Below, piece by piece: positions 1 to 64,000 of a stretch of DNA of 64,000 nt; position 1 is the first letter of the stretch; each line of letters opens with the position of its first letter. The DNA comes from Tenacibaculum maritimum NCIMB 2154 (GTDB lineage Bacteria; Bacteroidota; Bacteroidia; Flavobacteriales; Flavobacteriaceae). The stretch lies in NCBI RefSeq assembly GCF_900119795.1, contig NZ_LT634361.1, positions 2,356,001-2,420,000 of the forward strand, read 5' to 3'. The notes below the pieces were generated by a model. That model searched no databases. It was not told the DNA's origin and saw only the letters and a list, made by a program, of their open reading frames with translations. The position numbers and the translations under genes are program-made.

Positions 1-540
1 AACAGCAATCCCCGTATATCCTTTTTCTTTTAACTCTTTATAATATTCTAAAGCTTTATCATAATCTTTTGCTTGCGATGCAGAAATAGCAGCATTGAAA
101 GCAAAAGCTGTGTCTGTTGGACTTAGTAAGTAGGTTAAATAAAAATTCTCAGCAGCATTTTTATAATCCTTATCGTTATTATACAGTCCTATTGCTTTTT
201 GAGAAACTTCTTGAATCATCTCGTTCAACATAGGAGCTGCTTCCTTAGTATATTTTGCTTTTCCTGATTTTTTTTCGAAAGCCATTAAATCATTAAATGC
301 TTTAGCTGCTTCTTTATAATCTTTTTTTCCTGCAAAAGCTTTACCTCTTAAATAGTAATACTTTGCTTGGTACTTAGCATCTGCCTCACCTATTGAACTT
401 TTTAATGACTCAATTACTGTAATAGCTCCTGCAAAATCTTTATTTCTTATTGATTTATCAGCTGTTTTCAACTCTGATTTCTGCGCCATCAATCCTATTG
501 ACATGAATCCTAAAGAAAGTGTTAAGATTTGTTTTTTCAT
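1..540 (-). CDS. TPR-repeat secreted protein, C-terminus off window
   Basis: Reading leftward from an ATG at 540, the frame is open to the window edge, so only about 180 N-terminal residues are present. It begins with a typical signal peptide (MKKQILTLSLGFMSIGLMAQ) cut after the LMAQ motif, so the product is exported. The rest is helical with repeated YY/KA-rich helix pairs of the tetratricopeptide type (for example around 'YQAKYYYLRGKAFAGKKDY' and 'AFAFNAAISASQAKDYDKA'), suggesting a protein-interaction scaffold. It starts 37 bp after the gyrA stop on the same strand with no terminator between, so it is probably cotranscribed with gyrA. The specific partner cannot be told from the sequence. 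Confidence 0.85.
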   Translation of the reverse strand, partial: MKKQILTLSLGFMSIGLMAQKSELKTADKSIRNKDFAGAITVIESLKSSIGEADAKYQAKYYYLRGKAFAGKKDYKEAAKAFNDLMAFEKKSGKAKYTKEAAPMLNEMIQEVSQKAIGLYNNDKDYKNAAENFYLTYLLSPTDTAFAFNAAISASQAKDYDKALEYYKELKEKGYTGIAV

Positions 541-577
541 CTTGATTTGATATTTAATTTGGATAATTTTTAATGTT

Positions 578-3070
578 TTATGTTAATTCATTTGAATTAT
601 TTTCAATTTCTATGCCATTTTCCTCATCCTCTTCTTCATGCATTACTTTAGCTACTGCAGCAATACTATCAGTTTTTTTAATATTAATCAAACGCACTCC
701 TTGAGTTGCACGTCCCATAACACGTAAATCCTCTACTGCTAACCTTATAGTTAAACCTGATTTATTAATAATCATTAGATCATTAGAATCATCAACATTT
801 TTGATTGCTACTAGCTCTCCTGTCTTTTCTGAAATATTTAGTGTTTTAACACCTTTCCCTCCCCTATTCGTTATTCTATAATCTTCTAGTTTAGAGCGTT
901 TTCCATATCCTTTTTCTGAAACAACAAGAATATTACTTTCCATATCATTTACAGCAACCATACCAATTACTTCATCTTCATCATGTTGTAATGTTATTCC
1001 TCTTACACCAGAAGCAGTCCTTCCCATCGGCCTAGTTTTAGCTTCTTCAAAACGGATAGCTTTTCCTGATTTTAAAGCTAACATTACTTGGCTATCTCCT
1101 GTAGTTAGTTTTGCTTCAAGCAATTCATCATCCTCCTTTATCGTTATTGCGTTAATACCATTAGTTCTTGGTCTAGAATATTGCTCTAAAGGTGTTTTCT
1201 TTACCTGACCTCTCTTTGTCGCCATAATCACATAATGGCTATTCACATAAGCTTCATCCTTTAAATCTTGAGTTACCAAAAATGCTTTTACCTTATCATC
1301 TTGCTCAATATTTATTAAGTTTTGAATAGCCCTTCCTTTCGCATTCTTTCCTCCTTCTGGAATTTCATATACGCGCATCCAAAATACTTTTCCTTTTTGG
1401 GTAAAGAACATCATATATTGATGATTCGTTCCAACAAATAAATGTTCTAAGAAATCTTCATTTCTTGTAGCAACTCCTTTTTGTCCACGTCCTCCTCTAT
1501 TTTGAACTTTATATTCATCAAGATTCGTACGTTTTAAATACCCTGCATTAGAAATAGTTACCACCACCTTAGAATCTGGTATCATATCTTCAATACGCAT
1601 ATCTCCTCCCGCATAGTGGATTTCAGAGCGGCGCTCGTCACCATATTTATCTCTAATGTGTACTAATTCATCTGTGATAATTTGATAACGTCTAGGTTCA
1701 TTTGCTAGAATATCCTTTAAATCAGTAATCGTTTCCATGATTTCATCATACTCAGCACGTAGTTTATCTTGTTCCAGTCCTGTCAACTGACGCAAACGCA
1801 TTTCAACAATAGCTCTTGCTTGTATTTCGGTCAATTCAAAACGTTCTACTAATTTTTCACGTGCTTCATCTGCATTCTTTGATCCACGGATAATTGCTAT
1901 TACTTCATCAATATTATCTGAAGCAATAATTAGTCCTTCTAAAATATGAGCTCTTGCTTCTGCTTTCTTTAGTTCAAATTCTGTTCTACGCACTATTACT
2001 TCATGGCGATGCTCTACGAAATGATGAATTAATTCTTTTAAATTTAACTGCTCTGGACGCCCATTTACCAGTGCAATATTATTAACACTAAATGATGTTT
2101 GAAGCTGTGTATATTTAAATAATTTATTTAAAACAATATTAGGAATAGCATCTCGCTTTAATATGTAAACAATACGCATTCCTTTTCTATCCGACTCATC
2201 GCGAATATTAGCTATTCCTTCTATTTTTTTATCATTCACTAATTCGGCAGTCTTTTTAATCATCTCTGCTTTATTAACTTGATAAGGAATTTCAGTTACC
2301 ACAATACACTCACGTCCTTTTACCTCTTCAATAGTAGCTTTGGCACGCATTACTATACGGCCACGACCTGTATGAAATGCATCACGTACTCCATCATACC
2401 CATAAATAATTCCACCGGTAGGAAAATCAGGAGCTTTAACATGCTGCATCAACTCGTCTATTTCGATATCTCTATTTTCTATATAAGCTATCGTTCCATT
2501 CACTACCTCTGTTAAATTATGAGGTGCCATATTTGTTGCCATTCCCACAGCAATTCCTGAAGCGCCATTTACTAGCAAGTTAGGAATACGTGTTGGTAAT
2601 ACAGTAGGCTCCTGTAAAGTATCATCAAAATTTAACTTATGATCTACTGTTTCTTTTTCTATATCAGCTAACATTTCCTCTGAGATCTTTTGCATTCTTA
2701 CCTCAGTATAACGCATCGCTGCAGGACTATCACCATCAACAGAACCAAAGTTTCCTTGTCCATCAACCATCATATAGCGAACACTCCAATCTTGTGCCAT
2801 ACGTACCATAGAATCATATACAGATGTATCTCCATGGGGATGATACTTACCTAATACTTCTCCTACAACTCTTGCTGATTTTTTATATGCTCCTGTTGCT
2901 TTAATTCCTAATTCATGCATTCCGAATAAAACTCTTCTATGTACAGGTTTTAAACCATCCCTTACATCTGGTAGTGCCCTCGATACAATTACCGACATCG
3001 AATAATCGATGTACGCAGATTTCATTTGTTCCTCAATGTTAATCGGAATCAACTTCTCTCCGTCTGCCAT
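578..3070 (-). CDS. gyrA: DNA gyrase subunit A
   Basis: This is the breakage-reunion subunit of the type IIA topoisomerase that introduces negative supercoils with GyrB. At 830 residues it is within the family range. The N-terminal part carries the quinolone-determining region ([14 protein letters not shown] near residue 74) and the catalytic tyrosine Y121 in AAMRYTE. The C-terminal beta-pinwheel starts near residue 500 and contains the GyrA-box-like QNRGGRG near 523 and a second NRGGKG near 743; the GyrA box distinguishes gyrase from ParC. At the E. coli Ser83 position there is Thr (T82) and at Asp87 an Asp (D86), which is the usual flavobacterial wild-type arrangement and not evidence of resistance. 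The acidic C-terminal tail is normal. ATG at 3070 is the standard [10 protein letters not shown] start. Confidence 0.98.
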
Positions 3071-3413
3071 ATATTACTTTTATTATTAATTACTATTTTG
3101 TTTTGTTTAAAAAAGTCATTCCTAGAATTATACCCTTCCTAAAAATCACTTTCATTTCGCTTTAAAAAAAATATTTTTTTTAAAACAAGGCAAGATACAA
3201 TAAACCGATTTTTTTACAAAGGCTTTCATCTTATCTTTTATTGTGAGTTATTAACATTTTAACTTAGTTTTTAACAGCTTTATAACACTTATAAATCGCA
3301 TTGTTTTTTTAATTATTTTTCCGTCAGAATGGCAATACTCAACGATTGGCACTCTTTTTGTAATTCTTTATAAAAATTTTCTACTAACTTTACACAAGAT
3401 AGAATTCAAATAT
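3071..3413. other. gyrA-clpC divergent intergenic region
   Basis: This 343-bp, very AT-rich spacer separates the divergent gyrA and clpC genes and must hold both promoters. On the plus strand TAACTTTA at 3385-3392, about 20 bp before the clpC ATG, is one base off the Bacteroidota -7 consensus TAnnTTTG. On the minus strand a near match (TATCTTGC) lies around 3192-3199, ahead of gyrA. I see no open frame that looks coding and no structured RNA. Confidence 0.5.
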
Positions 3414-5969
3414 ATGGACGATAATTTTTCACCAAAAGTTAGAGATGTTATTACTTTTAGTAAAGAAGAAGCTCTTCGTTTAGGGCATGACTTTATTGGT
3501 ACCGAACATCTTTTATTAGGACTGATTAGAAAAGGCGAAGGAAAAGCTATTGAGATATTAACAACCTTTGATGTTAATTTAGGATTAGTGCGCAAAAAAA
3601 TCGAGCAATTAAATCCTGCTACTCCTTCAATTCACACAGATAGGAAAAGAAGTTTGCATTTAACAAGACAAGCTGAAAAAGCCCTAAAAACCACCTTTTT
3701 GGAGGCAAAGCTATACCAAAGCGAAGCTATTGACACAGCACATCTACTGCTGTGTATCCTTCGTAATGAAAATGACCCAACAACAAAGCTTTTACACAAA
3801 TATGATGTAAATTATGACGATGCAAAAGCTTTGTATAAACAACTACATATGGAAGACAATGACCTACCCATTACCCCCATCTCTGAAACCCCATCAGATG
3901 ATGGTTTTTCTAACGAGAAATCAAACCCGTTTGGACAACAATCTCAAAAAGGAAAAACTTCTAAAAAATCCAAGACTCCCGTTCTTGATAATTTTGGGCG
4001 TGACTTAACCGCTCTTGCCGAAACAGGAAAACTGGATCCTGTTGTAGGACGTTTGGAAGAAATAGAACGTGTTTCTCAAATTTTGAGCAGACGAAAAAAG
4101 AACAACCCGATGTTAATTGGTGAACCTGGCGTTGGTAAATCGGCCATTGCTGAAGGCCTCGCTTTACGCATTGTTAACAGAAAGGTTTCTAGAATTTTAT
4201 TTGACAAACGCATCGTTTCTTTAGATTTAGCAAGCTTAGTTGCTGGTACGAAATATCGCGGACAGTTCGAGGAGCGAATGAAAGCCTTGATGAATGAGCT
4301 TGAAAAAAATGATGACATCATTCTTTTTATTGATGAAATACACACTATTGTAGGTGCCGGCGGTGCCACTGGATCTTTAGATGCTTCTAATATGTTAAAA
4401 CCTGCATTAGCGCGTGGAGAAATACAATGTATTGGAGCAACTACACTTGATGAGTTTAGGACAAACATAGAAAAGGATGGTGCTTTAGAACGCCGTTTCC
4501 AAAAGGTAATCGTTGACCCTACTAGTGTCGAAGAAACTATTCAGATTTTACATAATATAAAAGGAAAATACGAAGAGCACCATCATGTTGACTTTACCGA
4601 TGAAGCAATTGAAGCTTGTGTAAAACTCACGAATAGATACATGACTGACAGATACTTACCTGACAAAGCCATTGATGCACTAGATGAGGCTGGGTCTAGA
4701 ATCCATATCACTAATATTGTTGTTCCTCAACAGGTATTAGAGCTTGAAAATGAGCTTGAAAAGATCCGTGAGCGAAAAACAAAGGCGGTTAACGGCCAAA
4801 AGTATGAAGAAGCAGCAAAATTACGTGATGACGAAAAAAATATGGAAGCCGCTCTTGATTCTGCCCAAAAACAATGGGAAGAAGATTCTAAATTAAATAG
4901 AGAAATTGTTACCGAAGACAATGTAGCAGAGGTAGTTTCTATGATGACCGGAATCCCTGTTAATAGAGTTGCTCAAGCCGAAAGTAACCGTCTAGCTGAT
5001 TTACCTGATATGATTAAAGGTAAAGTGATTGGCCAAGATGAAGCGGTTACCAAAGTTGTCAAAGCTATTCAAAGAAATAGAGTAGGATTAAAAGATCCTA
5101 ACAAACCCATTGGTTCTTTTATTTTCTTAGGTTCTACAGGGGTAGGAAAAACACAACTTGCTAAAGTACTCGCGAAACAATTATTTGATTCGGAAGAATC
5201 TTTGATTAGGATCGATATGAGCGAATATATGGAAAAATTCGCAATATCTCGTTTAATTGGAGCACCTCCTGGGTATGTGGGTTATGAAGAAGGAGGACAA
5301 TTAACTGAAAAAGTTCGTAGAAAACCTTACTCCGTGGTCCTTTTAGATGAAATAGAGAAAGCGCATCCTGATGTATTCAATATGATGCTTCAAATATTAG
5401 ATGACGGATTTATCACGGATAGCTTAGGTAGAAAAATTGACTTCAGAAATACAATTATTATCATGACCTCGAACATTGGAGCTCGAAAGCTAAAAGACTT
5501 CGGTTCAGGTGTCGGGTTTGGTACTAGTTCTAAAAAAGAACAAGCAGACCAACATGCTAAAAGCATCATTGAAGGCGCTCTAAAAAAATCTTTTGCTCCT
5601 GAATTCTTGAATAGAATAGATGATGTCATTATTTTCAATTCTCTGGAAAGGGAAGATATCCATAAAATTATTGACATTGAGCTGGATAAACTTTTACATC
5701 GTATCAGCGATCTTGGTTATGCTTTAAATCTGAGTGAAAAAGCCAAAGACTATATTGCTGACAAAGGTTTTGACAAACAATATGGAGCGAGACCTTTAAA
5801 GCGTGCTATACAAAAGTATATCGAGGACGCTTTGGCCGAGGAAATTGTAAGTTCTAAATTAGATGAAGGGGATACTATTTTTATGGATTTAGATGAAGGA
5901 AATAATCAATTAACTATACAAATAACTAAAGGAGAAAAACCTCAAGAAACCCGAACAGAAATTGACTAA
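3414..5969 (+). CDS. clpC: ATP-dependent Clp protease ATP-binding subunit ClpC
   Basis: This is a Hsp100 unfoldase that feeds proteins to ClpP. The 851 residues contain a duplicated Clp N-domain (about 1-140), a long flexible linker rich in S/K/P, AAA module 1 with Walker A GEPGVGKS near residue 236 and Walker B ILFIDEIHT, a UVR-type coiled segment (KYEEAAKLRDDEKN near 462) that is diagnostic for ClpC over ClpA/ClpB, and AAA module 2 with Walker A GSTGVGKT near 573. A VGFG loop near residue 700 matches the ClpP-docking loop, so a ClpP partner is expected. The gene stands alone, is transcribed away from gyrA, and is closed by a strong terminator directly after its stop. Confidence 0.96.
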   Translation: MDDNFSPKVRDVITFSKEEALRLGHDFIGTEHLLLGLIRKGEGKAIEILTTFDVNLGLVRKKIEQLNPATPSIHTDRKRSLHLTRQAEKALKTTFLEAKLYQSEAIDTAHLLLCILRNENDPTTKLLHKYDVNYDDAKALYKQLHMEDNDLPITPISETPSDDGFSNEKSNPFGQQSQKGKTSKKSKTPVLDNFGRDLTALAETGKLDPVVGRLEEIERVSQILSRRKKNNPMLIGEPGVGKSAIAEGLALRIVNRKVSRILFDKRIVSLDLASLVAGTKYRGQFEERMKALMNELEKNDDIILFIDEIHTIVGAGGATGSLDASNMLKPALARGEIQCIGATTLDEFRTNIEKDGALERRFQKVIVDPTSVEETIQILHNIKGKYEEHHHVDFTDEAIEACVKLTNRYMTDRYLPDKAIDALDEAGSRIHITNIVVPQQVLELENELEKIRERKTKAVNGQKYEEAAKLRDDEKNMEAALDSAQKQWEEDSKLNREIVTEDNVAEVVSMMTGIPVNRVAQAESNRLADLPDMIKGKVIGQDEAVTKVVKAIQRNRVGLKDPNKPIGSFIFLGSTGVGKTQLAKVLAKQLFDSEESLIRIDMSEYMEKFAISRLIGAPPGYVGYEEGGQLTEKVRRKPYSVVLLDEIEKAHPDVFNMMLQILDDGFITDSLGRKIDFRNTIIIMTSNIGARKLKDFGSGVGFGTSSKKEQADQHAKSIIEGALKKSFAPEFLNRIDDVIIFNSLEREDIHKIIDIELDKLLHRISDLGYALNLSEKAKDYIADKGFDKQYGARPLKRAIQKYIEDALAEEIVSSKLDEGDTIFMDLDEGNNQLTIQITKGEKPQETRTEID

Positions 5970-5970
5970 G

Positions 5971-6013
5971 AAAAAATCCCGAGCTATTCAAAATTAGCTC
6001 GGGATTTTTTCTT
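5971..6013 (+). terminator. Intrinsic terminator after clpC
   Basis: A perfect 15-bp inverted repeat (5971-5985 with 5996-6010; core TCCCGAGCT/AGCTCGGGA) with a 10-nt loop ends in a T run and begins one base after the clpC stop. It is A-rich on the left and T-rich on the right, so it can terminate in either direction. Confidence 0.9.
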
Positions 6014-6067
6014 CAAATTCTATAAAACTACCACCTCCCTATTGTAGTCAGATATGATTTATTTGGA

Positions 6068-6075
6068 TATCTTTG
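6068..6075 (+). promoter_or_regulatory. Promoter -7 element for the LtaS-like gene
   Basis: TATCTTTG matches the Bacteroidota sigma-A -7 consensus TAnnTTTG exactly and lies 22 bp before the ATG at 6098. The only TTG candidate upstream (6042) is spaced 23 bp away, a few bases too far, so the -33 element is uncertain. Confidence 0.5.
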
Positions 6076-6097
6076 CCATTTATTACTACAATAAACA

Positions 6098-8101
6098 ATG
6101 TTTCAAAAAATACCTAACTATACGAAATACATTTTCAGTAATGTGTTTTTCTTATTTCTATACATTTTTCTTTTTAGAATTATTTTTTATTTCTTTTTTG
6201 CAAAACTAGAAGATGCTTCTACCCAAGAAATCAGCAATGCATTCCTGTTGGGTGCTCGATTTGACCTAAAGCTAGCCGTCCTAATTATTCTACCCCTAGC
6301 TTTCCTTATTTTTATTATTAACTATCGCTTCTTTAAACATTCTTTTTATGAAAAAGCAAGCAATATATACCTTACACTAGCTTATATAACCATTACATTA
6401 TTTTATGTTTTCGATTTTGGATACTACGATTATTTAGACATACGCTTGGATGCTTCCAGCTTAAGGTTTCTAAGCAACTTTAAAATATCTTCTCAAGTTT
6501 TATTGGAAAGCTACCCTGTATTCAAAGGACTATTCCTTCTTGCTTTGCTAAGTTTTGCTTTCTATAAATTTTCTCAATGGATTTATAAAAAGTTTTCAAA
6601 TCATCATGAAAGCAACTCCCAAAAAGCAAAAGCCTTCTTTATTATAATTCCTTTATTATTACTAGCTTTTGGTATTTACAACAGTATTACACATTACCCT
6701 TTACGTTGGAGTCAGGCTTTCTTTTCTAAAAATAATCACGTAAACCAATTTTCTTTAAATCCTATTTTATACTTTTTTGATAGTTTTAAGTTTAGAAGTG
6801 AAAGTTTCGATTTAAATAAAACAAAGCAATTTTACCCTGTAATTGCAAAACAATTAAACCTACCTAAAGACACCCTTTTATTTGAGCGTAAATTCTTAAA
6901 GAAGTCAGAAATACAAACACAACCTAATATTGTTATTGTAATGCTTGAATCTGTTGGAGTAGTCCCTATGAGCTATTACAACAACCCTATTCTAACCACC
7001 CCAAAAATGGATAGCATCATTAAAAAAAGTATCAATTTTAGTAATTTTTTCGTTCATAAGGCAGGAACTGCTGGGAGCGTATTTGCTAGTATTACTGGGT
7101 TGCCTGATATCGATGGAGTTAGAACTGCTTCTAGAAATCCGATGATTATCGATCAACGCATTATTTTCGATCAATTTAACAATTACGAGAAGCTTTACTT
7201 CTTAGGAGGAAGCGCTAATTGGGCTAATATTAGAGGGGTATTCCAATCAAACATAACTAATTTAAAGATATTTGAAGAAGGTAGTTACGCAACAGAAAAT
7301 CGCGCCGACGTATGGGGTATTGATGATTACGAATTGTTTAAGGAATCTAACAAAGAATTGGAGAAGATACACAAAAAAGGAAAACCTTTTATTGCTTATA
7401 TCCAAACAGCCACTAACCATATGCCATTTACAGTTCCTGAAAAAAAAGAAACATTCACCCCACTTAGCAATAAAGACATTAGTAGTAAAGAATTAAAGAA
7501 AGCTGGGTTTGATGGTATTGAAAGATTGAATGCTTTGCGCTATTTAGATTTCAATGTTGCTAAATTCTTAACAAGGGCACAGCAGTCAGGATACTACGAT
7601 AATACTATATTTTTATTTTTCGGAGACCACAATACCTCCATGAGAAAGACAAATTCTTTTGCCAAAGAGTTTGACTTCGACAACATACAATTGCATCATG
7701 TACCTTTTTTCATACACGCTCCTAAATATTTGAAACCACAAACTATTTCAAGATATACTAAATTAGTAGATATTATGCCTACAGCAGCTGGATTAGCTAA
7801 TATTAATTACACCAACTACACACTAGGTTCTAATGTATTAGACAGTACCAGTATGAACGGCTCTTTTGCTTTTTTATATAAAAGTATAAAGGGTGAACCT
7901 GGAGTAGCTATTTTAAAAGACAGCTTATATTATACCAAAGCCACTGTTAGCAATACCACTAGTTTGTACAACTTAAACAGTAAAAGTTTCATTGACATAA
8001 AGCAGAAACACCCTATAATAGCACAACAACTGGATAGCCTCATTAATGGCTTTTACCACGGCACTAAATATTTGTATTATAATAATAAAAAAACTAAATA
8101 G
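6098..8101 (+). CDS. LTA synthase/phosphoglycerol transferase family (sulfatase-fold) membrane protein
   Basis: The 667-residue protein has about five N-terminal membrane helices (residues 1-200) followed by an extracytoplasmic sulfatase-fold catalytic domain, the architecture of LtaS/MdoB/OpgB enzymes that move phosphoglycerol or phosphoethanolamine groups onto envelope glycans or lipids. Metal-site residues are visible: the Glu in IVIVMLESVG, the nucleophile region HKAGTAGSVFASITGLPD and the FFGDHNTS motif near residue 510. Gram-negative Bacteroidota do not make lipoteichoic acid, so the true acceptor is unknown. It is monocistronic and its stop overlaps the convergent PAP2 gene by 8 bp. 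The next gene, also a phosphate-chemistry membrane enzyme, may be functionally related, but this is inference. Confidence 0.85.
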   Translation: MFQKIPNYTKYIFSNVFFLFLYIFLFRIIFYFFFAKLEDASTQEISNAFLLGARFDLKLAVLIILPLAFLIFIINYRFFKHSFYEKASNIYLTLAYITITLFYVFDFGYYDYLDIRLDASSLRFLSNFKISSQVLLESYPVFKGLFLLALLSFAFYKFSQWIYKKFSNHHESNSQKAKAFFIIIPLLLLAFGIYNSITHYPLRWSQAFFSKNNHVNQFSLNPILYFFDSFKFRSESFDLNKTKQFYPVIAKQLNLPKDTLLFERKFLKKSEIQTQPNIVIVMLESVGVVPMSYYNNPILTTPKMDSIIKKSINFSNFFVHKAGTAGSVFASITGLPDIDGVRTASRNPMIIDQRIIFDQFNNYEKLYFLGGSANWANIRGVFQSNITNLKIFEEGSYATENRADVWGIDDYELFKESNKELEKIHKKGKPFIAYIQTATNHMPFTVPEKKETFTPLSNKDISSKELKKAGFDGIERLNALRYLDFNVAKFLTRAQQSGYYDNTIFLFFGDHNTSMRKTNSFAKEFDFDNIQLHHVPFFIHAPKYLKPQTISRYTKLVDIMPTAAGLANINYTNYTLGSNVLDSTSMNGSFAFLYKSIKGEPGVAILKDSLYYTKATVSNTTSLYNLNSKSFIDIKQKHPIIAQQLDSLINGFYHGTKYLYYNNKKTK

Positions 8102-8663
8102 TTTTTAGTTTTTTATCAATAAGAAATAATGCTACTTTATAGAAAATAACCCCTATTAACAAACCATTAATTGCTCCACAAAAAATATCAACTGGAAAAT
8201 GAACCCCTAAGTATATTCTACTATAAGCAAATATCAATGGAAAAAAAACTAAAAATTTAATTTTCGCATACCTCTTTTTTAATAATAATATAATAAATAC
8301 ACTAAAAGCCGTAGAGGTTGTGGCATGGCCAGAAGTAAAACTAAAACTTTGTGGGTTTATTAGTTTAGGACGCAATAAATGATTAATAGTAATATCATTA
8401 TTAGGTCTCAAACGCTCAAAAACCCCTCTTATAAAATTCGTGTATTGATCAGAAAATGCTACCATTATTATTAACACTAATAAAAGCATTCCTCCCTTTT
8501 TCCAGCCAAAAGCTTTAAATATAAGATATATTATAAAAGCAAACAATGGAATCCAGTTAAACTGATTGGTTATAAACAACCAAAAAGCATCCCATTGCTC
8601 ACTTCCTAAGTTATTTAGATAAATTAATAACTCTCGATCTCTTTGTAATAAATTTTCTATCAA
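8094..8663 (-). CDS. PAP2-family membrane phosphatase (undecaprenyl-diphosphatase-like)
   Basis: This 189-residue integral membrane protein has about five helices and the three PAP2 signature blocks: a first block ending in RLRP, a second reading FTSGHATTS, and a third reading SRIYLGVHFPVD with catalytic His and Asp. Such enzymes dephosphorylate C55-PP or related lipid phosphates on the periplasmic face. In block one the expected Lys of KxxxxxxRP is Arg (R-GVFERL-RP), a conservative change. The frame starts with TTG, two bases after the upstream gene's stop, and no nearby ATG fits, so coupled translation from TTG is likely. Cotranscription with the 8666-9706 isomerase follows from the 2-bp gap. 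Confidence 0.88.
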   Translation of the reverse strand: MIENLLQRDRELLIYLNNLGSEQWDAFWLFITNQFNWIPLFAFIIYLIFKAFGWKKGGMLLLVLIIMVAFSDQYTNFIRGVFERLRPNNDITINHLLRPKLINPQSFSFTSGHATTSTAFSVFIILLLKKRYAKIKFLVFFPLIFAYSRIYLGVHFPVDIFCGAINGLLIGVIFYKVALFLIDKKLKTI

Positions 8664-8665
8664 AA

Positions 8666-9706
8666 TTATTTCCCTACTTTTAATATTTCTATCTCAAAAA
8701 TAAGATCTGAGCTTGGAGGTATTGGTCCTGCTCCTCTTTTACCATACCCTAAATAATCTGGTATAAATAAACGAGCTTTCTCTCCTTCTCTCATCATTTT
8801 AACTCCCTCTTTCCAACCTGCAATCATTCCCATTGCATCAATAGTAAAAGTAAATGGAGCTCCTTTATCAATTGTTGAATCTATCTTCTTTCCTTCAGCT
8901 GTATATAATGTATAGTTTACCGTTGTTGCCTGTGCTGGATTCACTTTTTTACCTTTTCCTTCTTGAATTTGTAAGAATCGTAAACCTGAATCTGTTTTCG
9001 TAGCCTTAGATATTCCCATTTTCTCCTGAAATTTCTTTTTCAACTCCTCCAACTTCTTTTGTCTTTCTTTCTCTTTTTCTTCTACATTTAACAACTCTTC
9101 TTCAAAAACTTTAGCAGCATCAAATTTCTTTGCTTCTTTACCTATTCTTATAATATGGATATGTTCTATTCTATCATTTTGCTGAATACTATCAACCACC
9201 ATTTGCCCTGATGTAACCTTTCCAAAAATAGAATGTTTACCATCTAACCAAGGAGTAGCTTTGTGTGTAATAAAAAACTGACTCGAGTTTGTTTTAGGCC
9301 CAGAATTTGCCATTGACAATACCCCTGGAGCATCATGTTTATACAATAACCTACCTATGGAATCACTAGGAAACTCATCTGCAAATGCATATCCTGCATT
9401 TCCTCTACCTGTTCCTAAAGGATCTCCTCCCTGAATCATAAAATCTTTGATAACTCTATGAAACTTAGTTCCGTCATAAAACTTGGTACCTTTTAGCGAA
9501 TCGGTCATTTTCGGATGTGTTCCTTCTGCTAAAGACACAAAATTAGCTACAGTCATAGGAACATCTTTTGCGTATAGTTTTAATAAAATGTCGCCTCTAC
9601 TGGTTTTAACATCTGCATAAATTCCATTGTCTAAATCTGGATATTTAGCCGCCTTACATGCAGAAAATAAGATGGCAAAAACGATAAGGGTTTTTAAATA
9701 CTTCAT
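8666..9706 (-). CDS. Cyclophilin-FKBP fusion peptidyl-prolyl isomerase lipoprotein
   Basis: A 346-residue lipoprotein (lipobox FSAC at residue 17) carries two unrelated prolyl isomerase domains in one chain. A cyclophilin domain occupies about residues 30-195 (VPMTVANFV, FHRVIKDFMIQGGD, SSQFFITHKATPWLDGKHSIFG); a charged coiled linker of about 30 residues follows; an FKBP domain fills about 240-346 (GWKEGVKMMREGEKARLFIP, YGKRG, SSDLIFEIEIL). It would fold proteins in the periplasm or at the outer membrane. It follows the FKBP/gldI genes on the same strand but is separated from them by a terminator, so it probably has partly independent expression. Fusions of this kind are known in Bacteroidota. 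Confidence 0.93.
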   Translation of the reverse strand: MKYLKTLIVFAILFSACKAAKYPDLDNGIYADVKTSRGDILLKLYAKDVPMTVANFVSLAEGTHPKMTDSLKGTKFYDGTKFHRVIKDFMIQGGDPLGTGRGNAGYAFADEFPSDSIGRLLYKHDAPGVLSMANSGPKTNSSQFFITHKATPWLDGKHSIFGKVTSGQMVVDSIQQNDRIEHIHIIRIGKEAKKFDAAKVFEEELLNVEEKEKERQKKLEELKKKFQEKMGISKATKTDSGLRFLQIQEGKGKKVNPAQATTVNYTLYTAEGKKIDSTIDKGAPFTFTIDAMGMIAGWKEGVKMMREGEKARLFIPDYLGYGKRGAGPIPPSSDLIFEIEILKVGK

Positions 9707-9734
9707 AATAAATAGTATATAGTAATTGGTTAAC

Positions 9735-9770
9735 TAAAAAAACGAGTTCAAAAAATGAACTCGTTTTTTA
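9735..9770 (-). terminator. Terminator between FKBP gene and cyclophilin-FKBP gene
   Basis: Perfect arms at 9735-9749 and 9756-9770 (core ACGAGTTCA/TGAACTCGT) with a 6-nt loop and flanking A/T runs sit 17 bp past the stop of the FKBP gene, giving a strong hairpin with a U tract on the minus-strand transcript. Confidence 0.85.
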
Positions 9771-9786
9771 TTTTTTCTTAATAGAA

Positions 9787-10512
9787 TTATTTTACTTCCA
9801 ATAACTCCACTTCAAAGACTAATGCTGAAAATGGCTTGATTTTTTCTCCTCTCTTCTGCGCTCCATATGCCAACTCTTGAGGAATAAAAAATTTGTATTT
9901 TGATCCTGGTTTCATTAACTGTAAACCTTCTGTCCAACCTTTAATTACTTGGCCTACTCCAAATTCTGCTGGTTGTTTTCTTTCTACAGAGCTATCAAAT
10001 ACTTGACCATCTATGGTTGTTCCATGGTAATGAACCTTTACTCTTGAATTTGCCTTAGGTGTTTCTCCTTTACCTTCTTTTAAAACAACATACTGCAATC
10101 CACTATCGGTTGTTATTACCCCTTCCTTAGCTTTGTTCTCAGCTAAAAACTTTTCATTTTCTTTTTTATAATCTCCGAACTCTTTTTCAGCTTTGACAGC
10201 AGCCTCTTCTTGTTGCTTCTTAAATTTTTCTTCTTGTTGCTTTCTAAAGTATCCACTTATTACTTTACTAAGATCTTTTCCTTCTATCAGTAGGTTTGTA
10301 GAATCAATACCGCTCTTGTATCCTTGAATTAATAATTCTGAATTTAATTCATTAAAGTTCGTCTTTAATTTATTAGCCATATCCAAACCAATTGCATAAC
10401 TTACGGAATCTATTTCATTAGTTAAAGATTTCTTGGTTACTGCACCTTCTTTCCCGCAAGACACCACAGCTAATGCTAAGGCAACACCTGCTAATACTTT
10501 AGTTACTTTCAT
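9787..10512 (-). CDS. FKBP-type peptidyl-prolyl isomerase lipoprotein
   Basis: This 241-residue FkpA/Mip-like protein has a lipobox (VVSC at about residue 19), an N-terminal helical dimerisation domain (SYAIGLDMANKLK, then a long K/E-rich helix) and a C-terminal FKBP domain from about residue 135 (VHYHGTTIDGQVFDSS, GWTEGLQLMKPGSKYKFFIP, LAYGA, LVFEVELLEV). It catalyses prolyl isomerisation of exported proteins. Its ATG overlaps the gldI stop by 4 bp (ATGA), so the two are translationally coupled. Confidence 0.95.
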   Translation of the reverse strand: MKVTKVLAGVALALAVVSCGKEGAVTKKSLTNEIDSVSYAIGLDMANKLKTNFNELNSELLIQGYKSGIDSTNLLIEGKDLSKVISGYFRKQQEEKFKKQQEEAAVKAEKEFGDYKKENEKFLAENKAKEGVITTDSGLQYVVLKEGKGETPKANSRVKVHYHGTTIDGQVFDSSVERKQPAEFGVGQVIKGWTEGLQLMKPGSKYKFFIPQELAYGAQKRGEKIKPFSALVFEVELLEVK

Positions 10513-11060
10513 TTTTTTATATTTGATTTTATATCTATTAACGTTACTGTACTTTTTATCGTTTTGTTCATTCCTATTCTATTTTCATCCCCTACTACAC
10601 CAAAAGCTCTATAAGAAGGAATCACAAATGTAATGGTTTCTCCTTTTTTCATCAACTTTATTCCATCTTGTAATGCAGGAATAAAATCTTCCTTATCTAT
10701 TTTATACTCTTTCTCTCCTAATTCTTCTTCTGAATAAATAACTTCATTGTCCAAGCCTTTTATATTATACCTGATTATTACTACATCTTCAGGTTTTGGC
10801 TTCGGCGCTTCTTCTATTTTTTTAACATTATAAGTGTACCAAAAACCGCTCGCTGATTTCTGATAATTCTCTAGCGTATCTTTTTCTATTTCTTTTTTTA
10901 TGATCCTATTTTCGAACTTAACAAGTCGCTTTTTTTGCTCAATAACTTCTTTATAAAAGTTAGTAGTCGTATGTTTTTTAGGTCTTCTTGCTACTGATTC
11001 TTGGCAGGAGCAAACAAAAAAGCTTATTAGTATGCCACTTAATAATATATTAAACCTCAT
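10509..11060 (-). CDS. gldI: Gliding motility-associated FKBP-type isomerase lipoprotein GldI
   Basis: The 183-residue product is a lipoprotein (lipobox FVCSC) with a basic linker and a divergent C-terminal FKBP domain (DVVIIRYNIKGLDNEVIYS, LQDGIKLMKKGETITFVIPS, AFGVVG). Size, lipobox and the context next to a DHH phosphoesterase and another FKBP agree with GldI, which flavobacteria need for gliding and, in several species, type IX secretion. Assignment to GldI over a generic FKBP is by family resemblance and context. It overlaps the DHH gene by 11 bp and the FKBP gene by 4 bp, forming a tight three-gene operon. Confidence 0.8.
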   Translation of the reverse strand: MRFNILLSGILISFFVCSCQESVARRPKKHTTTNFYKEVIEQKKRLVKFENRIIKKEIEKDTLENYQKSASGFWYTYNVKKIEEAPKPKPEDVVIIRYNIKGLDNEVIYSEEELGEKEYKIDKEDFIPALQDGIKLMKKGETITFVIPSYRAFGVVGDENRIGMNKTIKSTVTLIDIKSNIKK

Positions 11061-12078
11061 AAGACATTTCTAATTCTCGTTGGTATTTCGGCAATAGCTC
11101 CTCAAAACGATGAACCGTTTCTTCCATTGACATTTCAGATCTACCTCCTGCTGCATTATCATGCCCTCCTCCGTCAAAATGATTACGTGCAAATTTATTT
11201 ACTGAAAACACCCCTTTAGATCGGAAAGATATTTTTATTATTTTTTGCTCTTCATCTTCAATAAAAATAGCTGCAAATACAATTCCTTTTATAGACAACG
11301 CATAGTTTACAACTCCTTCTGTATCTCCTTTTTCATAACCAAATCGTTTTTTCTCTTCTTCTGTTAAAGTTATAAAAGCCGTTTTATACTCTTGCTTAAT
11401 TTGCAAATTACTCAATGATTGCCCTAATAACAGTAGCCTTCCATATGAATTTGAATCATATACATTGCTATGAATACGATCATTTTTTGCTCCTTTATCT
11501 ATTAAGTCAGCTATAATTTTATGCGTTTTACTAGTTGTTGAACGGAAACGAAAAGATCCTGTATCTGTCATAATACCTGTATATAAACAAGTAGCGATAC
11601 CTTCATCTATCAAATTCACATCATCATTCATTTCAATAAAATTATACACCATCTGACATGTTGATGACATACTAGGATCTGAGTACATATATTTAAACTC
11701 ATCTGGTTGTTGATGGTGATCTATCAATGCAAAATCATGCTCATATTTTTTTAATTTCCCTTCCATATCGCTCCCCACTCTATGCAATGCATTGAAATCT
11801 AACAAAAAAACAATATCTGATTTTGCTATTGCTTTTACACTCTGACTATTTTGACGATCAAATCTCTTTACGGTTTCTGATCCAGGTAACCAATGTAAAA
11901 AGTCGGGGTACTCATTAGGCATTACCACAGAAGTTGTATGCCCTTTCTTATTTAAATAGTGCATTAACCCTAGGGTTGCTCCAACAGCATCTCCATCTGG
12001 GTTTCTATGGCCAATGACAACTATACTCTTAGGTGTTGCTAAAAATAATTTTAGCGCATCTATGTGTTTTAAAATCAT
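11050..12078 (-). CDS. DHH-family phosphoesterase (NrnA/oligoribonuclease-like)
   Basis: This 342-residue cytosolic enzyme has the DHH motifs in order: [12 protein letters not shown] (metal-binding), [20 protein letters not shown] (the DHH triad) and [11 protein letters not shown], then a C-terminal DHHA1 domain ending near the [13 protein letters not shown] substrate motif. NrnA-type members degrade nanoRNA and dephosphorylate pAp. ATG at 12078 is preferred; the longer frame to 12087 starts with TTG and adds only three residues. It heads the operon with gldI and is divergent from ndk, with a 76-bp shared promoter region. Confidence 0.92.
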
Positions 12079-12114
12079 AAGTGACAAAGATACAATTCTT
12101 TTAAAAAAGAATGG

Positions 12115-12122
12115 TATATTTG
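12115..12122 (+). promoter_or_regulatory. Promoter -7 element for ndk
   Basis: TATATTTG is an exact TAnnTTTG match 32 bp ahead of the ndk ATG at 12155, in the short divergent region shared with the DHH-gldI operon. No clear -33 TTG is visible at the usual spacing. Confidence 0.5.
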
Positions 12123-12154
12123 CCGCGATTTTAAAAAACGAAAAAATTTTTATA

Positions 12155-12574
12155 ATGGCAACAAATAGAACTTTTACAATGATTAAACCAGATGCTGTTG
12201 AAAACGGACATACTGGAGCAATCTTAGAAAAAATTAATGCTGCAGGGTTTAGAATTGTAGCAATGAAAAAAACTCAAATGACTAAAAGAGATGCTGAAAC
12301 TTTTTATGCAATTCATAGTGAGCGTCCTTTCTTTGGTGAATTAGTTGAGTTCATGACTCGTGGTCCAATTATTGCCGCTATTTTAGAAAAAGACAATGCT
12401 GTTGAAGATTTCAGAACTTTAATTGGCGCTACAAACCCAGCAGAAGCTGCAGAAGGAACTATCCGTAAAATGTTTGCTACTTCTATAGGTGAAAATGCTG
12501 TTCATGGTTCTGATTCTGATGAGAATGCTGCTATTGAAGGTGCTTTCCATTTTTCAGGAAGAGAAATGTTTTAG
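12155..12574 (+). CDS. ndk: Nucleoside diphosphate kinase
   Basis: The enzyme transfers the gamma phosphate from ATP to NDPs through a phosphohistidine. The 139-residue chain has the family start [11 protein letters not shown], the GPIIAAIL and [14 protein letters not shown] blocks, and the active-site His in NAVHGSDS near residue 120, followed by the Kpn-loop-independent C-terminus. The open frame extends 47 codons further upstream, but that stretch runs through the divergent promoter and lacks family similarity, so the ATG at 12155 is the start. A terminator follows 18 bp after the stop. Confidence 0.98.
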
Positions 12575-12592
12575 TCTCAAAATTTAATACAC

Positions 12593-12627
12593 AAAAAAGC
12601 TCGCTATCTTAGATGGCGAGCTTTTTG
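12593..12627 (+). terminator. Terminator after ndk
   Basis: Inverted repeat AAAAAGCTCGC/GCGAGCTTTTT (12593-12604 and 12616-12627) with an 11-nt loop and a T run, directly after ndk. Confidence 0.88.
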
Positions 12628-12813
12628 TTTTTAACTTATTTTTTTATCTCTACTCTCTGTAAACATTCACTTTCAAACTTCCATTTTAATAAAATTATTA
12701 TCTTTGATAAAAACTAAGCTATATAAATTGCTATTTCCCTTCTTTTCTAATTATTTAAGAACTTAGTTTTAACTATTTTAAAATTTTATAAAAGCACCTA
12801 AAAATCTAAAGTT

Positions 12814-13041
12814 ATGTTAGAAAGATTATTATTTAAACACTTAACTAAAAAAGGAATTACTGCATATTTCATTGGTACCCTAACCTTATTCGCTATTTTA
12901 GCTTACTACTTACTGGCAATCATAGGGTACTCTTTAGAAGAGGGTAGAACTCCTTTTTTTATTGGTATTGTTATTTTAAATATACTATGGGCTGGAATTT
13001 GCCTTGTTTTTTGGAAAAAACCAACAAAAGAAACCAAATAA
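12814..13041 (+). CDS. Small two-helix membrane protein, function unknown
   Basis: A 75-residue protein with two strongly hydrophobic segments (about 16-40 and 47-66) separated by a short charged loop (GYSLEEGRTP) and a basic C-terminus (KKPTKETK). It starts at an ATG after a 186-bp AT-rich spacer behind the ndk terminator. I recognise no family. Its stop lies 80 bp before the S41 peptidase start and the two may be cotranscribed. Confidence 0.6.
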   Translation: MLERLLFKHLTKKGITAYFIGTLTLFAILAYYLLAIIGYSLEEGRTPFFIGIVILNILWAGICLVFWKKPTKETK

Positions 13042-13120
13042 GACACATCTTCCCTTTAAAAACGCTCCTTCTTATTTTCAATCATATGTAAATAATATAC
13101 GAACCACTAATTTATCAAAT

Positions 13121-14521
13121 ATGAAAAAAACATTCACCTTACTTTTTTTTCTTTTACTAGGAAAATTAACTGCTCAAATAGCACTTCCTAAAACAATTTC
13201 TAATGAAGAAAAAATCTATGGTTTGTCTAAATTTTGGAGCGAAGTAAATTACAATTTTGTCTATTTAAATAGAATTGACAAACAACGATGGGATAAACAT
13301 TACCAAACATTACTCTCAGAAGTTCAAACTACTGAAAATGATTACGAATATTATCGTTTACTTCAAAAATTTTGCGCTGAATTAAAAGATGGCCATACAA
13401 ATGTTTGGTTACCAAAAAATATTAGGCAACTTATTTTAAATGCTGAATTTGGTGATTATCGGTTTTATTTAAAAAATATTGATGGAAAAGCTGTGATTTC
13501 TAAAATCAATCTAAGTAAAAAAGAAGAAATCCCCATTGGTAGTGAAATCATCGAAATCAATGGCATCCCTACTCAAAAATACCTCAATATTCATGTAAAA
13601 CCTTACATCGCTACTTCAACTTCTCATATCCTAGAAAACACTGCTGTTTCAGAACTGCTAAAAGCACCCATAGGCACTACTTATCTATTAAAAATTAAAA
13701 AACCTAATCAAGAAACTATTACTCTTCGCCTTTCACTAAAAAAGACTCTCGAAGAAAAAACCTACCCTCCTTCTAAGAAAAAAGCAGTAGTAGATTTCAA
13801 ATGTCTAGAAAACCAAATTGCATATCTTGGACTTAACGATTTCAGCGACCCGAAAACCAGCTCTATTTTTATCAAAAAATTACCAGAAATAAGGCAAGCT
13901 AAAAAATTAATTATTGATCTAAGAAATAATTTTGGAGGGAATACAGATATCGGTACTTCTGTTTTAAAATATCTTACTTACGACAACCAACTACAAAGCT
14001 CAAAATCATCTAGTAGGTTACACATACCAACTTTTAAAGCTTGGGGACTTATTTATAACCTAAAAGCTAAAGATACTCTTCAAGGCTCTGGAGAAAACAG
14101 GAAAATGATCCGCCAAGCTTATTTGACAACTCAAAATAGCTTTTTCCATGAGTTTCCTTATGCAACGATAGAAAATCATCTTAAAAAATCAGAACGTATT
14201 GTTATCCCTATTGCCATTTTAATAGGAAATTATACTGCCTCAGCTGCAGAAGATTTTCTTATTGCAGCTAACAATCAAAAACATATAACAACCATAGGAG
14301 AACCTACATATGGGAGTACTGGGCAACCTATGCTATTTAACTTACCAGGAGGTGCAACTGCAAGAATCTGCACCAAAAAAGACACCTTTCCTAATGGGCA
14401 AGAATTTGTAGGTTTTGGTATTCAACCTGACATATTCGTAAAGAAATCTTATCAAGACTACCTAAATAATACTGACCCTGTACTACAAAAGGCTATCCAA
14501 TATCTTAACAAAGGTAAATAA
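13121..14521 (+). CDS. S41-family (C-terminal processing type) secreted peptidase
   Basis: This 466-residue protein has a signal peptide (MKKTFTLLFFLLLGKLTAQ), a helical N-terminal S41-like region (KDGHTNVWLP near residue 95), a PDZ-like middle (GSEIIEINGIPT) and a C-terminal tail-specific protease domain with IIDLRNNFGGN and the serine motif NYTASAAEDF, in which the Ser preceding AAED is the expected nucleophile; GQP after GSTG is also family-like. It probably acts in the periplasm or outside the cell. The open frame reaches back to 13004, overlapping the small membrane gene, but only the ATG at 13121 places the signal peptide at the N-terminus. Confidence 0.9.
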   Translation: MKKTFTLLFFLLLGKLTAQIALPKTISNEEKIYGLSKFWSEVNYNFVYLNRIDKQRWDKHYQTLLSEVQTTENDYEYYRLLQKFCAELKDGHTNVWLPKNIRQLILNAEFGDYRFYLKNIDGKAVISKINLSKKEEIPIGSEIIEINGIPTQKYLNIHVKPYIATSTSHILENTAVSELLKAPIGTTYLLKIKKPNQETITLRLSLKKTLEEKTYPPSKKKAVVDFKCLENQIAYLGLNDFSDPKTSSIFIKKLPEIRQAKKLIIDLRNNFGGNTDIGTSVLKYLTYDNQLQSSKSSSRLHIPTFKAWGLIYNLKAKDTLQGSGENRKMIRQAYLTTQNSFFHEFPYATIENHLKKSERIVIPIAILIGNYTASAAEDFLIAANNQKHITTIGEPTYGSTGQPMLFNLPGGATARICTKKDTFPNGQEFVGFGIQPDIFVKKSYQDYLNNTDPVLQKAIQYLNKGK

Positions 14522-14530
14522 TAATCTATA

Positions 14531-14567
14531 AAATAAGGCGCGAGTTGAATAACTCGCACCTTATTTT
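14531..14567. terminator. Bidirectional terminator between S41 peptidase and DUF721 gene
   Basis: Arms 14531-14546 and 14551-14566 (AAATAAGGCGCGAGTT against AACTCGCACCTTATTT, one mismatch) lie between convergent genes, with A and T runs on both sides. Confidence 0.8.
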
Positions 14568-14644
14568 ATTACTTAGCAATCAATTCTCTACCATAAAAAA
14601 TTATTACAATTCTTTTAGTCAATTGAATTTAGAAAACAACTTGA

Positions 14645-14941
14645 CTACGCCAACATTAACCGTTTTATCAATTCTTCTCCCATCTCTTCATTCATCATTT
14701 TTATAATCTTATCCTTGCCATAATTTAACTCTTCTCTTAATACAGAAGAAGACAAACGAACTATTAATGTTTTATTTTGCAACTGAACACTTGTCGTATA
14801 AGAAGCCACACCAGCTCCCATTAGTTTTTCCCAAGCTTCCTCAATATGTATTTTTTGCATTCCTTTACCCAAATTATTCTCTTTGATAAAGGCTTCCATT
14901 AAATCTTTAATAATATTCGATTCATTCTCTCTTTTTGCCAC
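14645..14941 (-). CDS. DUF721 (DciA-like) domain protein
   Basis: The 98-residue protein matches the DUF721/DciA small-domain pattern: IIKDLMEAFIKENNLGKGM, then EEAWEKLMGAGVASYTT and LIVRLSSSVLREELNYGK. DciA-type proteins interact with the replicative helicase; small stand-alone DUF721 proteins beside recF are common in Bacteroidota. It starts 10 bp after the recF stop and is surely cotranscribed, consistent with a replication/repair role. Actual helicase loading activity is inference. Confidence 0.87.
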   Translation of the reverse strand: MAKRENESNIIKDLMEAFIKENNLGKGMQKIHIEEAWEKLMGAGVASYTTSVQLQNKTLIVRLSSSVLREELNYGKDKIIKMMNEEMGEELIKRLMLA

Positions 14942-14951
14942 TTGATTTACT

Positions 14952-16031
14952 TTATAGTTTAAATATTTGATATTTCTTATTGCTCTGTTTCAATACATTT
15001 TCTGTTCGATCAAAATGAGTGTCCGTTACAAAAATTTGTCCAAACTCATCATTATTTACTAAATTAATTATATGAGAAACTCTATGTTCGTCTAGTTTAT
15101 CAAAAATATCATCAAGCAATAAAATAGGAACTACTTTAGATTGCTTCTTTATAAACTCAAATTGTGCCAACTTTAAAGCTATTAAATACGATTTTTGCTG
15201 CCCTTGAGATCCAAATTTTTTAATCGGATACCCATCTATCTCAAAACTTAAATCATCTTTATGAATCCCTGACGAAGTATATTGCAACACCTTATCTTTC
15301 TCTAAACTCTGAAGTAGTAAATTTTCCAAATTCCTATCGTGCATTTGGCTCTTATACGTCAGATTTACGCTTTCTTTTTCTCCTGATACAATTTGATGCT
15401 TCTCATTAAAAATAGGAACAAAATCTACTAAAAATTCTTTTCTCTTTTCATAAATTTTTGTACCATACTCTACTAATTGCTCATCATATACCTTTAAGTT
15501 CAAAGCATCAAAAGTTCTATTTGCTGCAAAATACTTTAGCAGTGCATTTCGCTGACTCACAACTTTATTATAAGAAAGCAAACTATTCAAATAGCTCTTA
15601 TCTTGCTGAGAAATAACCCCATCTATAAATTTTCTACGAGTACTACTACCTTCTACAATTAGATCTCTATCTGCTGGAGAAATAATCACCAAAGGCAATT
15701 GCCCTATATGTTCTGAAAATTTATCATAAACTTTTCCATTTCGTTTTAATATTTTCTTTTGCCCTTTTTTTAAGCTGCATAAAATTTTTTCTTGACGATC
15801 ATTCAATAAGTAATCCCCTTCTATTACAAAAAAAAACTCCCCATGTTTTATGTTTTGACCAGCAATTGCGTTAAAATAACTTTTAGCAAAGGATAAATAA
15901 TAAATAGCATCTAAAACATTCGTTTTACCAACACCATTGCTTCCTACAAAGCAGTTTATCTTTTCCTGAAACTCAAATGACTGAGAGCTGATATTCTTAA
16001 AATTGACTAGTGAGATTTTTTGTAAATACAT
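14952..16031 (-). CDS. recF: DNA replication and repair protein RecF
   Basis: This 359-residue SMC-like ATPase loads RecA at gaps with RecO and RecR. It shows the N-terminal [14 protein letters not shown], Walker [19 protein letters not shown], the signature-region [19 protein letters not shown] and Walker [16 protein letters not shown] at 16031 matches the family start; the frame extends six codons upstream to 16049 without support. Divergent from the TPR gene at 16145. Confidence 0.96.
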
Positions 16032-16113
16032 ATACTTTCTAAGCTGCAAAAAACGGATCGCAAATTATTGAAAATTTACGAATTATACGCTTTTAAAATC
16101 CAATTAAAAAAAC

Positions 16114-16121
16114 TATTTTTG
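16114..16121 (+). promoter_or_regulatory. Promoter -7 element for the TPR/ribH unit
   Basis: TATTTTTG fits TAnnTTTG and stands 23 bp before the ATG at 16145 in the recF divergent region. The AT-richness here raises the chance of a coincidental match. Confidence 0.45.
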
Positions 16122-16144
16122 CCGCTACTAATTTTTAATCAATT

Positions 16145-16930
16145 ATGGCAACATACAAGAAAAGAGGATATAAACCTAAGAAAGAAAAGGTTGTACAAGA
16201 AGATATAGAAGAAACATTTGATGAAACACAAAGCACAACAGCTGAGGTATTTAATACATTAGATGATACTGCTAATAAATCTGAACAATGGATTGAAAAA
16301 AATAGTAAATATTTATTTTTTGGGTTGATTGCCGTAGCAGGCGCTATATTAATTTCTTTAGCCTACACTAAATTTGTTGCGGAACCTTCAGAAAGAGAAG
16401 CTTCTAACGAATTAGCTTATCCTAGAAATTATTTTGACCAAGCTACTACTTCCGCAGGAGTTGCTGCAGATTCATTATTAAACTTAGGTTTAAACGGATA
16501 CGGTGGTAAATATGGTTTTATAGATATTGCTAGTAAATTTAACGGTACCAAAGCTGGAAATTTGGCAAACTATTATGCGGGTATTTCTTATTTAAAAATG
16601 AAAAAATACGAGCAAGCTATTGAGTATTTAAGTAACTTTAGTTCTGATGATGAACTATTGGGGCCTACTGCTTTGGGAGCTATCGGTGATGCTTTTGCTG
16701 ATATCAACCAATTGGATGATGCTTTAAGTTACTATGAAAAAGCTGCTCACAAGAAAATAAACAACTATACAACTCCTTTATTCTTGTTTAAAGCAGGACA
16801 AATAGCAATGACTTTAAAGGAATATCGTAAAGCAGACAAGTTATTCACAGAAATAAAAGATGATTTTTCTAAATCTAATCAAGGTAGAGATATAGAAAAA
16901 TATATCAACAGTGCTAAATACGCAAAGTAA
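16145..16930 (+). CDS. Membrane-anchored TPR protein (YfgM-like)
   Basis: The 261-residue protein has a basic and acidic cytoplasmic N-terminus (about 1-55), one membrane helix (YLFFGLIAVAGAILISLAYT, about 57-76) and a TPR-type periplasmic domain with clear repeats (AGNLANYYAGISYLKMKKYE, GALGDAFADINQLDDALSYY, FLFKAGQIAMTLKEYRKA). This matches the YfgM/AncA topology found in SecYEG-associated chaperones. It precedes ribH by 40 bp with no terminator, so the two are probably cotranscribed, although no functional link is evident. Confidence 0.88.
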   Translation: MATYKKRGYKPKKEKVVQEDIEETFDETQSTTAEVFNTLDDTANKSEQWIEKNSKYLFFGLIAVAGAILISLAYTKFVAEPSEREASNELAYPRNYFDQATTSAGVAADSLLNLGLNGYGGKYGFIDIASKFNGTKAGNLANYYAGISYLKMKKYEQAIEYLSNFSSDDELLGPTALGAIGDAFADINQLDDALSYYEKAAHKKINNYTTPLFLFKAGQIAMTLKEYRKADKLFTEIKDDFSKSNQGRDIEKYINSAKYAK

Positions 16931-16970
16931 GCTTTTTTAAGCCGCTGAATAAGATTACTAAAAATTAAAT

Positions 16971-17477
16971 ATGGCTACAACAAATTTATCTTATTATGAT
17001 AAAGCAACAATCCCAAATGCGAAACCTTTTCGATTTGGGATTGTTGTTTCTGAATGGAATCCAGAAATTACAAAAAACCTAAAACAAGGTGCTATTGACA
17101 CCCTAATTGATTGCGGTACGAACACTGAAAACATCATTACTTGGGAAGTTCCTGGTAGTTTTGAACTAGTGTATGGCTGTAAAAAAATGATAGAAACTCA
17201 AAAAGTTGACGCTATCGTTGCTATTGGAAACGTTATTCAGGGAGAAACCAAACACTTCGATTTTGTTTGCGAAGGGGTAACTCAGGGTATCGTTGATCTG
17301 AATATCAAATACGACGTTCCTGTTATCTTTTGCGTTTTAACAGACAATACAAAACAGCAATCTCTTGATCGTTCTGGCGGAAAGCTAGGGAATAAAGGAA
17401 TTGAATGTGCTGTAGCAGCTATTAAAATGGCAGCTATTAAAAATCAAGAGAAAAAGATTAGTACGCTAGGTTTCTAA
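16971..17477 (+). CDS. ribH: 6,7-dimethyl-8-ribityllumazine synthase
   Basis: The enzyme joins the pyrimidine intermediate and dihydroxybutanone phosphate in riboflavin synthesis. At 168 residues it has the family blocks FGIVVSEWNPEIT, TWEVPGSFELVYGCKK, AIGNVIQGETKHFDFVCEGV (with the catalytic His) and VPVIFCVLTDNTKQQSLDRSGG. It is complete and unremarkable; the rest of the rib pathway is not in this window. Confidence 0.97.
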   Translation: MATTNLSYYDKATIPNAKPFRFGIVVSEWNPEITKNLKQGAIDTLIDCGTNTENIITWEVPGSFELVYGCKKMIETQKVDAIVAIGNVIQGETKHFDFVCEGVTQGIVDLNIKYDVPVIFCVLTDNTKQQSLDRSGGKLGNKGIECAVAAIKMAAIKNQEKKISTLGF

Positions 17478-17519
17478 AAGCTTTTAAAAAAGATTTAGTA
17501 GAATACTTTTAAACAATTC

Positions 17520-17550
17520 TTGACCACTTCTCCTTATTTCAGTAACTTTG
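17520..17550 (+). promoter_or_regulatory. Promoter upstream of the 17608 gene and mutL
   Basis: TTG at 17520-17522 and TAACTTTG at 17543-17550, spaced 20 bp, give a good two-part match to the Bacteroidota TTG-N19-21-TAnnTTTG promoter. Transcription would begin around 17555, at the edge of the hairpin that follows. Confidence 0.65.
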
Positions 17551-17551
17551 A

Positions 17552-17590
17552 GCTTCTTGTTCTTTTATTTATGTTAAAATAACAAGAAGC
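17552..17590 (+). repeat. Inverted repeat at the 5' end of the mutL transcript
   Basis: Ten-base perfect arms GCTTCTTGTT (17552-17561) and AACAAGAAGC (17581-17590), extended inward by a further TTTTA/TAAAA pairing after one mismatch, make a long hairpin. It has no T run behind it, so a leader-stabilising or regulatory hairpin is as likely as a ribH terminator. Confidence 0.55.
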
Positions 17591-17607
17591 AACTATGACT
17601 ATTTCCT

Positions 17608-17889
17608 ATGGGATTCATTAAAAGAGAAAATAAAAAATTTGAATATAAACCTCGCTATTACAAGGGAGAAGGAAATCCGTATGAGTTCAAACACAAGTTT
17701 GATGCATACAGAACTTCTGTTGGTAAAAGCAAAGGATTAAAAGGAAAATTTGTTGCAGCAATTGATGAGTTTAAAAGTTCAAAAAACGGAGGTTTTAATT
17801 CAACTATCGTGATCATAGCAGCAATTTTATGTTTAATTTTTCTGTTTATAATTGATTTTGATCTCTCTATATTTTTATCAAAAAATTAA
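17608..17889 (+). CDS. Small single-helix membrane protein upstream of mutL
   Basis: The 93-residue product has a basic, aromatic N-terminal half (FIKRENKKFEYKPRYYKGEG, then a K/G-rich stretch) and one C-terminal membrane helix (about 66-88). Similar flavobacterial proteins beside ribH are, as I recall, often labelled 'riboflavin synthase subunit beta', but nothing in this sequence resembles riboflavin synthase, so that label should not be trusted. It overlaps mutL by one base (TAATG), which implies translational coupling. Function unknown. Confidence 0.82.
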   Translation: MGFIKRENKKFEYKPRYYKGEGNPYEFKHKFDAYRTSVGKSKGLKGKFVAAIDEFKSSKNGGFNSTIVIIAAILCLIFLFIIDFDLSIFLSKN

Positions 17890-19757
17890 TGTCAGACATT
17901 ATACAACTCCTTCCTGACCACGTTGCAAATCAAATTGCCGCTGGTGAAGTCGTTCAACGTCCTGCCTCTGTGGTAAAGGAACTATTAGAAAATGCAATTG
18001 ACGCAGGTGCCAATTCCATTAAATTATTATTAAAAGATGCTGGAAAAACATTGATTCAAGTTATTGATAATGGAAAAGGAATGAGCCCAACAGACGCTCG
18101 ATTATCTTTTGAACGTCATGCTACTTCCAAAATAAAAGAAGCACAAGATTTATTCAATCTAAACACTAAAGGCTTTCGAGGAGAAGCATTGGCTTCTATT
18201 GCTGCTATTGCGCATGTAACATTAAAAACTAAGCAAGAACACGAAGAACTTGGTACACAAATAAAAATAGAAGGTAGCAACATCATTTCACAAGATGTAG
18301 TTTCTACCGCTAAAGGTACTAGCATTGCTGTTAAAAATTTATTTTATAACATTCCAGCAAGACGAAATTTTTTAAAGTCTGACACCATAGAAACTCGTCA
18401 TATTATAGACGAGTTCCAAAGAGTTGCTTTAGCACATCCCGATATTTCTTTCTTACTACATCATAATAATAATGAAGTATATCATTTAAAAGAAAGTAAT
18501 TTACGAAAACGTATTGTAGCTATTTTTGGTGCTAAAATGAATGAAAGATTAGTTCCTATAAATGAAAATACTGATATCATAACAATTAACGGTTTTGTTG
18601 CAAAACCTGAATTTGCCAAGAAAAAACGTGGAGAACAATTTTTCTTTGTCAATAATCGTTTTATCAAAAGTTCTTACTTAAATCATGCCGTTGTAAATGC
18701 TTTTGAAGGATTGCTTGAACACAATGCGCATCCTTCTTATTTTTTATATTTAACTGTTCCTCCTGAAAGCATTGATATTAATATTCATCCAACTAAAACA
18801 GAAATAAAATTTGACAATGAAAAGGCTTTATACGCTATTTTACGAGCTACTGTAAAACATAGTTTAGGACAATATAGCGTTGCTCCTGTTTTAGATTTTA
18901 ATAGAGATGCTACCTTGGATACTCCTTATGACTTTAAGGAGAAAAAAAGTGTTTCGATTCCTAAAATCACAGTAGATCCTAATTTTAATCCGTTTAACAA
19001 TGAGCCGACGGCTCCAATTTCAACGAATACTAGTAGCAGTAGTCATGTAAATAAACCAAATAGTTCTTCTAAGAAAAACTACCAGCAAGAATATAAAAAA
19101 GATGCGGGAAATTGGGAAGCTTTGTACACAAGCTCCATGCCTTTTGAAATACCGAAACAAGAAGAGCTGTTTGAGTCTCAGCAAGAAACACAAACAGGAA
19201 AAACATTTCAAATTCAAAAAAAATACTTGTTAAGTTCTATTAAATCAGGAGTTGTTTTAATCAACCAATCTCTAGCACACCAACGTGTTTTATATGAAGA
19301 TTTTTTAGAAAGTATTACCGTAAAAGAAGCTAGTAGCCAGCAATTATTATTTCCTGTAAGCATTTCTTTTTCTTCTTCAGATATTGAAATGATTTATAGT
19401 ATCAAATCTGACTTAGAAAGTGCTGGTTTTGGTTTTGAAGAATTTACTATGGATAGCGTTGTTGTAAAAGGAATTCCTACTTCTATTACCGAAAGCCAGA
19501 TTACTTTAATTTTGGAACAATTGTTAGATGATATGAAATTAGAAGTACCTGATACTAGTTTTAGTCATTTTGATGTTATGGCAAAATCATTTGCTAAATC
19601 ATTAGCTATCAAAACAGGAACTGATTTAAATACTAAGGAACAAGAAAATTTAGTAAATGATTTATTTTCTTGTAAAGAACCTTCTATTTCTCCTTTTGGG
19701 AAACCTACATTTAAAACACTAACATTAAACGAAATAGATACTATTTTTAATAATTAA
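17889..19757 (+). CDS. mutL: DNA mismatch repair protein MutL (degenerate endonuclease site)
   Basis: The 622-residue protein begins with a GHKL ATPase domain: motif I ELLENAIDAGA, motif II DNGKGM, motif III HATSKI and GFRGEALASI, all intact. A transducer domain follows to about 330, then a linker rich in N/S/K, and a C-terminal dimerisation domain. The C-terminal metal-binding nuclease motif of most non-enterobacterial MutLs, DQHA(x)2E(x)4E, reads NQSLAHQRVLYE here; the later CPHGRP motif reads SPFGKP, and the final FxR arginine is Asn. Key metal ligands are therefore missing and the protein is probably not a nicking enzyme, although ATP-dependent coordination of repair should persist. Confidence 0.96.
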   Translation: MSDIIQLLPDHVANQIAAGEVVQRPASVVKELLENAIDAGANSIKLLLKDAGKTLIQVIDNGKGMSPTDARLSFERHATSKIKEAQDLFNLNTKGFRGEALASIAAIAHVTLKTKQEHEELGTQIKIEGSNIISQDVVSTAKGTSIAVKNLFYNIPARRNFLKSDTIETRHIIDEFQRVALAHPDISFLLHHNNNEVYHLKESNLRKRIVAIFGAKMNERLVPINENTDIITINGFVAKPEFAKKKRGEQFFFVNNRFIKSSYLNHAVVNAFEGLLEHNAHPSYFLYLTVPPESIDINIHPTKTEIKFDNEKALYAILRATVKHSLGQYSVAPVLDFNRDATLDTPYDFKEKKSVSIPKITVDPNFNPFNNEPTAPISTNTSSSSHVNKPNSSSKKNYQQEYKKDAGNWEALYTSSMPFEIPKQEELFESQQETQTGKTFQIQKKYLLSSIKSGVVLINQSLAHQRVLYEDFLESITVKEASSQQLLFPVSISFSSSDIEMIYSIKSDLESAGFGFEEFTMDSVVVKGIPTSITESQITLILEQLLDDMKLEVPDTSFSHFDVMAKSFAKSLAIKTGTDLNTKEQENLVNDLFSCKEPSISPFGKPTFKTLTLNEIDTIFNN

Positions 19758-19767
19758 AAAATAACCG

Positions 19768-20493
19768 ATGCCTAAGTTAACTGAAGCCATAAAACATTTA
19801 ATTATTATCAACGCCATTTTATTTATAGCTCCTCAGCTACTAAATATGGATTTGACCAATATTTTTGCTTTGCATTTTCCTAAAAATAATCATTTTGGAA
19901 TTTGGCAATATATTACGCATATGTTTATGCATGGTAGTTTTGCTCATATTTTATTTAATATGTATGCTCTTTGGGCTTTTGGAACTCCCTTAGAACATAT
20001 GTGGGGACGCAATAAATTCTTGTTTTTTTACTTTTCGGCAGGCATTGGCGCCGGACTCATTTATTCTGCTGTAAATTACTACCAGTTTCATACAATCTAT
20101 GAACAGCTTGTAGGATTCAACCTTTCTGCTAGCGACATTCAAAACATACTAGACTCTGGCCGTTATAATGACCAAATCATCTCACTTCCTAGAGAAAAAA
20201 TGAGCGAATTTTACAGCTTATACCATACCCCTGCCGTTGGTGCCTCTGGAGCTGTTTATGGGGTACTCGTTGCCTTTGGAATGGCATTCCCTAATGCTAA
20301 ATTAGCATTGATTTTTCTACCAATTCCAATTGCAGCAAAATATTTTATCCCCTTAATGATTTTAGGAGATTTATTTTTTGGTGTCACCAAGTATTCTATT
20401 GGTAATGTAGCTCATTTCGCACATATTGGGGGAGCTATTATTGGATTTATAATTGCTTGGTATTGGAAAAAAAATCAATTTAGAATGCTATAA
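19768..20493 (+). CDS. Rhomboid-family intramembrane serine protease
   Basis: A 241-residue, six-helix protein with the rhomboid catalytic dyad visible: Ser in GASGAVYG (near residue 153) and His in AHFAHIGGAIIG (near 221), plus the structural HMFMHGSFAHILFNMYALW motif of helix 2. It cleaves transmembrane substrates in the inner membrane. It starts 10 bp after mutL and is followed by a second rhomboid, so it is probably part of the mutL transcript. Confidence 0.94.
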   Translation: MPKLTEAIKHLIIINAILFIAPQLLNMDLTNIFALHFPKNNHFGIWQYITHMFMHGSFAHILFNMYALWAFGTPLEHMWGRNKFLFFYFSAGIGAGLIYSAVNYYQFHTIYEQLVGFNLSASDIQNILDSGRYNDQIISLPREKMSEFYSLYHTPAVGASGAVYGVLVAFGMAFPNAKLALIFLPIPIAAKYFIPLMILGDLFFGVTKYSIGNVAHFAHIGGAIIGFIIAWYWKKNQFRML

Positions 20494-20529
20494 AATCCTA
20501 GCTATTTAATTCCTTAGTAATATTTTAAG

Positions 20530-21387
20530 ATGACCTTCTTTCAAAACATTCAATATCGTTTTAAAAATGCCAATATCGTAGAAAAATTAATCTATATAAA
20601 TATTGTTATTTTCTTATTGGTCTTTTTATCAAATACGTTTGGCTTTCTATTTGAGTTGAAGCAAAATTTTCTTGTAAAATGGCTTTCATTACCAGCTAGT
20701 TTTAATGGCTTTTTAACCAAACCTTGGACACTTATATCTTATGGATTTTTACACGTTGATTTTATTCATATCTTATTTAATTTAATAGCCTTATTCTATA
20801 TTGGAAATTTATTTTTAGAGTATTTCACACCTAAGCAGCTGATTAATTTTTATGTATTTGGAACAGTATTCGGCGGACTTATATTTTTATTGAGTTATAA
20901 TTATTTTCCTGCTTTACTAAAAAATAATAGTACTAGTGTTTTACTAGGTGCATCAGCTGGGATTTCAGCTATTTTTATTGGAATTGCAACCTACATACCT
21001 AATTATCAATTAAAAATACGCTTTATAGGCTATGTTCATTTGTGGAAACTAGCTGCTATTTGGATCGCTTTAGATATTATTCAAATACCGATGGGAAATG
21101 CTGGCGGGCATTTAGCTCATATTGGCGGGGCATGCTTTGGCTTTTTATATGTCAGCCAAGCTAGCAACACTTCTATTGATATTTTTTCTCCTTTAAAAAA
21201 TTTCTTTCAAAAGAAAGAAAAGCCTTTAAAAACCGTTTATAAATCAAAGACAGCTACTAAAAAAGCAACTACTAAAAATGAAAATCAACAACAAATAGAT
21301 GCTATTTTAGATAAAATTAGTAAGTCTGGCTATGATACGCTGACTAAAGCTGAAAAGGACTTTTTATTTCGTCAAGGCAAAAATTAA
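20530..21387 (+). CDS. Rhomboid-family intramembrane serine protease with C-terminal tail
   Basis: The 285-residue second rhomboid shares YGFLHVDFIHILFNLIALFYIG, the catalytic GASAGISA (near residue 140) and GHLAHIGGACFG. Beyond the last helix it carries a cytoplasmic tail of about 75 residues that is basic (KSKTATKKATTK) and ends in DAILDKISKSGYDTLTKAEK, a tail often seen on Bacteroidota rhomboids. It is divergent enough from the first copy that the pair is an old duplication. It runs directly into the next gene with no spacing. Confidence 0.94.
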   Translation: MTFFQNIQYRFKNANIVEKLIYINIVIFLLVFLSNTFGFLFELKQNFLVKWLSLPASFNGFLTKPWTLISYGFLHVDFIHILFNLIALFYIGNLFLEYFTPKQLINFYVFGTVFGGLIFLLSYNYFPALLKNNSTSVLLGASAGISAIFIGIATYIPNYQLKIRFIGYVHLWKLAAIWIALDIIQIPMGNAGGHLAHIGGACFGFLYVSQASNTSIDIFSPLKNFFQKKEKPLKTVYKSKTATKKATTKNENQQQIDAILDKISKSGYDTLTKAEKDFLFRQGKN

Positions 21388-22401
21388 ATGAAAAAACTAT
21401 CATTAGTTAATAAACTCTTATTCTTTATAAATTCGATCATAGCAGCCACACTACTATTTTCTTATCTATTGCCATTTGTTTCTCCAAAAACAATCCCTGC
21501 TTTTGCTGTATTTAGCTTACTAGTTCCGGTTCTTATTATTATAAACCTTATTTTTTGCATTTATTGGTTGCTTAAATTCAAAAAACAATTTATACTCTCG
21601 GGGTTAATATTAGCCATTGGGTGGTCTTTTTGCCCTCCTTTTTATAAATTTTCTAACAAAGAAATCTTACTCAATGACGATGTGAAAGTTATGAGTTATA
21701 ATGTGCGAATGTTCAATCATTATAAATGGAGCGAAGATCCCACAATTGCTCAAAAAACATTCGATTTTATTACTGAAAAGGAGCCTGATATCTTAACTAT
21801 ACAAGAATTCTATTTATCTCGTAAAATTAGTTTCAAATACCCTTACAAATACATCAAAACAAAGTCTAAAACTAATAAATTTGGACTGGCAATCTATTCT
21901 AAATATAAAATCATCAACTCGGGGTCTTTAAATTTTAAAAAAAGTGCTAATAACGCCATTTTTGTTGATCTCTTAAAAGGGAAGGACACTATTAGAGTTT
22001 ACAATCTTCATCTGGAATCGTTAAAAATTAATCCTAATAAACAGCATTTTGGAGAAAAAAATTCAGAAAAATTATTCAAACGACTTGAAGCTGGTTTTTT
22101 AAAACAAGCAGATCAGACAGCCCAGTTTCTTTCGCATCAAAAGCAGTTTAAAGGAAAAAAAATTATTTGTGGCGATTTTAATAATACCGCCTATTCTTGG
22201 GTATATAAACAAATAGCCGCCAATAAAAAAGATGCTTTTACAGAAGCTGGAAATGGCCTTGGAAAATCATTTAACTATCCATTTCCTATGCGTATTGATT
22301 TTATTTTAACAGATACTTCTATAACAGTAAATCACTTTAAAATATATCCTGTAAAATACTCTGATCACTTCCCTATTTTAGCTCGTTTAAATTGGAAGTA
22401 A
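21388..22401 (+). CDS. Endonuclease/exonuclease/phosphatase family membrane protein
   Basis: The 337-residue protein has three N-terminal hydrophobic helices (about 10-95) and then an EEP domain: VMSYNVRMFNHYKW, DILTIQEFY (metal Glu), VYNLHLES, IICGDFNNTAYS (catalytic Asp/Asn) and YSDHFPILARL (catalytic His). Such proteins hydrolyse phosphodiester or phosphomonoester bonds; membrane anchoring suggests an envelope or lipid substrate, not DNA. Its ATG begins on the base after the rhomboid stop, indicating coupling. Confidence 0.92.
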   Translation: MKKLSLVNKLLFFINSIIAATLLFSYLLPFVSPKTIPAFAVFSLLVPVLIIINLIFCIYWLLKFKKQFILSGLILAIGWSFCPPFYKFSNKEILLNDDVKVMSYNVRMFNHYKWSEDPTIAQKTFDFITEKEPDILTIQEFYLSRKISFKYPYKYIKTKSKTNKFGLAIYSKYKIINSGSLNFKKSANNAIFVDLLKGKDTIRVYNLHLESLKINPNKQHFGEKNSEKLFKRLEAGFLKQADQTAQFLSHQKQFKGKKIICGDFNNTAYSWVYKQIAANKKDAFTEAGNGLGKSFNYPFPMRIDFILTDTSITVNHFKIYPVKYSDHFPILARLNWK

Positions 22402-22457
22402 TACGTATATTATAAGTGTATTTGCAATGGCATCCTTTCTTTATAAGTAATAAAATA

Positions 22458-22946
22458 TTAAAAATGAACTGAATGAGTGTTCTTTATTTCTCCAATAACA
22501 AAAGTACTATGGGCACTTCCTATATTGGCTATAATACCAAGTCTATTTAAAACAAACTCTTGATAATCTCTCATATTCTTTACCCTTACCTTCAATAAAA
22601 AATCATAATCTCCTGAAATGTTATAGCATTCTGTTATTTCTGGTAGTAATTGAATGTCTTTTACAAATTTATTTCCTATATGTTTTGTATGCTCTTTTAA
22701 AGTAACGCTACAAAAAACAATTAATCCTTTGTCTAATTTCTCTGCATCTAAAACGGCTATATACTTTTTTATAACTCCCAATTGCTCTAACTTCTTTACT
22801 CTTTCAAAAACTGGAGAAGATGATAAATTCACTTTTGCAGCAAGGTGTTTGGTAGTAATATTAGAATTGTGCTGAAGAATTCTAAGTATTTTTTTATCTA
22901 CCTCGTCAAGATCGTCTATTAAAGGTGCAGGATATTTTTCTGTCAT
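22458..22946 (-). CDS. Lrp/AsnC-family transcriptional regulator
   Basis: The 162-residue regulator has an N-terminal helix-turn-helix (VDKKILRILQHNSNITTKHL, AAKVNLSSSPVFERVKKLEQ) and a C-terminal RAM ligand-binding domain (ITECYNISGDYDFLLKV). Lrp proteins form octamers that wrap DNA and sense amino acids. It is transcribed divergently from metE with a 143-bp shared region that contains a palindrome over the metE promoter, making metE its most likely target. Confidence 0.94.
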   Translation of the reverse strand: MTEKYPAPLIDDLDEVDKKILRILQHNSNITTKHLAAKVNLSSSPVFERVKKLEQLGVIKKYIAVLDAEKLDKGLIVFCSVTLKEHTKHIGNKFVKDIQLLPEITECYNISGDYDFLLKVRVKNMRDYQEFVLNRLGIIANIGSAHSTFVIGEIKNTHSVHF

Positions 22947-23040
22947 TGTTCTAATTTTTATTTTAAAAAGTAAAAATCACTAAAAAAAATCACTAAAAAA
23001 AAGTAAAAAAACCGAAATAAAACCTTTTAAAGGGATTTAG

Positions 23041-23060
23041 ATCTATACATCATAGATTTG
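23041..23060 (+). promoter_or_regulatory. metE promoter with overlapping palindrome (candidate Lrp operator)
   Basis: TAGATTTG at 23053-23060 is an exact TAnnTTTG -7 element 30 bp before the metE ATG. It overlaps the right arm of a 17-bp palindrome, ATCTAT-N5-ATAGAT (23041-23057). The size fits an Lrp/AsnC dimer site. Binding would directly cover the promoter. No riboswitch-like structure is visible in the short leader. Confidence 0.55.
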
Positions 23061-23089
23061 TACCAAAAATATAACTTAAAAAATCTATC

Positions 23090-25393
23090 ATGAAAACTTA
23101 TATTCTAGGATTTCCGCGAATTGGAAAAAAAAGAGAGCTAAAAAAGGCATTAGAATCTTACTGGAAAGGGCAAACAACTACTGAAGCCCTTCTTGCTACC
23201 GCCAAACAAATAAGAAAAGAAAACTGGCTCTTACAACAAAAGAATGGCATTGATTTTATTCCTTCTAATGATTTCTCTTTATACGATCAAATGCTTGATA
23301 CTTGTTTAATGCTTGGATGTATTCCCGATCGATTTGAAGGAATCAAGAAAAATAAAAGCGAGCTTGATTTATACTTTGCTATGGCACGCGGATACCAAAG
23401 TAAAGAAGAAGACGTAATTGCTATGGAAATTACCAAATGGTTTAATACAAATTACCATTATATTGTTCCTGAGTTTAAAAAGAATCAGACATTTAACTTT
23501 TTTTCTAAAAAAGTCATCTCAGCATATAAAGAGGCTAAGGAGCTCGGTATTGAAACCAAACCTACTTTAATTGGTCCATTAACCTTTCTTCATTTAGGTA
23601 AATCCAAAGAAGCAAATTTTGATAAAATTTCATTATTAGACAATCTTTTAAGTACTTACCTATCAGTCATCAATGAACTTACCAAAGAAGGAGCTAGTAT
23701 TATACAATTTGACGAGCCTTGTTTAGCACTATCAATAACCACTGAAGAAAGACAAGCTCTAAAAAAAATATATACAACAATAGCACAAGCATTTCCTAGT
23801 TTAAAAATTGCTCTTGCTAGCTATTTTAATCACTATGGTGAAAATTTAGAAGCTGTTTTAAATCTTCCTGTAAGTATCATCCATCTTGATTTAATAGAGG
23901 CTCCTTCTTTATTAGAAGATATTCTTAAGAAAAAACCGCTATCAAATAAGGTTATTTTTTCTCTTGGTCTTATTGATGGTAGAAATGTATGGAAGAATAA
24001 TTTTGAGGATTCTTTATCTTTTATTGAAACTGCAAAAAAACAACTTCCTCTTGAGAATATATGGATTTCAACTTCTTGTTCTTTATTACATTCTCCCTAC
24101 GATCTTGACTTAGAGCGCGAAAATAATCATATTTCTACTGACATTATGAAATGGTTGGCCTTTGCCAAGCAAAAAATTGTAGAACTTTCAAACTTAAAGA
24201 AAATTGTACTCAACAATGATACCGCTCTTTTAGAGGAAAACAAACAAGCTCATATTGAGAAAAAAAACTCTACAAAAATCCATAACCTTGAGGTAAAAGA
24301 GCGAATAAAAGCACCTTTTTATATCGAAAGAAAAAGCAGTTTTCCTTCACGAAAAAAATTACAACGAGCATCTTTAAAACTTCCTCTATTTCCTACTACT
24401 ACAATAGGGTCTTTTCCGCAAACAAAAAGTGTTAGAAAATGGAGAGCTGAATATAGAAAGCAATTACTTTCTAAAGAGAAATATGAAACTTTGTTAAAAA
24501 ACGAGATAAAAAAGGCTATTTCTTTTCAAGAAAAAATTGACCTTGATGTCTTAGTCCATGGAGAATTCGAAAGAAACGATATGGTTGAATATTTTGGTGA
24601 ACAACTAAACGGTTTTACTTTTACAAACTTCGGGTGGGTACAAAGCTATGGCTCTCGCTGTGTAAAACCTCCTATTATTTTTGGAGATGTTTCTCGTTCA
24701 AAACCCATGACTGTAAAATGGACCGAATTTGCGCAATCACTTACTAAAAAACCAGTGAAGGGAATGCTTACAGGGCCTGTTACTATTTTACAATGGTCTT
24801 TTGTTAGAAATGATCAATCCTTGCATACCACTTGCAAACAGATAGCCTTAGCCATAAGAGATGAAGTGATTGATTTGGAAAAAGCTGGAATTAAGGTTAT
24901 ACAAATAGATGAACCTGCTATAAGAGAAGGGCTTCCTCTTAAAAAAGCTGATTGGAATACTTATTTAAAATGGGCTATTGAATGTTTTAAAATAGCTGCA
25001 TCAGGAGTTCAAGATAGCACTCAAATACATACGCATATGTGCTACTCTGAATTTAATGATATTATTGAGCATATTGCCAATATGGATGCTGATGTAATTA
25101 CTATTGAAACCTCTCGATCTCATATGGAGCTACTAGATGCTTTTGTAAAATTCAAATACCCAAATGAAATTGGACCAGGAGTTTATGACATTCATTCCCC
25201 TAGGGTTCCTTGTTCAACAGAAATTGAAACATTATTACATAAAGCATTAGAAGTTTTACCTCATGAAAACGTTTGGGTAAATCCTGACTGCGGGTTAAAA
25301 ACAAGGAGTTGGACGGAAACGGAGCTTGCTCTAAAGGAATTGGTTAAGGTTTCTAAAAAATTAAGAAATACCATTACTTGCACGGCAAAATAG
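23090..25393 (+). CDS. metE: Cobalamin-independent methionine synthase
   Basis: 5-methyltetrahydropteroyltriglutamate-homocysteine S-methyltransferase, the last step of methionine synthesis without B12. At 767 residues it has the full two-barrel length. The N-terminal barrel starts YILGFPRIGKKRELKKALES; the C-terminal barrel opens with FPTTTIGSFPQT and holds LVHGEFERNDMVEYFG, QIDEPAIREGLPL and the zinc ligands HTHMCYSEF (His, Cys) and the Cys of NPDCGLKTR. All expected catalytic blocks are present. The gene stands alone between the divergent Lrp gene and a terminator. Confidence 0.98.
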   Translation: MKTYILGFPRIGKKRELKKALESYWKGQTTTEALLATAKQIRKENWLLQQKNGIDFIPSNDFSLYDQMLDTCLMLGCIPDRFEGIKKNKSELDLYFAMARGYQSKEEDVIAMEITKWFNTNYHYIVPEFKKNQTFNFFSKKVISAYKEAKELGIETKPTLIGPLTFLHLGKSKEANFDKISLLDNLLSTYLSVINELTKEGASIIQFDEPCLALSITTEERQALKKIYTTIAQAFPSLKIALASYFNHYGENLEAVLNLPVSIIHLDLIEAPSLLEDILKKKPLSNKVIFSLGLIDGRNVWKNNFEDSLSFIETAKKQLPLENIWISTSCSLLHSPYDLDLERENNHISTDIMKWLAFAKQKIVELSNLKKIVLNNDTALLEENKQAHIEKKNSTKIHNLEVKERIKAPFYIERKSSFPSRKKLQRASLKLPLFPTTTIGSFPQTKSVRKWRAEYRKQLLSKEKYETLLKNEIKKAISFQEKIDLDVLVHGEFERNDMVEYFGEQLNGFTFTNFGWVQSYGSRCVKPPIIFGDVSRSKPMTVKWTEFAQSLTKKPVKGMLTGPVTILQWSFVRNDQSLHTTCKQIALAIRDEVIDLEKAGIKVIQIDEPAIREGLPLKKADWNTYLKWAIECFKIAASGVQDSTQIHTHMCYSEFNDIIEHIANMDADVITIETSRSHMELLDAFVKFKYPNEIGPGVYDIHSPRVPCSTEIETLLHKALEVLPHENVWVNPDCGLKTRSWTETELALKELVKVSKKLRNTITCTAK

Positions 25394-25418
25394 TTATTAT
25401 CTGCATCATACAAAAAAC

Positions 25419-25462
25419 AACTCTTTAGCATTCTGAACTCAAAATCAGTTTTCTAAAGAGTT
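25419..25462. terminator. Bidirectional terminator between metE and the ABC solute-binding gene
   Basis: Perfect arms AACTCTTTAG (25419-25428) and CTAAAGAGTT (25453-25462) plus inner CTGA/TCAG pairing form a hairpin followed by a T-rich run (25463 onward). Its right half lies within the last codons of the convergent gene. Confidence 0.7.
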
Positions 25463-27088
25463 ATTCTTTTTAACCCGTTTTAGATTTAGTAAATCAATTG
25501 GATTTATTCCTACCCCTTCTACATTTTTACGCGTAAATCGGATCACTTCATCGTAGTATAAAGGAATTACGGGAGCTTCTTGTATAAGAATACTATCCAT
25601 TTGTTGGTATAAACGGTAGCGCTTTTCTTCGTTTACTTCCTTGATTGACTTTTCGTATAACGCGTCATACATTGTATGCTTAAAATGGGTATAATTAGGT
25701 CCATTAGGAGTAAAATTTTTGCTATAAAACAAAGACACATAATTCTCTGCATCAGGATAATCTGCTATCCAACTCGCTCTAAAAACAGGAAGTTTTCCAT
25801 TTGCTTTTCCTTGACGTAATGTAGAAGGCGGAATAACATCTACCTTCACCTCTAATCCTATTTTTTGCAGCTCTCGTTGCATATATTCACAAATATCCAA
25901 ATAACTACTATTGGTTGTTATTACTATTTTAGGATTTGAATCTCCTGTTTGTTGCCTATACCTTTTAACAAGCTCTTTTGCTTTTTGAGGTTGGTAAGTG
26001 TACCCCTTTTGATGATTAAAAGAAGGAAGCCCTTGAGGAATGAATCCGTTTATTGCTGGAGTTCCGATACCATTTCGTAAAAATTTAACCATTTTTTTAC
26101 GATCAAAACCATAATTAATAGCTTGCCTGATTAGTTTTGACTGCGTTGGTACCGTTTTGTCTCCCTCTAAATAAATCCCCAAATATTCCGTATTCAAATA
26201 CGCCCCTGTTTGCATATTTACCAAAGCTTTGTATTTACTTTTCAAACTTCCATCCGTATTTAAAATATCATCTTTATAAGAAGCGTCTAAGCTTTTCATA
26301 AAGTCTATATTTCCTTGAATAAATTGTAAAAACTCACTTTGTTTATCTGGCAAGAAACTAATTGCAATCGCTTCCATATAAGGCAACTTATTTCCTTGAG
26401 AATCCTTTTCATGGTATTCTAAATTTTTACGCAATACCAATTTGGTATTCTCTACCCATAATTTAAATTGAAACGGTCCTGTTCCAATAGGATTTGCACG
26501 AAATTGATCTCCAAAATAGCTAATTGCTTCCTTAGGAACCACGGAGCAATACTTCATTGCTAACAACCCTAAAAATGGCGGAAAAGGCTGCTTTAATTGG
26601 ATCGAAAAAACGGAATCATTTTCTGCTTTAAAACTACTTACATTCTGCAATACCCAACCTCCAGGAGAAGCTACCTTTTTATCTAGTAACCTTTTAAATG
26701 AATAGTCAAAGTCTTCTGCTTTTACCAATCTTGTTGAATCTTTTCCAAATAACACATGCTTATGAAACTGTATTCCTTTTTTTAATGTAAAAGAATAATG
26801 CTTCCCATTTTCAGAAATTGTCCAACTTTTAGCTATATCCGGTTGTATATGCAAACTATCATCTAATTGCACCAATCCATTAAATAATTGATTTACCGCC
26901 CAAATATTACGTTGATCTTTTGCAAAAGCAGGATCTAAAGAGGTTATATTAGCATGCTCATTATACCGAAAAACCATATTTTCATTGCGTTCTGGCTTCT
27001 TTGTTATACAAGAAAAAAAGAAAAAACTCAATAATAACAACTTGATAAATAGCACTCCACTATCTTTTCTATTTTTTAAAAAAAACAT
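25445..27088 (-). CDS. Peptide-type ABC transporter solute-binding lipoprotein (SBP_bac_5 family)
   Basis: A periplasmic binding protein of the OppA/DppA family, about 547 residues, anchored by a lipobox (FFFFSC). Family hallmarks are SLDPAFAKDQRNIWAVNQLF near the N-terminus, ENGKHYSFTLKKGIQFHK, NPIGTGPFQFKLW, RQAINYGFDRKKM and ADYPDAENYVSLFYS. It would capture oligopeptides or a similar ligand for uptake, but no permease or ATPase gene is adjacent. The frame opens at GTG 27136, 2 bp after the upstream stop; ATG at 27088 gives a more normal signal peptide, so I prefer it. Either start is coupled to the NlpE-like gene. Confidence 0.9.
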   Translation of the reverse strand: MFFLKNRKDSGVLFIKLLLLSFFFFSCITKKPERNENMVFRYNEHANITSLDPAFAKDQRNIWAVNQLFNGLVQLDDSLHIQPDIAKSWTISENGKHYSFTLKKGIQFHKHVLFGKDSTRLVKAEDFDYSFKRLLDKKVASPGGWVLQNVSSFKAENDSVFSIQLKQPFPPFLGLLAMKYCSVVPKEAISYFGDQFRANPIGTGPFQFKLWVENTKLVLRKNLEYHEKDSQGNKLPYMEAIAISFLPDKQSEFLQFIQGNIDFMKSLDASYKDDILNTDGSLKSKYKALVNMQTGAYLNTEYLGIYLEGDKTVPTQSKLIRQAINYGFDRKKMVKFLRNGIGTPAINGFIPQGLPSFNHQKGYTYQPQKAKELVKRYRQQTGDSNPKIVITTNSSYLDICEYMQRELQKIGLEVKVDVIPPSTLRQGKANGKLPVFRASWIADYPDAENYVSLFYSKNFTPNGPNYTHFKHTMYDALYEKSIKEVNEEKRYRLYQQMDSILIQEAPVIPLYYDEVIRFTRKNVEGVGINPIDLLNLKRVKKNNSLEN

Positions 27089-27138
27089 AAAAACAATCCA
27101 TCTAGATAACTTAATAAAAGAAACGAACAACCTCACCT

Positions 27139-27882
27139 TTACTCTTTTTCTGTAAGTAATTTTACCGATTTTATTTCAAGAACATCTATCACATCGTCGT
27201 GCTTTTTATGAAGCCCTTGTCGCAAAATTTTACTTTTTCGGGCCACTAACGTTGCCATTACTGGAACATATGGCGCTTTTTCATTCTTTGTTTTTTCTTG
27301 ATATAATTTTGTTAAGCTTCCTTCTTTCAAATCATTTACCCAATATACTTTTGATGATCCTAAAGGTTCAAAAACAGCTACTTCCTCACCAATCGTAAGG
27401 TATCCTTTGATAGGAGTTTTTGAGAAGAGAACCTCTTTATCAGACATTTTCATTAATTCATACCTATTTGCTAGGCTTGAAGTGTCCTTTTTTCCTTTTT
27501 TATTCAAAAGGAACAACCTACTTTCTCCAACTTGATACATAAGAGTATCTTTTTTAGAATTTAAAATAATACGCCCCCCATCTTTTGTAAAATAAAAAGT
27601 GCCTTCATCATTAAAATACCCTTGCTCTGACCCTACGTAAAAATCTGATTTTACATATGTTTTATCGGTTTTAAGTTTTACTGTACTAAGAATTCCAGGG
27701 CAGCTCGCACAAGGCAATAATCCCTTATAAACCCCATTCCAATCCAATGCAAGTTCAGCTGTATGCTCCTCTACTGCTTCTATTGCTGGTTTTTTGTACT
27801 CTTTTGCATTATTCTCCTCCTTTTTATTTTTACAACTTGATAAAGCAAAAGCTATTAGTATTAAAATATATATGTTTTTCAT
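27139..27882 (-). CDS. NlpE-like lipoprotein
   Basis: The 247-residue lipoprotein (lipobox ALSSC, residues 12-16 of MKNIYILILIAFALSSCKNK) contains an NlpE N-terminal-like domain with WNGVYKGLLPCASCPGI, in which the CxxC motif matches the family, and beta-rich repeats (LKTDKTYVKSDFYVGS, GGRIILNSKKDTLMYQVGES). NlpE proteins are outer-membrane lipoproteins linked to envelope stress and copper resistance; here only the fold is supported. A second domain (about 150-247) is unassigned. ATG at 27882 places the lipobox correctly; the longer frame to 27927 is not needed. Confidence 0.82.
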   Translation of the reverse strand: MKNIYILILIAFALSSCKNKKEENNAKEYKKPAIEAVEEHTAELALDWNGVYKGLLPCASCPGILSTVKLKTDKTYVKSDFYVGSEQGYFNDEGTFYFTKDGGRIILNSKKDTLMYQVGESRLFLLNKKGKKDTSSLANRYELMKMSDKEVLFSKTPIKGYLTIGEEVAVFEPLGSSKVYWVNDLKEGSLTKLYQEKTKNEKAPYVPVMATLVARKSKILRQGLHKKHDDVIDVLEIKSVKLLTEKE

Positions 27883-28308
27883 TACTCTAAAATTAAACGA
27901 TGATAACTTGTTATTTCTTTTTGCCAAAGTTCGCTAATTTTATTCAAAAGCCACCTATAAAACAATATGCTTAATTTGTTCGTACTCATTTTCTATAAAT
28001 TCATTTTTTTAATTAGTATCCTTCCTAATTTACTAAACAAAACCAAAACCTTAGAAATTTCACTTTTACCCTATCTTTTTTGAAGCGTATGGTAATTACT
28101 TTGGATGAAAAAAGGATAAAAACAGCACTGAAAAACAGCTTTTTTTGGCAAAATGGAAAGGTTTAAACGAGTTCATTATTTAGAATATTGTAAATTTGCC
28201 AATTCAAACTAATTTAAAAGGGTTTGAAATAAATATGATGTACGAACATACTGAATTTTTGGAAGTTTTTTAATTAATTCTCCTCTTTTTCAATAATGTA
28301 ATTTTAGA
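27883..28308. other. Divergent intergenic region NlpE-like / mtaB
   Basis: A 426-bp AT-rich spacer with no coding-like frame. It holds a mtaB promoter candidate at 28191. Between that promoter and the mtaB ATG there is a minimal ORF, ATGATG at 28235 to TAA at 28273 (12 codons), which could be a leader peptide but has nothing to support it beyond position. Confidence 0.4.
28191..28198 (+). promoter_or_regulatory. Promoter -7 element upstream of mtaB
   Basis: TAAATTTG matches TAnnTTTG, 118 bp before the mtaB ATG, implying a leader of about 110 nt if used. No convincing -33 TTG at standard spacing. Confidence 0.4.
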
Positions 28309-29643
28309 ATGAATACAGATAAAAAAGTAGCTTTTTACACATTAGGTTGCAAGTTAAACTTCTCAGAAACCTCTACCATTGCAAGAAACTTTGTAAATGA
28401 AGGATTTGAGCGTGTTGCGTTTGAAGAAAAAGCTGATGTATATGTAATTAATACCTGCTCAGTAACGGACAATGCTGATAAACGATTTAAATCTATTGTA
28501 AAGTCAGCTTTACAAAAGAATGATGATGCTTTTGTAATTGGAGTAGGTTGCTATGCGCAATTAAAACCAGAAGAATTAGCGGCTGTTGACGGTGTTGACT
28601 TGGTATTAGGAGCTACTGAAAAATTTAATGTCACAAGTTATATCAATGATTTAACCAAAAATGATATTGGTGAGGTACATTCTTGTGAAATTGAAGAAGC
28701 TGATTTTTATGTAGGTTCTTATTCTATTGGCGATAGAACTCGTGCTTTTTTAAAAGTGCAAGATGGATGTGATTATAAATGCACTTATTGTACCATACCA
28801 TTAGCCCGCGGCATTTCTAGAAGTGATACATTGAGCAATGTATTGAAAAATGCCAAAGAAATTTCTACCAAAGGAATTAAAGAAATTGTTTTAACAGGAG
28901 TTAATATTGGTGATTACGGTAAAGGGGAATTTGGAAATAAAAAACATGAGCATACATTTTTAGAGCTTGTAAAAGAACTTGATAAAATTGATGGCATCCA
29001 CCGATTACGCATTTCATCCATAGAACCGAACTTATTAAAAGATGAAACTATTGATTTTGTTTCCAAATCAACTGCTTTTGTTCCTCACTTCCATATCCCT
29101 TTACAGTCTGGAAGCGATACTTTATTAAAAAAAATGAAACGTCGTTATTTACGTAAAGTATATACAAATAGGGTTCATAAAATCAAAGAAGTAATGTCTG
29201 ATGCTTGTATTGGTGTAGATGTTATTGTTGGCTTTCCTGGTGAAACAGATGAGCTATTCTTAGAAACTTATAACTACTTAAGTGAAATGGATATTTCTTA
29301 TTTACATGTTTTCACATACTCTGAAAGACCTAATACAGAAGCTATTGAAATGGAAGGGGTTGTTCCTAAAAAGGTTAGAGCAAAACGCAGTAAAATGCTA
29401 CGAGGTCTTTCGGTAAAAAAGAGAAGAGCTTTTTATGAAAGTCAACTAGGTAATACTTTAACTGTGCTATTTGAAAGCGAAAACAAAGAAGGATATATCC
29501 ATGGTTTTACAGAAAATTATGTAAAAGTAAAAACGCCTTGGAATCCTGCGCTTATAAATACATTGCATACGGTAACCTTAACTAAAATTGATGAAGACGG
29601 TATTGTTCGCTTTAATTTTGTAAAAAACACGGCAATTGCTTAA
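28309..29643 (+). CDS. mtaB: tRNA t6A37 methylthiotransferase MtaB
   Basis: This 444-residue radical-SAM methylthiotransferase makes ms2t6A at tRNA position 37. The N-terminal domain binds one Fe-S cluster through Cys in YTLGCKLNFSE, NTCSVTDNA and GVGCYAQ; the radical-SAM CxxxCxxC reads CDYKCTYCTIP near residue 154; GFPGETDELF and the C-terminal TRAM domain complete it. The TLGCKLN start and the overall layout point to MtaB over MiaB or RimO. Confidence 0.94.
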   Translation: MNTDKKVAFYTLGCKLNFSETSTIARNFVNEGFERVAFEEKADVYVINTCSVTDNADKRFKSIVKSALQKNDDAFVIGVGCYAQLKPEELAAVDGVDLVLGATEKFNVTSYINDLTKNDIGEVHSCEIEEADFYVGSYSIGDRTRAFLKVQDGCDYKCTYCTIPLARGISRSDTLSNVLKNAKEISTKGIKEIVLTGVNIGDYGKGEFGNKKHEHTFLELVKELDKIDGIHRLRISSIEPNLLKDETIDFVSKSTAFVPHFHIPLQSGSDTLLKKMKRRYLRKVYTNRVHKIKEVMSDACIGVDVIVGFPGETDELFLETYNYLSEMDISYLHVFTYSERPNTEAIEMEGVVPKKVRAKRSKMLRGLSVKKRRAFYESQLGNTLTVLFESENKEGYIHGFTENYVKVKTPWNPALINTLHTVTLTKIDEDGIVRFNFVKNTAIA

Positions 29644-29698
29644 TTTGGCATATAATTTGAAAAACATATTACTTACCCCTTTTTTAAACAATAATCTT

Positions 29699-30424
29699 AT
29701 GAAACACATTACTTTTTTAACCCTTCTTATCATTTCTTTCAGTTGTGTTTCCTCTAAGAAAACTACAACAGAAGAGCGTAATATGAATAATAATATCACT
29801 ACAACAAAAATTATCAGAGGTGAGCTCATTGCCGTTGTAAAAAATCCTAAGAAAATGGATGAAGCCAAACAATTAATTACCAATAGTGGTTTAATTTGGG
29901 ATTCACTTCTTTCTGATCAAGAAGATTTAGCAATTGTGTTGATTAAAGTACCAGTAGAAAAACATGACTTTTGGATAACGCGCTTGATACAGTCAAATAC
30001 TTTTTTAAGTGTTGAATCCAATGCTCCAATGCTCGCTAAAAATATTATCGAAAAAGCTAAAAACACGCTAATCAGCCTTCAAAAGTTACCTTGCTATGGA
30101 AAATGCCCTACTTACAACCTAACTATTTATAACGATGGAAAAGCGGTTTATAATGGTCTTGAAAATGTAGCTATAAAAGGAGAGAAAACATTTCAATTAA
30201 CAACAAAACAGCTTAAAGAACTTACTAAGAAAATTACTCAAAAACCGTTTACTAGTTACCAAGATAGTTATGACAATCCTCGTATTGCTGATTTATCAAC
30301 TACCCTTATTTCACATGGAGGAAAACAAATTCAAGTTCGTTTATGGAACGAGGTTCCTGATGATTTAGTAGCTATTTATGAATATTTAGAAATGATCGCA
30401 TTAGATAAAAAAATGTATGAATAA
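29699..30424 (+). CDS. DUF6438-type lipoprotein
   Basis: The 241-residue product is a lipoprotein (ISFSC lipobox) with an N-terminal domain of unknown type and a C-terminal domain with LQKLPCYGKCPTYNLTIYND, the Cys-x-x-x-Cys-Pro-xYxLTIY pattern I associate with DUF6438, followed by QDSYDNPRIADLSTTLIS. The function of that family is unknown. ATG 29699 gives the lipobox; the frame extends upstream into the mtaB end without support. It overlaps the next gene by 8 bp. Confidence 0.78.
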   Translation: MKHITFLTLLIISFSCVSSKKTTTEERNMNNNITTTKIIRGELIAVVKNPKKMDEAKQLITNSGLIWDSLLSDQEDLAIVLIKVPVEKHDFWITRLIQSNTFLSVESNAPMLAKNIIEKAKNTLISLQKLPCYGKCPTYNLTIYNDGKAVYNGLENVAIKGEKTFQLTTKQLKELTKKITQKPFTSYQDSYDNPRIADLSTTLISHGGKQIQVRLWNEVPDDLVAIYEYLEMIALDKKMYE

Positions 30425-31085
30425 CTCCAATAAAATTCCAGTTTATTGCGTTCCTGGTTTAGCAGCCAATTCAAAAATTTTTGAATTTATTTCTTTACCT
30501 AAAGATACATTTGAAATGTATTATTTAGAATGGCTCATTCCGTTACATATAGAAGAAACTCTCAGTGATTATGCGCTACGCATGTGCGCGCTTATTCAAC
30601 ATGAAAACCCTATTTTGATAGGAGTTTCTTTTGGAGGAATTTTAGTGCAAGAAATGAGTAAACTTATAAAAACTCAAAAAGTCATTATTATTTCTAGCAT
30701 AAAGAATAATCAAGAATTCCCTAAACAATTAAAACTTATAAAATCTACAGGAGCTTATAAATTATTCCCCACTAAAATAGTAGCACATATAGAAGATTAT
30801 GAAAAATATTTTTTGGGTGGTTTTTTAAAAAAGAGAGCTGAAATGTATAAAATTTACCTTTCTGTTAGAGATCCTCTTTATTTACATTGGTCTATTTACA
30901 ATGTGCTACATTGGAATCAGAAAGAATCCTTGCCCAACATCATACATATTCACGGAACAAACGATCATGTTTTCCCTTTAAAATATATTAATAATGCTAT
31001 AGAAATAGAAAAAGGAACCCATGCTATGATTTTAATAAAAGCCAAAAACATTTCTAAAATTATTCAAGAGGCTTTAACTTGTTAA
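30417..31085 (+). CDS. Alpha/beta hydrolase
   Basis: A 222-residue cytosolic protein with the alpha/beta hydrolase layout: an early VPGLAANSKIFEF loop, nucleophile elbow GVSFGG (Ser near residue 76), Asp in HGTNDHVFP and His in EKGTHAMIL. No lid domain is large enough to suggest a substrate. The 8-bp overlap with the DUF6438 gene indicates coupled translation. Confidence 0.88.
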   Translation: MNNSNKIPVYCVPGLAANSKIFEFISLPKDTFEMYYLEWLIPLHIEETLSDYALRMCALIQHENPILIGVSFGGILVQEMSKLIKTQKVIIISSIKNNQEFPKQLKLIKSTGAYKLFPTKIVAHIEDYEKYFLGGFLKKRAEMYKIYLSVRDPLYLHWSIYNVLHWNQKESLPNIIHIHGTNDHVFPLKYINNAIEIEKGTHAMILIKAKNISKIIQEALTC

Positions 31086-31131
31086 TCAAACTTCCTTTTT
31101 TTATTTTTAGTAACTCTAATTTTTTTCTGTT

Positions 31132-32037
31132 ATGAGCAAAACACTTGCACGCCTTTTATCATTAGTCTCTTTTTTAGCAATTGCTTTTTTATTTACGAAT
31201 GCTATGGGTATTTCCAACATTCAACTTATAAAAAATGTTAGCGATAAATATGAAATAAGAGCCGTTAAAATACCTACTTATTTAGAATTAGCTAGTGAAA
31301 GAGTTCCTATAGAGCGAGCAAATATTAAGGAACGTATAGATCGGGAATTACTCGTAAATACCTATTGGCAATCAAATGGATTGCTAATGATAAAACGCTC
31401 TTATAAATATTTTCCTATTATTGAACCTTTATTAGCAAAGTATGGATTGCCAGATGATTTCAAGTATTTATGCGTAGCAGAAAGTGGTTTACAAAACAAC
31501 AGATCTCCTGCTGGTGCCGCTGGCTTCTGGCATTTTTTAAAGCAAACAGGAAGAGAGTACGGTTTGGAAGTTAATAAAAATGTTGACGAACGCTACCATT
31601 TAGAAAAAGCTACCAAAGTAGCTGCGGCATATTTAAAAAGAGCAAAAGAAAAATTTGGTTCTTGGACATTGGCAGCAGCGGCATATAATGCAGGTAGTGG
31701 GCGTATTTCTCAACGTTTAAAAGAACAAAAGGTTAATGATTATTATGATTTATTATTAAATGACGAAACTTCTCGCTATGTTTTTAGAATACTGGCTTTA
31801 AAAGAAATTTTAACCAACCCTGAAAAATATGGCTTTGTTTACGATCAAGAAGACTTGTATCGTCCTACTAAAACCTATACGGTTAAAATTGATACTGCTA
31901 TTACAGATATTGCTTCTTTTGCTAATAAGTTTGGCGTTACATATAAGCAATTAAAATTAGTGAACCCCTGGTTACGAGAAACCAAGTTAAATAATAAATC
32001 GAGAAAAGTATATCAAATTAAAATTCCTATTATATAA
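31132..32037 (+). CDS. Lytic transglycosylase with LysM-like C-terminus (MltD type)
   Basis: This 301-residue secreted or anchored murein hydrolase has an N-terminal hydrophobic segment, a type-1 SLT domain at about 95-215 with the catalytic Glu in LCVAESGLQN, SPAGAAGFWHFLK and AAAAYNAGSGRI, and a C-terminal LysM-like motif (IASFANKFGVTYKQLKLVNPWL). It cleaves peptidoglycan glycan strands with 1,6-anhydro product formation. The fold is intact; one LysM is fewer than in E. coli MltD. Confidence 0.92.
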   Translation: MSKTLARLLSLVSFLAIAFLFTNAMGISNIQLIKNVSDKYEIRAVKIPTYLELASERVPIERANIKERIDRELLVNTYWQSNGLLMIKRSYKYFPIIEPLLAKYGLPDDFKYLCVAESGLQNNRSPAGAAGFWHFLKQTGREYGLEVNKNVDERYHLEKATKVAAAYLKRAKEKFGSWTLAAAAYNAGSGRISQRLKEQKVNDYYDLLLNDETSRYVFRILALKEILTNPEKYGFVYDQEDLYRPTKTYTVKIDTAITDIASFANKFGVTYKQLKLVNPWLRETKLNNKSRKVYQIKIPII

Positions 32038-32161
32038 TAGGATTTTTTTTACCTATTAAAATTTCAAGTTACCTTAAAAGAAAGTAAACCTATCTTTTTT
32101 ATTCCAACCATAAGCATTGAAACGCATCCTTTATTTTAGTTATTTCAACGAATAAATGACA

Positions 32162-32356
32162 TTATACAGTCCGTATAACTCGGCCTACTATACCTGATTC
32201 TAACTGTACCTTTATACCATGTGGATGACTGGGTGATTTTGTTAAAATTTTACCCACAACTCCCCTCGTGAGCTCCCCTGTTCTTTGATGCTGCTTTTGA
32301 ACTATTTGAACCTCTTTTCCTATTTTTATATTTTTTCTATATTTTCCGTCACTCAT
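32162..32356 (-). CDS. ywbE: YwbE-family protein
   Basis: A 64-residue protein with the YwbE pattern: IKIGKEVQIVQKQHQRTGEL, TRGVVGKILTKSPSHPHGIK and ESGIVGRVIR, a small beta-barrel-like fold. The role is unknown; the motif set is highly conserved across Firmicutes and Bacteroidota. Confidence 0.9.
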   Translation of the reverse strand: MSDGKYRKNIKIGKEVQIVQKQHQRTGELTRGVVGKILTKSPSHPHGIKVQLESGIVGRVIRTV

Positions 32357-32423
32357 TTTATACTCTTTTGCTTGGTATTAGGCTACAAGGAAAAAAAATT
32401 CACTAACCTAAGTTATAAAAAAT

Positions 32424-32456
32424 AAGAAAGCCCATCAAAATTTGATAGGCTTTTCT
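32424..32456 (-). terminator. Terminator after csp
   Basis: GCCTATCAAA/TTTGATGGGC stem (one mismatch) followed on the minus strand by a T-rich tail, 29 bp after the csp stop. Confidence 0.75.
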
Positions 32457-32484
32457 CATTAAAAAATTAAATAGTAATATTATA

Positions 32485-32676
32485 TTATAATACTCTTACG
32501 TTTACCGCGTTTAATCCTTTTTTTCCTTCTTGTAAATCAAATTCAACTGCATCGTTCTCACGAACCTCATCTACTAAACCTGACACGTGTACAAAATGTT
32601 CTTTGTTTGTTCCTTCTTCTGTTATAAATCCGAATCCTTTTGATTCATTGAAGAATTTTACTGTACCTTTATTCAT
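32485..32676 (-). CDS. Cold-shock domain protein (CspA family)
   Basis: The 63-residue single-stranded nucleic-acid chaperone has RNP1 KGFGFI and RNP2 EHFVHVS, starting MNKGTVKFFNESKGFGFI. The closing GLNAVNVRVL is family-typical. A 247-bp spacer separates it from folE; the minus-strand TACCTTCG about 55 bp upstream of the ATG is one base off the -7 consensus. Confidence 0.96.
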   Translation of the reverse strand: MNKGTVKFFNESKGFGFITEEGTNKEHFVHVSGLVDEVRENDAVEFDLQEGKKGLNAVNVRVL

Positions 32677-32862
32677 TATAAAAAATTATGTGCTGCCAAT
32701 TTAATTATTAACAACGTTTATTGCTGCGAAGGTAACCTATTTTTTCTTAGTATTCCGTAATTTATTAGCTTTCTTTTATATATATGTTTATGGTTCCTTT
32801 AAACAGAAACAAAAGTTTTCTTATTTCTAATAAATAAAAAGAAAACAAACAAGTTTATACTA

Positions 32863-32897
32863 AAAACGTCTATTTACAATTGCAAATAGACGTTTTT
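32863..32897 (-). terminator. Terminator after folE
   Basis: Perfect 14-bp arms AAAAACGTCTATTT and AAATAGACGTTTTT (32863-32876, 32884-32897) with a 7-nt loop, 27 bp past the folE stop. Confidence 0.9.
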
Positions 32898-32923
32898 CAA
32901 GCTTTTCAGAAAATATTTTTTTA

Positions 32924-33616
32924 TTAATTGAATTCTGTATTCATTTTTAAGTAATCTAAAAACTCTCTTTTAGTTTCCTTGTCTTTAAATTTACCTCCAA
33001 ATTCAGCAGTTACCGTACTACTTTCAATATCTTTGATTCCTCTTGAATTAACACATAAATGCTTTGCGTCTATAACACAAGCAACATCTTCTGTACCTAA
33101 TGCTTCTTGCATAGCTTGTACTACTTGCATGGTTAATCGTTCTTGCACCTGAGGTCTTTTAGAAAAGTACTCTACAATTCTATTCATTTTTGACAATCCT
33201 ATTACTTTTCCATTAGAAATATAAGCTACGTGAGCTCTTCCTACAATAGGTAATAAATGGTGTTCACACGTGGAGTAAACTACAATATTTTTCTCCACTA
33301 ACATTTCTCCATAATTATAGTTATTGTCAAAAGTAGATGCTTTAGGCTTGTTTTCAGGATTCAATCCCATAAAAATTTCATTAACAAAAGCCTTTGCAAC
33401 TCTTCTTGGAGTTCCTTTCATGCTATCATCTGTTAAATCCATACCAAGCGTTTCTAAAATATCTTTTACAGATTCTTGGATTTTTTCTATCTTTTCCGAG
33501 TCAGAAATATCAAAAGCATCAGGTCGTAAAGGCGTTTTAGCCGATGTACTCACATGGTTCTCTCCTATTTCGTCTATTCTTTCGTCATTCATTTTGTTGT
33601 TGTTCACTTCAAACAT
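32924..33616 (-). CDS. folE: GTP cyclohydrolase I
   Basis: The enzyme converts GTP to dihydroneopterin triphosphate, first step of folate/pterin synthesis. It has TPRRVAKAFVNEIFMG, the zinc ligands in CEHHLLPIVGRAHVAY (Cys and two His) and the second Cys region DVACVIDAKHLCVNSRG. The N-terminal 45 residues are a low-complexity extension. The longest frame begins with TTG at 33640; ATG 33616 is preferred and ATG 33592 is also possible. It lies 45 bp after hisS. Confidence 0.95.
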   Translation of the reverse strand: MFEVNNNKMNDERIDEIGENHVSTSAKTPLRPDAFDISDSEKIEKIQESVKDILETLGMDLTDDSMKGTPRRVAKAFVNEIFMGLNPENKPKASTFDNNYNYGEMLVEKNIVVYSTCEHHLLPIVGRAHVAYISNGKVIGLSKMNRIVEYFSKRPQVQERLTMQVVQAMQEALGTEDVACVIDAKHLCVNSRGIKDIESSTVTAEFGGKFKDKETKREFLDYLKMNTEFN

Positions 33617-33661
33617 TTCTTTCTTATTATTAAGGCACAAATTTACAACATTGTTATTAAT

Positions 33662-35026
33662 TTACTGCACTATATTTATCAATTCGCTTAAGGAACAAGT
33701 TGTTTGCTCTCCTTTTAGCATATTTTTAAGTGTATAAACTTCGTTTTCTATTTTAGATACAACAAATTCAATTTCTCTATTAGTTACATATTTCCATTGT
33801 TTTTTTTGTTGTTTATTACTCGTTCCTACATCAGGATATAATTCACTTTTAATCCCCTTTGCTCTTAATTCTTTTATTGCTTTTAACTGTGGCATATTCA
33901 TTTCTGAATCAAAATTCAAAAACAATACTTTGGGCTTTGGTAATTTCACAGCGTTAAACAAATCTAATTCTTCCAGTACTAAATAAATACGATCCAGTCC
34001 GAAAGAAATTCCAACCCCACTAACATCTTTCAACCCAAAAATTCCTGTCAAATCATCATAGCGTCCACCACCACCAATAGATCCCATTTTTACTTCTTTA
34101 GGTGCCGCTACTTCATAAATAGCTCCTGTATAATAATTTAATCCTCTTGCTAAAGTTACCTCTACTTCTAAAGAAGCAGAAGTCAACCCTAATGTTGCAA
34201 TTGAATTTATTACAAACTCTAATTCAGCCACTCCTTTCAGCCCTTCTTCAGAGTTTGCTAACATTTCTTTTAAAGAAGCTAGCTTGTTCCAATTAGATCC
34301 AGAAAAATGGAATAGCGGACTTACTTTTTCTATAGCTTCTGGGGCTATCCCCTTAGCCAACATTTCATTTACTACACCTTCTTCTCCTATTTTATCTAAC
34401 TTATCTAAAGCTACTGTAAAATCTATAAGTTTGTCTTTTGCTCCAATAACTTCTGAAATACCCGATAGTATTTTTCTGTTATTAATTTTGATAGTCGTTC
34501 CTGTCAAACCTAACTTACTAAAAACGGCATCATATAATTGTACAAACTCTACTTCTTGCAATAATGATTTGCTACCTACCACATCTGCATCACATTGGTA
34601 AAACTCTCTAAAGCGTCCTTTTTGCGGACGATCAGCTCTCCAAACAGGTTGTATTTGATAACGCTTAAAAGGAAAAGAAATTTCATTTTGATGTTGTACT
34701 ACATACCTAGCAAAAGGCACTGTTAAGTCATAACGCAATGCTTTTTCTGAAATTTTAGAAATAATTTTTGTACTTTCCTTTGCTTTCAAAAGGCTTTCAT
34801 CTACTTTTTTTAAATAATCTCCAGAATTTAAAATTTTAAAAATTAACCGATCACCTTCTTCTCCATATTTTCCCATTAATGTAGCGGAATTTTCAAAACT
34901 CGGTGTTTCTATAGGTTGAAATCCAAAAGTTTCAAAAGCACTTCGAATCGTATTAAATATATAATTGCGTTTTGCTACTTCTGTTGATGAAAAATCTCTT
35001 GTTCCTTTTGGGATACTTGGTTTCAT
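33662..35026 (-). CDS. hisS: Histidyl-tRNA synthetase
   Basis: A 454-residue class II synthetase: MKPSIPKGTRDFSS start, motif 1 near ETPSFENSATLMGKYGEEGD, motif 2 FREFYQCDADVVG, HisA motif ARGLNYYTGAIYE, motif 3 GGGGRYDDLTGIFG with GISFGLDRI, and a C-terminal anticodon-binding domain (KVLFLNFD, ELYPDVGTSNKQQKKQWKYV). Complete. Confidence 0.98.
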   Translation of the reverse strand: MKPSIPKGTRDFSSTEVAKRNYIFNTIRSAFETFGFQPIETPSFENSATLMGKYGEEGDRLIFKILNSGDYLKKVDESLLKAKESTKIISKISEKALRYDLTVPFARYVVQHQNEISFPFKRYQIQPVWRADRPQKGRFREFYQCDADVVGSKSLLQEVEFVQLYDAVFSKLGLTGTTIKINNRKILSGISEVIGAKDKLIDFTVALDKLDKIGEEGVVNEMLAKGIAPEAIEKVSPLFHFSGSNWNKLASLKEMLANSEEGLKGVAELEFVINSIATLGLTSASLEVEVTLARGLNYYTGAIYEVAAPKEVKMGSIGGGGRYDDLTGIFGLKDVSGVGISFGLDRIYLVLEELDLFNAVKLPKPKVLFLNFDSEMNMPQLKAIKELRAKGIKSELYPDVGTSNKQQKKQWKYVTNREIEFVVSKIENEVYTLKNMLKGEQTTCSLSELINIVQ

Positions 35027-35143
35027 AATACTGTTTGTGTTTCATCTCTTTAAATAGCTTGTATGCTTTTTATGGCACACCAATTCCATTTAAAGAAAAA
35101 ATTCTACTTAAGCAGGCAAATATCAACATTTTTGATGTAAATA

Positions 35144-36082
35144 TTATCTAGAAAATACTCTTTTATTTTTTTGCTTTAATCTATAAATAGCGGCATTTAA
35201 CTCAAAGCCTAATAAGAGTATGATTGCATTTAACCATACAAATAGCATCAATATTAATAATGTTCCTATAGAACCATATAATTGGTTATAGGTAGCAAAC
35301 TTTAATACATAAATACCAAATAAGTAAAAGGTAAATAATGACAATACTGCTGTTAGAATAGCTCCTGGCGAAAAAAACTTTACATCTTTTCCTTGTTTTG
35401 TTCCATATCTAAATAACATGGATACGATGGTAAAGTTCATTAATAAAAACAAAAAACCTCTTCCCCAATAAAATAAATTCAAATCGCCAGTATTGAGCCA
35501 CCCGTGCTCGTCTATTTTTGCTAGCGCTATTTGATAAAAAATAACCAATGCTACAGTTACTACTAAGAACAATGCCATTAGTAAAGAAACCGCCAACGAT
35601 ATAAAATAGGCTTTAAAAACATTTCTAAATTCTTTGACATGGTACGAATATTCAAAACCTCCAAAAATAGCATTCACGCCATTAGTCATTAAAAAAATAG
35701 ACGCTAAAAATCCGAAGGATAATAACCCTCCATATTGATTATTAATAATATCATTTAATACTGAATCTACTGCTGAAAAGGTTTTTGGGGGTAATATTTC
35801 TGAAATGAAAGTAATTAAGCCTTCTTGAAATCCTGCTATTGGAATGTACGGTATTAAGGTTAATACAAATAACATAAATGGAAAAATTGCCATAAAAAAG
35901 CTGTATGCAATTCCTCCAGCTCTTGTTGTTAATGCTCCTTTTACAATGCCTAAAATGTACATTTCTATGACATCGTATAAAGACATTCCTTCCAATCCTG
36001 GAATTTTTATTTTTTTCCCTATTTTCATAAACCAGCTTAATACTGGCACTTTAGCTAAGTTATCTTCTATTCTCTTTGTCAT
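35144..36082 (-). CDS. YihY/virulence factor BrkB family membrane protein
   Basis: A 312-residue protein with six membrane segments and YihY hallmarks: TRAGGIAYSFFMAIFPFMLF near residue 60, GGFEYSYHVKEFRN in the middle and LILMLFVWLNAIILLLGFEL near the C-terminus. It was once misannotated as RNase BN; the actual role is unknown. ATG 36082 is preferred over the TTG at 36097. Confidence 0.93.
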   Translation of the reverse strand: MTKRIEDNLAKVPVLSWFMKIGKKIKIPGLEGMSLYDVIEMYILGIVKGALTTRAGGIAYSFFMAIFPFMLFVLTLIPYIPIAGFQEGLITFISEILPPKTFSAVDSVLNDIINNQYGGLLSFGFLASIFLMTNGVNAIFGGFEYSYHVKEFRNVFKAYFISLAVSLLMALFLVVTVALVIFYQIALAKIDEHGWLNTGDLNLFYWGRGFLFLLMNFTIVSMLFRYGTKQGKDVKFFSPGAILTAVLSLFTFYLFGIYVLKFATYNQLYGSIGTLLILMLFVWLNAIILLLGFELNAAIYRLKQKNKRVFSR

Positions 36083-36162
36083 TTTTTTTATATTCAAGAT
36101 ACTCTTTTATCAATGAACGCAATCATGTAAAGCATCTTTTAGACTTCTAAGGAACGTTTTTT

Positions 36163-36735
36163 CTACAAATTTACTACAATTTTATATCTATCTAACAAAC
36201 CTATCAATCCTTCTTTTGAAAACTTGGCTCCTTTTAAAAAGTTTTTTTCTGGATCAATACTATAATTCATGGCTGTTTTAAAATCCGCTTTTTCGATATT
36301 TGTTTGGTAAAATACCGCTTTCTCTAACGTAGTATTATCAAAAACGGCATTTACTAAATTAGTTTCTGTAAAATCTACAGCCTGTAAATTACAGTTTATA
36401 AACTTTGTATGGGGTATTTTTAATTGGTAAAAGGAGGCATAGTTAAGCGCGCAGTTTTTAAAACTAAATTGCAATAAAAAAGGATCGCATTTATCAAACT
36501 TCACCCCTATCATTTTACAATTGATAAAAGCAACATCTTTAAAAGCTGTGTGATGTATTATGGTATTGCTAAAATTACAATTTATAAATTCACATGTTAT
36601 AAACTGAATATTAGATGCATGTATATTTTCAAAATTACAACACTCAAAGGAACAGTTGTCATAAGTTCCTTTTTCGATTTTTGTTTTGGTAAAATCTATT
36701 TTTGTAAATGATGTATCATCAAAATAAGCTTCCAT
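36163..36735 (-). CDS. Pentapeptide-repeat protein
   Basis: The 190-residue protein consists almost wholly of A(D/N)LxX-type pentapeptides (for example CNFSNTIIHHTAFKDVAF, CNLQAVDFTETNLVNAVF, TLEKAVFYQTNIEKADF), predicting a right-handed quadrilateral beta-helix. It has no signal peptide. Qnr-type gyrase protection is known in this superfamily but requires two features not visible here, so no function is claimed. Confidence 0.85.
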   Translation of the reverse strand: MEAYFDDTSFTKIDFTKTKIEKGTYDNCSFECCNFENIHASNIQFITCEFINCNFSNTIIHHTAFKDVAFINCKMIGVKFDKCDPFLLQFSFKNCALNYASFYQLKIPHTKFINCNLQAVDFTETNLVNAVFDNTTLEKAVFYQTNIEKADFKTAMNYSIDPEKNFLKGAKFSKEGLIGLLDRYKIVVNL

Positions 36736-36769
36736 AGTAAAATAATAAGGGGCAAAATTATCGGTTCTC

Positions 36770-38875
36770 TTATTGCAATCCTCTAGCTTTTAACATAGGA
36801 GTTGTTTGCGGATTTCTACCTGCAAAAATTTTATACATTTCAGCATAATCCATTGTGTTTCCTTTGGAAAGGATTTCTTCTCTAAATTTTTGTCCGTTTT
36901 TACGCGTTAATAAACCATTATTTTTAAACCAATCGTAAGCATCATGACTCAACATTTCTGTCCATAAATACGAATAATACCCTGCTGCATATCCTCCGCT
37001 AAAAATATGCGCAAAGTAAGTGGAACGATACCTTGGAGGTACTTCGTTTATTTTTAGGTTCATTTTTTGCAATGCTGTTTCTTCAAACTTATCGATATCT
37101 GTTATTTTAGTAGCTACTGAAACTGTATGCCATTGCATATCTAAATTAGATGAACAAAGGTTTTCTATGATAGCGTAACCTTGATTAAAAGTTCCTGCTT
37201 CTTTTATTTTTTTCAATAAGCTATCAGGAATCACTTCTCCTGTTTTATAATGCAATGCATAATTATGCAGCACTTCTGGATGCATTGCCCAATTTTCATT
37301 AAATTGAGAAGGAAATTCTACAAAATCTCTTGCTGTGCTAGTTCCTGAAATAGAAGCATATTTTTGATTTCCAAACAATCCGTGCAAGGCATGTCCAAAC
37401 TCATGAAACATGGTTGCTACTTCATCAAAACTAATTAATGCAGGGGCTCCTTTAGCTGGTTTAGAAGAGTTACATACATTATATATCACAGGTTTTTGCT
37501 TGCGCAATTTAGATTGCTTTACCAATGCATCCATCCAAGCACCTCCTCGTTTACTATCTCTTGCAAAAAAATCTCCATAAAACAATCCTAACTGATCTCC
37601 ATTTTCTTCAAACAACTCATATACCATAACATCTGGATGATAGGTGGGAATATCTGTACGTTTTTTAAAGGTAATTCCGTACAACTTATTTGCTGCATAA
37701 AATACTCCTTTTTCTAAAACTGTTGTTACTTCAAAATATGGTTTTACTTCTTCTTCATTTAAATTATACTTTGATTTTCGAACCTTTTCGGCATAATGAT
37801 TCCAATCATATGGTGTTAGCTTAAAGTTTTTTCCATTTTTATGAATTTCTTCTTGAATTTCTTTTACTTCTGATGCTACTTTATTTAAAGAACCTGGTAT
37901 TAAGTTTTTCAACATTTCAAAAACCTTTTCAGGTGTTGTTGCCATAGTGCCTTGTAAACTCCAAGCTGCATAATTGTCAAATCCTAAAATTTGCGCTTTC
38001 TTAGCCCTCAATAGCACCATTTTCTTTACAAGTTCACGAGTATCATATACTCCTGTATCGGTTCTATGAATAGATTTTTCAAATAGTTGCTTGCGTAATG
38101 TTCTATTTTCTAATGACTGCAATATGGGTTGCTGCGTCGTATTTATCAATTGAATTTCATAAGCATCTTCTTTTTTCAACGCGGCTATCTTTTCTTCAGA
38201 AATTCCTTTTAAAGCTTCTTTGCTCAATACTTTAATTCCTCCTTTTTTACTTGCTTCTAATAATTTTTTTCCAAAATCATTAGACAAGCTAGCTAACTGC
38301 GAATTGATTTCTTTTAATGCTTCTTTTTGGTTTTCAGCTAAATTAGCTCCTGCTTTTACAAACTTTTTATAATATTCTTTTACTAAATGTGCCGATTCTT
38401 TGTCTAATTGCAACGTTGCAAGTTGTTCGTAAACCTCTTTAACTTTTTTGAACAGAGCGGTATTCAAATAAATATTATCTGAATGTTTGGATAATTTTGG
38501 CGCTAATTCTTTTTGATTTGCTTTTATCGTATCATTGGTATGAGCACTTGCTATTACTGAAAAAACCGATTGTACATTGTCTAAAGTTTTACTACTTTCT
38601 TCTAAAGCTAATATGGTATTTTCAAAAGTTGGTTGATCTTTATTCTCTATAATTTGAGTAATTTTTTCATTTTGAAATTTCATTCCCTCTAAAATCGCGG
38701 GCATAAAATGCTCATTTTTTATTTTTGAAAAATCAGGTGCTCCATAAGCAAGCTTACTTTTTACTAACAACGGATTTTCTATTGTATTTGCTACCATTTC
38801 TTTTTTTACTTCTTTGGTATTATTACAGGCTATTGCAACCAACAAAATTCCTGCTACTACTATGTTTTTTTTCAT
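36770..38875 (-). CDS. M3-family metallopeptidase lipoprotein (Dcp-like)
   Basis: The 701-residue peptidyl-dipeptidase-like enzyme has a lipobox (AIAC, residue 17) that places it in the periplasm or at the outer membrane, and the zinc motif MFHEFGHALHGLF (HExxH) near residue 490 with the downstream Glu region. NENWAMHPEVL and GGYAAGYYSYLWTEML are Dcp/OpdA family blocks. Full length. Confidence 0.95.
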   Translation of the reverse strand: MKKNIVVAGILLVAIACNNTKEVKKEMVANTIENPLLVKSKLAYGAPDFSKIKNEHFMPAILEGMKFQNEKITQIIENKDQPTFENTILALEESSKTLDNVQSVFSVIASAHTNDTIKANQKELAPKLSKHSDNIYLNTALFKKVKEVYEQLATLQLDKESAHLVKEYYKKFVKAGANLAENQKEALKEINSQLASLSNDFGKKLLEASKKGGIKVLSKEALKGISEEKIAALKKEDAYEIQLINTTQQPILQSLENRTLRKQLFEKSIHRTDTGVYDTRELVKKMVLLRAKKAQILGFDNYAAWSLQGTMATTPEKVFEMLKNLIPGSLNKVASEVKEIQEEIHKNGKNFKLTPYDWNHYAEKVRKSKYNLNEEEVKPYFEVTTVLEKGVFYAANKLYGITFKKRTDIPTYHPDVMVYELFEENGDQLGLFYGDFFARDSKRGGAWMDALVKQSKLRKQKPVIYNVCNSSKPAKGAPALISFDEVATMFHEFGHALHGLFGNQKYASISGTSTARDFVEFPSQFNENWAMHPEVLHNYALHYKTGEVIPDSLLKKIKEAGTFNQGYAIIENLCSSNLDMQWHTVSVATKITDIDKFEETALQKMNLKINEVPPRYRSTYFAHIFSGGYAAGYYSYLWTEMLSHDAYDWFKNNGLLTRKNGQKFREEILSKGNTMDYAEMYKIFAGRNPQTTPMLKARGLQ

Positions 38876-38932
38876 CTGTATCTAAATTATGTATCCTTCT
38901 TAAAAGTTTTGCTAAGCCACTATATATTCATG

Positions 38933-39793
38933 TTATTCTACTGCTTTTAAACTTAAGTCTAAATTATGAACAGAATGCGTTAAGGCTCCTGATGAAATAA
39001 AATCTACGCCACATTCAGCATATTTACGAATTGTTTTTTCATTGATTCCTCCGGAAGATTCTGTCAAACAAGCATCTCCTATTAAAGCCACTGCTTTTTT
39101 AGTATCCTCATAATTAAAATTATCTATTAAAATTCTATACACTCCGTCATTTAATAAAATTTCTTTGATTTCTTCTAAGCTTCTTGCTTCTACAATAATT
39201 TTAATATCTAATTTTTTTGCTGCTAAATATTTTTTTGTTTTGGTGATTGCAGCTGTTATCCCCCCCGCAAAATCAATATGATTATCCTTAATCATTACCA
39301 TATCATATAAAGCAAACCTATGATTTTCTCCTCCTCCTATTTTTACGGCCCATTTTTCTAGAGCTCGAATTCCAGGCGTTGTTTTACGGGTATCTAGTAC
39401 TTTTGTTTGGGTACCTTTTAAAAGGTTTGCAAAGAAATTTGTTTTTGTTGCAATAGCACTCATGCGTTGCATGGCATTCAACACTAAACGTTCTGCTTGT
39501 AAAATAGACTGTGATTTTCCGGAAACATAAAAAACAACATCTCCATAAGCTACTTTTTCTCCATCATGTATGAAGGTTTCTACCTTTAAAGTCGGATCTA
39601 CATATGCAAAAACCATTTTAGCAAACTCAACACCTGCTATAATTCCTTCATCCTTTACTAACAATTTTGCTTTTCCTTCTGCTGTTTCAGGAATACAAGA
39701 TAATGAAGTGTGGTCTCCTTCTCCAATATCTTCTCGTATTGCATTTGCTATTATTAACGCTAATTCTTTATTAAATTGCTCTTTTGATATCAT
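38933..39793 (-). CDS. nadC: Nicotinate-nucleotide pyrophosphorylase (carboxylating)
   Basis: Quinolinate phosphoribosyltransferase of de novo NAD synthesis, 286 residues. Visible motifs: EDIGEGDHTSLSCIPE near the N-terminus, RLVLNAMQRMSAIATKT, VLDTRKTTPGIRALEKWAVK, GGGENHRFALYDMVMIKDNH and the C-terminal ESSGGINEKTIRKYAECGVD. ATG at 39793 is chosen; the frame extends 14 codons into the rlmH promoter. Confidence 0.96.
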   Translation of the reverse strand: MISKEQFNKELALIIANAIREDIGEGDHTSLSCIPETAEGKAKLLVKDEGIIAGVEFAKMVFAYVDPTLKVETFIHDGEKVAYGDVVFYVSGKSQSILQAERLVLNAMQRMSAIATKTNFFANLLKGTQTKVLDTRKTTPGIRALEKWAVKIGGGENHRFALYDMVMIKDNHIDFAGGITAAITKTKKYLAAKKLDIKIIVEARSLEEIKEILLNDGVYRILIDNFNYEDTKKAVALIGDACLTESSGGINEKTIRKYAECGVDFISSGALTHSVHNLDLSLKAVE

Positions 39794-39841
39794 ATTTTTT
39801 GTATTCTGATGTAAAAGTACTAATTCGTAACTCATAATTCA

Positions 39842-39849
39842 TAATTTTG
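39842..39849 (+). promoter_or_regulatory. Promoter -7 element immediately before rlmH
   Basis: TAATTTTG is an exact TAnnTTTG match ending 4 bp before the rlmH ATG, so the transcript would have almost no 5' leader. Confidence 0.5.
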
Positions 39850-39853
39850 CCTT

Positions 39854-40327
39854 ATGAAAATTAAACTACTGGCTATTGGTAAAACCGATGACAAAAACCT
39901 AATTCAATTAATTGATACGTATCAAAAACGCCTGAAACATTATATTAAATTTGAATTGGAAATTATTCCTGATATTAAAAACGCTAAAAATCTTAGTAGC
40001 CCTCAACAACGAGAAAAGGAAGGGGAATTGATTCTTTCAAAAATTCAAAATACAGATCAATTGGTACTACTGGATGATAAAGGAAAAGATTTTACTTCTA
40101 TAGGGTTTTCTGAATATCTTCAAAAAAAAATGAACTCAGGTATCAAGCAATTGGTATTGGTCATTGGAGGTCCTTATGGTTTTTCAGATGCTGTATATAA
40201 AAAAGCTACTGGAAAAATTTCTCTTTCTAGAATGACATTTTCTCATCAAATGATTCGTCTTTTTATTGTTGAACAACTTTATCGGGGCTTTACCATTCTT
40301 AAAAATGAACCCTACCATCATGAATAA
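39854..40327 (+). CDS. rlmH: 23S rRNA pseudouridine-1915 N3-methyltransferase RlmH
   Basis: A 157-residue SPOUT methyltransferase with ALIGKTD-like start, LLDDKGKDFTS, the knot motif LVIGGPYGFSDAVY and the C-terminal SRMTFSHQMIRLFIVEQLYR and YHHE tail. It acts on helix 69 of the large subunit rRNA. Its ATG lies 4 bp from a -7 promoter element, suggesting leaderless expression. Confidence 0.97.
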   Translation: MKIKLLAIGKTDDKNLIQLIDTYQKRLKHYIKFELEIIPDIKNAKNLSSPQQREKEGELILSKIQNTDQLVLLDDKGKDFTSIGFSEYLQKKMNSGIKQLVLVIGGPYGFSDAVYKKATGKISLSRMTFSHQMIRLFIVEQLYRGFTILKNEPYHHE

Positions 40328-40378
40328 GCCTTATAAGTTTTATTTATTTTTAAATTTTATTTTATAGTAAAAAAGACC

Positions 40379-40386
40379 TACTTTTG
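40379..40386 (+). promoter_or_regulatory. Promoter -7 element for the coiled-coil gene
   Basis: TACTTTTG is an exact -7 match 27 bp before the ATG at 40414. Confidence 0.5.
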
Positions 40387-40413
40387 TCGCCCCTAAAAAA
40401 TACTAAGATCAAT

Positions 40414-41277
40414 ATGAAAACATTAAAACTTTTAATAACCCCTGTTTTTTTCATGTTTTTTGTCAGTCTTCAGCAAACTTTCGCTCAAAATGACATCAAA
40501 TCCCTAAAAACAAAAATAAAAAGTAAAGAAAACCAAATTAGTGTTAATGAAGAAATTCTAATGAGTGGTATTAAAACACTAAAACGTGTAAAAGCTAATT
40601 TAGAGGATTTTAAAACTAGTAGAAAAGCTACCAAAGAAAATATTGATAGGAAAGAAAAAATTGTTGCTAATATACAAAACAGGCTTAGTAAATTAAATGT
40701 TCAAATTGAGGATCAAAAAAAGCAATTGGCTTCTTTTAAAAGAAAATTGAACAAAAAGAATAAGCGAAATCCTGCTCCTATTGAAACTCCAGCAAAAGAA
40801 GTAGTTGAAACTACTGATAGTAGCAATGCTTTACCGACTACTATTGATGATGATAAAAAAGGGCTAGCTTTGCGTAAACAACAACTGCAAGCTGCTCAAA
40901 AAAAGCTTGAAGAAGAGCGAAAAGCAAAAGAAATTGCTTACTTAAAACAACAAGAAGCGTTGCGTTTAGAAGCCGAAAAACTAAAGCAATTACACAATGA
41001 AATTAAAGCAGAAGAACAATCTATCATTAAAGAAAAAAGTACTTTAATTAGTGATTATGAAGATGATATTAGTATTAATGAAGAAATTTTAGTAAGTGCT
41101 AAAGAAGGATTGGCTAAAATGGAAGCTAAATTGGAGGAAGCTAAAAAAGATCCTACTGCTTCTAAAGAAAGTATTTCTCGTAAAGAAACAATTGTTCTTA
41201 AAATTAAAAAGCGTTTGGAAAAAATTCAAAGCGATATTGATGCTAAAAAAGCAGAACTAGCAAAATTAAAGTCTTAA
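40414..41277 (+). CDS. Secreted coiled-coil protein with internal duplication
   Basis: The 287-residue product has a signal peptide (to about TFAQ) and is otherwise almost entirely K/E-rich coiled coil. Two segments resemble each other: about residues 26-105 (QISVNEEILMSGIKTL, SRKATKENIDRKEKIV) and about 210-287 (ISINEEILVSAKEGLA, DPTASKESISRKETIV), joined by a P-rich linker and a second coiled segment. No known family is recognised; a periplasmic structural or envelope-spacing role is conceivable. The upstream TTG at 40384 would overlap the promoter, so ATG 40414 is the start. Confidence 0.78.
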   Translation: MKTLKLLITPVFFMFFVSLQQTFAQNDIKSLKTKIKSKENQISVNEEILMSGIKTLKRVKANLEDFKTSRKATKENIDRKEKIVANIQNRLSKLNVQIEDQKKQLASFKRKLNKKNKRNPAPIETPAKEVVETTDSSNALPTTIDDDKKGLALRKQQLQAAQKKLEEERKAKEIAYLKQQEALRLEAEKLKQLHNEIKAEEQSIIKEKSTLISDYEDDISINEEILVSAKEGLAKMEAKLEEAKKDPTASKESISRKETIVLKIKKRLEKIQSDIDAKKAELAKLKS

Positions 41278-41296
41278 GTAATTTTTACTTGATATG

Positions 41297-41343
41297 ACAT
41301 AAGAAAGCGAAATTTAGCAATGCTAAATTTCGCTTTCTTATGT
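41297..41343. terminator. 47-bp perfect palindrome (23-bp arms), probable bidirectional terminator
   Basis: Arms 41297-41319 and 41321-41343 are perfectly complementary around a single central base. The position after the coiled-coil gene and A/T composition fit a terminator, although the T tract is not immediately adjacent. Confidence 0.7.
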
Positions 41344-41364
41344 GAATTTGTTTTTTATTTATAT

Positions 41365-41907
41365 ATGGGAAAGCCAATATTTATGAGCCATGGTCAATAT
41401 TTGGATCGCAATGCTTCACCTATACAAATGAGGAGTACAAATTTACCTTTTTTTAGAATTGACAAAAAGGAATTATTAAATATATATATACCTAATGTAC
41501 CTATTATTAAGGAATACAAACTAAATTTAACGACAGATCCTATTTTTAGTCAATCAAACATCAAGAGTATTTATTCTATGGGAATTAATTTTCTTAGAAA
41601 TAAATTAGGCAGTCAAGACGATGAATTTATCGTAACCTATCAAAAAACACCTCAAGAACTTGAAATGATTTACATAGGTAATAGATATAAAAAATACGGA
41701 GATCATGAATTGAAAAAGTACTTTTATAAAGAATGGAATGCAGTAGCGAGTTATAAATTAACGGAAAAGTCTAGTTCTTGGAAATCAAATTTTAATTTAA
41801 GTCCCGCTCCTTATATTTTTCCTAATTTTATAGATTACAAAGTAGATATTTATGGATTAGCACATAGAGGAAATGAATGGCAAGGAAAAAGATTAATCGT
41901 AAAATAA
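41365..41907 (+). CDS. Hypothetical protein, unknown family
   Basis: A 180-residue protein with no signal peptide or membrane helix, beginning MGKPIFMSHGQYLDRNASPI and rich in aromatic and beta-favouring residues; it ends YGLAHRGNEWQGKRLIVK. I recognise no family. It begins only 22 bp after the long palindrome, leaving almost no room for its own promoter, and precedes a beta-barrel gene by 7 bp. The open frame also begins inside the palindrome (ATG 41320), which I think is fortuitous. It could be a detached C-terminal fragment of a larger surface or toxin protein, but that is only a guess. Confidence 0.6.
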   Translation: MGKPIFMSHGQYLDRNASPIQMRSTNLPFFRIDKKELLNIYIPNVPIIKEYKLNLTTDPIFSQSNIKSIYSMGINFLRNKLGSQDDEFIVTYQKTPQELEMIYIGNRYKKYGDHELKKYFYKEWNAVASYKLTEKSSSWKSNFNLSPAPYIFPNFIDYKVDIYGLAHRGNEWQGKRLIVK

Positions 41908-41914
41908 TATATAT

Positions 41915-42508
41915 ATGAAAAATTTAATTTTTATTATGATTTGTTTGTTTATTACAAACTTATATTCACAAGAAAAAAAAAGAAAGAGTACCCCTTTTCA
42001 TACAGTTGACTTAAGTTTTTCAATACCCAATCAAACAAGATACGATTCCTCTTTATTAGATCCTAATGGAGCATATCTTCGAGATTACGATATTGAACTA
42101 CGTAAAGCAGCAACCTATGGAGTTACCTATACCTACAATTACCCTCTTTTAAATAGACTTTATTTAGGTGTAGTAGGAGGATATTCAAATCATATAAGTC
42201 CTAAAATATCAAATATCAAACTAGGTGGAATTTTAAGGTATAAATTTATTGATGCTCTCAATCCAGCAAACTTTTATTTACTAGTAGCACGTAACATATC
42301 TTTAAATGAATATTTTAAAAATGGATTTGGAAATATTAGAGTAGGAATGTCCTTTTCTGTTTTAGATAAGAAAAATTATAATTTAATGTTAGGTGGTTTT
42401 TGGGATTATAGTAGTGGCGAAACTAAGAAGCCTATTATCGATCCAAATGAAGGTAAGGGATTTATTTTTTTAAAATCTTACGGTATAAGTTTTGGCGTGC
42501 AATTTTAA
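41915..42508 (+). CDS. Outer-membrane beta-barrel-like secreted protein
   Basis: The 197-residue protein has a signal peptide (MKNLIFIMICLFITNLYSQ) and alternating aromatic/polar strands ending in the C-terminal Phe (YGISFGVQF), as in small outer-membrane barrels. Strand-like segments include YGVTYTYNYPLLNRLYLGVV and NYNLMLGGFWDYSSG. The function is unknown. It is coupled to the 41365 gene by a 7-bp gap. Confidence 0.7.
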   Translation: MKNLIFIMICLFITNLYSQEKKRKSTPFHTVDLSFSIPNQTRYDSSLLDPNGAYLRDYDIELRKAATYGVTYTYNYPLLNRLYLGVVGGYSNHISPKISNIKLGGILRYKFIDALNPANFYLLVARNISLNEYFKNGFGNIRVGMSFSVLDKKNYNLMLGGFWDYSSGETKKPIIDPNEGKGFIFLKSYGISFGVQF

Positions 42509-42575
42509 ATTCAAAATGTCTAGCTTGTATTTTAAATAAAAAAAAAGCATACACCTATATTAAAAAGATATAAGT

Positions 42576-42614
42576 AAAAAAGGCTAATCATCTAAAAAGA
42601 TGAAAAGCCTTTTA
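42576..42614 (+). terminator. Terminator after the beta-barrel gene
   Basis: AAAAAGGCT/AGCCTTTT arms with inner CATCT/AGATG pairing (42576-42614), 68 bp past the stop. Confidence 0.65.
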
Positions 42615-42777
42615 ATTGTAATTAATTGAATACATAACCTAAAATTTAGACATGATCCTTTCACAGATATACAGAAATAAAAGTTTTTGAAAGGAACTGG
42701 GAAACCTTTTTTAAAAATACTTATCAATTCTAAAAGTAAACGATAAATCCCAATAAAAGCTAATAATGTAAGCTTAC

Positions 42778-43016
42778 ACTTGTACAAACTTTTACCCCAA
42801 TTTCTTGTACAAACTTTTTTACCCACTTCAAAAAACTTGTACAAAATTTTACCCCAATTTCTTGTACAAACTTTTTTACTCACTTCAAAAAACTTGTACA
42901 AACTTTTACCCCAATTTCTTGTACAAACTTTTTTACCCACTTCAAAAAACTTGTACAAACTTTTACCCCAATTTCTTGTACAAACTTTTTTACTCACTTC
43001 AAAAAACTTGTACAAA
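42778..43016. repeat. 57-bp tandem repeat with paired TTGTACAA palindromes
   Basis: Four full 57-bp units start at 42778, 42835, 42892 and 42949, with a partial fifth at 43006. Each unit contains the 8-bp palindrome TTGTACAA twice, 25 bp apart, with 32 bp to the next unit, so the array carries nine palindromes. Units 1 and 3 read ACCC where units 2 and 4 read ACTC, giving a 114-bp higher-order repeat. Because 57 is a multiple of 3, several frames stay open through the array on both strands, producing 19-residue repeat peptides that look artefactual. The 698-bp gap from 42509 to 43206 otherwise holds a terminator at 42576 and the rdgB promoter at 43177. Confidence 0.92.
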
Positions 43017-43176
43017 AAGAAACTCAAAATCAATTGATTACAACTTAAAACGGCAATAACAGTGACTTTTTTTTTATAAATGAGCTACTCTCCTATTTTT
43101 TATGTAGAAAAAAAACAATCATTATAGGTTCATTTTATAAAGAAAGGCTACGCCCTATTAACAGCTAAAAAAGCAT

Positions 43177-43184
43177 TACATTTG
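43177..43184 (+). promoter_or_regulatory. Promoter -7 element for rdgB
   Basis: TACATTTG matches TAnnTTTG exactly, 22 bp before the rdgB ATG. Confidence 0.5.
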
Positions 43185-43206
43185 CTGTTGTAAATTTCCA
43201 TATACA

Positions 43207-43785
43207 ATGAAACTTGTTTTTGCTACTAATAATGTAAATAAACTTATTGAAGTTCAAAAAATGCTTCCTAGTACTATTCAATTACTAAGTTTAAAGGATA
43301 TTGGTTGCTTTGATGATATTGAAGAAACAGCTACTACTTTGGAGGGCAATGCTACCATTAAAGCGAATTATATTACTCGTAAATTTGGTTACAATTGCTT
43401 TGCTGATGATACAGGCTTAGAGGTGGAAAGCTTGCAAGGTGCTCCTGGAGTATATTCTGCTAGATATGCTGGAAAAGAAAATAATGCAGAAAAAAACATT
43501 CAAAAACTTTTAACAGCTTTACAAGGCCAGCCTAATAGAAATGCACAATTTAGAACCGCTATTTGTTTAAACTTAAATGGTGAGCAGTTTTTGTTTGAGG
43601 GAACTTGTAAAGGTTTTATTACTATTGAAAAACAAGGAAACAACGGTTTTGGATATGATCCTGTATTTCAACCTGAAAACTTTGATGTGTCTTTTGCAGA
43701 AATGACTCCTGAAGAAAAAAATAGTATTTCCCATAGAGGGCTAGCAATTCATCAATTAATTACTTTTTTAAAATCTATTGGCTAA
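43207..43785 (+). CDS. rdgB: RdgB/HAM1 non-canonical purine NTP pyrophosphatase
   Basis: The 192-residue enzyme removes ITP, dITP and XTP. Motifs: [15 protein letters not shown] at the N-terminus, [25 protein letters not shown], and [14 protein letters not shown] with [12 protein letters not shown]. The following transporter gene begins directly at its stop. Confidence 0.97.
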
Positions 43786-44817
43786 TTGAATTCAACAAAG
43801 AAATATACAAAGCGCTTTATGCTTTTATCCATTTTATTGGTGTTTCTTTTTTTTTCTAACATTAGTATAGGCTCCGTATCCATTCCACTAAACGATATTT
43901 TTAATACTTTGTTAGGTAAAATGGCTTCTAAAGAAAGTTGGCAAACCATTGTGTTGCATTATAGGTTGCCAAAATCTATTACTGCTATTTTGGTAGGTTC
44001 AGGACTTTCTATTAGTGGTTTATTGATGCAAACTTTATTTAAAAACCCATTGGCGGGTCCTTTTGTCCTAGGTATTTCTTCTGGAGCTAGTTTAGGAGTA
44101 GCTTTACTCATTTTAGGAGGGCACTTTCTAGGAGGCATCTACGTAACATTTGCTCTTGCTAATTGGTCAGTTGCCATTGCCGCTAGCTTAGGCTCTTTTT
44201 TGGTTTTAGCAACTATTATTATACTAGCCCGTACAATTAGAAATACCATGTCTATTTTAATTATAGGCTTAATGTTTGGTAGTGTAACTGCTGCAATTAT
44301 TAGTGTATTAACTTATTTTAGTGAAGCAGCACAAATTCAACAATATCTATTTTGGAGTTTTGGTAGCTTGGGCAACTTAACTTGGAAACAATTAATCGTT
44401 TTTGGAGCTATTTACCTAGTAGCTATGCTTTGTACTTGCTATATTGTAAAACCGTTAAACAGCCTTTTACTTGGGGAAAATTATGCCAAAAGCTTGGGGA
44501 TTGACATACAAAAAAATAGAATCATGATATTACTTATTACGAGTTTATTAACAGGAGTTATTACTGCTTTTGCTGGACCTATAGCTTTTATAGGCTTGGC
44601 AGTTCCTCATATTGCTAAAATGGTATTTGCTACTTCCAATCATAAAATACTACTTCCTGCTACTGCTATTATAGGCGCTATTGTTTTATTAATTTGCGAT
44701 GGTATTGCACAACTCCCTACGAGTGAATTTACATTACCTATCAATGCCATTACCTCTTTATTTGGAGCTCCAATGGTTATTTGGCTGTTGGTTAGAAAAA
44801 GAAAAATATTTGTATAA
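43786..44817 (+). CDS. FecCD-family iron/siderophore or cobalamin ABC permease
   Basis: The 343-residue permease has about nine to ten helices and the family blocks LPKSITAILVGSGLSISGLLMQ, NPLAGPFVLGISSGASLG, LLGENYAKSLGIDIQ (the cytoplasmic coupling helix region) and GPIAFIGLAVPHIAKM. The frame begins at TTG 43786 immediately after the rdgB stop; an ATG twelve codons downstream (43819) is the alternative. It pairs with the ATPase gene at 44874; no periplasmic binding protein is adjacent. Substrate (ferric siderophore, heme or B12) cannot be decided. Confidence 0.92.
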   Translation: MNSTKKYTKRFMLLSILLVFLFFSNISIGSVSIPLNDIFNTLLGKMASKESWQTIVLHYRLPKSITAILVGSGLSISGLLMQTLFKNPLAGPFVLGISSGASLGVALLILGGHFLGGIYVTFALANWSVAIAASLGSFLVLATIIILARTIRNTMSILIIGLMFGSVTAAIISVLTYFSEAAQIQQYLFWSFGSLGNLTWKQLIVFGAIYLVAMLCTCYIVKPLNSLLLGENYAKSLGIDIQKNRIMILLITSLLTGVITAFAGPIAFIGLAVPHIAKMVFATSNHKILLPATAIIGAIVLLICDGIAQLPTSEFTLPINAITSLFGAPMVIWLLVRKRKIFV

Positions 44818-44873
44818 GAATATGAAAAAGTTAGCTTTTTTTAGCTAATTTTCTCTTTTAAAAATAAAAAACA

Positions 44874-45665
44874 ATCAAAACACAAGATAACATTCTTCAT
44901 ACAACGCAACTTTCTATTGGCTACCGTTCTAAAAAAAAAGAGCAAACCATTGTTTCAAATATCAATGTATCTTTTAAAAAAGGAACTTTTATTGCACTAT
45001 TAGGAAAAAACGGTATTGGAAAATCTACCTTATTACGTACGCTTGCCAATGTTCAAGCGCCTCTTAAAGGAAGTATTTATTTGAATAACCAAGCCATTTC
45101 AACCTATACCCCTCAACAATTAGCTACTTGTATGAGCTTGGTACTTACTGAGCATTTGCCTGAAAGTCAACTAACGGTTTTTGAGCTCGTTGCACTTGGA
45201 CGCCAACCTTATACAAATTGGATAGATCAATTAACTAAAGAAGATGTTCTTAAAATTTATTGGGCTATTGAGCAAACAGAAATAACACATTTAAAAAACA
45301 AGCGTTTTTATGAATTGAGTGACGGGCAGTTACAACGTGTTCTTATTGCGCGCGCATTAGCGCAGGATACCGAAATTATTATTTTAGACGAACCTACCGC
45401 GCATTTAGATATTCATCATACTTTTAACGTTTTTTCTCTTTTAAAGAAACTTATTAAAACAACTCAAAAAACAATTATCATTTCTACCCATGAGGTAAAT
45501 TTAGCCATACAACTGGCTGATGAATTTGTTTTATTAACTGAAAATAACGTGTTTAATGGCAATGCTGATACTTTAATTGCGCAAAATGTCTTTGACGAAT
45601 TATTCCCTAAAGAACTGATTGCATTTAACAAAACCTTAAAACAATTCATGATTCAAAAAGCCTAA
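44874..45665 (+). CDS. FecE/BtuD-type ABC transporter ATPase without an AUG start
   Basis: The complete ATPase needs the frame from about 44874: Walker A GKNGIGKST (residues 44-52), Q-loop region, signature LSDGQ, Walker B IIILDEP and the H-loop STHE are all present in one frame to 45665, giving about 263 residues, the normal length. Between the in-frame stop at 44865 and Walker A there is no ATG, GTG or TTG. The reading 'ACA ATC AAA ACA CAA' at 44871 looks like an ATG-to-ATC change at the original start. The first conventional start, TTG 45081, would delete Walker A. Either ATC/ATT initiation is used or the gene is poorly translated. Confidence 0.8.
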   Translation: MKTQDNILHTTQLSIGYRSKKKEQTIVSNINVSFKKGTFIALLGKNGIGKSTLLRTLANVQAPLKGSIYLNNQAISTYTPQQLATCMSLVLTEHLPESQLTVFELVALGRQPYTNWIDQLTKEDVLKIYWAIEQTEITHLKNKRFYELSDGQLQRVLIARALAQDTEIIILDEPTAHLDIHHTFNVFSLLKKLIKTTQKTIIISTHEVNLAIQLADEFVLLTENNVFNGNADTLIAQNVFDELFPKELIAFNKTLKQFMIQKA

Positions 45666-45667
45666 GT

Positions 45668-45697
45668 TTGTTAGCCTCCTAGTTTTTATTACTTTTG
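45668..45697 (+). promoter_or_regulatory. Promoter for the M28 peptidase gene
   Basis: TTG at 45668-45670, 19-bp spacer and TACTTTTG at 45690-45697 match the two-part Bacteroidota promoter exactly. It begins 3 bp past the stop of the ABC ATPase. Confidence 0.7.
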
Positions 45698-45732
45698 GGA
45701 GCAAATCAACGTACGTAAAAGACTAACAATTA

Positions 45733-46764
45733 ATGAAAAAAATACTTTATATAGCTAGTGCTTTGGCTTTTGTGGCTTGTGGATCAAGTAAAGAAGTGTT
45801 AAACGAAACTCCTAAAGATACGGATTATGCTAAAAAATATGCTGAAACGATCACTGCTAAAGATTTAGGCAAACATTTATTTGTATATGCTTCTGATGAA
45901 TTTGAAGGTAGAGATACTGGATCGCCTGGACAAAAAAAAGCCGTTGCTTACTTGAAAGATTTTTATAGTAGCCAAGAAATTCCTTCTCCTTTAGGAAAAA
46001 ACACCTATTTTCAAAAAGTTCCTGCTGCTTTTTTAAGCAATAACCAACGCGGAATTCCTTTAAAAGATTCTGAAAATGTAATTGCTTATATTAAAGGAAG
46101 TGAAAAACCAAATGAAGTAATTATCATTTCTGCTCATTTAGATCATGAAGGTATTAAAGATGGAAAAATTTATAACGGTGCTGATGATGATGGCTCTGGA
46201 ACAGTAGCTATTTTAGAAATTGCGCAAGCTTTTAAACAGGCCGCCAAAGCAGGAAAAAGACCTAAACGTTCTGTTGTTTTCTTACATGTTACTGGAGAGG
46301 AAAAAGGATTGCTAGGGTCTAAATACTATACAGAAAATCCTATTTTTCCTTTGGCCAATACAGTAGCTAACTTAAATATTGATATGGTAGGAAGGGTAGA
46401 TGAACTTCATAAAGAGACGCCTAACTATGTGTATTTAATTGGTTCGGATAAGTTAAGTACAACGCTACACAATATTTCTGAAGAAATGAACAAAAAGTAT
46501 ATGCATATTAACTTAGATTATACTTATAATGATGAAAATGATCCTAATCGTTTTTATTACCGTTCTGATCATTATAATTTTGCGAAACACAACATTCCTA
46601 TCATTTTTTATTTTAATGGAGTTCACGAAGACTATCACCAACCGTCTGACACTCCTGATAAAATTGATTATGATTTATTAGAAAATAGAACTCGCTTAGT
46701 TTTTTATACTGCTTGGGAACTCGCTAATAGAAATGAGCGTATCATAGCTGATAAAGTGAAATAA
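45733..46764 (+). CDS. M28-family zinc aminopeptidase lipoprotein
   Basis: The 343-residue lipoprotein (lipobox FVAC) carries an intact M28 site: HLDHEG (zinc His/Asp side), YNGADDDGSG (bridging Asp), HVTGEEKGLLGS (base Glu and zinc Glu), NIDMVGR (Asp) and EDYHQPSDTPDKIDYD (final His). An EGRDTGSPGQ segment near residue 60 is also typical. It removes N-terminal residues from peptides in the periplasm or outside the cell. The next gene is a degraded duplicate of it. Confidence 0.95.
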   Translation: MKKILYIASALAFVACGSSKEVLNETPKDTDYAKKYAETITAKDLGKHLFVYASDEFEGRDTGSPGQKKAVAYLKDFYSSQEIPSPLGKNTYFQKVPAAFLSNNQRGIPLKDSENVIAYIKGSEKPNEVIIISAHLDHEGIKDGKIYNGADDDGSGTVAILEIAQAFKQAAKAGKRPKRSVVFLHVTGEEKGLLGSKYYTENPIFPLANTVANLNIDMVGRVDELHKETPNYVYLIGSDKLSTTLHNISEEMNKKYMHINLDYTYNDENDPNRFYYRSDHYNFAKHNIPIIFYFNGVHEDYHQPSDTPDKIDYDLLENRTRLVFYTAWELANRNERIIADKVK

Positions 46765-46793
46765 AACGACATACTACGAACTTTTTAAATAAG

Positions 46794-46825
46794 AACCTCG
46801 CCATATTGCGAGGTTTTTCTTTTTG
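46794..46825 (+). terminator. Terminator after M28 peptidase gene
   Basis: AACCTCGC/GCGAGGTT arms (46794-46801, 46808-46815), a 6-nt loop and a T tract, 30 bp past the stop. Confidence 0.88.
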
Positions 46826-46951
46826 TCATATCTTTATTTTCTAAATTAATCTTATAAAAAAATGTCCTCTTCAAAAAAAATTCCCTTCACATTCCTTTCC
46901 AAATTATCCTTTTCCTTACTAATGGATACATCAGAAAAAACAGCTTTTCTA

Positions 46952-48625
46952 ATGAAAAAAAACATCTATATAGCCAGTGCATTACTACTTGCGGCTTGCG
47001 GCACTAATAAAGATACCTTAACTTATACACTAACCAACTCAGATGGTGCTAAAAAATATGCCGAAACTATTACTGCAAAAGAACTAAAAACAAATTTGTT
47101 AGCATATCATGCTGATGGTATTAAGCAAAAGAAAAGCATTGCTTTTTTAAAAAATAATTATACAAAGCAAGGAGTTACTGCTCCTTTAAGCAATAGTAAT
47201 TATCTTCAAAGAGTTAGTCGCCAACGCAAAGAGCAACCGCAAGATGCTAAAAATGTAATTGCTTACATTAAAGGAAGTGAAAAACCCAATGAAACAATTC
47301 TGATTTCTACACATTTAAATCATGGCAACTCCAAAGAAGTTGATGCCGATCATTCGGGTACTGCTTCTCTTTTAGAAATTGCAAAAGCATTTAAAAAAGC
47401 GGAGAGAGCAGGGATACGCCCTAAAAGATCCATTGCTTTTTTACACCTTACGGGAAGTGAAAAAGGAACACTTGGTTCTGAATATTATATTAAAAATCCT
47501 GTTTTCCCTCTCCAAAGCATTGTGGCTAATTTAGATATTGATATGATTGGTAGTGTTGATGCTTACCATAAAAACAATCCTAATTATGTATATGTAACGG
47601 GTTCTGACAGGTTAAGTACTGAATTGCACCGTATTTCTGAAATGATTAATAAGAAGTTTACCAACATTCAATTAGATTATTCGTACAGTCATCAATATGA
47701 TACAGATAGTTTTTATGCCCAATCACATCATGCAAATTTTGTTAAACATAAAATACCTGTTATTTCTTACTTTAATGGTACTGAAGAAACAACGCGTACT
47801 CCTATTAATTATGACTTGCTAAAAAATAGAACTCGTTTAATTTTTTATACTGCTTGGGAGTTGGCTAACAAAGCCAATCGCCTTATTATTGACAATGCTG
47901 TTTATAACCAAGCTTACCAAGAAAATTACCAAAGAGATGGCATTATAGACATCATTAACAAGGCTCGTAATTCTTATGTGTTAGTAGATCCTTTTCAAAA
48001 AAATGTAGCTGCTTCTGTTGCTGCTATCAAAGCGAGAGGAAACGAAGTAGGTGCTTATATAAATATTGGCGCTGGAGAAACGTATAGAGATGATTTTAAC
48101 GCTATGAAACCTTTTTTAGTGAAAAAAGTTTGGAGCGAATGGGATGGTGAGTATTTTGTAAATACCACTACTACAGGTATTGTTGATTTAATGAAAGCGC
48201 GTATAGATAAAGTTGCTGCTTGGGGGTGTGACTGGGTAGAGTTTGATAATATGGATTGGTTTTATGATGATGAATCAAGAGCTACTTATGGCTTTAAAGT
48301 TACTAAAGAAGAAGGGGTGGCTTACTACCAAGAGCTTTGTGACTATGTACATGAAAAAGGCATGAAGTGCATGGCTAAAAATACTGTTGAAAATGCTTCT
48401 AATTTTGATGGTGTGCTTTATGAATCTTATAAAAAGAATATGAATTGGTGGGATGAAGCTGGAACGCAACGCTTTTTAGATGCGGGTAAGGTAGTTATCA
48501 TCAATCATTACAACGAAAAAAAATGTGAAAATGCCTATTTAAAATATAAAAGCATCTATAAAGGGAATATTTCTTTTATTTGTGAAGATGCGAAACTAGA
48601 AAAATACGTGCACTTTAATAAATAA
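46952..48625 (+). CDS. Fusion of degenerate M28 domain and GH114 endo-polygalactosaminidase domain, lipoprotein
   Basis: The 557-residue lipoprotein (lipobox LAAC) has two parts. Residues about 20-325 clearly descend from the neighbouring M28 peptidase (KKYAETITAKEL, AYIKGSEKPNE, GSEYYIKNPVFPL) but lack the catalytic set: HLDH is HLNH, GADDDGSG is DADHSG, TGEEKG is TGSEKG and the YHQPSDT His is gone. Residues about 335-557 form a GH114-like domain (LVDPFQKNVAASVAAI, YINIGAGETYRDD, WGCDWVEFDNMDWF, CMAKNTVENA), the family of endo-alpha-1,4-polygalactosaminidases. The hydrolase may now act on an exopolysaccharide, with the dead peptidase as a binding scaffold. ATG 46952 gives the lipobox; the open frame extends to 46862. 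Confidence 0.85.
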   Translation: MKKNIYIASALLLAACGTNKDTLTYTLTNSDGAKKYAETITAKELKTNLLAYHADGIKQKKSIAFLKNNYTKQGVTAPLSNSNYLQRVSRQRKEQPQDAKNVIAYIKGSEKPNETILISTHLNHGNSKEVDADHSGTASLLEIAKAFKKAERAGIRPKRSIAFLHLTGSEKGTLGSEYYIKNPVFPLQSIVANLDIDMIGSVDAYHKNNPNYVYVTGSDRLSTELHRISEMINKKFTNIQLDYSYSHQYDTDSFYAQSHHANFVKHKIPVISYFNGTEETTRTPINYDLLKNRTRLIFYTAWELANKANRLIIDNAVYNQAYQENYQRDGIIDIINKARNSYVLVDPFQKNVAASVAAIKARGNEVGAYINIGAGETYRDDFNAMKPFLVKKVWSEWDGEYFVNTTTTGIVDLMKARIDKVAAWGCDWVEFDNMDWFYDDESRATYGFKVTKEEGVAYYQELCDYVHEKGMKCMAKNTVENASNFDGVLYESYKKNMNWWDEAGTQRFLDAGKVVIINHYNEKKCENAYLKYKSIYKGNISFICEDAKLEKYVHFNK

Positions 48626-48662
48626 TAGGCACTACTCTACAAAATGTGTAAGTTCAAAATAT

Positions 48663-48697
48663 CAGGATTAGGTTATTTATAGTCTAATCCTGTTTTC
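48663..48697 (+). terminator. Possible terminator after the fusion gene
   Basis: CAGGATTAG/CTAATCCTG arms (48663-48671, 48684-48692) with a 12-nt loop and a short T run. Confidence 0.55.
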
Positions 48698-48760
48698 AGA
48701 TATAGCTAAAAATTGATGTAATATTATGCTCCAATTTATTAGGTAGTCCAATCCATATTA

Positions 48761-49483
48761 CTACCATCCTCCAACACGTTCTCGTTCTGTTTGTTGCGCT
48801 GGTGTTGCTTCTGGTGTAGGAATATTACTACCATATAATGGTTTGGGAAAACCTAGTTTTTTTCTACGCTCAAAATCTCGCTCTCGATACGCATCAAAAG
48901 CCGTACCTGGAGGTAAAGGACGATTTTTATCCATATACCATACATAAAAACTCCAATCTTTATAAGGTTCACTTCCATAAAAAGTATATAACAATGTAAA
49001 CCTTCTAGGATTAAACGTATTTACAAATTTTAAGTATTCACTATCTACATAATCATCAACACCTCCTGTTACTGTAATGACTGCATGCAGCTCTTTAAAC
49101 CTTCCTTTTAAAGGCTTTCGAAAATAACTATCAGGATAGGTTACCATACCTGTCAATCTATTTAACTCAAATATTTTATAGTTTTTATTCGCATACAATC
49201 CGTAAATCATCCAAAACAAACCGCCTAATATTAAAAGGATAAACAGCAGGATATAATATTTATCATTTTCAGGCAACTCGGTATCACCTGGCATAAACAA
49301 CCCTATAACACCAAAGGCTACAGCTCCAATACCCCAATACAGGTTTGATGTTAAAAAAATACGGTGTGACTCAAAAAATATCTGATCATCAGCTTGTTTT
49401 AGCATCCCTTCTTCTCCTATCTTGCTAATAAAGTCTTTGTCATATACTGTAGGGTATTCTAATATTCTATGTGGTTGTTTCAT
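48761..49483 (-). CDS. Tandem two-TM membrane protein, copy 4 (candidate immunity protein)
   Basis: The 240-residue protein, last of four tandem copies, has an N-terminal cytosolic part of about 40 residues, two membrane segments (about 43-65 and 76-98) and a soluble C-terminal domain of about 135 residues ending ERERVGGW. Its N-terminal module is type A (KIGEEGMLKQADDQIFFESH) and its TM module type Y (AVAFGVIGLFMPGDTELPEN). The C-terminal domain is nearly identical to the other copies. No family is recognised. Position behind a VasX-like effector, membrane topology and multiplicity suggest an immunity protein for a pore-forming toxin, by analogy with TsiV2; this is inference. Confidence 0.75.
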   Translation of the reverse strand: MKQPHRILEYPTVYDKDFISKIGEEGMLKQADDQIFFESHRIFLTSNLYWGIGAVAFGVIGLFMPGDTELPENDKYYILLFILLILGGLFWMIYGLYANKNYKIFELNRLTGMVTYPDSYFRKPLKGRFKELHAVITVTGGVDDYVDSEYLKFVNTFNPRRFTLLYTFYGSEPYKDWSFYVWYMDKNRPLPPGTAFDAYRERDFERRKKLGFPKPLYGSNIPTPEATPAQQTERERVGGW

Positions 49484-49571
49484 TCTTAGTCAATATAATA
49501 TGCCATTTTTTATTTTACCTTCACTGTATTCTTCGTCTTATATTAGTTATTTCAAATAGCAATCCATATTA

Positions 49572-50294
49572 CTACCATCCTCCAATACGTTCTCGTTCTG
49601 CTTGTTGCGCTGGTGTTGCTTCTGGTGTAGGAATATTACTACCATATAATGGTTTGGGAAAACCTAGTTTTTTTCTACGCTCAAAATCTCGCTCTCGATA
49701 CGCATCAAAGATCTCACCTGGAGGTAAAGGACGATTTTTATCCATATACCATACATAAAAACTCCAATCTTTATAAGGTTCACTTCCATAAAAAGTATAT
49801 AACAATGTAAACCTTCTAGGATTAAACGTATTTACAAATTTTAAGTATTCACTATCTACATAATCATCAACACCTCCTGTTACTGTAATGACTGCATGCA
49901 GCTCTTTAAACCTTCCTTTTAAAGGCTTTCGAAAATAACTATCAGGGTAGGTTACCATACCTGTCAATCTATTTAACTCAAATATTTTATAGTTTTTATT
50001 CGCATACAATGCATAAAACATCCAAAACAAACCGCCTAGGATTAAAAGGATAAGCAACAGAATATAATATTTATCATTTTCAGGCAACTCGGTATCACCT
50101 GGCATAAACAACCCTATAACACCAAAGGCTACAGCTCCAATACCCCAATACAGGTTTGATGTTAATAAAAAAGCAAATGATCTAAAAAAAACCTTATCAT
50201 CAGCATGGTCTGAAAGCTCTCCGTTTTTTTCATAAACTGTAAAGTCTTTGTCATATACTGTAGGGTATTCTAATATTCTATGTGGTTGCTTCAT
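49572..50294 (-). CDS. Tandem two-TM membrane protein, copy 3 (candidate immunity protein)
   Basis: The 240-residue copy has N-module type B (DFTVYEKNGELSDHADDKVF, FFRSFAFLL) and TM-module type Y (AVAFGVIGLFMPGDTELPEN). The C-terminal domain reads PGEIFDAYR, shared with copy 2, where copies 1 and 4 read PGTAFDAYR. It is separated from copy 4 by an 88-bp spacer nearly identical to that between copies 2 and 3. Function as for copy 4. Confidence 0.75.
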   Translation of the reverse strand: MKQPHRILEYPTVYDKDFTVYEKNGELSDHADDKVFFRSFAFLLTSNLYWGIGAVAFGVIGLFMPGDTELPENDKYYILLLILLILGGLFWMFYALYANKNYKIFELNRLTGMVTYPDSYFRKPLKGRFKELHAVITVTGGVDDYVDSEYLKFVNTFNPRRFTLLYTFYGSEPYKDWSFYVWYMDKNRPLPPGEIFDAYRERDFERRKKLGFPKPLYGSNIPTPEATPAQQAERERIGGW

Positions 50295-50382
50295 TCTTAG
50301 TCAATATAATATGCCATTTTTTATTTTACCTTCACTGTATTCTTCGTCTTATATTAGTTATTTCAAATAGCAATCCATATTA

Positions 50383-51084
50383 CTACCATCCTCCAATACG
50401 TTCTCGTTCTGCTTGTTGCGCTGGTGTTGCTTCTGGTGTAGGAATATTACTACCATATAATGGTTTGGGAAAACCTAGTTTTTTTCTACGCTCAAAATCT
50501 CGCTCTCGATACGCATCAAAGATCTCACCTGGAGGTAAAGGACGATTTTTATCCATATACCATACATAAAAACTCCAATCTTTATAAGGTTCACTTCCAT
50601 AAAAAGTATATAACAATGTAAACCTTCTAGGATTAAACGTATTTACAAATTTTAAGTATTCACTATCTACATAATCATCAACACCTCCTGTTACTGTAAT
50701 GACTGCATGCAGCTCTTTAAACCTTCCTTTTAAAGGCTTTCGAAAATAACTATCAGGGTAGGTTACCATACCTGTCAATCTATTTAACTCAAATATTTTA
50801 TAATTTTTATTTGCATACAATCCGTAAAACATCCAAAACAAGCCGCCTAATATTAAAAGGATAGGTAAAATTCTTTGCTGGTTATTTTCTGTTGAAGCTA
50901 TCAACCATACACCAACTACAATACCTCCAATACCCCAATACAGGTTTGATGTTAATAAAAAAGCAAATGATCTAAAAAAAAACTTATCATCAGCATAATT
51001 TAAGAATTTTCCTTTTTTTTCACAAACTATAAAGTCTTTGTCATATACTGTAGGGTATTCTAATATTCTATGTGGTTGTTTCAT
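50383..51084 (-). CDS. Tandem two-TM membrane protein, copy 2 (candidate immunity protein)
   Basis: The 233-residue copy combines N-module type B (VCEKKGKFLNYADDKFFFRS) with TM-module type X (GGIVVGVWLIASTENNQQR), which is 7 residues shorter than type Y. The C-terminal domain is almost identical to copy 3. The spacer to copy 1 is 43 bp, a shortened form of the 88-bp spacers. Confidence 0.75.
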   Translation of the reverse strand: MKQPHRILEYPTVYDKDFIVCEKKGKFLNYADDKFFFRSFAFLLTSNLYWGIGGIVVGVWLIASTENNQQRILPILLILGGLFWMFYGLYANKNYKIFELNRLTGMVTYPDSYFRKPLKGRFKELHAVITVTGGVDDYVDSEYLKFVNTFNPRRFTLLYTFYGSEPYKDWSFYVWYMDKNRPLPPGEIFDAYRERDFERRKKLGFPKPLYGSNIPTPEATPAQQAERERIGGW

Positions 51085-51127
51085 TCTTAGTCAATATAAT
51101 AGTTATTTCAAATAGCAATCCATATTA

Positions 51128-51829
51128 CTACCATCCTCCAATACGTTCTCGTTCTGCTTGTTGCGCTGGTGTTGCTTCTGGTGTAGGAATATTACTACCA
51201 TATAATGGTTTGGGAAAACCTAGTTTTTTTCTACGCTCAAAATCTCGCTCTCGATACGCATCAAAAGCCGTACCTGGAGGTAAAGGACGATTTTTATCCA
51301 TATACCATACATAAAAACTCCAATCTTTATAAGGTTCACTTCCATAAAAAGTATATAGCAATGTAAACCTTCTAGGATTAAACGTATTTACAAATTTTAA
51401 GTATTCACTATCTACATAACCATCAATATTTCCTGTTACTGTAATGACTGCATGCAGCTCTTTAAACCTTCCTTTTAAAGGCTTTCGAAAATAACTATCA
51501 GGATAGGTTACCATACCTGTCAATCTATTTAACTCAAATATTTTATAGTTTTTATTTGCATACAATCCGTAAATCATCCAAAACAAACCGCCTAATATTA
51601 AAAGGATAGGTAAAATTCTTTGCTGGTTATTTTCTGTTGAAGCTATCAACCATACACCAACTACAATACCCCCAATACCCCAATACAGGTTTGATGTTAA
51701 AAAAATACGGTGTGACTCAAAAAATATCTGATCATCAGCTTGTTTTAGCATCCCTTCTTCTCCTATCTTGCTAATAAAGTCTTTGTCATATACTGTAGGG
51801 TATTCTAATATTCTATGTGGTTGTTTCAT
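51128..51829 (-). CDS. Tandem two-TM membrane protein, copy 1 (candidate immunity protein)
   Basis: The 233-residue copy closest to the effector combines N-module type A (KIGEEGMLKQADDQIFFESH, as in copy 4) with TM-module type X (as in copy 2). It differs from the others by GNIDGYVDSEY in place of GGVDDYVDSEY. Its ATG is 2 bp from the stop of the 1118-residue protein, so effector and first copy are translationally linked, as expected of a toxin-immunity pair. Confidence 0.78.
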   Translation of the reverse strand: MKQPHRILEYPTVYDKDFISKIGEEGMLKQADDQIFFESHRIFLTSNLYWGIGGIVVGVWLIASTENNQQRILPILLILGGLFWMIYGLYANKNYKIFELNRLTGMVTYPDSYFRKPLKGRFKELHAVITVTGNIDGYVDSEYLKFVNTFNPRRFTLLYTFYGSEPYKDWSFYVWYMDKNRPLPPGTAFDAYRERDFERRKKLGFPKPLYGSNIPTPEATPAQQAERERIGGW

Positions 51830-51831
51830 TG

Positions 51832-54800
51832 TTAATTGATATAATAAGATTGTAATTTTGATATACTTTTTTCTGAAATAATTTTAGGTTTTCGCAAAGC
51901 TTCCTCTTTTGGCATGTTTACTAATTTTACATTTGTAACACCAATTCTTTGCCCATACCTATGAGCAGAAAAAACACTTTGCATTAAATTCGTATTGGTA
52001 TTTATTTTATTATGGGTTTGAGCATGCCCAAAAATATAGCGAGGTTCCGTATGAAAGCTTGTAGGAATATACTCTCCATCTGCTACCTTAATTCTACATA
52101 TAAATAACACTTCTCCTTTAGGATATTCTTCAAGATTGAATATAAAATCATTAGGCAAACCAAAACTTATTTGGCAATTAGGGGTTAGCTCCTCATTATT
52201 AAAATAATTCTTTTGAGGTGCTTCATATATAAATGTTGTTATAGCTATACGCCCGTTCGGACGCAATGCTGCTTTTGTATTTATGCCATAAGGATAGTAC
52301 CAAGCTTTTATAGCTAACTGATCTAAATCATTAATTTTTTGTGCAGAATAAATGGATGCTTTAAAACGATGGGTAATGGCATTATATTTATAAAATCCCT
52401 TGTGATAATCTATATATTCATGAGATGCTGGCTCTACAATGACAATACTTGGTACTAAAATATCTAAAAGAGCAGTATAGGCTTTTTCAAAGTTAGTATA
52501 AGTTTTAAACTCATCGGATTGCACAGAGCCAAACCAAGGATTGTTCATGGTTTTAGCAGGATTAACAACCAAACGTGATATGTACTCTTGTGACGTTTCA
52601 TGTGCACTAGGTATTGCGGCAAAATCACTTAAAGGGTAGTTTTTAAAATAAGCTTCTAGTTCCGAATCTTTAAAATACTTAGCTGCCAAATAATAACACC
52701 CTACCAAAGCACCTCCTAATAAGGCAGCAGGCCAAAACCCTAAGCCAAATACCGCTGCACTACCACTAACGAGCATGCTTATATCTGCAAATAAAAAAGT
52801 AGCTCCAATGCCCGATGCCATTGCATAAATAGTAGCTGCATCATTGTCACGCAATGAAAAACTTAAATAACTGTCTCTTGACGCGGTAAATACAGTAATC
52901 GCAGAACTAATTATTTTAAGAGCACCTACATTTCGTGTAAAATTTCTCACCCTTCCCAAAACAACATCACTACCTAGCCCTCTTTTAATCAAATATTTAT
53001 CATATAATTTCATTTCTTTAATAAGCGTTCCTGTTGCCGCTCCTAGCTTTACACTAGCAAAAGCGAACTCTTCTTGCTTCTTATAAGATAAATCTTTAGA
53101 AAGATTTTTCACTGCTTTTCCCCATACATAAGCTTCTATCATCAATACTACCCCAGCAAAAGCATTCGATTTCAGAAATTTTTCAACTTCACTTTTAAAC
53201 CGTTTAGGCAGGTTGCCTTTCAAGTTTACTTCCAGCTTACCATCTTTTACCAATTGGTCAGCATTTTTCCTAGTCATTTTTTCATACTCCAAATGCCAAT
53301 GTTGTTTATATTTTTTCAGAGTGGCAGGTTTCCCGTTTATTTCATACGTTAGTTTTTTTCCGTTTATTTCTGTTTCAAAATTTTCTAAGGCTTTAAATTT
53401 AAAGACCGCTTTCCTCGTTTTTTTATCTCTAAAATAACTCACCTTACCCGTTATAGGCATTTCTTTTTGCTTTAATACGGTAAAAGCTCCTACATAGGTT
53501 TCATGATTGGCATAAGCTTTAAATATTTTTTCTATTTGCTTAATTGTCTTTTTAGTTAAACTAAGCTTATTAATATCTTGTATGTCAATTGAAATATCCA
53601 ATATTTTAGTACTTTTCTTAAAATATTCTGGATTTTTGTTATATAATGTTTCATTTATTTTTTTGTACCATTCGTCATGTACAAGTTGGTATTCCTTGTT
53701 TAAATCTAAATGCCTATCGTACATGTTTGGGTATTGCCCCAAAACAATAAAATGTTCTGCTACCAAACCTTTCGCGTCTTCAATATCATCTGCAATACCG
53801 CTAAAACAGTACTCTAAAGCATCCTGATAATAGTCTGATTTCATAAAGTTTCCTAAATCATCTCTATAGCTATTAATCACACTCTTTTGAGCTAGTCGTT
53901 CTTTCTTTCCTAATATCTTCTCTAGTTTTTTCTTGCTTGCTCCCCCGTGTTCTATAAAGGCACCCAAAATTCCTGCTGTATATACATTAGCAACTTTATC
54001 TTTTGTAGTATTGATTGTTTTTTCACCATACTTATCGGTATTCTCATGAGTATTGTACACAAAATCATACGAAAGTTGCGCCAAACGAAATAAATATAGT
54101 ATTTGCTTTGTTGTTTTATTGTCATCAATCGTAACTTTTTTTCCTTGCAGTAACAATTTAAATACCTCCTTTAAAGATTTACCTGTTTGTAAACTCGTTA
54201 TTATGGCTTGCAACCGTATAATTTCTCTATCAATACCTAAACAAATTTCATCTGCTAAGGTTGTAGGATCATGAAAAGTAATAAACATATCTTCCAATGT
54301 TTCATTAGCTTCGCCATTTTTTTTAGCTTTCTGATCTTGCGCTCTTTCAGTAATAAAAATGTCATTTAAATTATCTTGTAATATACTAGCAAAAGGATGT
54401 CTGTTAGGAAAAGTGGCTTTTACTTGATGAAAAGGCAATAGCATTGCGTTTTCTTCTGCTTGGTATTCCTTTGAAAAACCATTGCATTCAATAAGCTGCA
54501 TTCTTTCCTTTTTTTCATTACTAGCATTTATTTCATTAAAATATTTTCGTGACCATTGTACAGGTGAAAAAGCGACTCTTAGTTTCTTCCCTTTTTCTAC
54601 CATTTTATAACTTATTTTTTCACTTTGCTTTTTCCTTATATCTAAATATTCCCCTGTTTTTTTATCTTTAGAATACTCCCATAAAATATGAGATAACATA
54701 CCGCATTTATCTACTGCTAATTCATAATACTCCTCTGGGTCTTCATCATTTATTAAGTAAATATATCCTTCACACAATGCCGTTCGTGTAAGGCTAAAGT

Positions 54801-55188
54801 TTTTTAATTGAGGAAGTCCATATTCCTTAAATTTTTCTTTTTTATATACAACTTCCTCCAACGCTATCGTTTGCTTAACTTCTTTTGTATCCTTATTATA
54901 AACAATAACATCTTCTGTTGCTTTATTCAATAAAAGTATTTCGGCAGTATCTTCCTTTGCTATGACTGCTTTTTCTACTTCTACGTCTATTTCATCTTCT
55001 ACTGGCGTTGCTTTATCTAATAAACCATATCTAAAAAAATGCAACCGAATACCTTCTCCTTCAACTGTTATTTTAGGAGATTCATGACAAATAACCTCTT
55101 CTTGATTACAGGTAAACGAGTATTCAGCAATTTTTAAATCTTTTTCATATGATTTTCTTTGTAACTTTTCAAGCTTTTTGTTTCCCAT
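51832..55188 (-). CDS. VasX-like putative T6SS pore-forming effector
   Basis: The 1118-residue protein has no signal peptide. Its N-terminal region resembles the VasX N-domain, notably LTRTALCEGYIYLIND near residue 128 followed by YYELAVDKCGMLSHI. The middle is alpha-helical and charged. A hydrophobic cluster lies in the last third: about 674-689 (VVLMIEAYVWGKAV), 754-768 (LKIISSAITVFTA) and 780-832 (AMASGIGATFLFADISMLV, GLGFWPAALLGGALVGCYYL), like colicin-type pore formers. A beta-rich C-terminal domain of about 285 residues follows. The PAAR gene upstream and repeated membrane proteins downstream agree with a T6SS effector. The VasX assignment is by pattern and could be wrong; the hydrophobic cluster and context are firm. 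Confidence 0.7.
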   Translation of the reverse strand: MGNKKLEKLQRKSYEKDLKIAEYSFTCNQEEVICHESPKITVEGEGIRLHFFRYGLLDKATPVEDEIDVEVEKAVIAKEDTAEILLLNKATEDVIVYNKDTKEVKQTIALEEVVYKKEKFKEYGLPQLKNFSLTRTALCEGYIYLINDEDPEEYYELAVDKCGMLSHILWEYSKDKKTGEYLDIRKKQSEKISYKMVEKGKKLRVAFSPVQWSRKYFNEINASNEKKERMQLIECNGFSKEYQAEENAMLLPFHQVKATFPNRHPFASILQDNLNDIFITERAQDQKAKKNGEANETLEDMFITFHDPTTLADEICLGIDREIIRLQAIITSLQTGKSLKEVFKLLLQGKKVTIDDNKTTKQILYLFRLAQLSYDFVYNTHENTDKYGEKTINTTKDKVANVYTAGILGAFIEHGGASKKKLEKILGKKERLAQKSVINSYRDDLGNFMKSDYYQDALEYCFSGIADDIEDAKGLVAEHFIVLGQYPNMYDRHLDLNKEYQLVHDEWYKKINETLYNKNPEYFKKSTKILDISIDIQDINKLSLTKKTIKQIEKIFKAYANHETYVGAFTVLKQKEMPITGKVSYFRDKKTRKAVFKFKALENFETEINGKKLTYEINGKPATLKKYKQHWHLEYEKMTRKNADQLVKDGKLEVNLKGNLPKRFKSEVEKFLKSNAFAGVVLMIEAYVWGKAVKNLSKDLSYKKQEEFAFASVKLGAATGTLIKEMKLYDKYLIKRGLGSDVVLGRVRNFTRNVGALKIISSAITVFTASRDSYLSFSLRDNDAATIYAMASGIGATFLFADISMLVSGSAAVFGLGFWPAALLGGALVGCYYLAAKYFKDSELEAYFKNYPLSDFAAIPSAHETSQEYISRLVVNPAKTMNNPWFGSVQSDEFKTYTNFEKAYTALLDILVPSIVIVEPASHEYIDYHKGFYKYNAITHRFKASIYSAQKINDLDQLAIKAWYYPYGINTKAALRPNGRIAITTFIYEAPQKNYFNNEELTPNCQISFGLPNDFIFNLEEYPKGEVLFICRIKVADGEYIPTSFHTEPRYIFGHAQTHNKINTNTNLMQSVFSAHRYGQRIGVTNVKLVNMPKEEALRKPKIISEKSISKLQSYYIN

Positions 55189-55268
55189 TTTCTTTTATAT
55201 ACTAGCTTTTTAATTTTATACATTGAATGATTTCAACTTTTTGTTTTGAAGCAAAAATTTAGGATTTT

Positions 55269-55340
55269 TTGCCCTAATCAAGTCTTTTTCGGGTAACATA
55301 GCCTTAGCTACGTTCTGATAAAAGATTAAAATTAGGGAAA
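55269..55340. other. Nested inverted repeats between PAAR and effector genes
   Basis: In the 184-bp spacer, CCCTAAT/ATTAGGG (55272-55278, 55331-55337), AGTCTTTT/AAAAGATT (one mismatch), AAC/GTT and TAGC/GCTA pair in nested order, predicting one extended interrupted hairpin. It may act as an attenuator or processing site between the two genes. Confidence 0.4.
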
Positions 55341-55372
55341 AATAAGCCCCATTTGCAGGCATCAGAAAAAAT

Positions 55373-56080
55373 TTAAATCACTTCGTTATCATCTTCTTCT
55401 ATTTCCCAAATGACATCTACCTTTTTATCATGAACTACTCCTGTTACTTCTTCTAAAACAGTGTTTACAATGTTTCTCGTTCCTTCTTCATCCATTTCTT
55501 TTTTATGACGAGATACGGTAAGTGTAACCGTTTCTCCTTCTGCAAAATTTACTGTAGATGCCCTAAGTGTTACTTTCCTTAATACTTTAGATTTTTTAAT
55601 TATCTTTTCTTCTTTTATCCACCTTAAATTATAAACCCGTTTATCTCCTTCAATATTTTCTGTTTTTTGGCGTATTTTTTTTTGATTTGCAATGGCTTTA
55701 TTAGCATTGCCTAATATTCTATTTGCAAATGTAATTTTGGGAAAAGGTATTTCTTTTATAGGCATTATTGTAGTAGGTGAAGCTCCCTTACTACCTATTA
55801 TAATATTTGAAGACCCAGAAACAACCACACCTCCATGTGCTGTCATATCTCCTACACAAGCTATTAGTTTTCAGTTAATTAATACGGTTGGATTTCCTTG
55901 TACTATAGTATCTGATGATCCTACGCAAGTACATAAGCTTCCCATAGTTGCTACTGGTTTGTCATTAAATAAAACGTTAGATTCTCCTTGAATTACTGGA
56001 CCTCCTACATGGGGTATTGTTCCGCTACACATAGGACATATATGATTACTCCCTACTATTGCCGCTGGTTTTCCTTCCAT
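55373..56080 (-). pseudogene. PAAR-domain T6SS spike protein split by an in-frame TGA
   Basis: The first 69 codons from ATG 56080 encode a PAAR-type beta-repeat domain (GKPAAIVGSNHICPMCSGTI, VATMGSLCTCVGSSDTIVQG, NPTVLIN), then TGA at 55871-55873. Without any frame change the next codons continue the expected repeat (KLIACVGDMTAHGGVVVSGS). In this family a Gly (often GGA) follows VLIN, so a single G-to-T change explains the stop. The rest (about 130 residues) is a linker and an Ig-like adaptor domain (RKVTLRASTVNFAEGETVTL) typical of PAAR proteins that carry T6SS cargo. Re-initiation at ATG 55846 could give a separate C-terminal fragment. Full length would be about 235 residues. Confidence 0.85.
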
Positions 56081-56539
56081 AACTTTTTTTCTTTTTAGTG
56101 TGCATGAATCATACTTTTCTATTTGCTTGGATAATCATTTAGAATTCCAAACTATAAGTGCTTTTCAAAGATACACTTTTTCTTAAAGTTTACTACAAGA
56201 ACAACTCGTTTGATTCCTCGTTTTTTTAAGCCCTATGGAGCATCGTTATTCTTTATGCCCACTTGTATATTGAATTCCATTCGTTTTTTGGTATGCAACA
56301 TGAATGCAATATAAACAACTGTAACCCAGAAACCGACAACACTCTTATATACAACACATTAAAAACCAACGACTACTTTTTTGGAATATCTTGATATTAT
56401 AAGAACACCTAGCGCTTTTAGGTATAAAAAAACAGCTATGTATTGGCTTTTCAACTCCTACCCTAAAGTAAAGGGGGTAAAAAATTGGTTGCCAAACAGT
56501 GTGAGATCGAACTGGCGTTGCATAATGACATAACTCCAT
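56081..56539. other. Gene-poor region upstream of the effector cluster
   Basis: About 460 bp between the PAAR gene and the ABC-F terminator. A minus-strand frame crosses 56345-56608 but overlaps the terminator and has odd residue use (many C, H, W), so I do not call it. The cluster promoter must lie near 56090-56160, where I see no exact TAnnTTTG. Confidence 0.5.
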
Positions 56540-56579
56540 AAAAAAAGGCAGTATCCTAATAAGAATACTGCCTTTTTTT
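56540..56579 (-). terminator. Terminator after the ABC-F gene
   Basis: Arms 56540-56554 and 56565-56579 (AAAAAGGCAGTAT/ATACTGCCTTTTT) with a 10-nt loop, 19 bp past the stop. Confidence 0.9.
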
Positions 56580-56597
56580 GTTGGTAAATAACATTTA

Positions 56598-58229
56598 TTA
56601 TAAATCAATTTCTTTTAATGCTTTTATGTTATTTCTTTCTAAAAAGGCATCAATAGTTTCAAAATGTTCTATAACACGTTGTTCTTTAAATTCAAATACT
56701 TTTTGCGACAATCCTCGTAAAAAATCTCTGTCATGAGATACTAAAATCAACGTACCATCAAAATTTAATAAAGCTTCTTTAATTACCTCTTTTGATCGTA
56801 AATCTAAATGATTCGTAGGCTCATCTAAAATCAATAAGTTTACAGGTTCTAACAAAAGTTTTACCATTGCCAAACGCGTTCTTTCTCCTCCTGATAATAC
56901 TTTTACCTTCTTTTCCAAATCATCTCCACTAAACATAAATCGCCCCAAAATATTTTTTATCTGGGTTCTAATATCTCCTTCTGCAATTTCATCTACTGTT
57001 TGAAATATGGTTAATTCTGGATCTAATAGCGAGGCTTGGTTTTGTGCAAAATATCCTACTTTAGCATTGTGCCCTAACCCACACGTTCCTTCAAAATCTA
57101 TGGCGCCCATAATGGCTTTTATCATGGTAGATTTCCCTTCTCCATTTCTTCCTACAAAGGACACTTTTTCACCCCTAGCAATTGCAAAACTAGCTTCTTT
57201 AAAAACAGTTAAATTGCCATATTTTTTAGTAAGGTTATCCACTCTTACAGGATAGTCTCCGGATCTTGGTGAAGGTGGAAATCGTAATTTTAAAGAAGAA
57301 GTATCTACTTCATCTATTTCAATTGGCACTAATTTTTCAAGCATACGCTCTCTAGAAGCTACTTGATTTGTTTTAGAATAGGTGCCTTTAAAACGTTCTA
57401 TAAAAGCTTTATTATCTGCTATTATTTTTTGTTGCTCTTGATATGCTTTTAATTGATGCGCTCTGCGCTCTTTTCTTAACTCTAAATAATGAGAATAGGT
57501 GGCTTTATAATCATGAATAGTTCCCATGGTTACCTCAATGGTTCTATTTGTAATTGTATCAATAAACGCTTTATCATGAGAAATTACAACTACTGCCTTT
57601 GCTTTATGCAGTAAAAAGTTTTCTAACCAAATTACCGATTCAATATCTACATGATTTGTTGGCTCATCTAGCAAAATTAAATCGGGTTTTTGTAATAAAA
57701 TTTTAGCCAACTCAATACGCATCCGCCATCCTCCACTAAAGGAGGATGTGGGACGATCAAAATCATCTTGCTTAAACCCGAGTCCTTTTAAAGCTTTTTC
57801 AACCTCTGCATCATAATTTACCTCTTCCAAAGCATAGTAACGCTCTCCTAAATCAGCAACACGTTCAATAATTTTCATGTATGCATCCGATTCATAATCT
57901 GTTCGAGTTTCTAACTCCTTATTCAATGCATCCATTTCGGCTTTCATATCAAAAACTCCTTGAAATGCCTTCGCTGCCTCTTCTCTTACCGTAACTGCAT
58001 CTTCCATTAATAAATGCTGGGGTAAATAGGCTATTACTGCTTCTTTAGGAACTCTTACTCCTCCTTTGGTTGGTTTAGAAACTCCTGCTATAATTTTCAT
58101 CATAGTAGATTTTCCTGCCCCATTTTTCCCCATGAGTGCTATCTTATCATTTTCGTTAATTACAAATGAAACATCACTAAACAATGTATGTCCGCTAAAT
58201 GCTACTTCTAATTGATCTACAGTAATCAT
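56598..58229 (-). CDS. ABC-F family ribosome-associated ATPase
   Basis: A 543-residue soluble protein with two ABC domains and no membrane part: Walker A ALMGKNGAGKST and VGRNGEGKST, signatures SGGWRMRIELA and SGGERTRLAMV, Walker B LILLDEPTNH twice, and a charged linker between them. ABC-F proteins act on translating ribosomes (EttA, Uup, YbiT, or antibiotic protection types). The linker and C-terminus do not let me choose a subfamily, though YbiT/YkpA-like is the closest by layout. ATG 58229 (MITVDQLEVAFSG) is chosen over the longer frame to 58292. Confidence 0.93.
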   Translation of the reverse strand: MITVDQLEVAFSGHTLFSDVSFVINENDKIALMGKNGAGKSTMMKIIAGVSKPTKGGVRVPKEAVIAYLPQHLLMEDAVTVREEAAKAFQGVFDMKAEMDALNKELETRTDYESDAYMKIIERVADLGERYYALEEVNYDAEVEKALKGLGFKQDDFDRPTSSFSGGWRMRIELAKILLQKPDLILLDEPTNHVDIESVIWLENFLLHKAKAVVVISHDKAFIDTITNRTIEVTMGTIHDYKATYSHYLELRKERRAHQLKAYQEQQKIIADNKAFIERFKGTYSKTNQVASRERMLEKLVPIEIDEVDTSSLKLRFPPSPRSGDYPVRVDNLTKKYGNLTVFKEASFAIARGEKVSFVGRNGEGKSTMIKAIMGAIDFEGTCGLGHNAKVGYFAQNQASLLDPELTIFQTVDEIAEGDIRTQIKNILGRFMFSGDDLEKKVKVLSGGERTRLAMVKLLLEPVNLLILDEPTNHLDLRSKEVIKEALLNFDGTLILVSHDRDFLRGLSQKVFEFKEQRVIEHFETIDAFLERNNIKALKEIDL

Positions 58230-58389
58230 GTTTATTAATTTTTGAGGAGCGAAAATATTGAAATTGTTCCAATAAAGTCTTCTTTTTTGCACTGCTGTTC
58301 AAATTCGCTACAACTTTTAAGTATCTTGTTAAAAAGACGCGTTATCTCTTTTATACTACATTGCTTTTCATAAAATGAGCCATCGTGTT

Positions 58390-59394
58390 TTAATGCAAAA
58401 TTCGAAATAGCAACTCTTTTAAGATATCCGCTTGGGGCATTCCATTGGCACCTACTCCTTTGCTTTTTACATCAGCTTCTCTTAAAAGGGCTATAATTTG
58501 TGATACTTTTCGCATAGGGTAATTATTAGCTGCGGTTACATAATCACCTACAAAATAAGGATTCACTCCTAAATTTTTGGCTACTGAAGCTTTTGATTTG
58601 TCTTTTAATCCGTGATACATTAATAACTGAGTAAAAAAACTATTTAATAATGATATGGTCATTACTAACGGATTGTTTTTAGGGTTTTGAGCAAAGTAAT
58701 TAATAATTCTATTGGCTTTTAATACGTCTTTTTGCCCTACTGATTTTCGTAACTCAAAATTATTAAAGTCTTTTGATATGCCTATATTTTCTTCAATATG
58801 TACTGGATTAATAATGGTTGCTGCTGGTAAAACTGAAATAAGTTTTTCTAATTCATTGTTAATTTTACTTAAATCGGTTCCTAAAAACTCTACCAACATT
58901 TGCGCTGCTTTGGGCTCTATTTGGTATTTTTTAGCTCCGAGAACTTTACGAATCCAATCGGAAACTTGATTTTCGTATAATTTTTTACTCTCAAAAACTA
59001 CTCCGTTTTTAGCAATTGCTTTATATACTTTTTTTCGCTTGTCTAGTTTTTTGTATTTATAGTTAAGAACTAAAACCGTGGTAGCTTGCGGATTTTCAGC
59101 ATAGCTTTCTAGTTTATCAATAGTACGACTTAAATCTTGTGCTTCTTTAACAATTAATACTTGCTTTTCAGCCATCATTGGGTAACGCTTTGCGGAAGCT
59201 ACTATTTCTTCTATAGATACATCTCTACCATACATTACTACTTGGTTGAATCCTTTTTCTGACGCTTCTAAAATATGTGTTTCTATATAGGTGGAAATTT
59301 TATCAATGTAGTAAGGTTCTTCTCCCATTAAAAAGTAAATGGGTTTTACGATTCCGTTTTTAAGATCATTTACAATATGTTCTGCCTCGTTCAT
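58390..59394 (-). CDS. holA: DNA polymerase III subunit delta
   Basis: The 334-residue clamp-loader subunit has the family start IVNDLKNGIVKPIYFLMGEE PYYIDKI, the VLIVKEAQDLSR segment, VLNYKYKKLDKRKK, FLGTDLSKINNELEKL (domain II helix) and GLKDKSKASVAKNLGVNPYF near the C-terminal collar domain. Standing divergent from the HSDR_N gene is the usual arrangement in Bacteroidota. Confidence 0.95.
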   Translation of the reverse strand: MNEAEHIVNDLKNGIVKPIYFLMGEEPYYIDKISTYIETHILEASEKGFNQVVMYGRDVSIEEIVASAKRYPMMAEKQVLIVKEAQDLSRTIDKLESYAENPQATTVLVLNYKYKKLDKRKKVYKAIAKNGVVFESKKLYENQVSDWIRKVLGAKKYQIEPKAAQMLVEFLGTDLSKINNELEKLISVLPAATIINPVHIEENIGISKDFNNFELRKSVGQKDVLKANRIINYFAQNPKNNPLVMTISLLNSFFTQLLMYHGLKDKSKASVAKNLGVNPYFVGDYVTAANNYPMRKVSQIIALLREADVKSKGVGANGMPQADILKELLFRILH

Positions 59395-59458
59395 GTATTT
59401 TTATATGCTATTTCGCTATCGTTTTATTGGTTCTTTTCTTTATGAGAACTCTTTTTTA

Positions 59459-59466
59459 TACCTTTG
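59459..59466 (+). promoter_or_regulatory. Promoter -7 element immediately before the HSDR_N gene
   Basis: TACCTTTG is an exact -7 match ending 4 bp before the ATG at 59471, the same TAnnTTTG-N4-ATG spacing seen at rlmH. Confidence 0.5.
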
Positions 59467-59470
59467 AAAA

Positions 59471-59944
59471 ATGCAGCAATTGAATCTTCCTGAGTATTTT
59501 TTCAAGCTCAAAAGTAACGAAAAACACACGTTTATCTTTGATAGAATTCGAAAAAAATATGTAGTCTTAACGCCTGAAGAGTGGGTACGTCAACATTTTG
59601 TTGAATTTCTTATTCATGAAAAAAAGTATCCTATTTCTTTAATTGCATTAGAAAAGCAATTGGTTATAAATAACCGTAAAAAAAGGAGTGATATTTTAAT
59701 TTTTTCACCCAATGGAATGCCTCATATTGTTGTAGAATGTAAAGCGCCTCATATTAAAATAACGCAAGATACTTTTGACCAAATTGCTCGATATAATTTG
59801 GCTTTAAAAGCTCATTATTTAATTGTTACTAATGGATTGGAGCATTATTTTTGCCAAATGGATGCGGTTCATGAATCGTATCTTTTTTTAAAGGAGATTC
59901 CTAATTATAATTCGTCTTCTTTTAGCGACTCAACTCATTATTAA
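59471..59944 (+). CDS. HSDR_N-domain (type I restriction R-subunit N-terminal-like) protein
   Basis: The 157-residue protein matches the HSDR_N domain: KKYVVLTPEEWVRQHFVEFL, IALEKQLVINNRKKRSDILI, and the PD-(D/E)xK-like core SDILIF...VVECKAP, with Asp and ExK in place. The domain is stand-alone, without helicase or modification genes, as often seen next to holA in Bacteroidota. A nuclease fold is likely; a restriction role is not supported. Confidence 0.9.
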   Translation: MQQLNLPEYFFKLKSNEKHTFIFDRIRKKYVVLTPEEWVRQHFVEFLIHEKKYPISLIALEKQLVINNRKKRSDILIFSPNGMPHIVVECKAPHIKITQDTFDQIARYNLALKAHYLIVTNGLEHYFCQMDAVHESYLFLKEIPNYNSSSFSDSTHY

Positions 59945-59962
59945 ATACTTACTTTTATATTT

Positions 59963-60960
59963 TTGAAAACAGCTATTGTCATATTAAATTGGAATGGTAA
60001 AGAGTTATTGGAACAATTTTTACCCTCTGTTATTAAATACAGCGCTCAACTTGCTGATATTTATGTAGCGGATAATGCTTCTTCTGATAATTCTATTGCT
60101 TATATACAGCGCCATTTTCCTAGCATTAAAATTATACAGAATACCGTAAATGGAGGTTATGCTAAAGGGTATAATGATGCGCTACAACACGTAGATGCTA
60201 GTATTTATTGCTTGCTAAATTCGGATATTGAGGTTACTGAAAATTGGTTACCGCCTGTTATTAATGTGTTTCAACAAGAAAAAAATACAGCTATTATTCA
60301 ACCCAAATTGCTAGATTTTAAACAAAAAACAATGTTTGAATATGCTGGTGCTGCTGGTGGTTTTATTGATGCTTTTGGGTATCCTTATTGCCGAGGTCGT
60401 ATTTTTAATGATGTAGAAACCGACTTGCAGCAGTTTGATGATACTGCGGCTATTTTTTGGGCATCAGGTGCTTGTTTTTTTATTCGATCAGAGGTGTTTC
60501 ATGAATTGCAGGGATTTGATGAAGATTATTTTGCGCATCAAGAAGAAATTGACCTTTGTTGGCGTGCTAAAAATAAAGGTTTTGATATTATGTATGTAGG
60601 AGGGGCTACGGTATATCATGTAGGGGGGCTACTTTAGAGGAAACGAATCCGCAAAAAACATTTCTAAATTTTAGAAATAGCTTGTTTAATATTCTTAAAA
60701 ATGTGCCTGCGCCATTCTTTTTACTGATTCTTTTTGCGCGCTTGATTTTGGATGGAATTGCTGGTCTAAAATTTCTTTTAAGCGGAAAACCTATGCATAC
60801 TTGGGCTATTGTAAGAGGGCATTTTAGTTTTTATAAAAACTTTTTTAAAATGATAAACAAACGGAAATCACTTGCAAAAACTTTTAACTATAATTTACAT
60901 ACTTCTATTATTTGGCAGTATTTTGTTTTGGGAAGAAAAAAGTTTAACGATTTAAAATAA
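59963..60960 (+). pseudogene. GT2 glycosyltransferase with frameshift in a G6 tract
   Basis: The N-terminal part (TTG start at 59963, MKTAIVILNWNGKELLEQFL, then DNASSDNS, LLNSDIEVTENW, FWASGACFFIRSEVF, DEDYFAHQEEIDLCWRAK) is a typical family 2 glycosyltransferase. At 60623-60628 there are six G where seven would keep the frame; the reading goes to VGGLL and a stop at 60637, while adding one G restores VGGATLEETNPQ and runs to 60960, giving about 333 residues and a C-terminal membrane segment (APFFLLILFARLILDGIAG). The tract makes this a candidate for slippage or phase variation, or an assembly error. Confidence 0.88.
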
Positions 60961-61059
60961 TAGTTATAGGCTTATTTAATGGAGTAAGGTATTGCCTCTT
61001 AATCATGTTTTTTGGTCGATTAGTAATTGGCTGTGGCTTACAAATTGTATAGGTGTGAA

Positions 61060-61098
61060 ACTATCGGAATTGAATTTAACCCCGATAGTGTTTTATTT
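61060..61098 (+). terminator. Terminator after the glycosyltransferase
   Basis: ACTATCGG/CCGATAGT arms (61060-61067, 61082-61089) followed by GTTTTATTT, about 100 bp past the stop. Confidence 0.7.
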
Positions 61099-61177
61099 AT
61101 TGAAGTGTTTTTTGTGTAACATAGCCTTTAAAATTAAGGTGGCATAAGCATCATTTATAGGCTTTAGAAAAGTTTAA

Positions 61178-61495
61178 TTAAACCACTTCATTGAGTTCTA
61201 TACTCCTATTTCCTTTTATTTTATCTAAAAAATTTGCTTCTGAATACGGTAATAAATCTTTTGCTACTCCTAATACACTTATAATATCATACTCACTACA
61301 ATGGGGTATATCAAAATTACACATGCCTTCCATAGCACTTTGGCTTACATTTATAATGGCTCCTATAAGCTCTATTAACTCGGCATAACTACCTACTTTC
61401 ATTTTTACTTCTGATACTTCCTTATTATATTCTTCTAAAGGTGTTAAGGTTTTTAAATACATTGTTTTTAATACTTGAATCTCTTCTAAGTTCAT
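61178..61495 (-). CDS. Small hypothetical protein
   Basis: A 105-residue, acidic, mostly helical protein (starts MNLEEIQVLKTMYLKTLTPL, includes ELIELIGAIINVSQSAM, CNFDIPHCSEYDII and ends SIELNEVV) without signal peptide or membrane helix. No family is recognised. It is isolated between the GT2 terminator and a minus-strand cluster. Confidence 0.6.
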   Translation of the reverse strand: MNLEEIQVLKTMYLKTLTPLEEYNKEVSEVKMKVGSYAELIELIGAIINVSQSAMEGMCNFDIPHCSEYDIISVLGVAKDLLPYSEANFLDKIKGNRSIELNEVV

Positions 61496-61654
61496 ACTTT
61501 TAAATTTTAGGGATTATATAATTTTTATTATAACGCAATGCCTCCGCGGCTTTTATTGCGTTGTTGTTATTTATAATTGCTCTATAAAAAAATGATGCTT
61601 CGCTATTTTTTACGCTTTCTTTTAAAAAACGCTGTATTTCATATCCGTAAAGGC

Positions 61655-62368
61655 TTATTTATGGCTGGCTATTTTTTTTATCATTTCTAACATTTCTTCT
61701 CTTTTTTCTGGCTTGGTGTTTTTAAAGGTAAATTTTAATAAGTTCATTAATACATCAAGAAGATTCTCTTCTTCCCTTTTAGAAAACCTCATAAGGTAAA
61801 ATACCACAGCTAAAATAATTAATGAGCTAAATAGAGTTACTAATAAATATTGCATTAGACTATAATCTTCAAACTTTTGAAATATCCAAAACGTGACAAA
61901 TAACTTAGTTGATAAATAAGAAACCACTATCAATTGTGATCCAAAATAAACCAAAGAATTATTCTTTTTGGGCACATATCGAATAATTAAAAAAAAAGCA
62001 AATACAGAAATAAAAATATCAGCTACATTTCTACCAAACCTCTCTAAAAAATAATGCTTACTATCAAAACTAAACACTCTCTGATTTTCAATTTCCTTTT
62101 CCCTCTTATTGAAAGCCTCTTTTTTAATTTTATTAACTCTTATATAATCCCTATACTCCATGGTTCCTTTTGACATATTTTTCAACTGAGTTAAGGAAAT
62201 AGAGTTCCTTTTCTTAGCTAGCTGAAAGTTTTTGTCTGCCTTTTTATAGGACTCAGTAAAAGGGTCAACAGCTCTATAAGATAAAGATAATACAACCAAT
62301 AAAATTGGTATTAATATGTAAAACACAAGGTTTTTAGTCCTCCTCCATCGTCTCTTCCTTAATTCCAT
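61655..62368 (-). CDS. Membrane protein with paralog at 63489 (function unknown)
   Basis: A 237-residue protein with three to four membrane segments: one N-terminal (VFYILIPILLVVLSLSY), a pair in the middle (DIFISVFAFFLIIRYV; LVYFGSQLIVVSYLSTKLFV) and one later (YLLVTLFSSLIILAVVFYLM), plus a basic cytosolic stretch rich in R/K and a C-terminal helix (EKREEMLEMIKKIASHK). It overlaps the lipoprotein gene by 35 bp. About nine of ten residues match the paralog that runs off the window. No known family is evident. Confidence 0.75.
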   Translation of the reverse strand: MELRKRRWRRTKNLVFYILIPILLVVLSLSYRAVDPFTESYKKADKNFQLAKKRNSISLTQLKNMSKGTMEYRDYIRVNKIKKEAFNKREKEIENQRVFSFDSKHYFLERFGRNVADIFISVFAFFLIIRYVPKKNNSLVYFGSQLIVVSYLSTKLFVTFWIFQKFEDYSLMQYLLVTLFSSLIILAVVFYLMRFSKREEENLLDVLMNLLKFTFKNTKPEKREEMLEMIKKIASHK

Positions 62369-62516
62369 CCCCAAGATCTGTGGTTGAATCTCCTTTATTA
62401 ACCCCAAATAGTTCTTGTTTTTCATCTAATGTTTTTATGGTTTCTTCAGTAGTATCCGTACATGATACCATTCCCACAAATAATAATGCTGCTAACGTTT
62501 TTAAAAAAGTATTCAT
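62334..62516 (-). CDS. Small lipoprotein
   Basis: A 60-residue lipoprotein: signal MNTFLKTLAALLFVGMVSC with lipobox, then a short acidic mature part (TDTTEETIKTLDEKQELFGV and KEETMEED). Overlap with the membrane gene suggests coupled translation. Function unknown. Confidence 0.7.
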   Translation of the reverse strand: MNTFLKTLAALLFVGMVSCTDTTEETIKTLDEKQELFGVNKGDSTTDLGDGIKEETMEED

Positions 62517-62566
62517 TTTTAGTATTTTAAAATTAAAACACTAAAATACAATTTTAAAAAGGCTTA

Positions 62567-63223
62567 TTACTTGTTCATTTTGCTTACGCTTAATAATAAT
62601 TGTGTTTTGTATTTTGCTGCCAATACTGCTAGCTGTATGTTGTCTTTTACATTTAATTTTTGTCGAATTCGTTGGGTATAACTACGAAAAGCGCTGCTAC
62701 TTATATGCATTTTACTACTAATTTCATTGGGTGTAAATCCTTTTAGCAGCCATACCATAAGCCTTGCTTCTTTGGGCGATAATATGTCTGTTATTAAATA
62801 CTGTTCTCCTATTTCTAACTGCTTGTCTATAACAGCATCTCTAACCGATTCTGAAAAGTATTTTTTTCCATTAAAAACGGCTTTAATAGCTGCTACAATA
62901 CATGGTACGGACTCTTCTTTTAAAATATAGCCTTTGGCGCCTAATGCCATTGCTTCTTGTATTACAGCAACATCATAATAACTGGTTACTACAATTGTTT
63001 TTATATGGCTGTTTTTTTCTGATAACTGCTTTAGTGCCTCTAACCCGTTAAAGCAAGGAATAGATAGGTCTAAAATTAATACATCGGAAGCATTTTTGCT
63101 TAACCACTCTACCACCCCAACCCCATCAGAAGAGGCTCCTACAACCGTTATTCCATGGGCTTTTAAGAGTGCTTTATACCCTTCAATAACTACTGGATAA
63201 TCATCTACTAAATAAACTTTCAT
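62567..63223 (-). CDS. NarL/FixJ-type response regulator
   Basis: The 218-residue regulator has a receiver domain with the acidic pocket VDDYPVV, the phosphorylated Asp in VLILDLSIP, a Thr (IVVTSYYD) and Lys (GYILKEES), then a LuxR-type helix-turn-helix (LSPKEARLMVWLLKGFTPNE, ISSKMHISSSAFRSYTQRIR). No histidine kinase is next to it, so its signal is unknown. Its gene is flanked on both sides by paralogous membrane-protein genes. Confidence 0.92.
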   Translation of the reverse strand: MKVYLVDDYPVVIEGYKALLKAHGITVVGASSDGVGVVEWLSKNASDVLILDLSIPCFNGLEALKQLSEKNSHIKTIVVTSYYDVAVIQEAMALGAKGYILKEESVPCIVAAIKAVFNGKKYFSESVRDAVIDKQLEIGEQYLITDILSPKEARLMVWLLKGFTPNEISSKMHISSSAFRSYTQRIRQKLNVKDNIQLAVLAAKYKTQLLLSVSKMNK

Positions 63224-63247
63224 TGTACTTGTTTTTAGTAACTATGG

Positions 63248-63255
63248 CAAAGTTA
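63248..63255 (-). promoter_or_regulatory. Promoter -7 element for the response-regulator gene
   Basis: On the minus strand TAACTTTG matches TAnnTTTG, 25 bp before the ATG at 63223. Confidence 0.5.
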
Positions 63256-63488
63256 TACAAAGCAATTGAGCTTGATTGTGGACGTTTGTCCAGACATAAA
63301 AAAAATACTGTTTTTAGCATGGTGGTTGCTATTGGCTACCTCAAAAAATTGGCTACTGAATAGGGTAATAGCTTATTTGCCAACCCCAATACTCTTACAA
63401 TAGCTCACTGATTACAGCAAACTGCTGCCTTATGATACCAATTGTTTGCTCAACATAGCAAACAGTATTTTTTTACCACAGCAATAGG

Positions 63489-64000
63489 TTAGCTATTTTT
63501 AGCTATTTTTTTAATCATTTCTAACATTTCTTCTCTTTTTTCTGGCTTGGTGTTTTTAAAGGTAAATCTCAATAAGTTCATTAACACATCGAGAAGATTA
63601 TCTTCTTCTCTTTTAGAAAATCTTATAAGATAAAATACCACAACTAAAATAATTAATGAGCTAAATAGAGTTACTAATAAATATTGCATTAGACTATAAT
63701 CTTCAAAATTTTGAAATATCCAAAATGTAACAAATAACTTAGTTGATAAATAAGAAACTACTATCAATTGTGATCCAAAATAAACTAAAGAATTATTCTT
63801 TTTAGGCACGTACCTAACAATTAAAAAAAAAGCAAATATAGAAATAAAAATATCAGCTACATTTCTACCGAGTCTCTCTAAAAAATAATGCTTACTATCA
63901 AAACCAAATACTTTCTGGTTTTCAACTTCTCTTTTTCTCTTATTGAAAGCCTCTTTTTTTATCTTATGAGCTCTTATATAGTCTTCATAAACTTTAGTTC
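63489..64000 (-). CDS. Paralogous membrane protein, N-terminus off window
   Basis: The frame from the window edge to 63489 is open and closely follows the 61655 protein (ADIFISIFAFFLIVRYVP, LVYFGSQLIVVSYLSTKLFV, NTKPEKREEMLEMIKKIAKN), with a few substitutions such as KFED to NFED. The upstream part reads KVYEDYIRAHKIKKEAFNKR and continues beyond the window, so the start is unseen. The identity implies a fairly recent duplication around the response-regulator gene. Confidence 0.85.
   Translation of the reverse strand, partial: TKVYEDYIRAHKIKKEAFNKRKREVENQKVFGFDSKHYFLERLGRNVADIFISIFAFFLIVRYVPKKNNSLVYFGSQLIVVSYLSTKLFVTFWIFQNFEDYSLMQYLLVTLFSSLIILVVVFYLIRFSKREEDNLLDVLMNLLRFTFKNTKPEKREEMLEMIKKIAKNS

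What the first reader, a model, noticed from the sequence alone, without database searches (positions are those of the whole stretch)
48761..51829. Four tandem candidate immunity genes form a complete 2x2 mosaic of swapped modules
Each copy is built from one of two N-terminal modules (A: KIGEEGMLKQADDQ; B: EK(K/N)G...ADDK) and one of two TM modules (X: IVVGVWLIASTENNQQ; Y: AVAFGVIGLFMPGDTELP). In order from the effector the copies are A-X, B-X, B-Y and A-Y, so all four combinations occur once, over a nearly constant C-terminal domain. A T/A versus E/I marker (PGTAF/PGEIF) groups copies 1 and 4 against 2 and 3. This is the signature of recombination or gene conversion among copies, and suggests the variable membrane-facing part sets specificity, possibly extending protection to several related toxins.
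Basis: partly seen in the sequence, partly recalled or inferred. Interest (0 to 1): 0.8.

Follow-up and report, generated by a model that had tools for sequence, protein, structure and literature searches.

The report
Shuffled immunity genes beside bacterial toxin
A marine bacterium carries, next to a gene for a predicted pore-forming toxin injected into rival bacteria, four copies of the probable protecting gene that have traded pieces with each other, most tellingly the piece that sits in the membrane, which may widen protection against variants of that toxin.

Summary
Four tandem, open 233-240 aa membrane-protein genes 3' of a VasX-type T6SS effector are mosaics: 65 informative 2:2 sites fall in 5 runs (0 of 100,000 shuffles as few). 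Refinements: "B" is two alleles; N-module and TA/EI marker travel together here, so the simplest event is an exchanged membrane-hairpin cassette (X/Y) on two backbones; the model puts A/B in the soluble domain.

It is not a one-off. All 18 VasX-effector loci found by one scan carry this immunity family (1-10 matches each). Of 26 recently homogenised within-array pairs, in five arrays of three genomes, 19 have a hairpin cassette far more diverged at silent sites than the C-domain. Twenty same-species sequences show 16 marker combinations.

New here: against another strain's effector, 13 of 14 differences fall in residues 695-713, the modelled tip of a helical hairpin. Likely function: a recombination-diversified repertoire against effector variants. 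Specificity is inferred; a co-variation test was inconclusive. Closest precedent: T7SS esaG/tipC recombination. New variant of a known kind.

The parts
51832..55188 (-). VasX-type T6SS effector, 1118 aa, open
   Evidence: Pfam VasX_N 52.3 bits over cut-off 27; NCBIfam BTH_I2691 family 59.8 bits, under its cut-off 150; 99% identical to a protein NCBI calls toxin VasX [Tenacibaculum maritimum]; Foldseek best hit Tke5 9r8g, E 2e-8
53050..53106 (-). Strain-variable patch of the effector, residues 695-713, at the modelled tip of a helical hairpin (H675-698/H702-725)
   Evidence: 13 of the 14 differences between the window effector and P0121; helices, pLDDT there only about 52-68
51128..51829 (-). 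Immunity copy 1 (A-X, TA), 233 aa
   Evidence: identical to P0001, listed on 11 contigs
51701..51774 (-). N-module A of copy 1
   Evidence: columns 198-271
51609..51671 (-). Hairpin cassette X of copy 1
   Evidence: columns 301-384
50383..51084 (-). Immunity copy 2 (B1-X, EI), 233 aa
   Evidence: identical to P0008, listed on 4 contigs
50956..51029 (-). N-module B1 of copy 2
50864..50926 (-). Hairpin cassette X of copy 2
49572..50294 (-). Immunity copy 3 (B2-Y, EI), 240 aa
50166..50239 (-). N-module B2 of copy 3 (12/74 nt from B1)
50053..50136 (-). Hairpin cassette Y of copy 3 (21 nt longer than X)
48761..49483 (-). Immunity copy 4 (A-Y, TA), 240 aa
49355..49428 (-). N-module A of copy 4 (identical to that of copy 1)
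49242..49325 (-). Hairpin cassette Y of copy 4
49484..49571 (-). 88-bp spacer between copies 3 and 4, same sequence as 50295-50382 between copies 2 and 3; the spacer between copies 1 and 2 is shorter (51085-51127)
   Evidence: alignment columns 48-142
55373..56080 (-). PAAR gene upstream of the effector, reading frame interrupted by an in-frame stop after codon 69

Best explanation
This is a T6SS effector-immunity locus of a Tenacibaculum (almost certainly T. maritimum). A VasX-family effector, predicted to depolarise the inner membrane from the periplasm, is followed by four tandem copies of its membrane immunity gene. The copies arose by tandem duplication; homologous recombination or gene conversion, using conserved blocks as joints (the 5' end, 29 nt before the hairpin cassette, and the C-domain), keeps the backbone uniform while moving diverged cassettes between copies. 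The main moving part is the distal half of a two-helix membrane hairpin. The likely benefit is a repertoire: one copy matches the strain's own effector, the others cover variants from other strains or species, whose effectors differ at a short helical-hairpin tip. Shown: copies, mosaic, cassette exchange, the same pattern in other arrays, the effector patch (one comparison). Inferred: immunity function, periplasmic contact at the hairpin, cassette-set specificity, repertoire benefit.
For: Mosaic. Silent divergence is about 0.40-0.66 where A meets B or X meets Y but 0-0.035 over codons 99-240, so modules were exchanged or imported rather than diverging in place. Other arrays: 19 of 26 recently homogenised pairs have hairpin pS above 0.30, in 5 of 5 arrays that contain such pairs (window, both arrays of the second locus of the same genome, L058, L059), three genomes in all; pairs within an array are not independent. 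Population: 16 distinct marker combinations among 20 sequences with all seven markers (16 database, 4 window; two window copies repeat database ones; two fragments left out), and four-gamete patterns at 18 of 21 marker pairs, with B1 and B2 pooled. Other species share the cassettes in other combinations: P0019 has a Y-like cassette (72% to c4), P0016 X-like (79% to c1), P0020 and P0021 a third cassette (78% to each other) with N-modules only 52% alike. Immunity: 18 of 18 effector loci carry the family. Effector: 13 of 14 differences from P0121 in 19 residues; three orthologue pairs also differ more often at 690-730 and 870-960 than elsewhere. L045/L047: first immunity copies 98-100% identical outside the cassette segment and 61% inside, with effectors 95% identical. 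T6SS present: TssC PF17541 E 3.6e-229, 15 TssD matches. Published: Tki5 neutralises the helical region of Tke5 (PMC12909789, passages).
Against: No experiment shows that these proteins protect. A distance-matrix test over 20 effector/first-immunity pairs gave no effector window that stands out for the hairpin cassette (partial r -0.21 to 0.22; 0.17 for 681-720). Within the species only one other effector sequence was seen; the 26 members of its 90% cluster are hidden behind it, so effector polymorphism rests on one comparison, and that pair shows 0 of 91 differences at 870-960. The enrichment at 690-730 is modest in L039/L041 (8 of 41 against 118 of 1078). The PAAR gene upstream is interrupted, so this strain may not deliver the effector through it. 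The PHI-type test was not significant for 3 of 12 arrays.
Confidence: 0.68

Rival explanations
1. Dosage or neutral by-product: extra copies only raise the amount of immunity protein (or are neutral), and recombination between tandem repeats shuffles loosely constrained parts without effect on specificity.
For: All four copies keep the same conserved C-domain; tandem repeats recombine readily (general knowledge); the one other effector sequence of the species seen is 99% identical; one search found no effector window co-varying with the cassette.
Against: Pure dosage duplicates would stay identical, yet cassettes with pS 0.40-0.66 sit on near-identical backbones; the same cassette is exchanged in five arrays; all four window ORFs are open; the effector difference seen is confined almost wholly to one short patch.
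Confidence: 0.2
2. Sequential displacement: the array is a record of past effector-immunity modules acquired horizontally, as in Vibrio cholerae, with old immunity genes left behind.
For: The second locus of the genome has effector fragments interleaved with immunity genes; cassettes are shared between species.
Against: In the window the copies are 88-94% identical with pS 0-0.035 over codons 99-240 and the two longer spacers are identical, which points to duplication within the locus; no effector fragment lies in the window array. PMC5361080 argues that its arrays are not duplications because copies of one genome do not cluster (passages).
Confidence: 0.09
3. Assembly artefact: repeats were collapsed or chimerised during assembly.
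For: The region is repetitive; PMC9484751 notes that repetitive sequence may have confounded assembly of an esaG array in one S. aureus record (Results part 1).
Against: The genome is a single contig; c1 and c2 are found letter for letter in database proteins listed on 11 and 4 contigs (some of these may be this same genome); a short contig from another dataset holds an A-Y fragment (P0053); other arrays show the same pattern. c3 and c4 could not be checked letter for letter because Y-type proteins are hidden in one 90% cluster (P0018).
Confidence: 0.03

Closest known systems
T7SS immunity arrays esaG (S. aureus) and tipC (Streptococcus), Garrett et al. 2022, PMC9484751 (abstract, Results part 1 of 3, Discussion and passages read)
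   Same: Tandem non-identical immunity paralogues behind a polymorphic toxin; conserved blocks alternate with variable blocks; recombination in the blocks makes mosaics and changes copy number; same proposed benefit
   Different: Secretion system (T7SS, Firmicutes); in that study the membrane immunity family tsaI had one conserved block and little evidence of recombination, whereas here a membrane immunity family shows repeated exchange of its hairpin cassette
V. cholerae T6SS immunity gene arrays, Kirchberger et al. 2017, PMC5361080 (passages read)
   Same: T6SS immunity arrays 3' of effectors, shaped by recombination
   Different: There the arrays are put down to horizontal displacement and not duplication; here copies look like recent duplicates with swapped cassettes
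VasX/TsiV2 (PMC3857813, passages read), Tke5/Tki5 (PMC12909789, passages read), Bte2/Bti2 (PMC12718326, passages read)
   Same: VasX-family or VasX-like T6SS effector acting on the inner membrane, with an adjacent immunity gene; the helical region is the toxic part in Tke5
   Different: The passages read speak of one adjacent immunity gene each and do not mention a tandem mosaic array
TspA/TsaI of S. aureus (as described in PMC9484751)
   Same: Membrane-depolarising toxin with clusters of polymorphic membrane immunity genes
   Different: Five predicted TM segments, variable C-terminal part, no clear recombination; here a modelled two-helix hairpin and a nearly constant C-domain

Membership tests
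VasX-family T6SS effectors (PF20249) | VasX_N domain over the curated cut-off | tested here: met
   52.3 bits against 27; 23 of 23 members of the effector alignment match at E <= 0.001
VasX-family T6SS effectors (PF20249) | Structure like solved members, with N-terminal MIX-type domain, helical middle and C-terminal beta domain | tested here: inconclusive
   Low-confidence model (pLDDT 64.3) has that order of elements; Tke5 9r8g is the only Foldseek hit at E <= 0.001 (2e-8) but TM-scores are only 0.31/0.36; the sequence profile hits Ptx2 9qpv at 3e-6 and 9r8g at 0.016
VasX-family T6SS effectors (PF20249) | Pore formation in the target inner membrane | not testable with these tools
   needs an assay
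NCBIfam BTH_I2691 family (NF041559) | Curated score cut-off of 150 bits | tested here: not met
   59.8 bits; not filed under this model
Cognate immunity genes of VasX-type effectors | Located directly 3' of the effector at independent loci | tested here: met
   18 of 18 loci carry the family; at 17 the first copy begins within about 100 bp of the effector ORF end or overlaps it; at L069 the effector ORF end was not checked
Cognate immunity genes of VasX-type effectors | Protects against the effector | not testable with these tools
   needs an assay
Pfam 8xMP (PF24838) | Curated cut-off of 30 bits | tested here: not met
   best 23.1 bits; 3 of 70 family members match at E <= 0.01
Recombining tandem immunity arrays (T7SS esaG/tipC type) | Mosaic copies with breakpoints in conserved blocks | tested here: met
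Recombining tandem immunity arrays (T7SS esaG/tipC type) | Copy number varies between strains of a species | not tested
   The genome collections used hold one genome per species; between loci there are 1-10 matches, fragments included
Bacteroidota T6SS (T6SSiii) host | TssC and TssD of the Bacteroidota type in the genome | tested here: met
   PF17541 E 3.6e-229, one match; PF17642 15 matches; the model PF05943 has 0 matches. That these Pfam models mark the Bacteroidota type is recalled

The most novel reading that the evidence does not exclude
Effector and immunity each carry an exchangeable hairpin tip: the toxin's variable helical tip (residues 695-713, perhaps with 870-960) is read by the immunity protein's membrane-hairpin cassette, and the bacterium keeps a combinatorial array of cassettes on fixed backbones so that new immunity specificities can form by recombination. 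As far as my capped searches show, it would be the first such system described for a T6SS and for a membrane immunity family.
Probability: 0.35. Interest if true: 0.78.

Novelty: new variant of a known kind. Interest (0 to 1): 0.62.

Why it matters
How immunity proteins recognise pore-forming T6SS toxins was not settled in the passages I read. Here nature has built a near-factorial set: four natural copies with shared backbones and swapped cassettes, two natural effector alleles that differ almost only in a 19-residue patch, and an orthologous pair (L045/L047) whose first immunity copies differ almost only in the hairpin. That makes the specificity question directly testable without designing any sequence, and it would extend recombination-driven immunity repertoires from T7SS arrays to a T6SS membrane family.

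Tried and rejected
Co-variation test: over 20 effector/first-immunity pairs, partial correlations between 40-residue effector windows and the hairpin cassette were all between -0.21 and 0.22, so no region stands out; the highest value for the N-module was 0.50 at 721-760 and for the C-domain 0.48 at 481-520. Inconclusive, reported as such.

PHI-type test: 12 arrays with at least four near-full copies tested. At most 5% of permutations reached the observed value in 9 (window, L037b, L040, L042, L046, L058, L063, L072, L066); not in L043 (64 of 500), L044 (206 of 500) and L037a (999 of 1000; its blocks are swapped but tree-compatible). Median identity between copies in most other arrays is only about 50-67%, so saturation and alignment error weaken those tests; I rely on recent pairs, whose thresholds (0.15, 0.30) I set after seeing the window's values. 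Two window pairs lie at N-module pS 0.30, just under that cut.

Dropped rows: L055, L056, L060, L061, L062, L065, L067, L068, L071 (taken as the same loci as L041, L039, L044, L046, L040, L048, L045, L047, L042) and L049 (a 34-residue remnant) were left out of array statistics; copies covering fewer than about 196 model positions were left out too. The protein search listed 120 of 1161 hits, so the same-species set is what that list shows.

Not in print: no paper on this mosaic was among the titles and abstract starts listed; these lists are capped (15 of 432 papers shown, 15 of 220,895) and that library lacks most subscription journals.
Full report
WHAT IS THERE. The minus strand of 48761-56080 reads PAAR gene (interrupted), a 1118-aa effector (51832-55188) and four immunity-type genes. 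The effector carries VasX_N over the Pfam cut-off and is 99% identical to a protein named toxin VasX of Tenacibaculum maritimum; I therefore take the unnamed window to be T. maritimum (inference). The genome is one contig of 3.44 Mb and encodes a Bacteroidota-type T6SS: one TssC and 15 TssD matches.

THE MOSAIC. All four copies are open. Of 65 informative 2:2 sites in the coding region (a run of gaps counted once), 34 group c1+c4 and 31 group c1+c2; they fall in 5 runs, against a mean of 33.5 in 100,000 shuffles, none as low. Module A is identical in c1 and c4; cassette X is nearly identical in c1 and c2, Y in c3 and c4; the 29 nt between modules are identical in all. The order of patterns along the gene is c1+c4, then c1+c2, then mostly c1+c4, with single-site alternation at columns 419, 436 and 490, so the simplest history has two backbones (A...TA and B...EI) with the hairpin cassette exchanged between them. 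The B class is two alleles (12/74 differ). Silent-site divergence is 0.30-0.66, depending on how the segments are cut, where A meets B or X meets Y, but 0-0.035 in the C-domain: old cassettes on a young, homogenised backbone. The spacers c2-c3 and c3-c4 are identical, as expected from tandem duplication.

WITHIN THE SPECIES. The protein search (1161 hits, 120 listed) returned P0001-P0015 and P0018, which I treat as the same species because they differ from the window copies at few columns outside the modules and ten of the sixteen have a longest contig of 3.33-3.53 Mb; this is an inference. With the window's copies, 20 sequences with all seven markers give 16 marker combinations, and 18 of 21 marker pairs show all four combinations of two alleles, B1 and B2 being pooled. 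c1 equals P0001 and c2 equals P0008, so 18 different sequences are involved. Y-type proteins are hidden in one 90% cluster, so Y combinations are under-counted.

BETWEEN SPECIES. In one search the C-domain keeps the three window copies of that alignment together (96-97%), yet cassettes cross species: Y in P0019 (72%), X in P0016 (79%) and P0023 (73%), a third cassette in P0020 and P0021 (78% to each other) with N-modules 52% alike. The family matched 8 of 194 relatives examined, own genome included, all in one genus, and 9 of 397 genomes drawn across the taxonomic family, own genome included (at most 7 candidates per genome were scored there, so copy numbers in that call are lower bounds).

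OTHER LOCI. A scan with the effector alignment gave 18 loci in Tenacibaculum, Aquimarina, Spongiivirga, Ulvibacter and others; 18 of 18 carry the immunity family, with 1 to 10 matches, fragments included. The second locus of the window's own genome holds an open effector, an N-terminal effector fragment, five immunity copies, a fragment matching residues 420-946 of the window effector, and six more copies, one of them with a broken frame. Both of its arrays show the same hairpin exchange: for example L037b copies 1 and 5 have 98% identical cassettes on N-parts 73% identical, and copies 2 and 5 the reverse, 50% and 97%. Over all arrays, 26 of 135 within-array pairs have C-domain pS under 0.15; 19 of these have hairpin pS over 0.30, covering 5 of 5 arrays with such pairs (three genomes), but only 3 have N-module pS over 0.30 (two arrays). 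The hairpin is thus the recurrent exchange unit; the N-module swap is rarer.

STRUCTURE. The immunity model (pLDDT 86.5) has two membrane-length helices, 42-64 and 68-90, joined by a short turn, and a small mixed domain made of the N-terminal strands and the C-terminal part. The X/Y differences fall at about residues 54-82, the distal half of the hairpin; Y is 7 residues longer. The hairpin holds one K/R, the C-domain 23, so by the positive-inside rule the soluble domain is cytoplasmic and the turn periplasmic (inference), the side from which VasX-type toxins are thought to insert. A/B lies in the soluble domain.

THE EFFECTOR VARIES TOO. The window effector and P0121, from another strain, differ at 14 of 1118 residues; 13 lie in 695-713, the modelled turn of helices 675-698 and 702-725 (low local confidence). 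Three orthologue pairs show more differences at 690-730 than elsewhere (L039/L041 8 of 41 against 118 of 1078; L045/L047 9 of 51 against 44 of 1088; L044/L046 16 of 43 against 98 of 1062) and at 870-960 (26 of 92 against 100 of 1027; 17 of 106 against 36 of 1033; 17 of 88 against 97 of 1017); the window/P0121 pair has none of its differences at 870-960. In the pair L045/L047 the first immunity copies are 98%, 61%, 98% and 100% identical along N-part, hairpin, middle and C-part (pS 0.14, 0.67, 0.09, 0.07). L040/L042, with effectors 99.5% identical, have almost identical first copies although the rest of their arrays differs, which suggests that copy 1 is the cognate one.

HOW IT LIKELY WORKS. 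The toxin arrives in the periplasm and inserts its helices; the immunity protein sits in the inner membrane and blocks it, probably by contact through the hairpin. Recombination in conserved blocks moves cassettes between copies and, with imported DNA, between strains and species, giving an array that covers effector variants. Published work shows that Tki5 neutralises the helical region of Tke5 (PMC12909789, passages). Against this: no assay, one effector comparison only within the species, an interrupted PAAR gene in this strain, and a co-variation test that singled out nothing.

WHAT IS KNOWN. Garrett et al. 2022 (PMC9484751; abstract, Results part 1 of 3, Discussion, passages) describe the same logic for T7SS esaG and tipC and found little evidence of it in the membrane family tsaI. 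Kirchberger et al. 2017 (PMC5361080; passages) explain V. cholerae T6SS arrays by displacement and argue against duplication. VasX-family relatives in Bacteroidota are described with adjacent immunity genes (PMC12718326; passages). I saw no report of this mosaic in the capped lists. Hence: a new variant of a known kind.

Noticed in passing
window 55373-56080: The PAAR gene upstream of the effector is interrupted by an in-frame stop after codon 69, splitting it into 69- and 157-aa frames; the matching gene is one open frame at 7 of 7 related loci where the match was seen. Delivery of this effector in this strain may be affected.
   Followed up: partly
window 45733-48625: Two adjacent genes with similar starts; the second (46862-48625) joins an M28 peptidase domain to a GH114 glycoside hydrolase domain. 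The first was not scanned; it looks like a paralogue of the peptidase part by eye.
   Followed up: no
window 42778-43016: Tandem array, 57-bp unit, 4.2 copies, 97% matches.
   Followed up: no
L037 322-2959 and L038 2-703: Tandem lipoprotein-like genes with a shared MKQYVYLI...FLTSCK-type start flank the second effector-immunity locus of the same genome.
   Followed up: no
L037 4457-15136: Second locus of the same genome: effector fragments lie among 11 immunity copies, as expected if effectors were displaced there.
   Followed up: partly
L044 15472-17085, L046 6195-7808, L048 2454-5633: PAAR proteins with long extensions (537, 537 and 1059 aa) at or near sister loci.
   Followed up: no
L042 6383-11761 and L048 8842-9819: Immunity-family proteins of about 325 aa with a C-terminal extension, a longer subtype.
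   Followed up: no
L049 10018-10119: A lone 34-residue remnant of the conserved immunity C-terminus in another genome of the same genus, beside genes that also neighbour full arrays in sister species.
   Followed up: no
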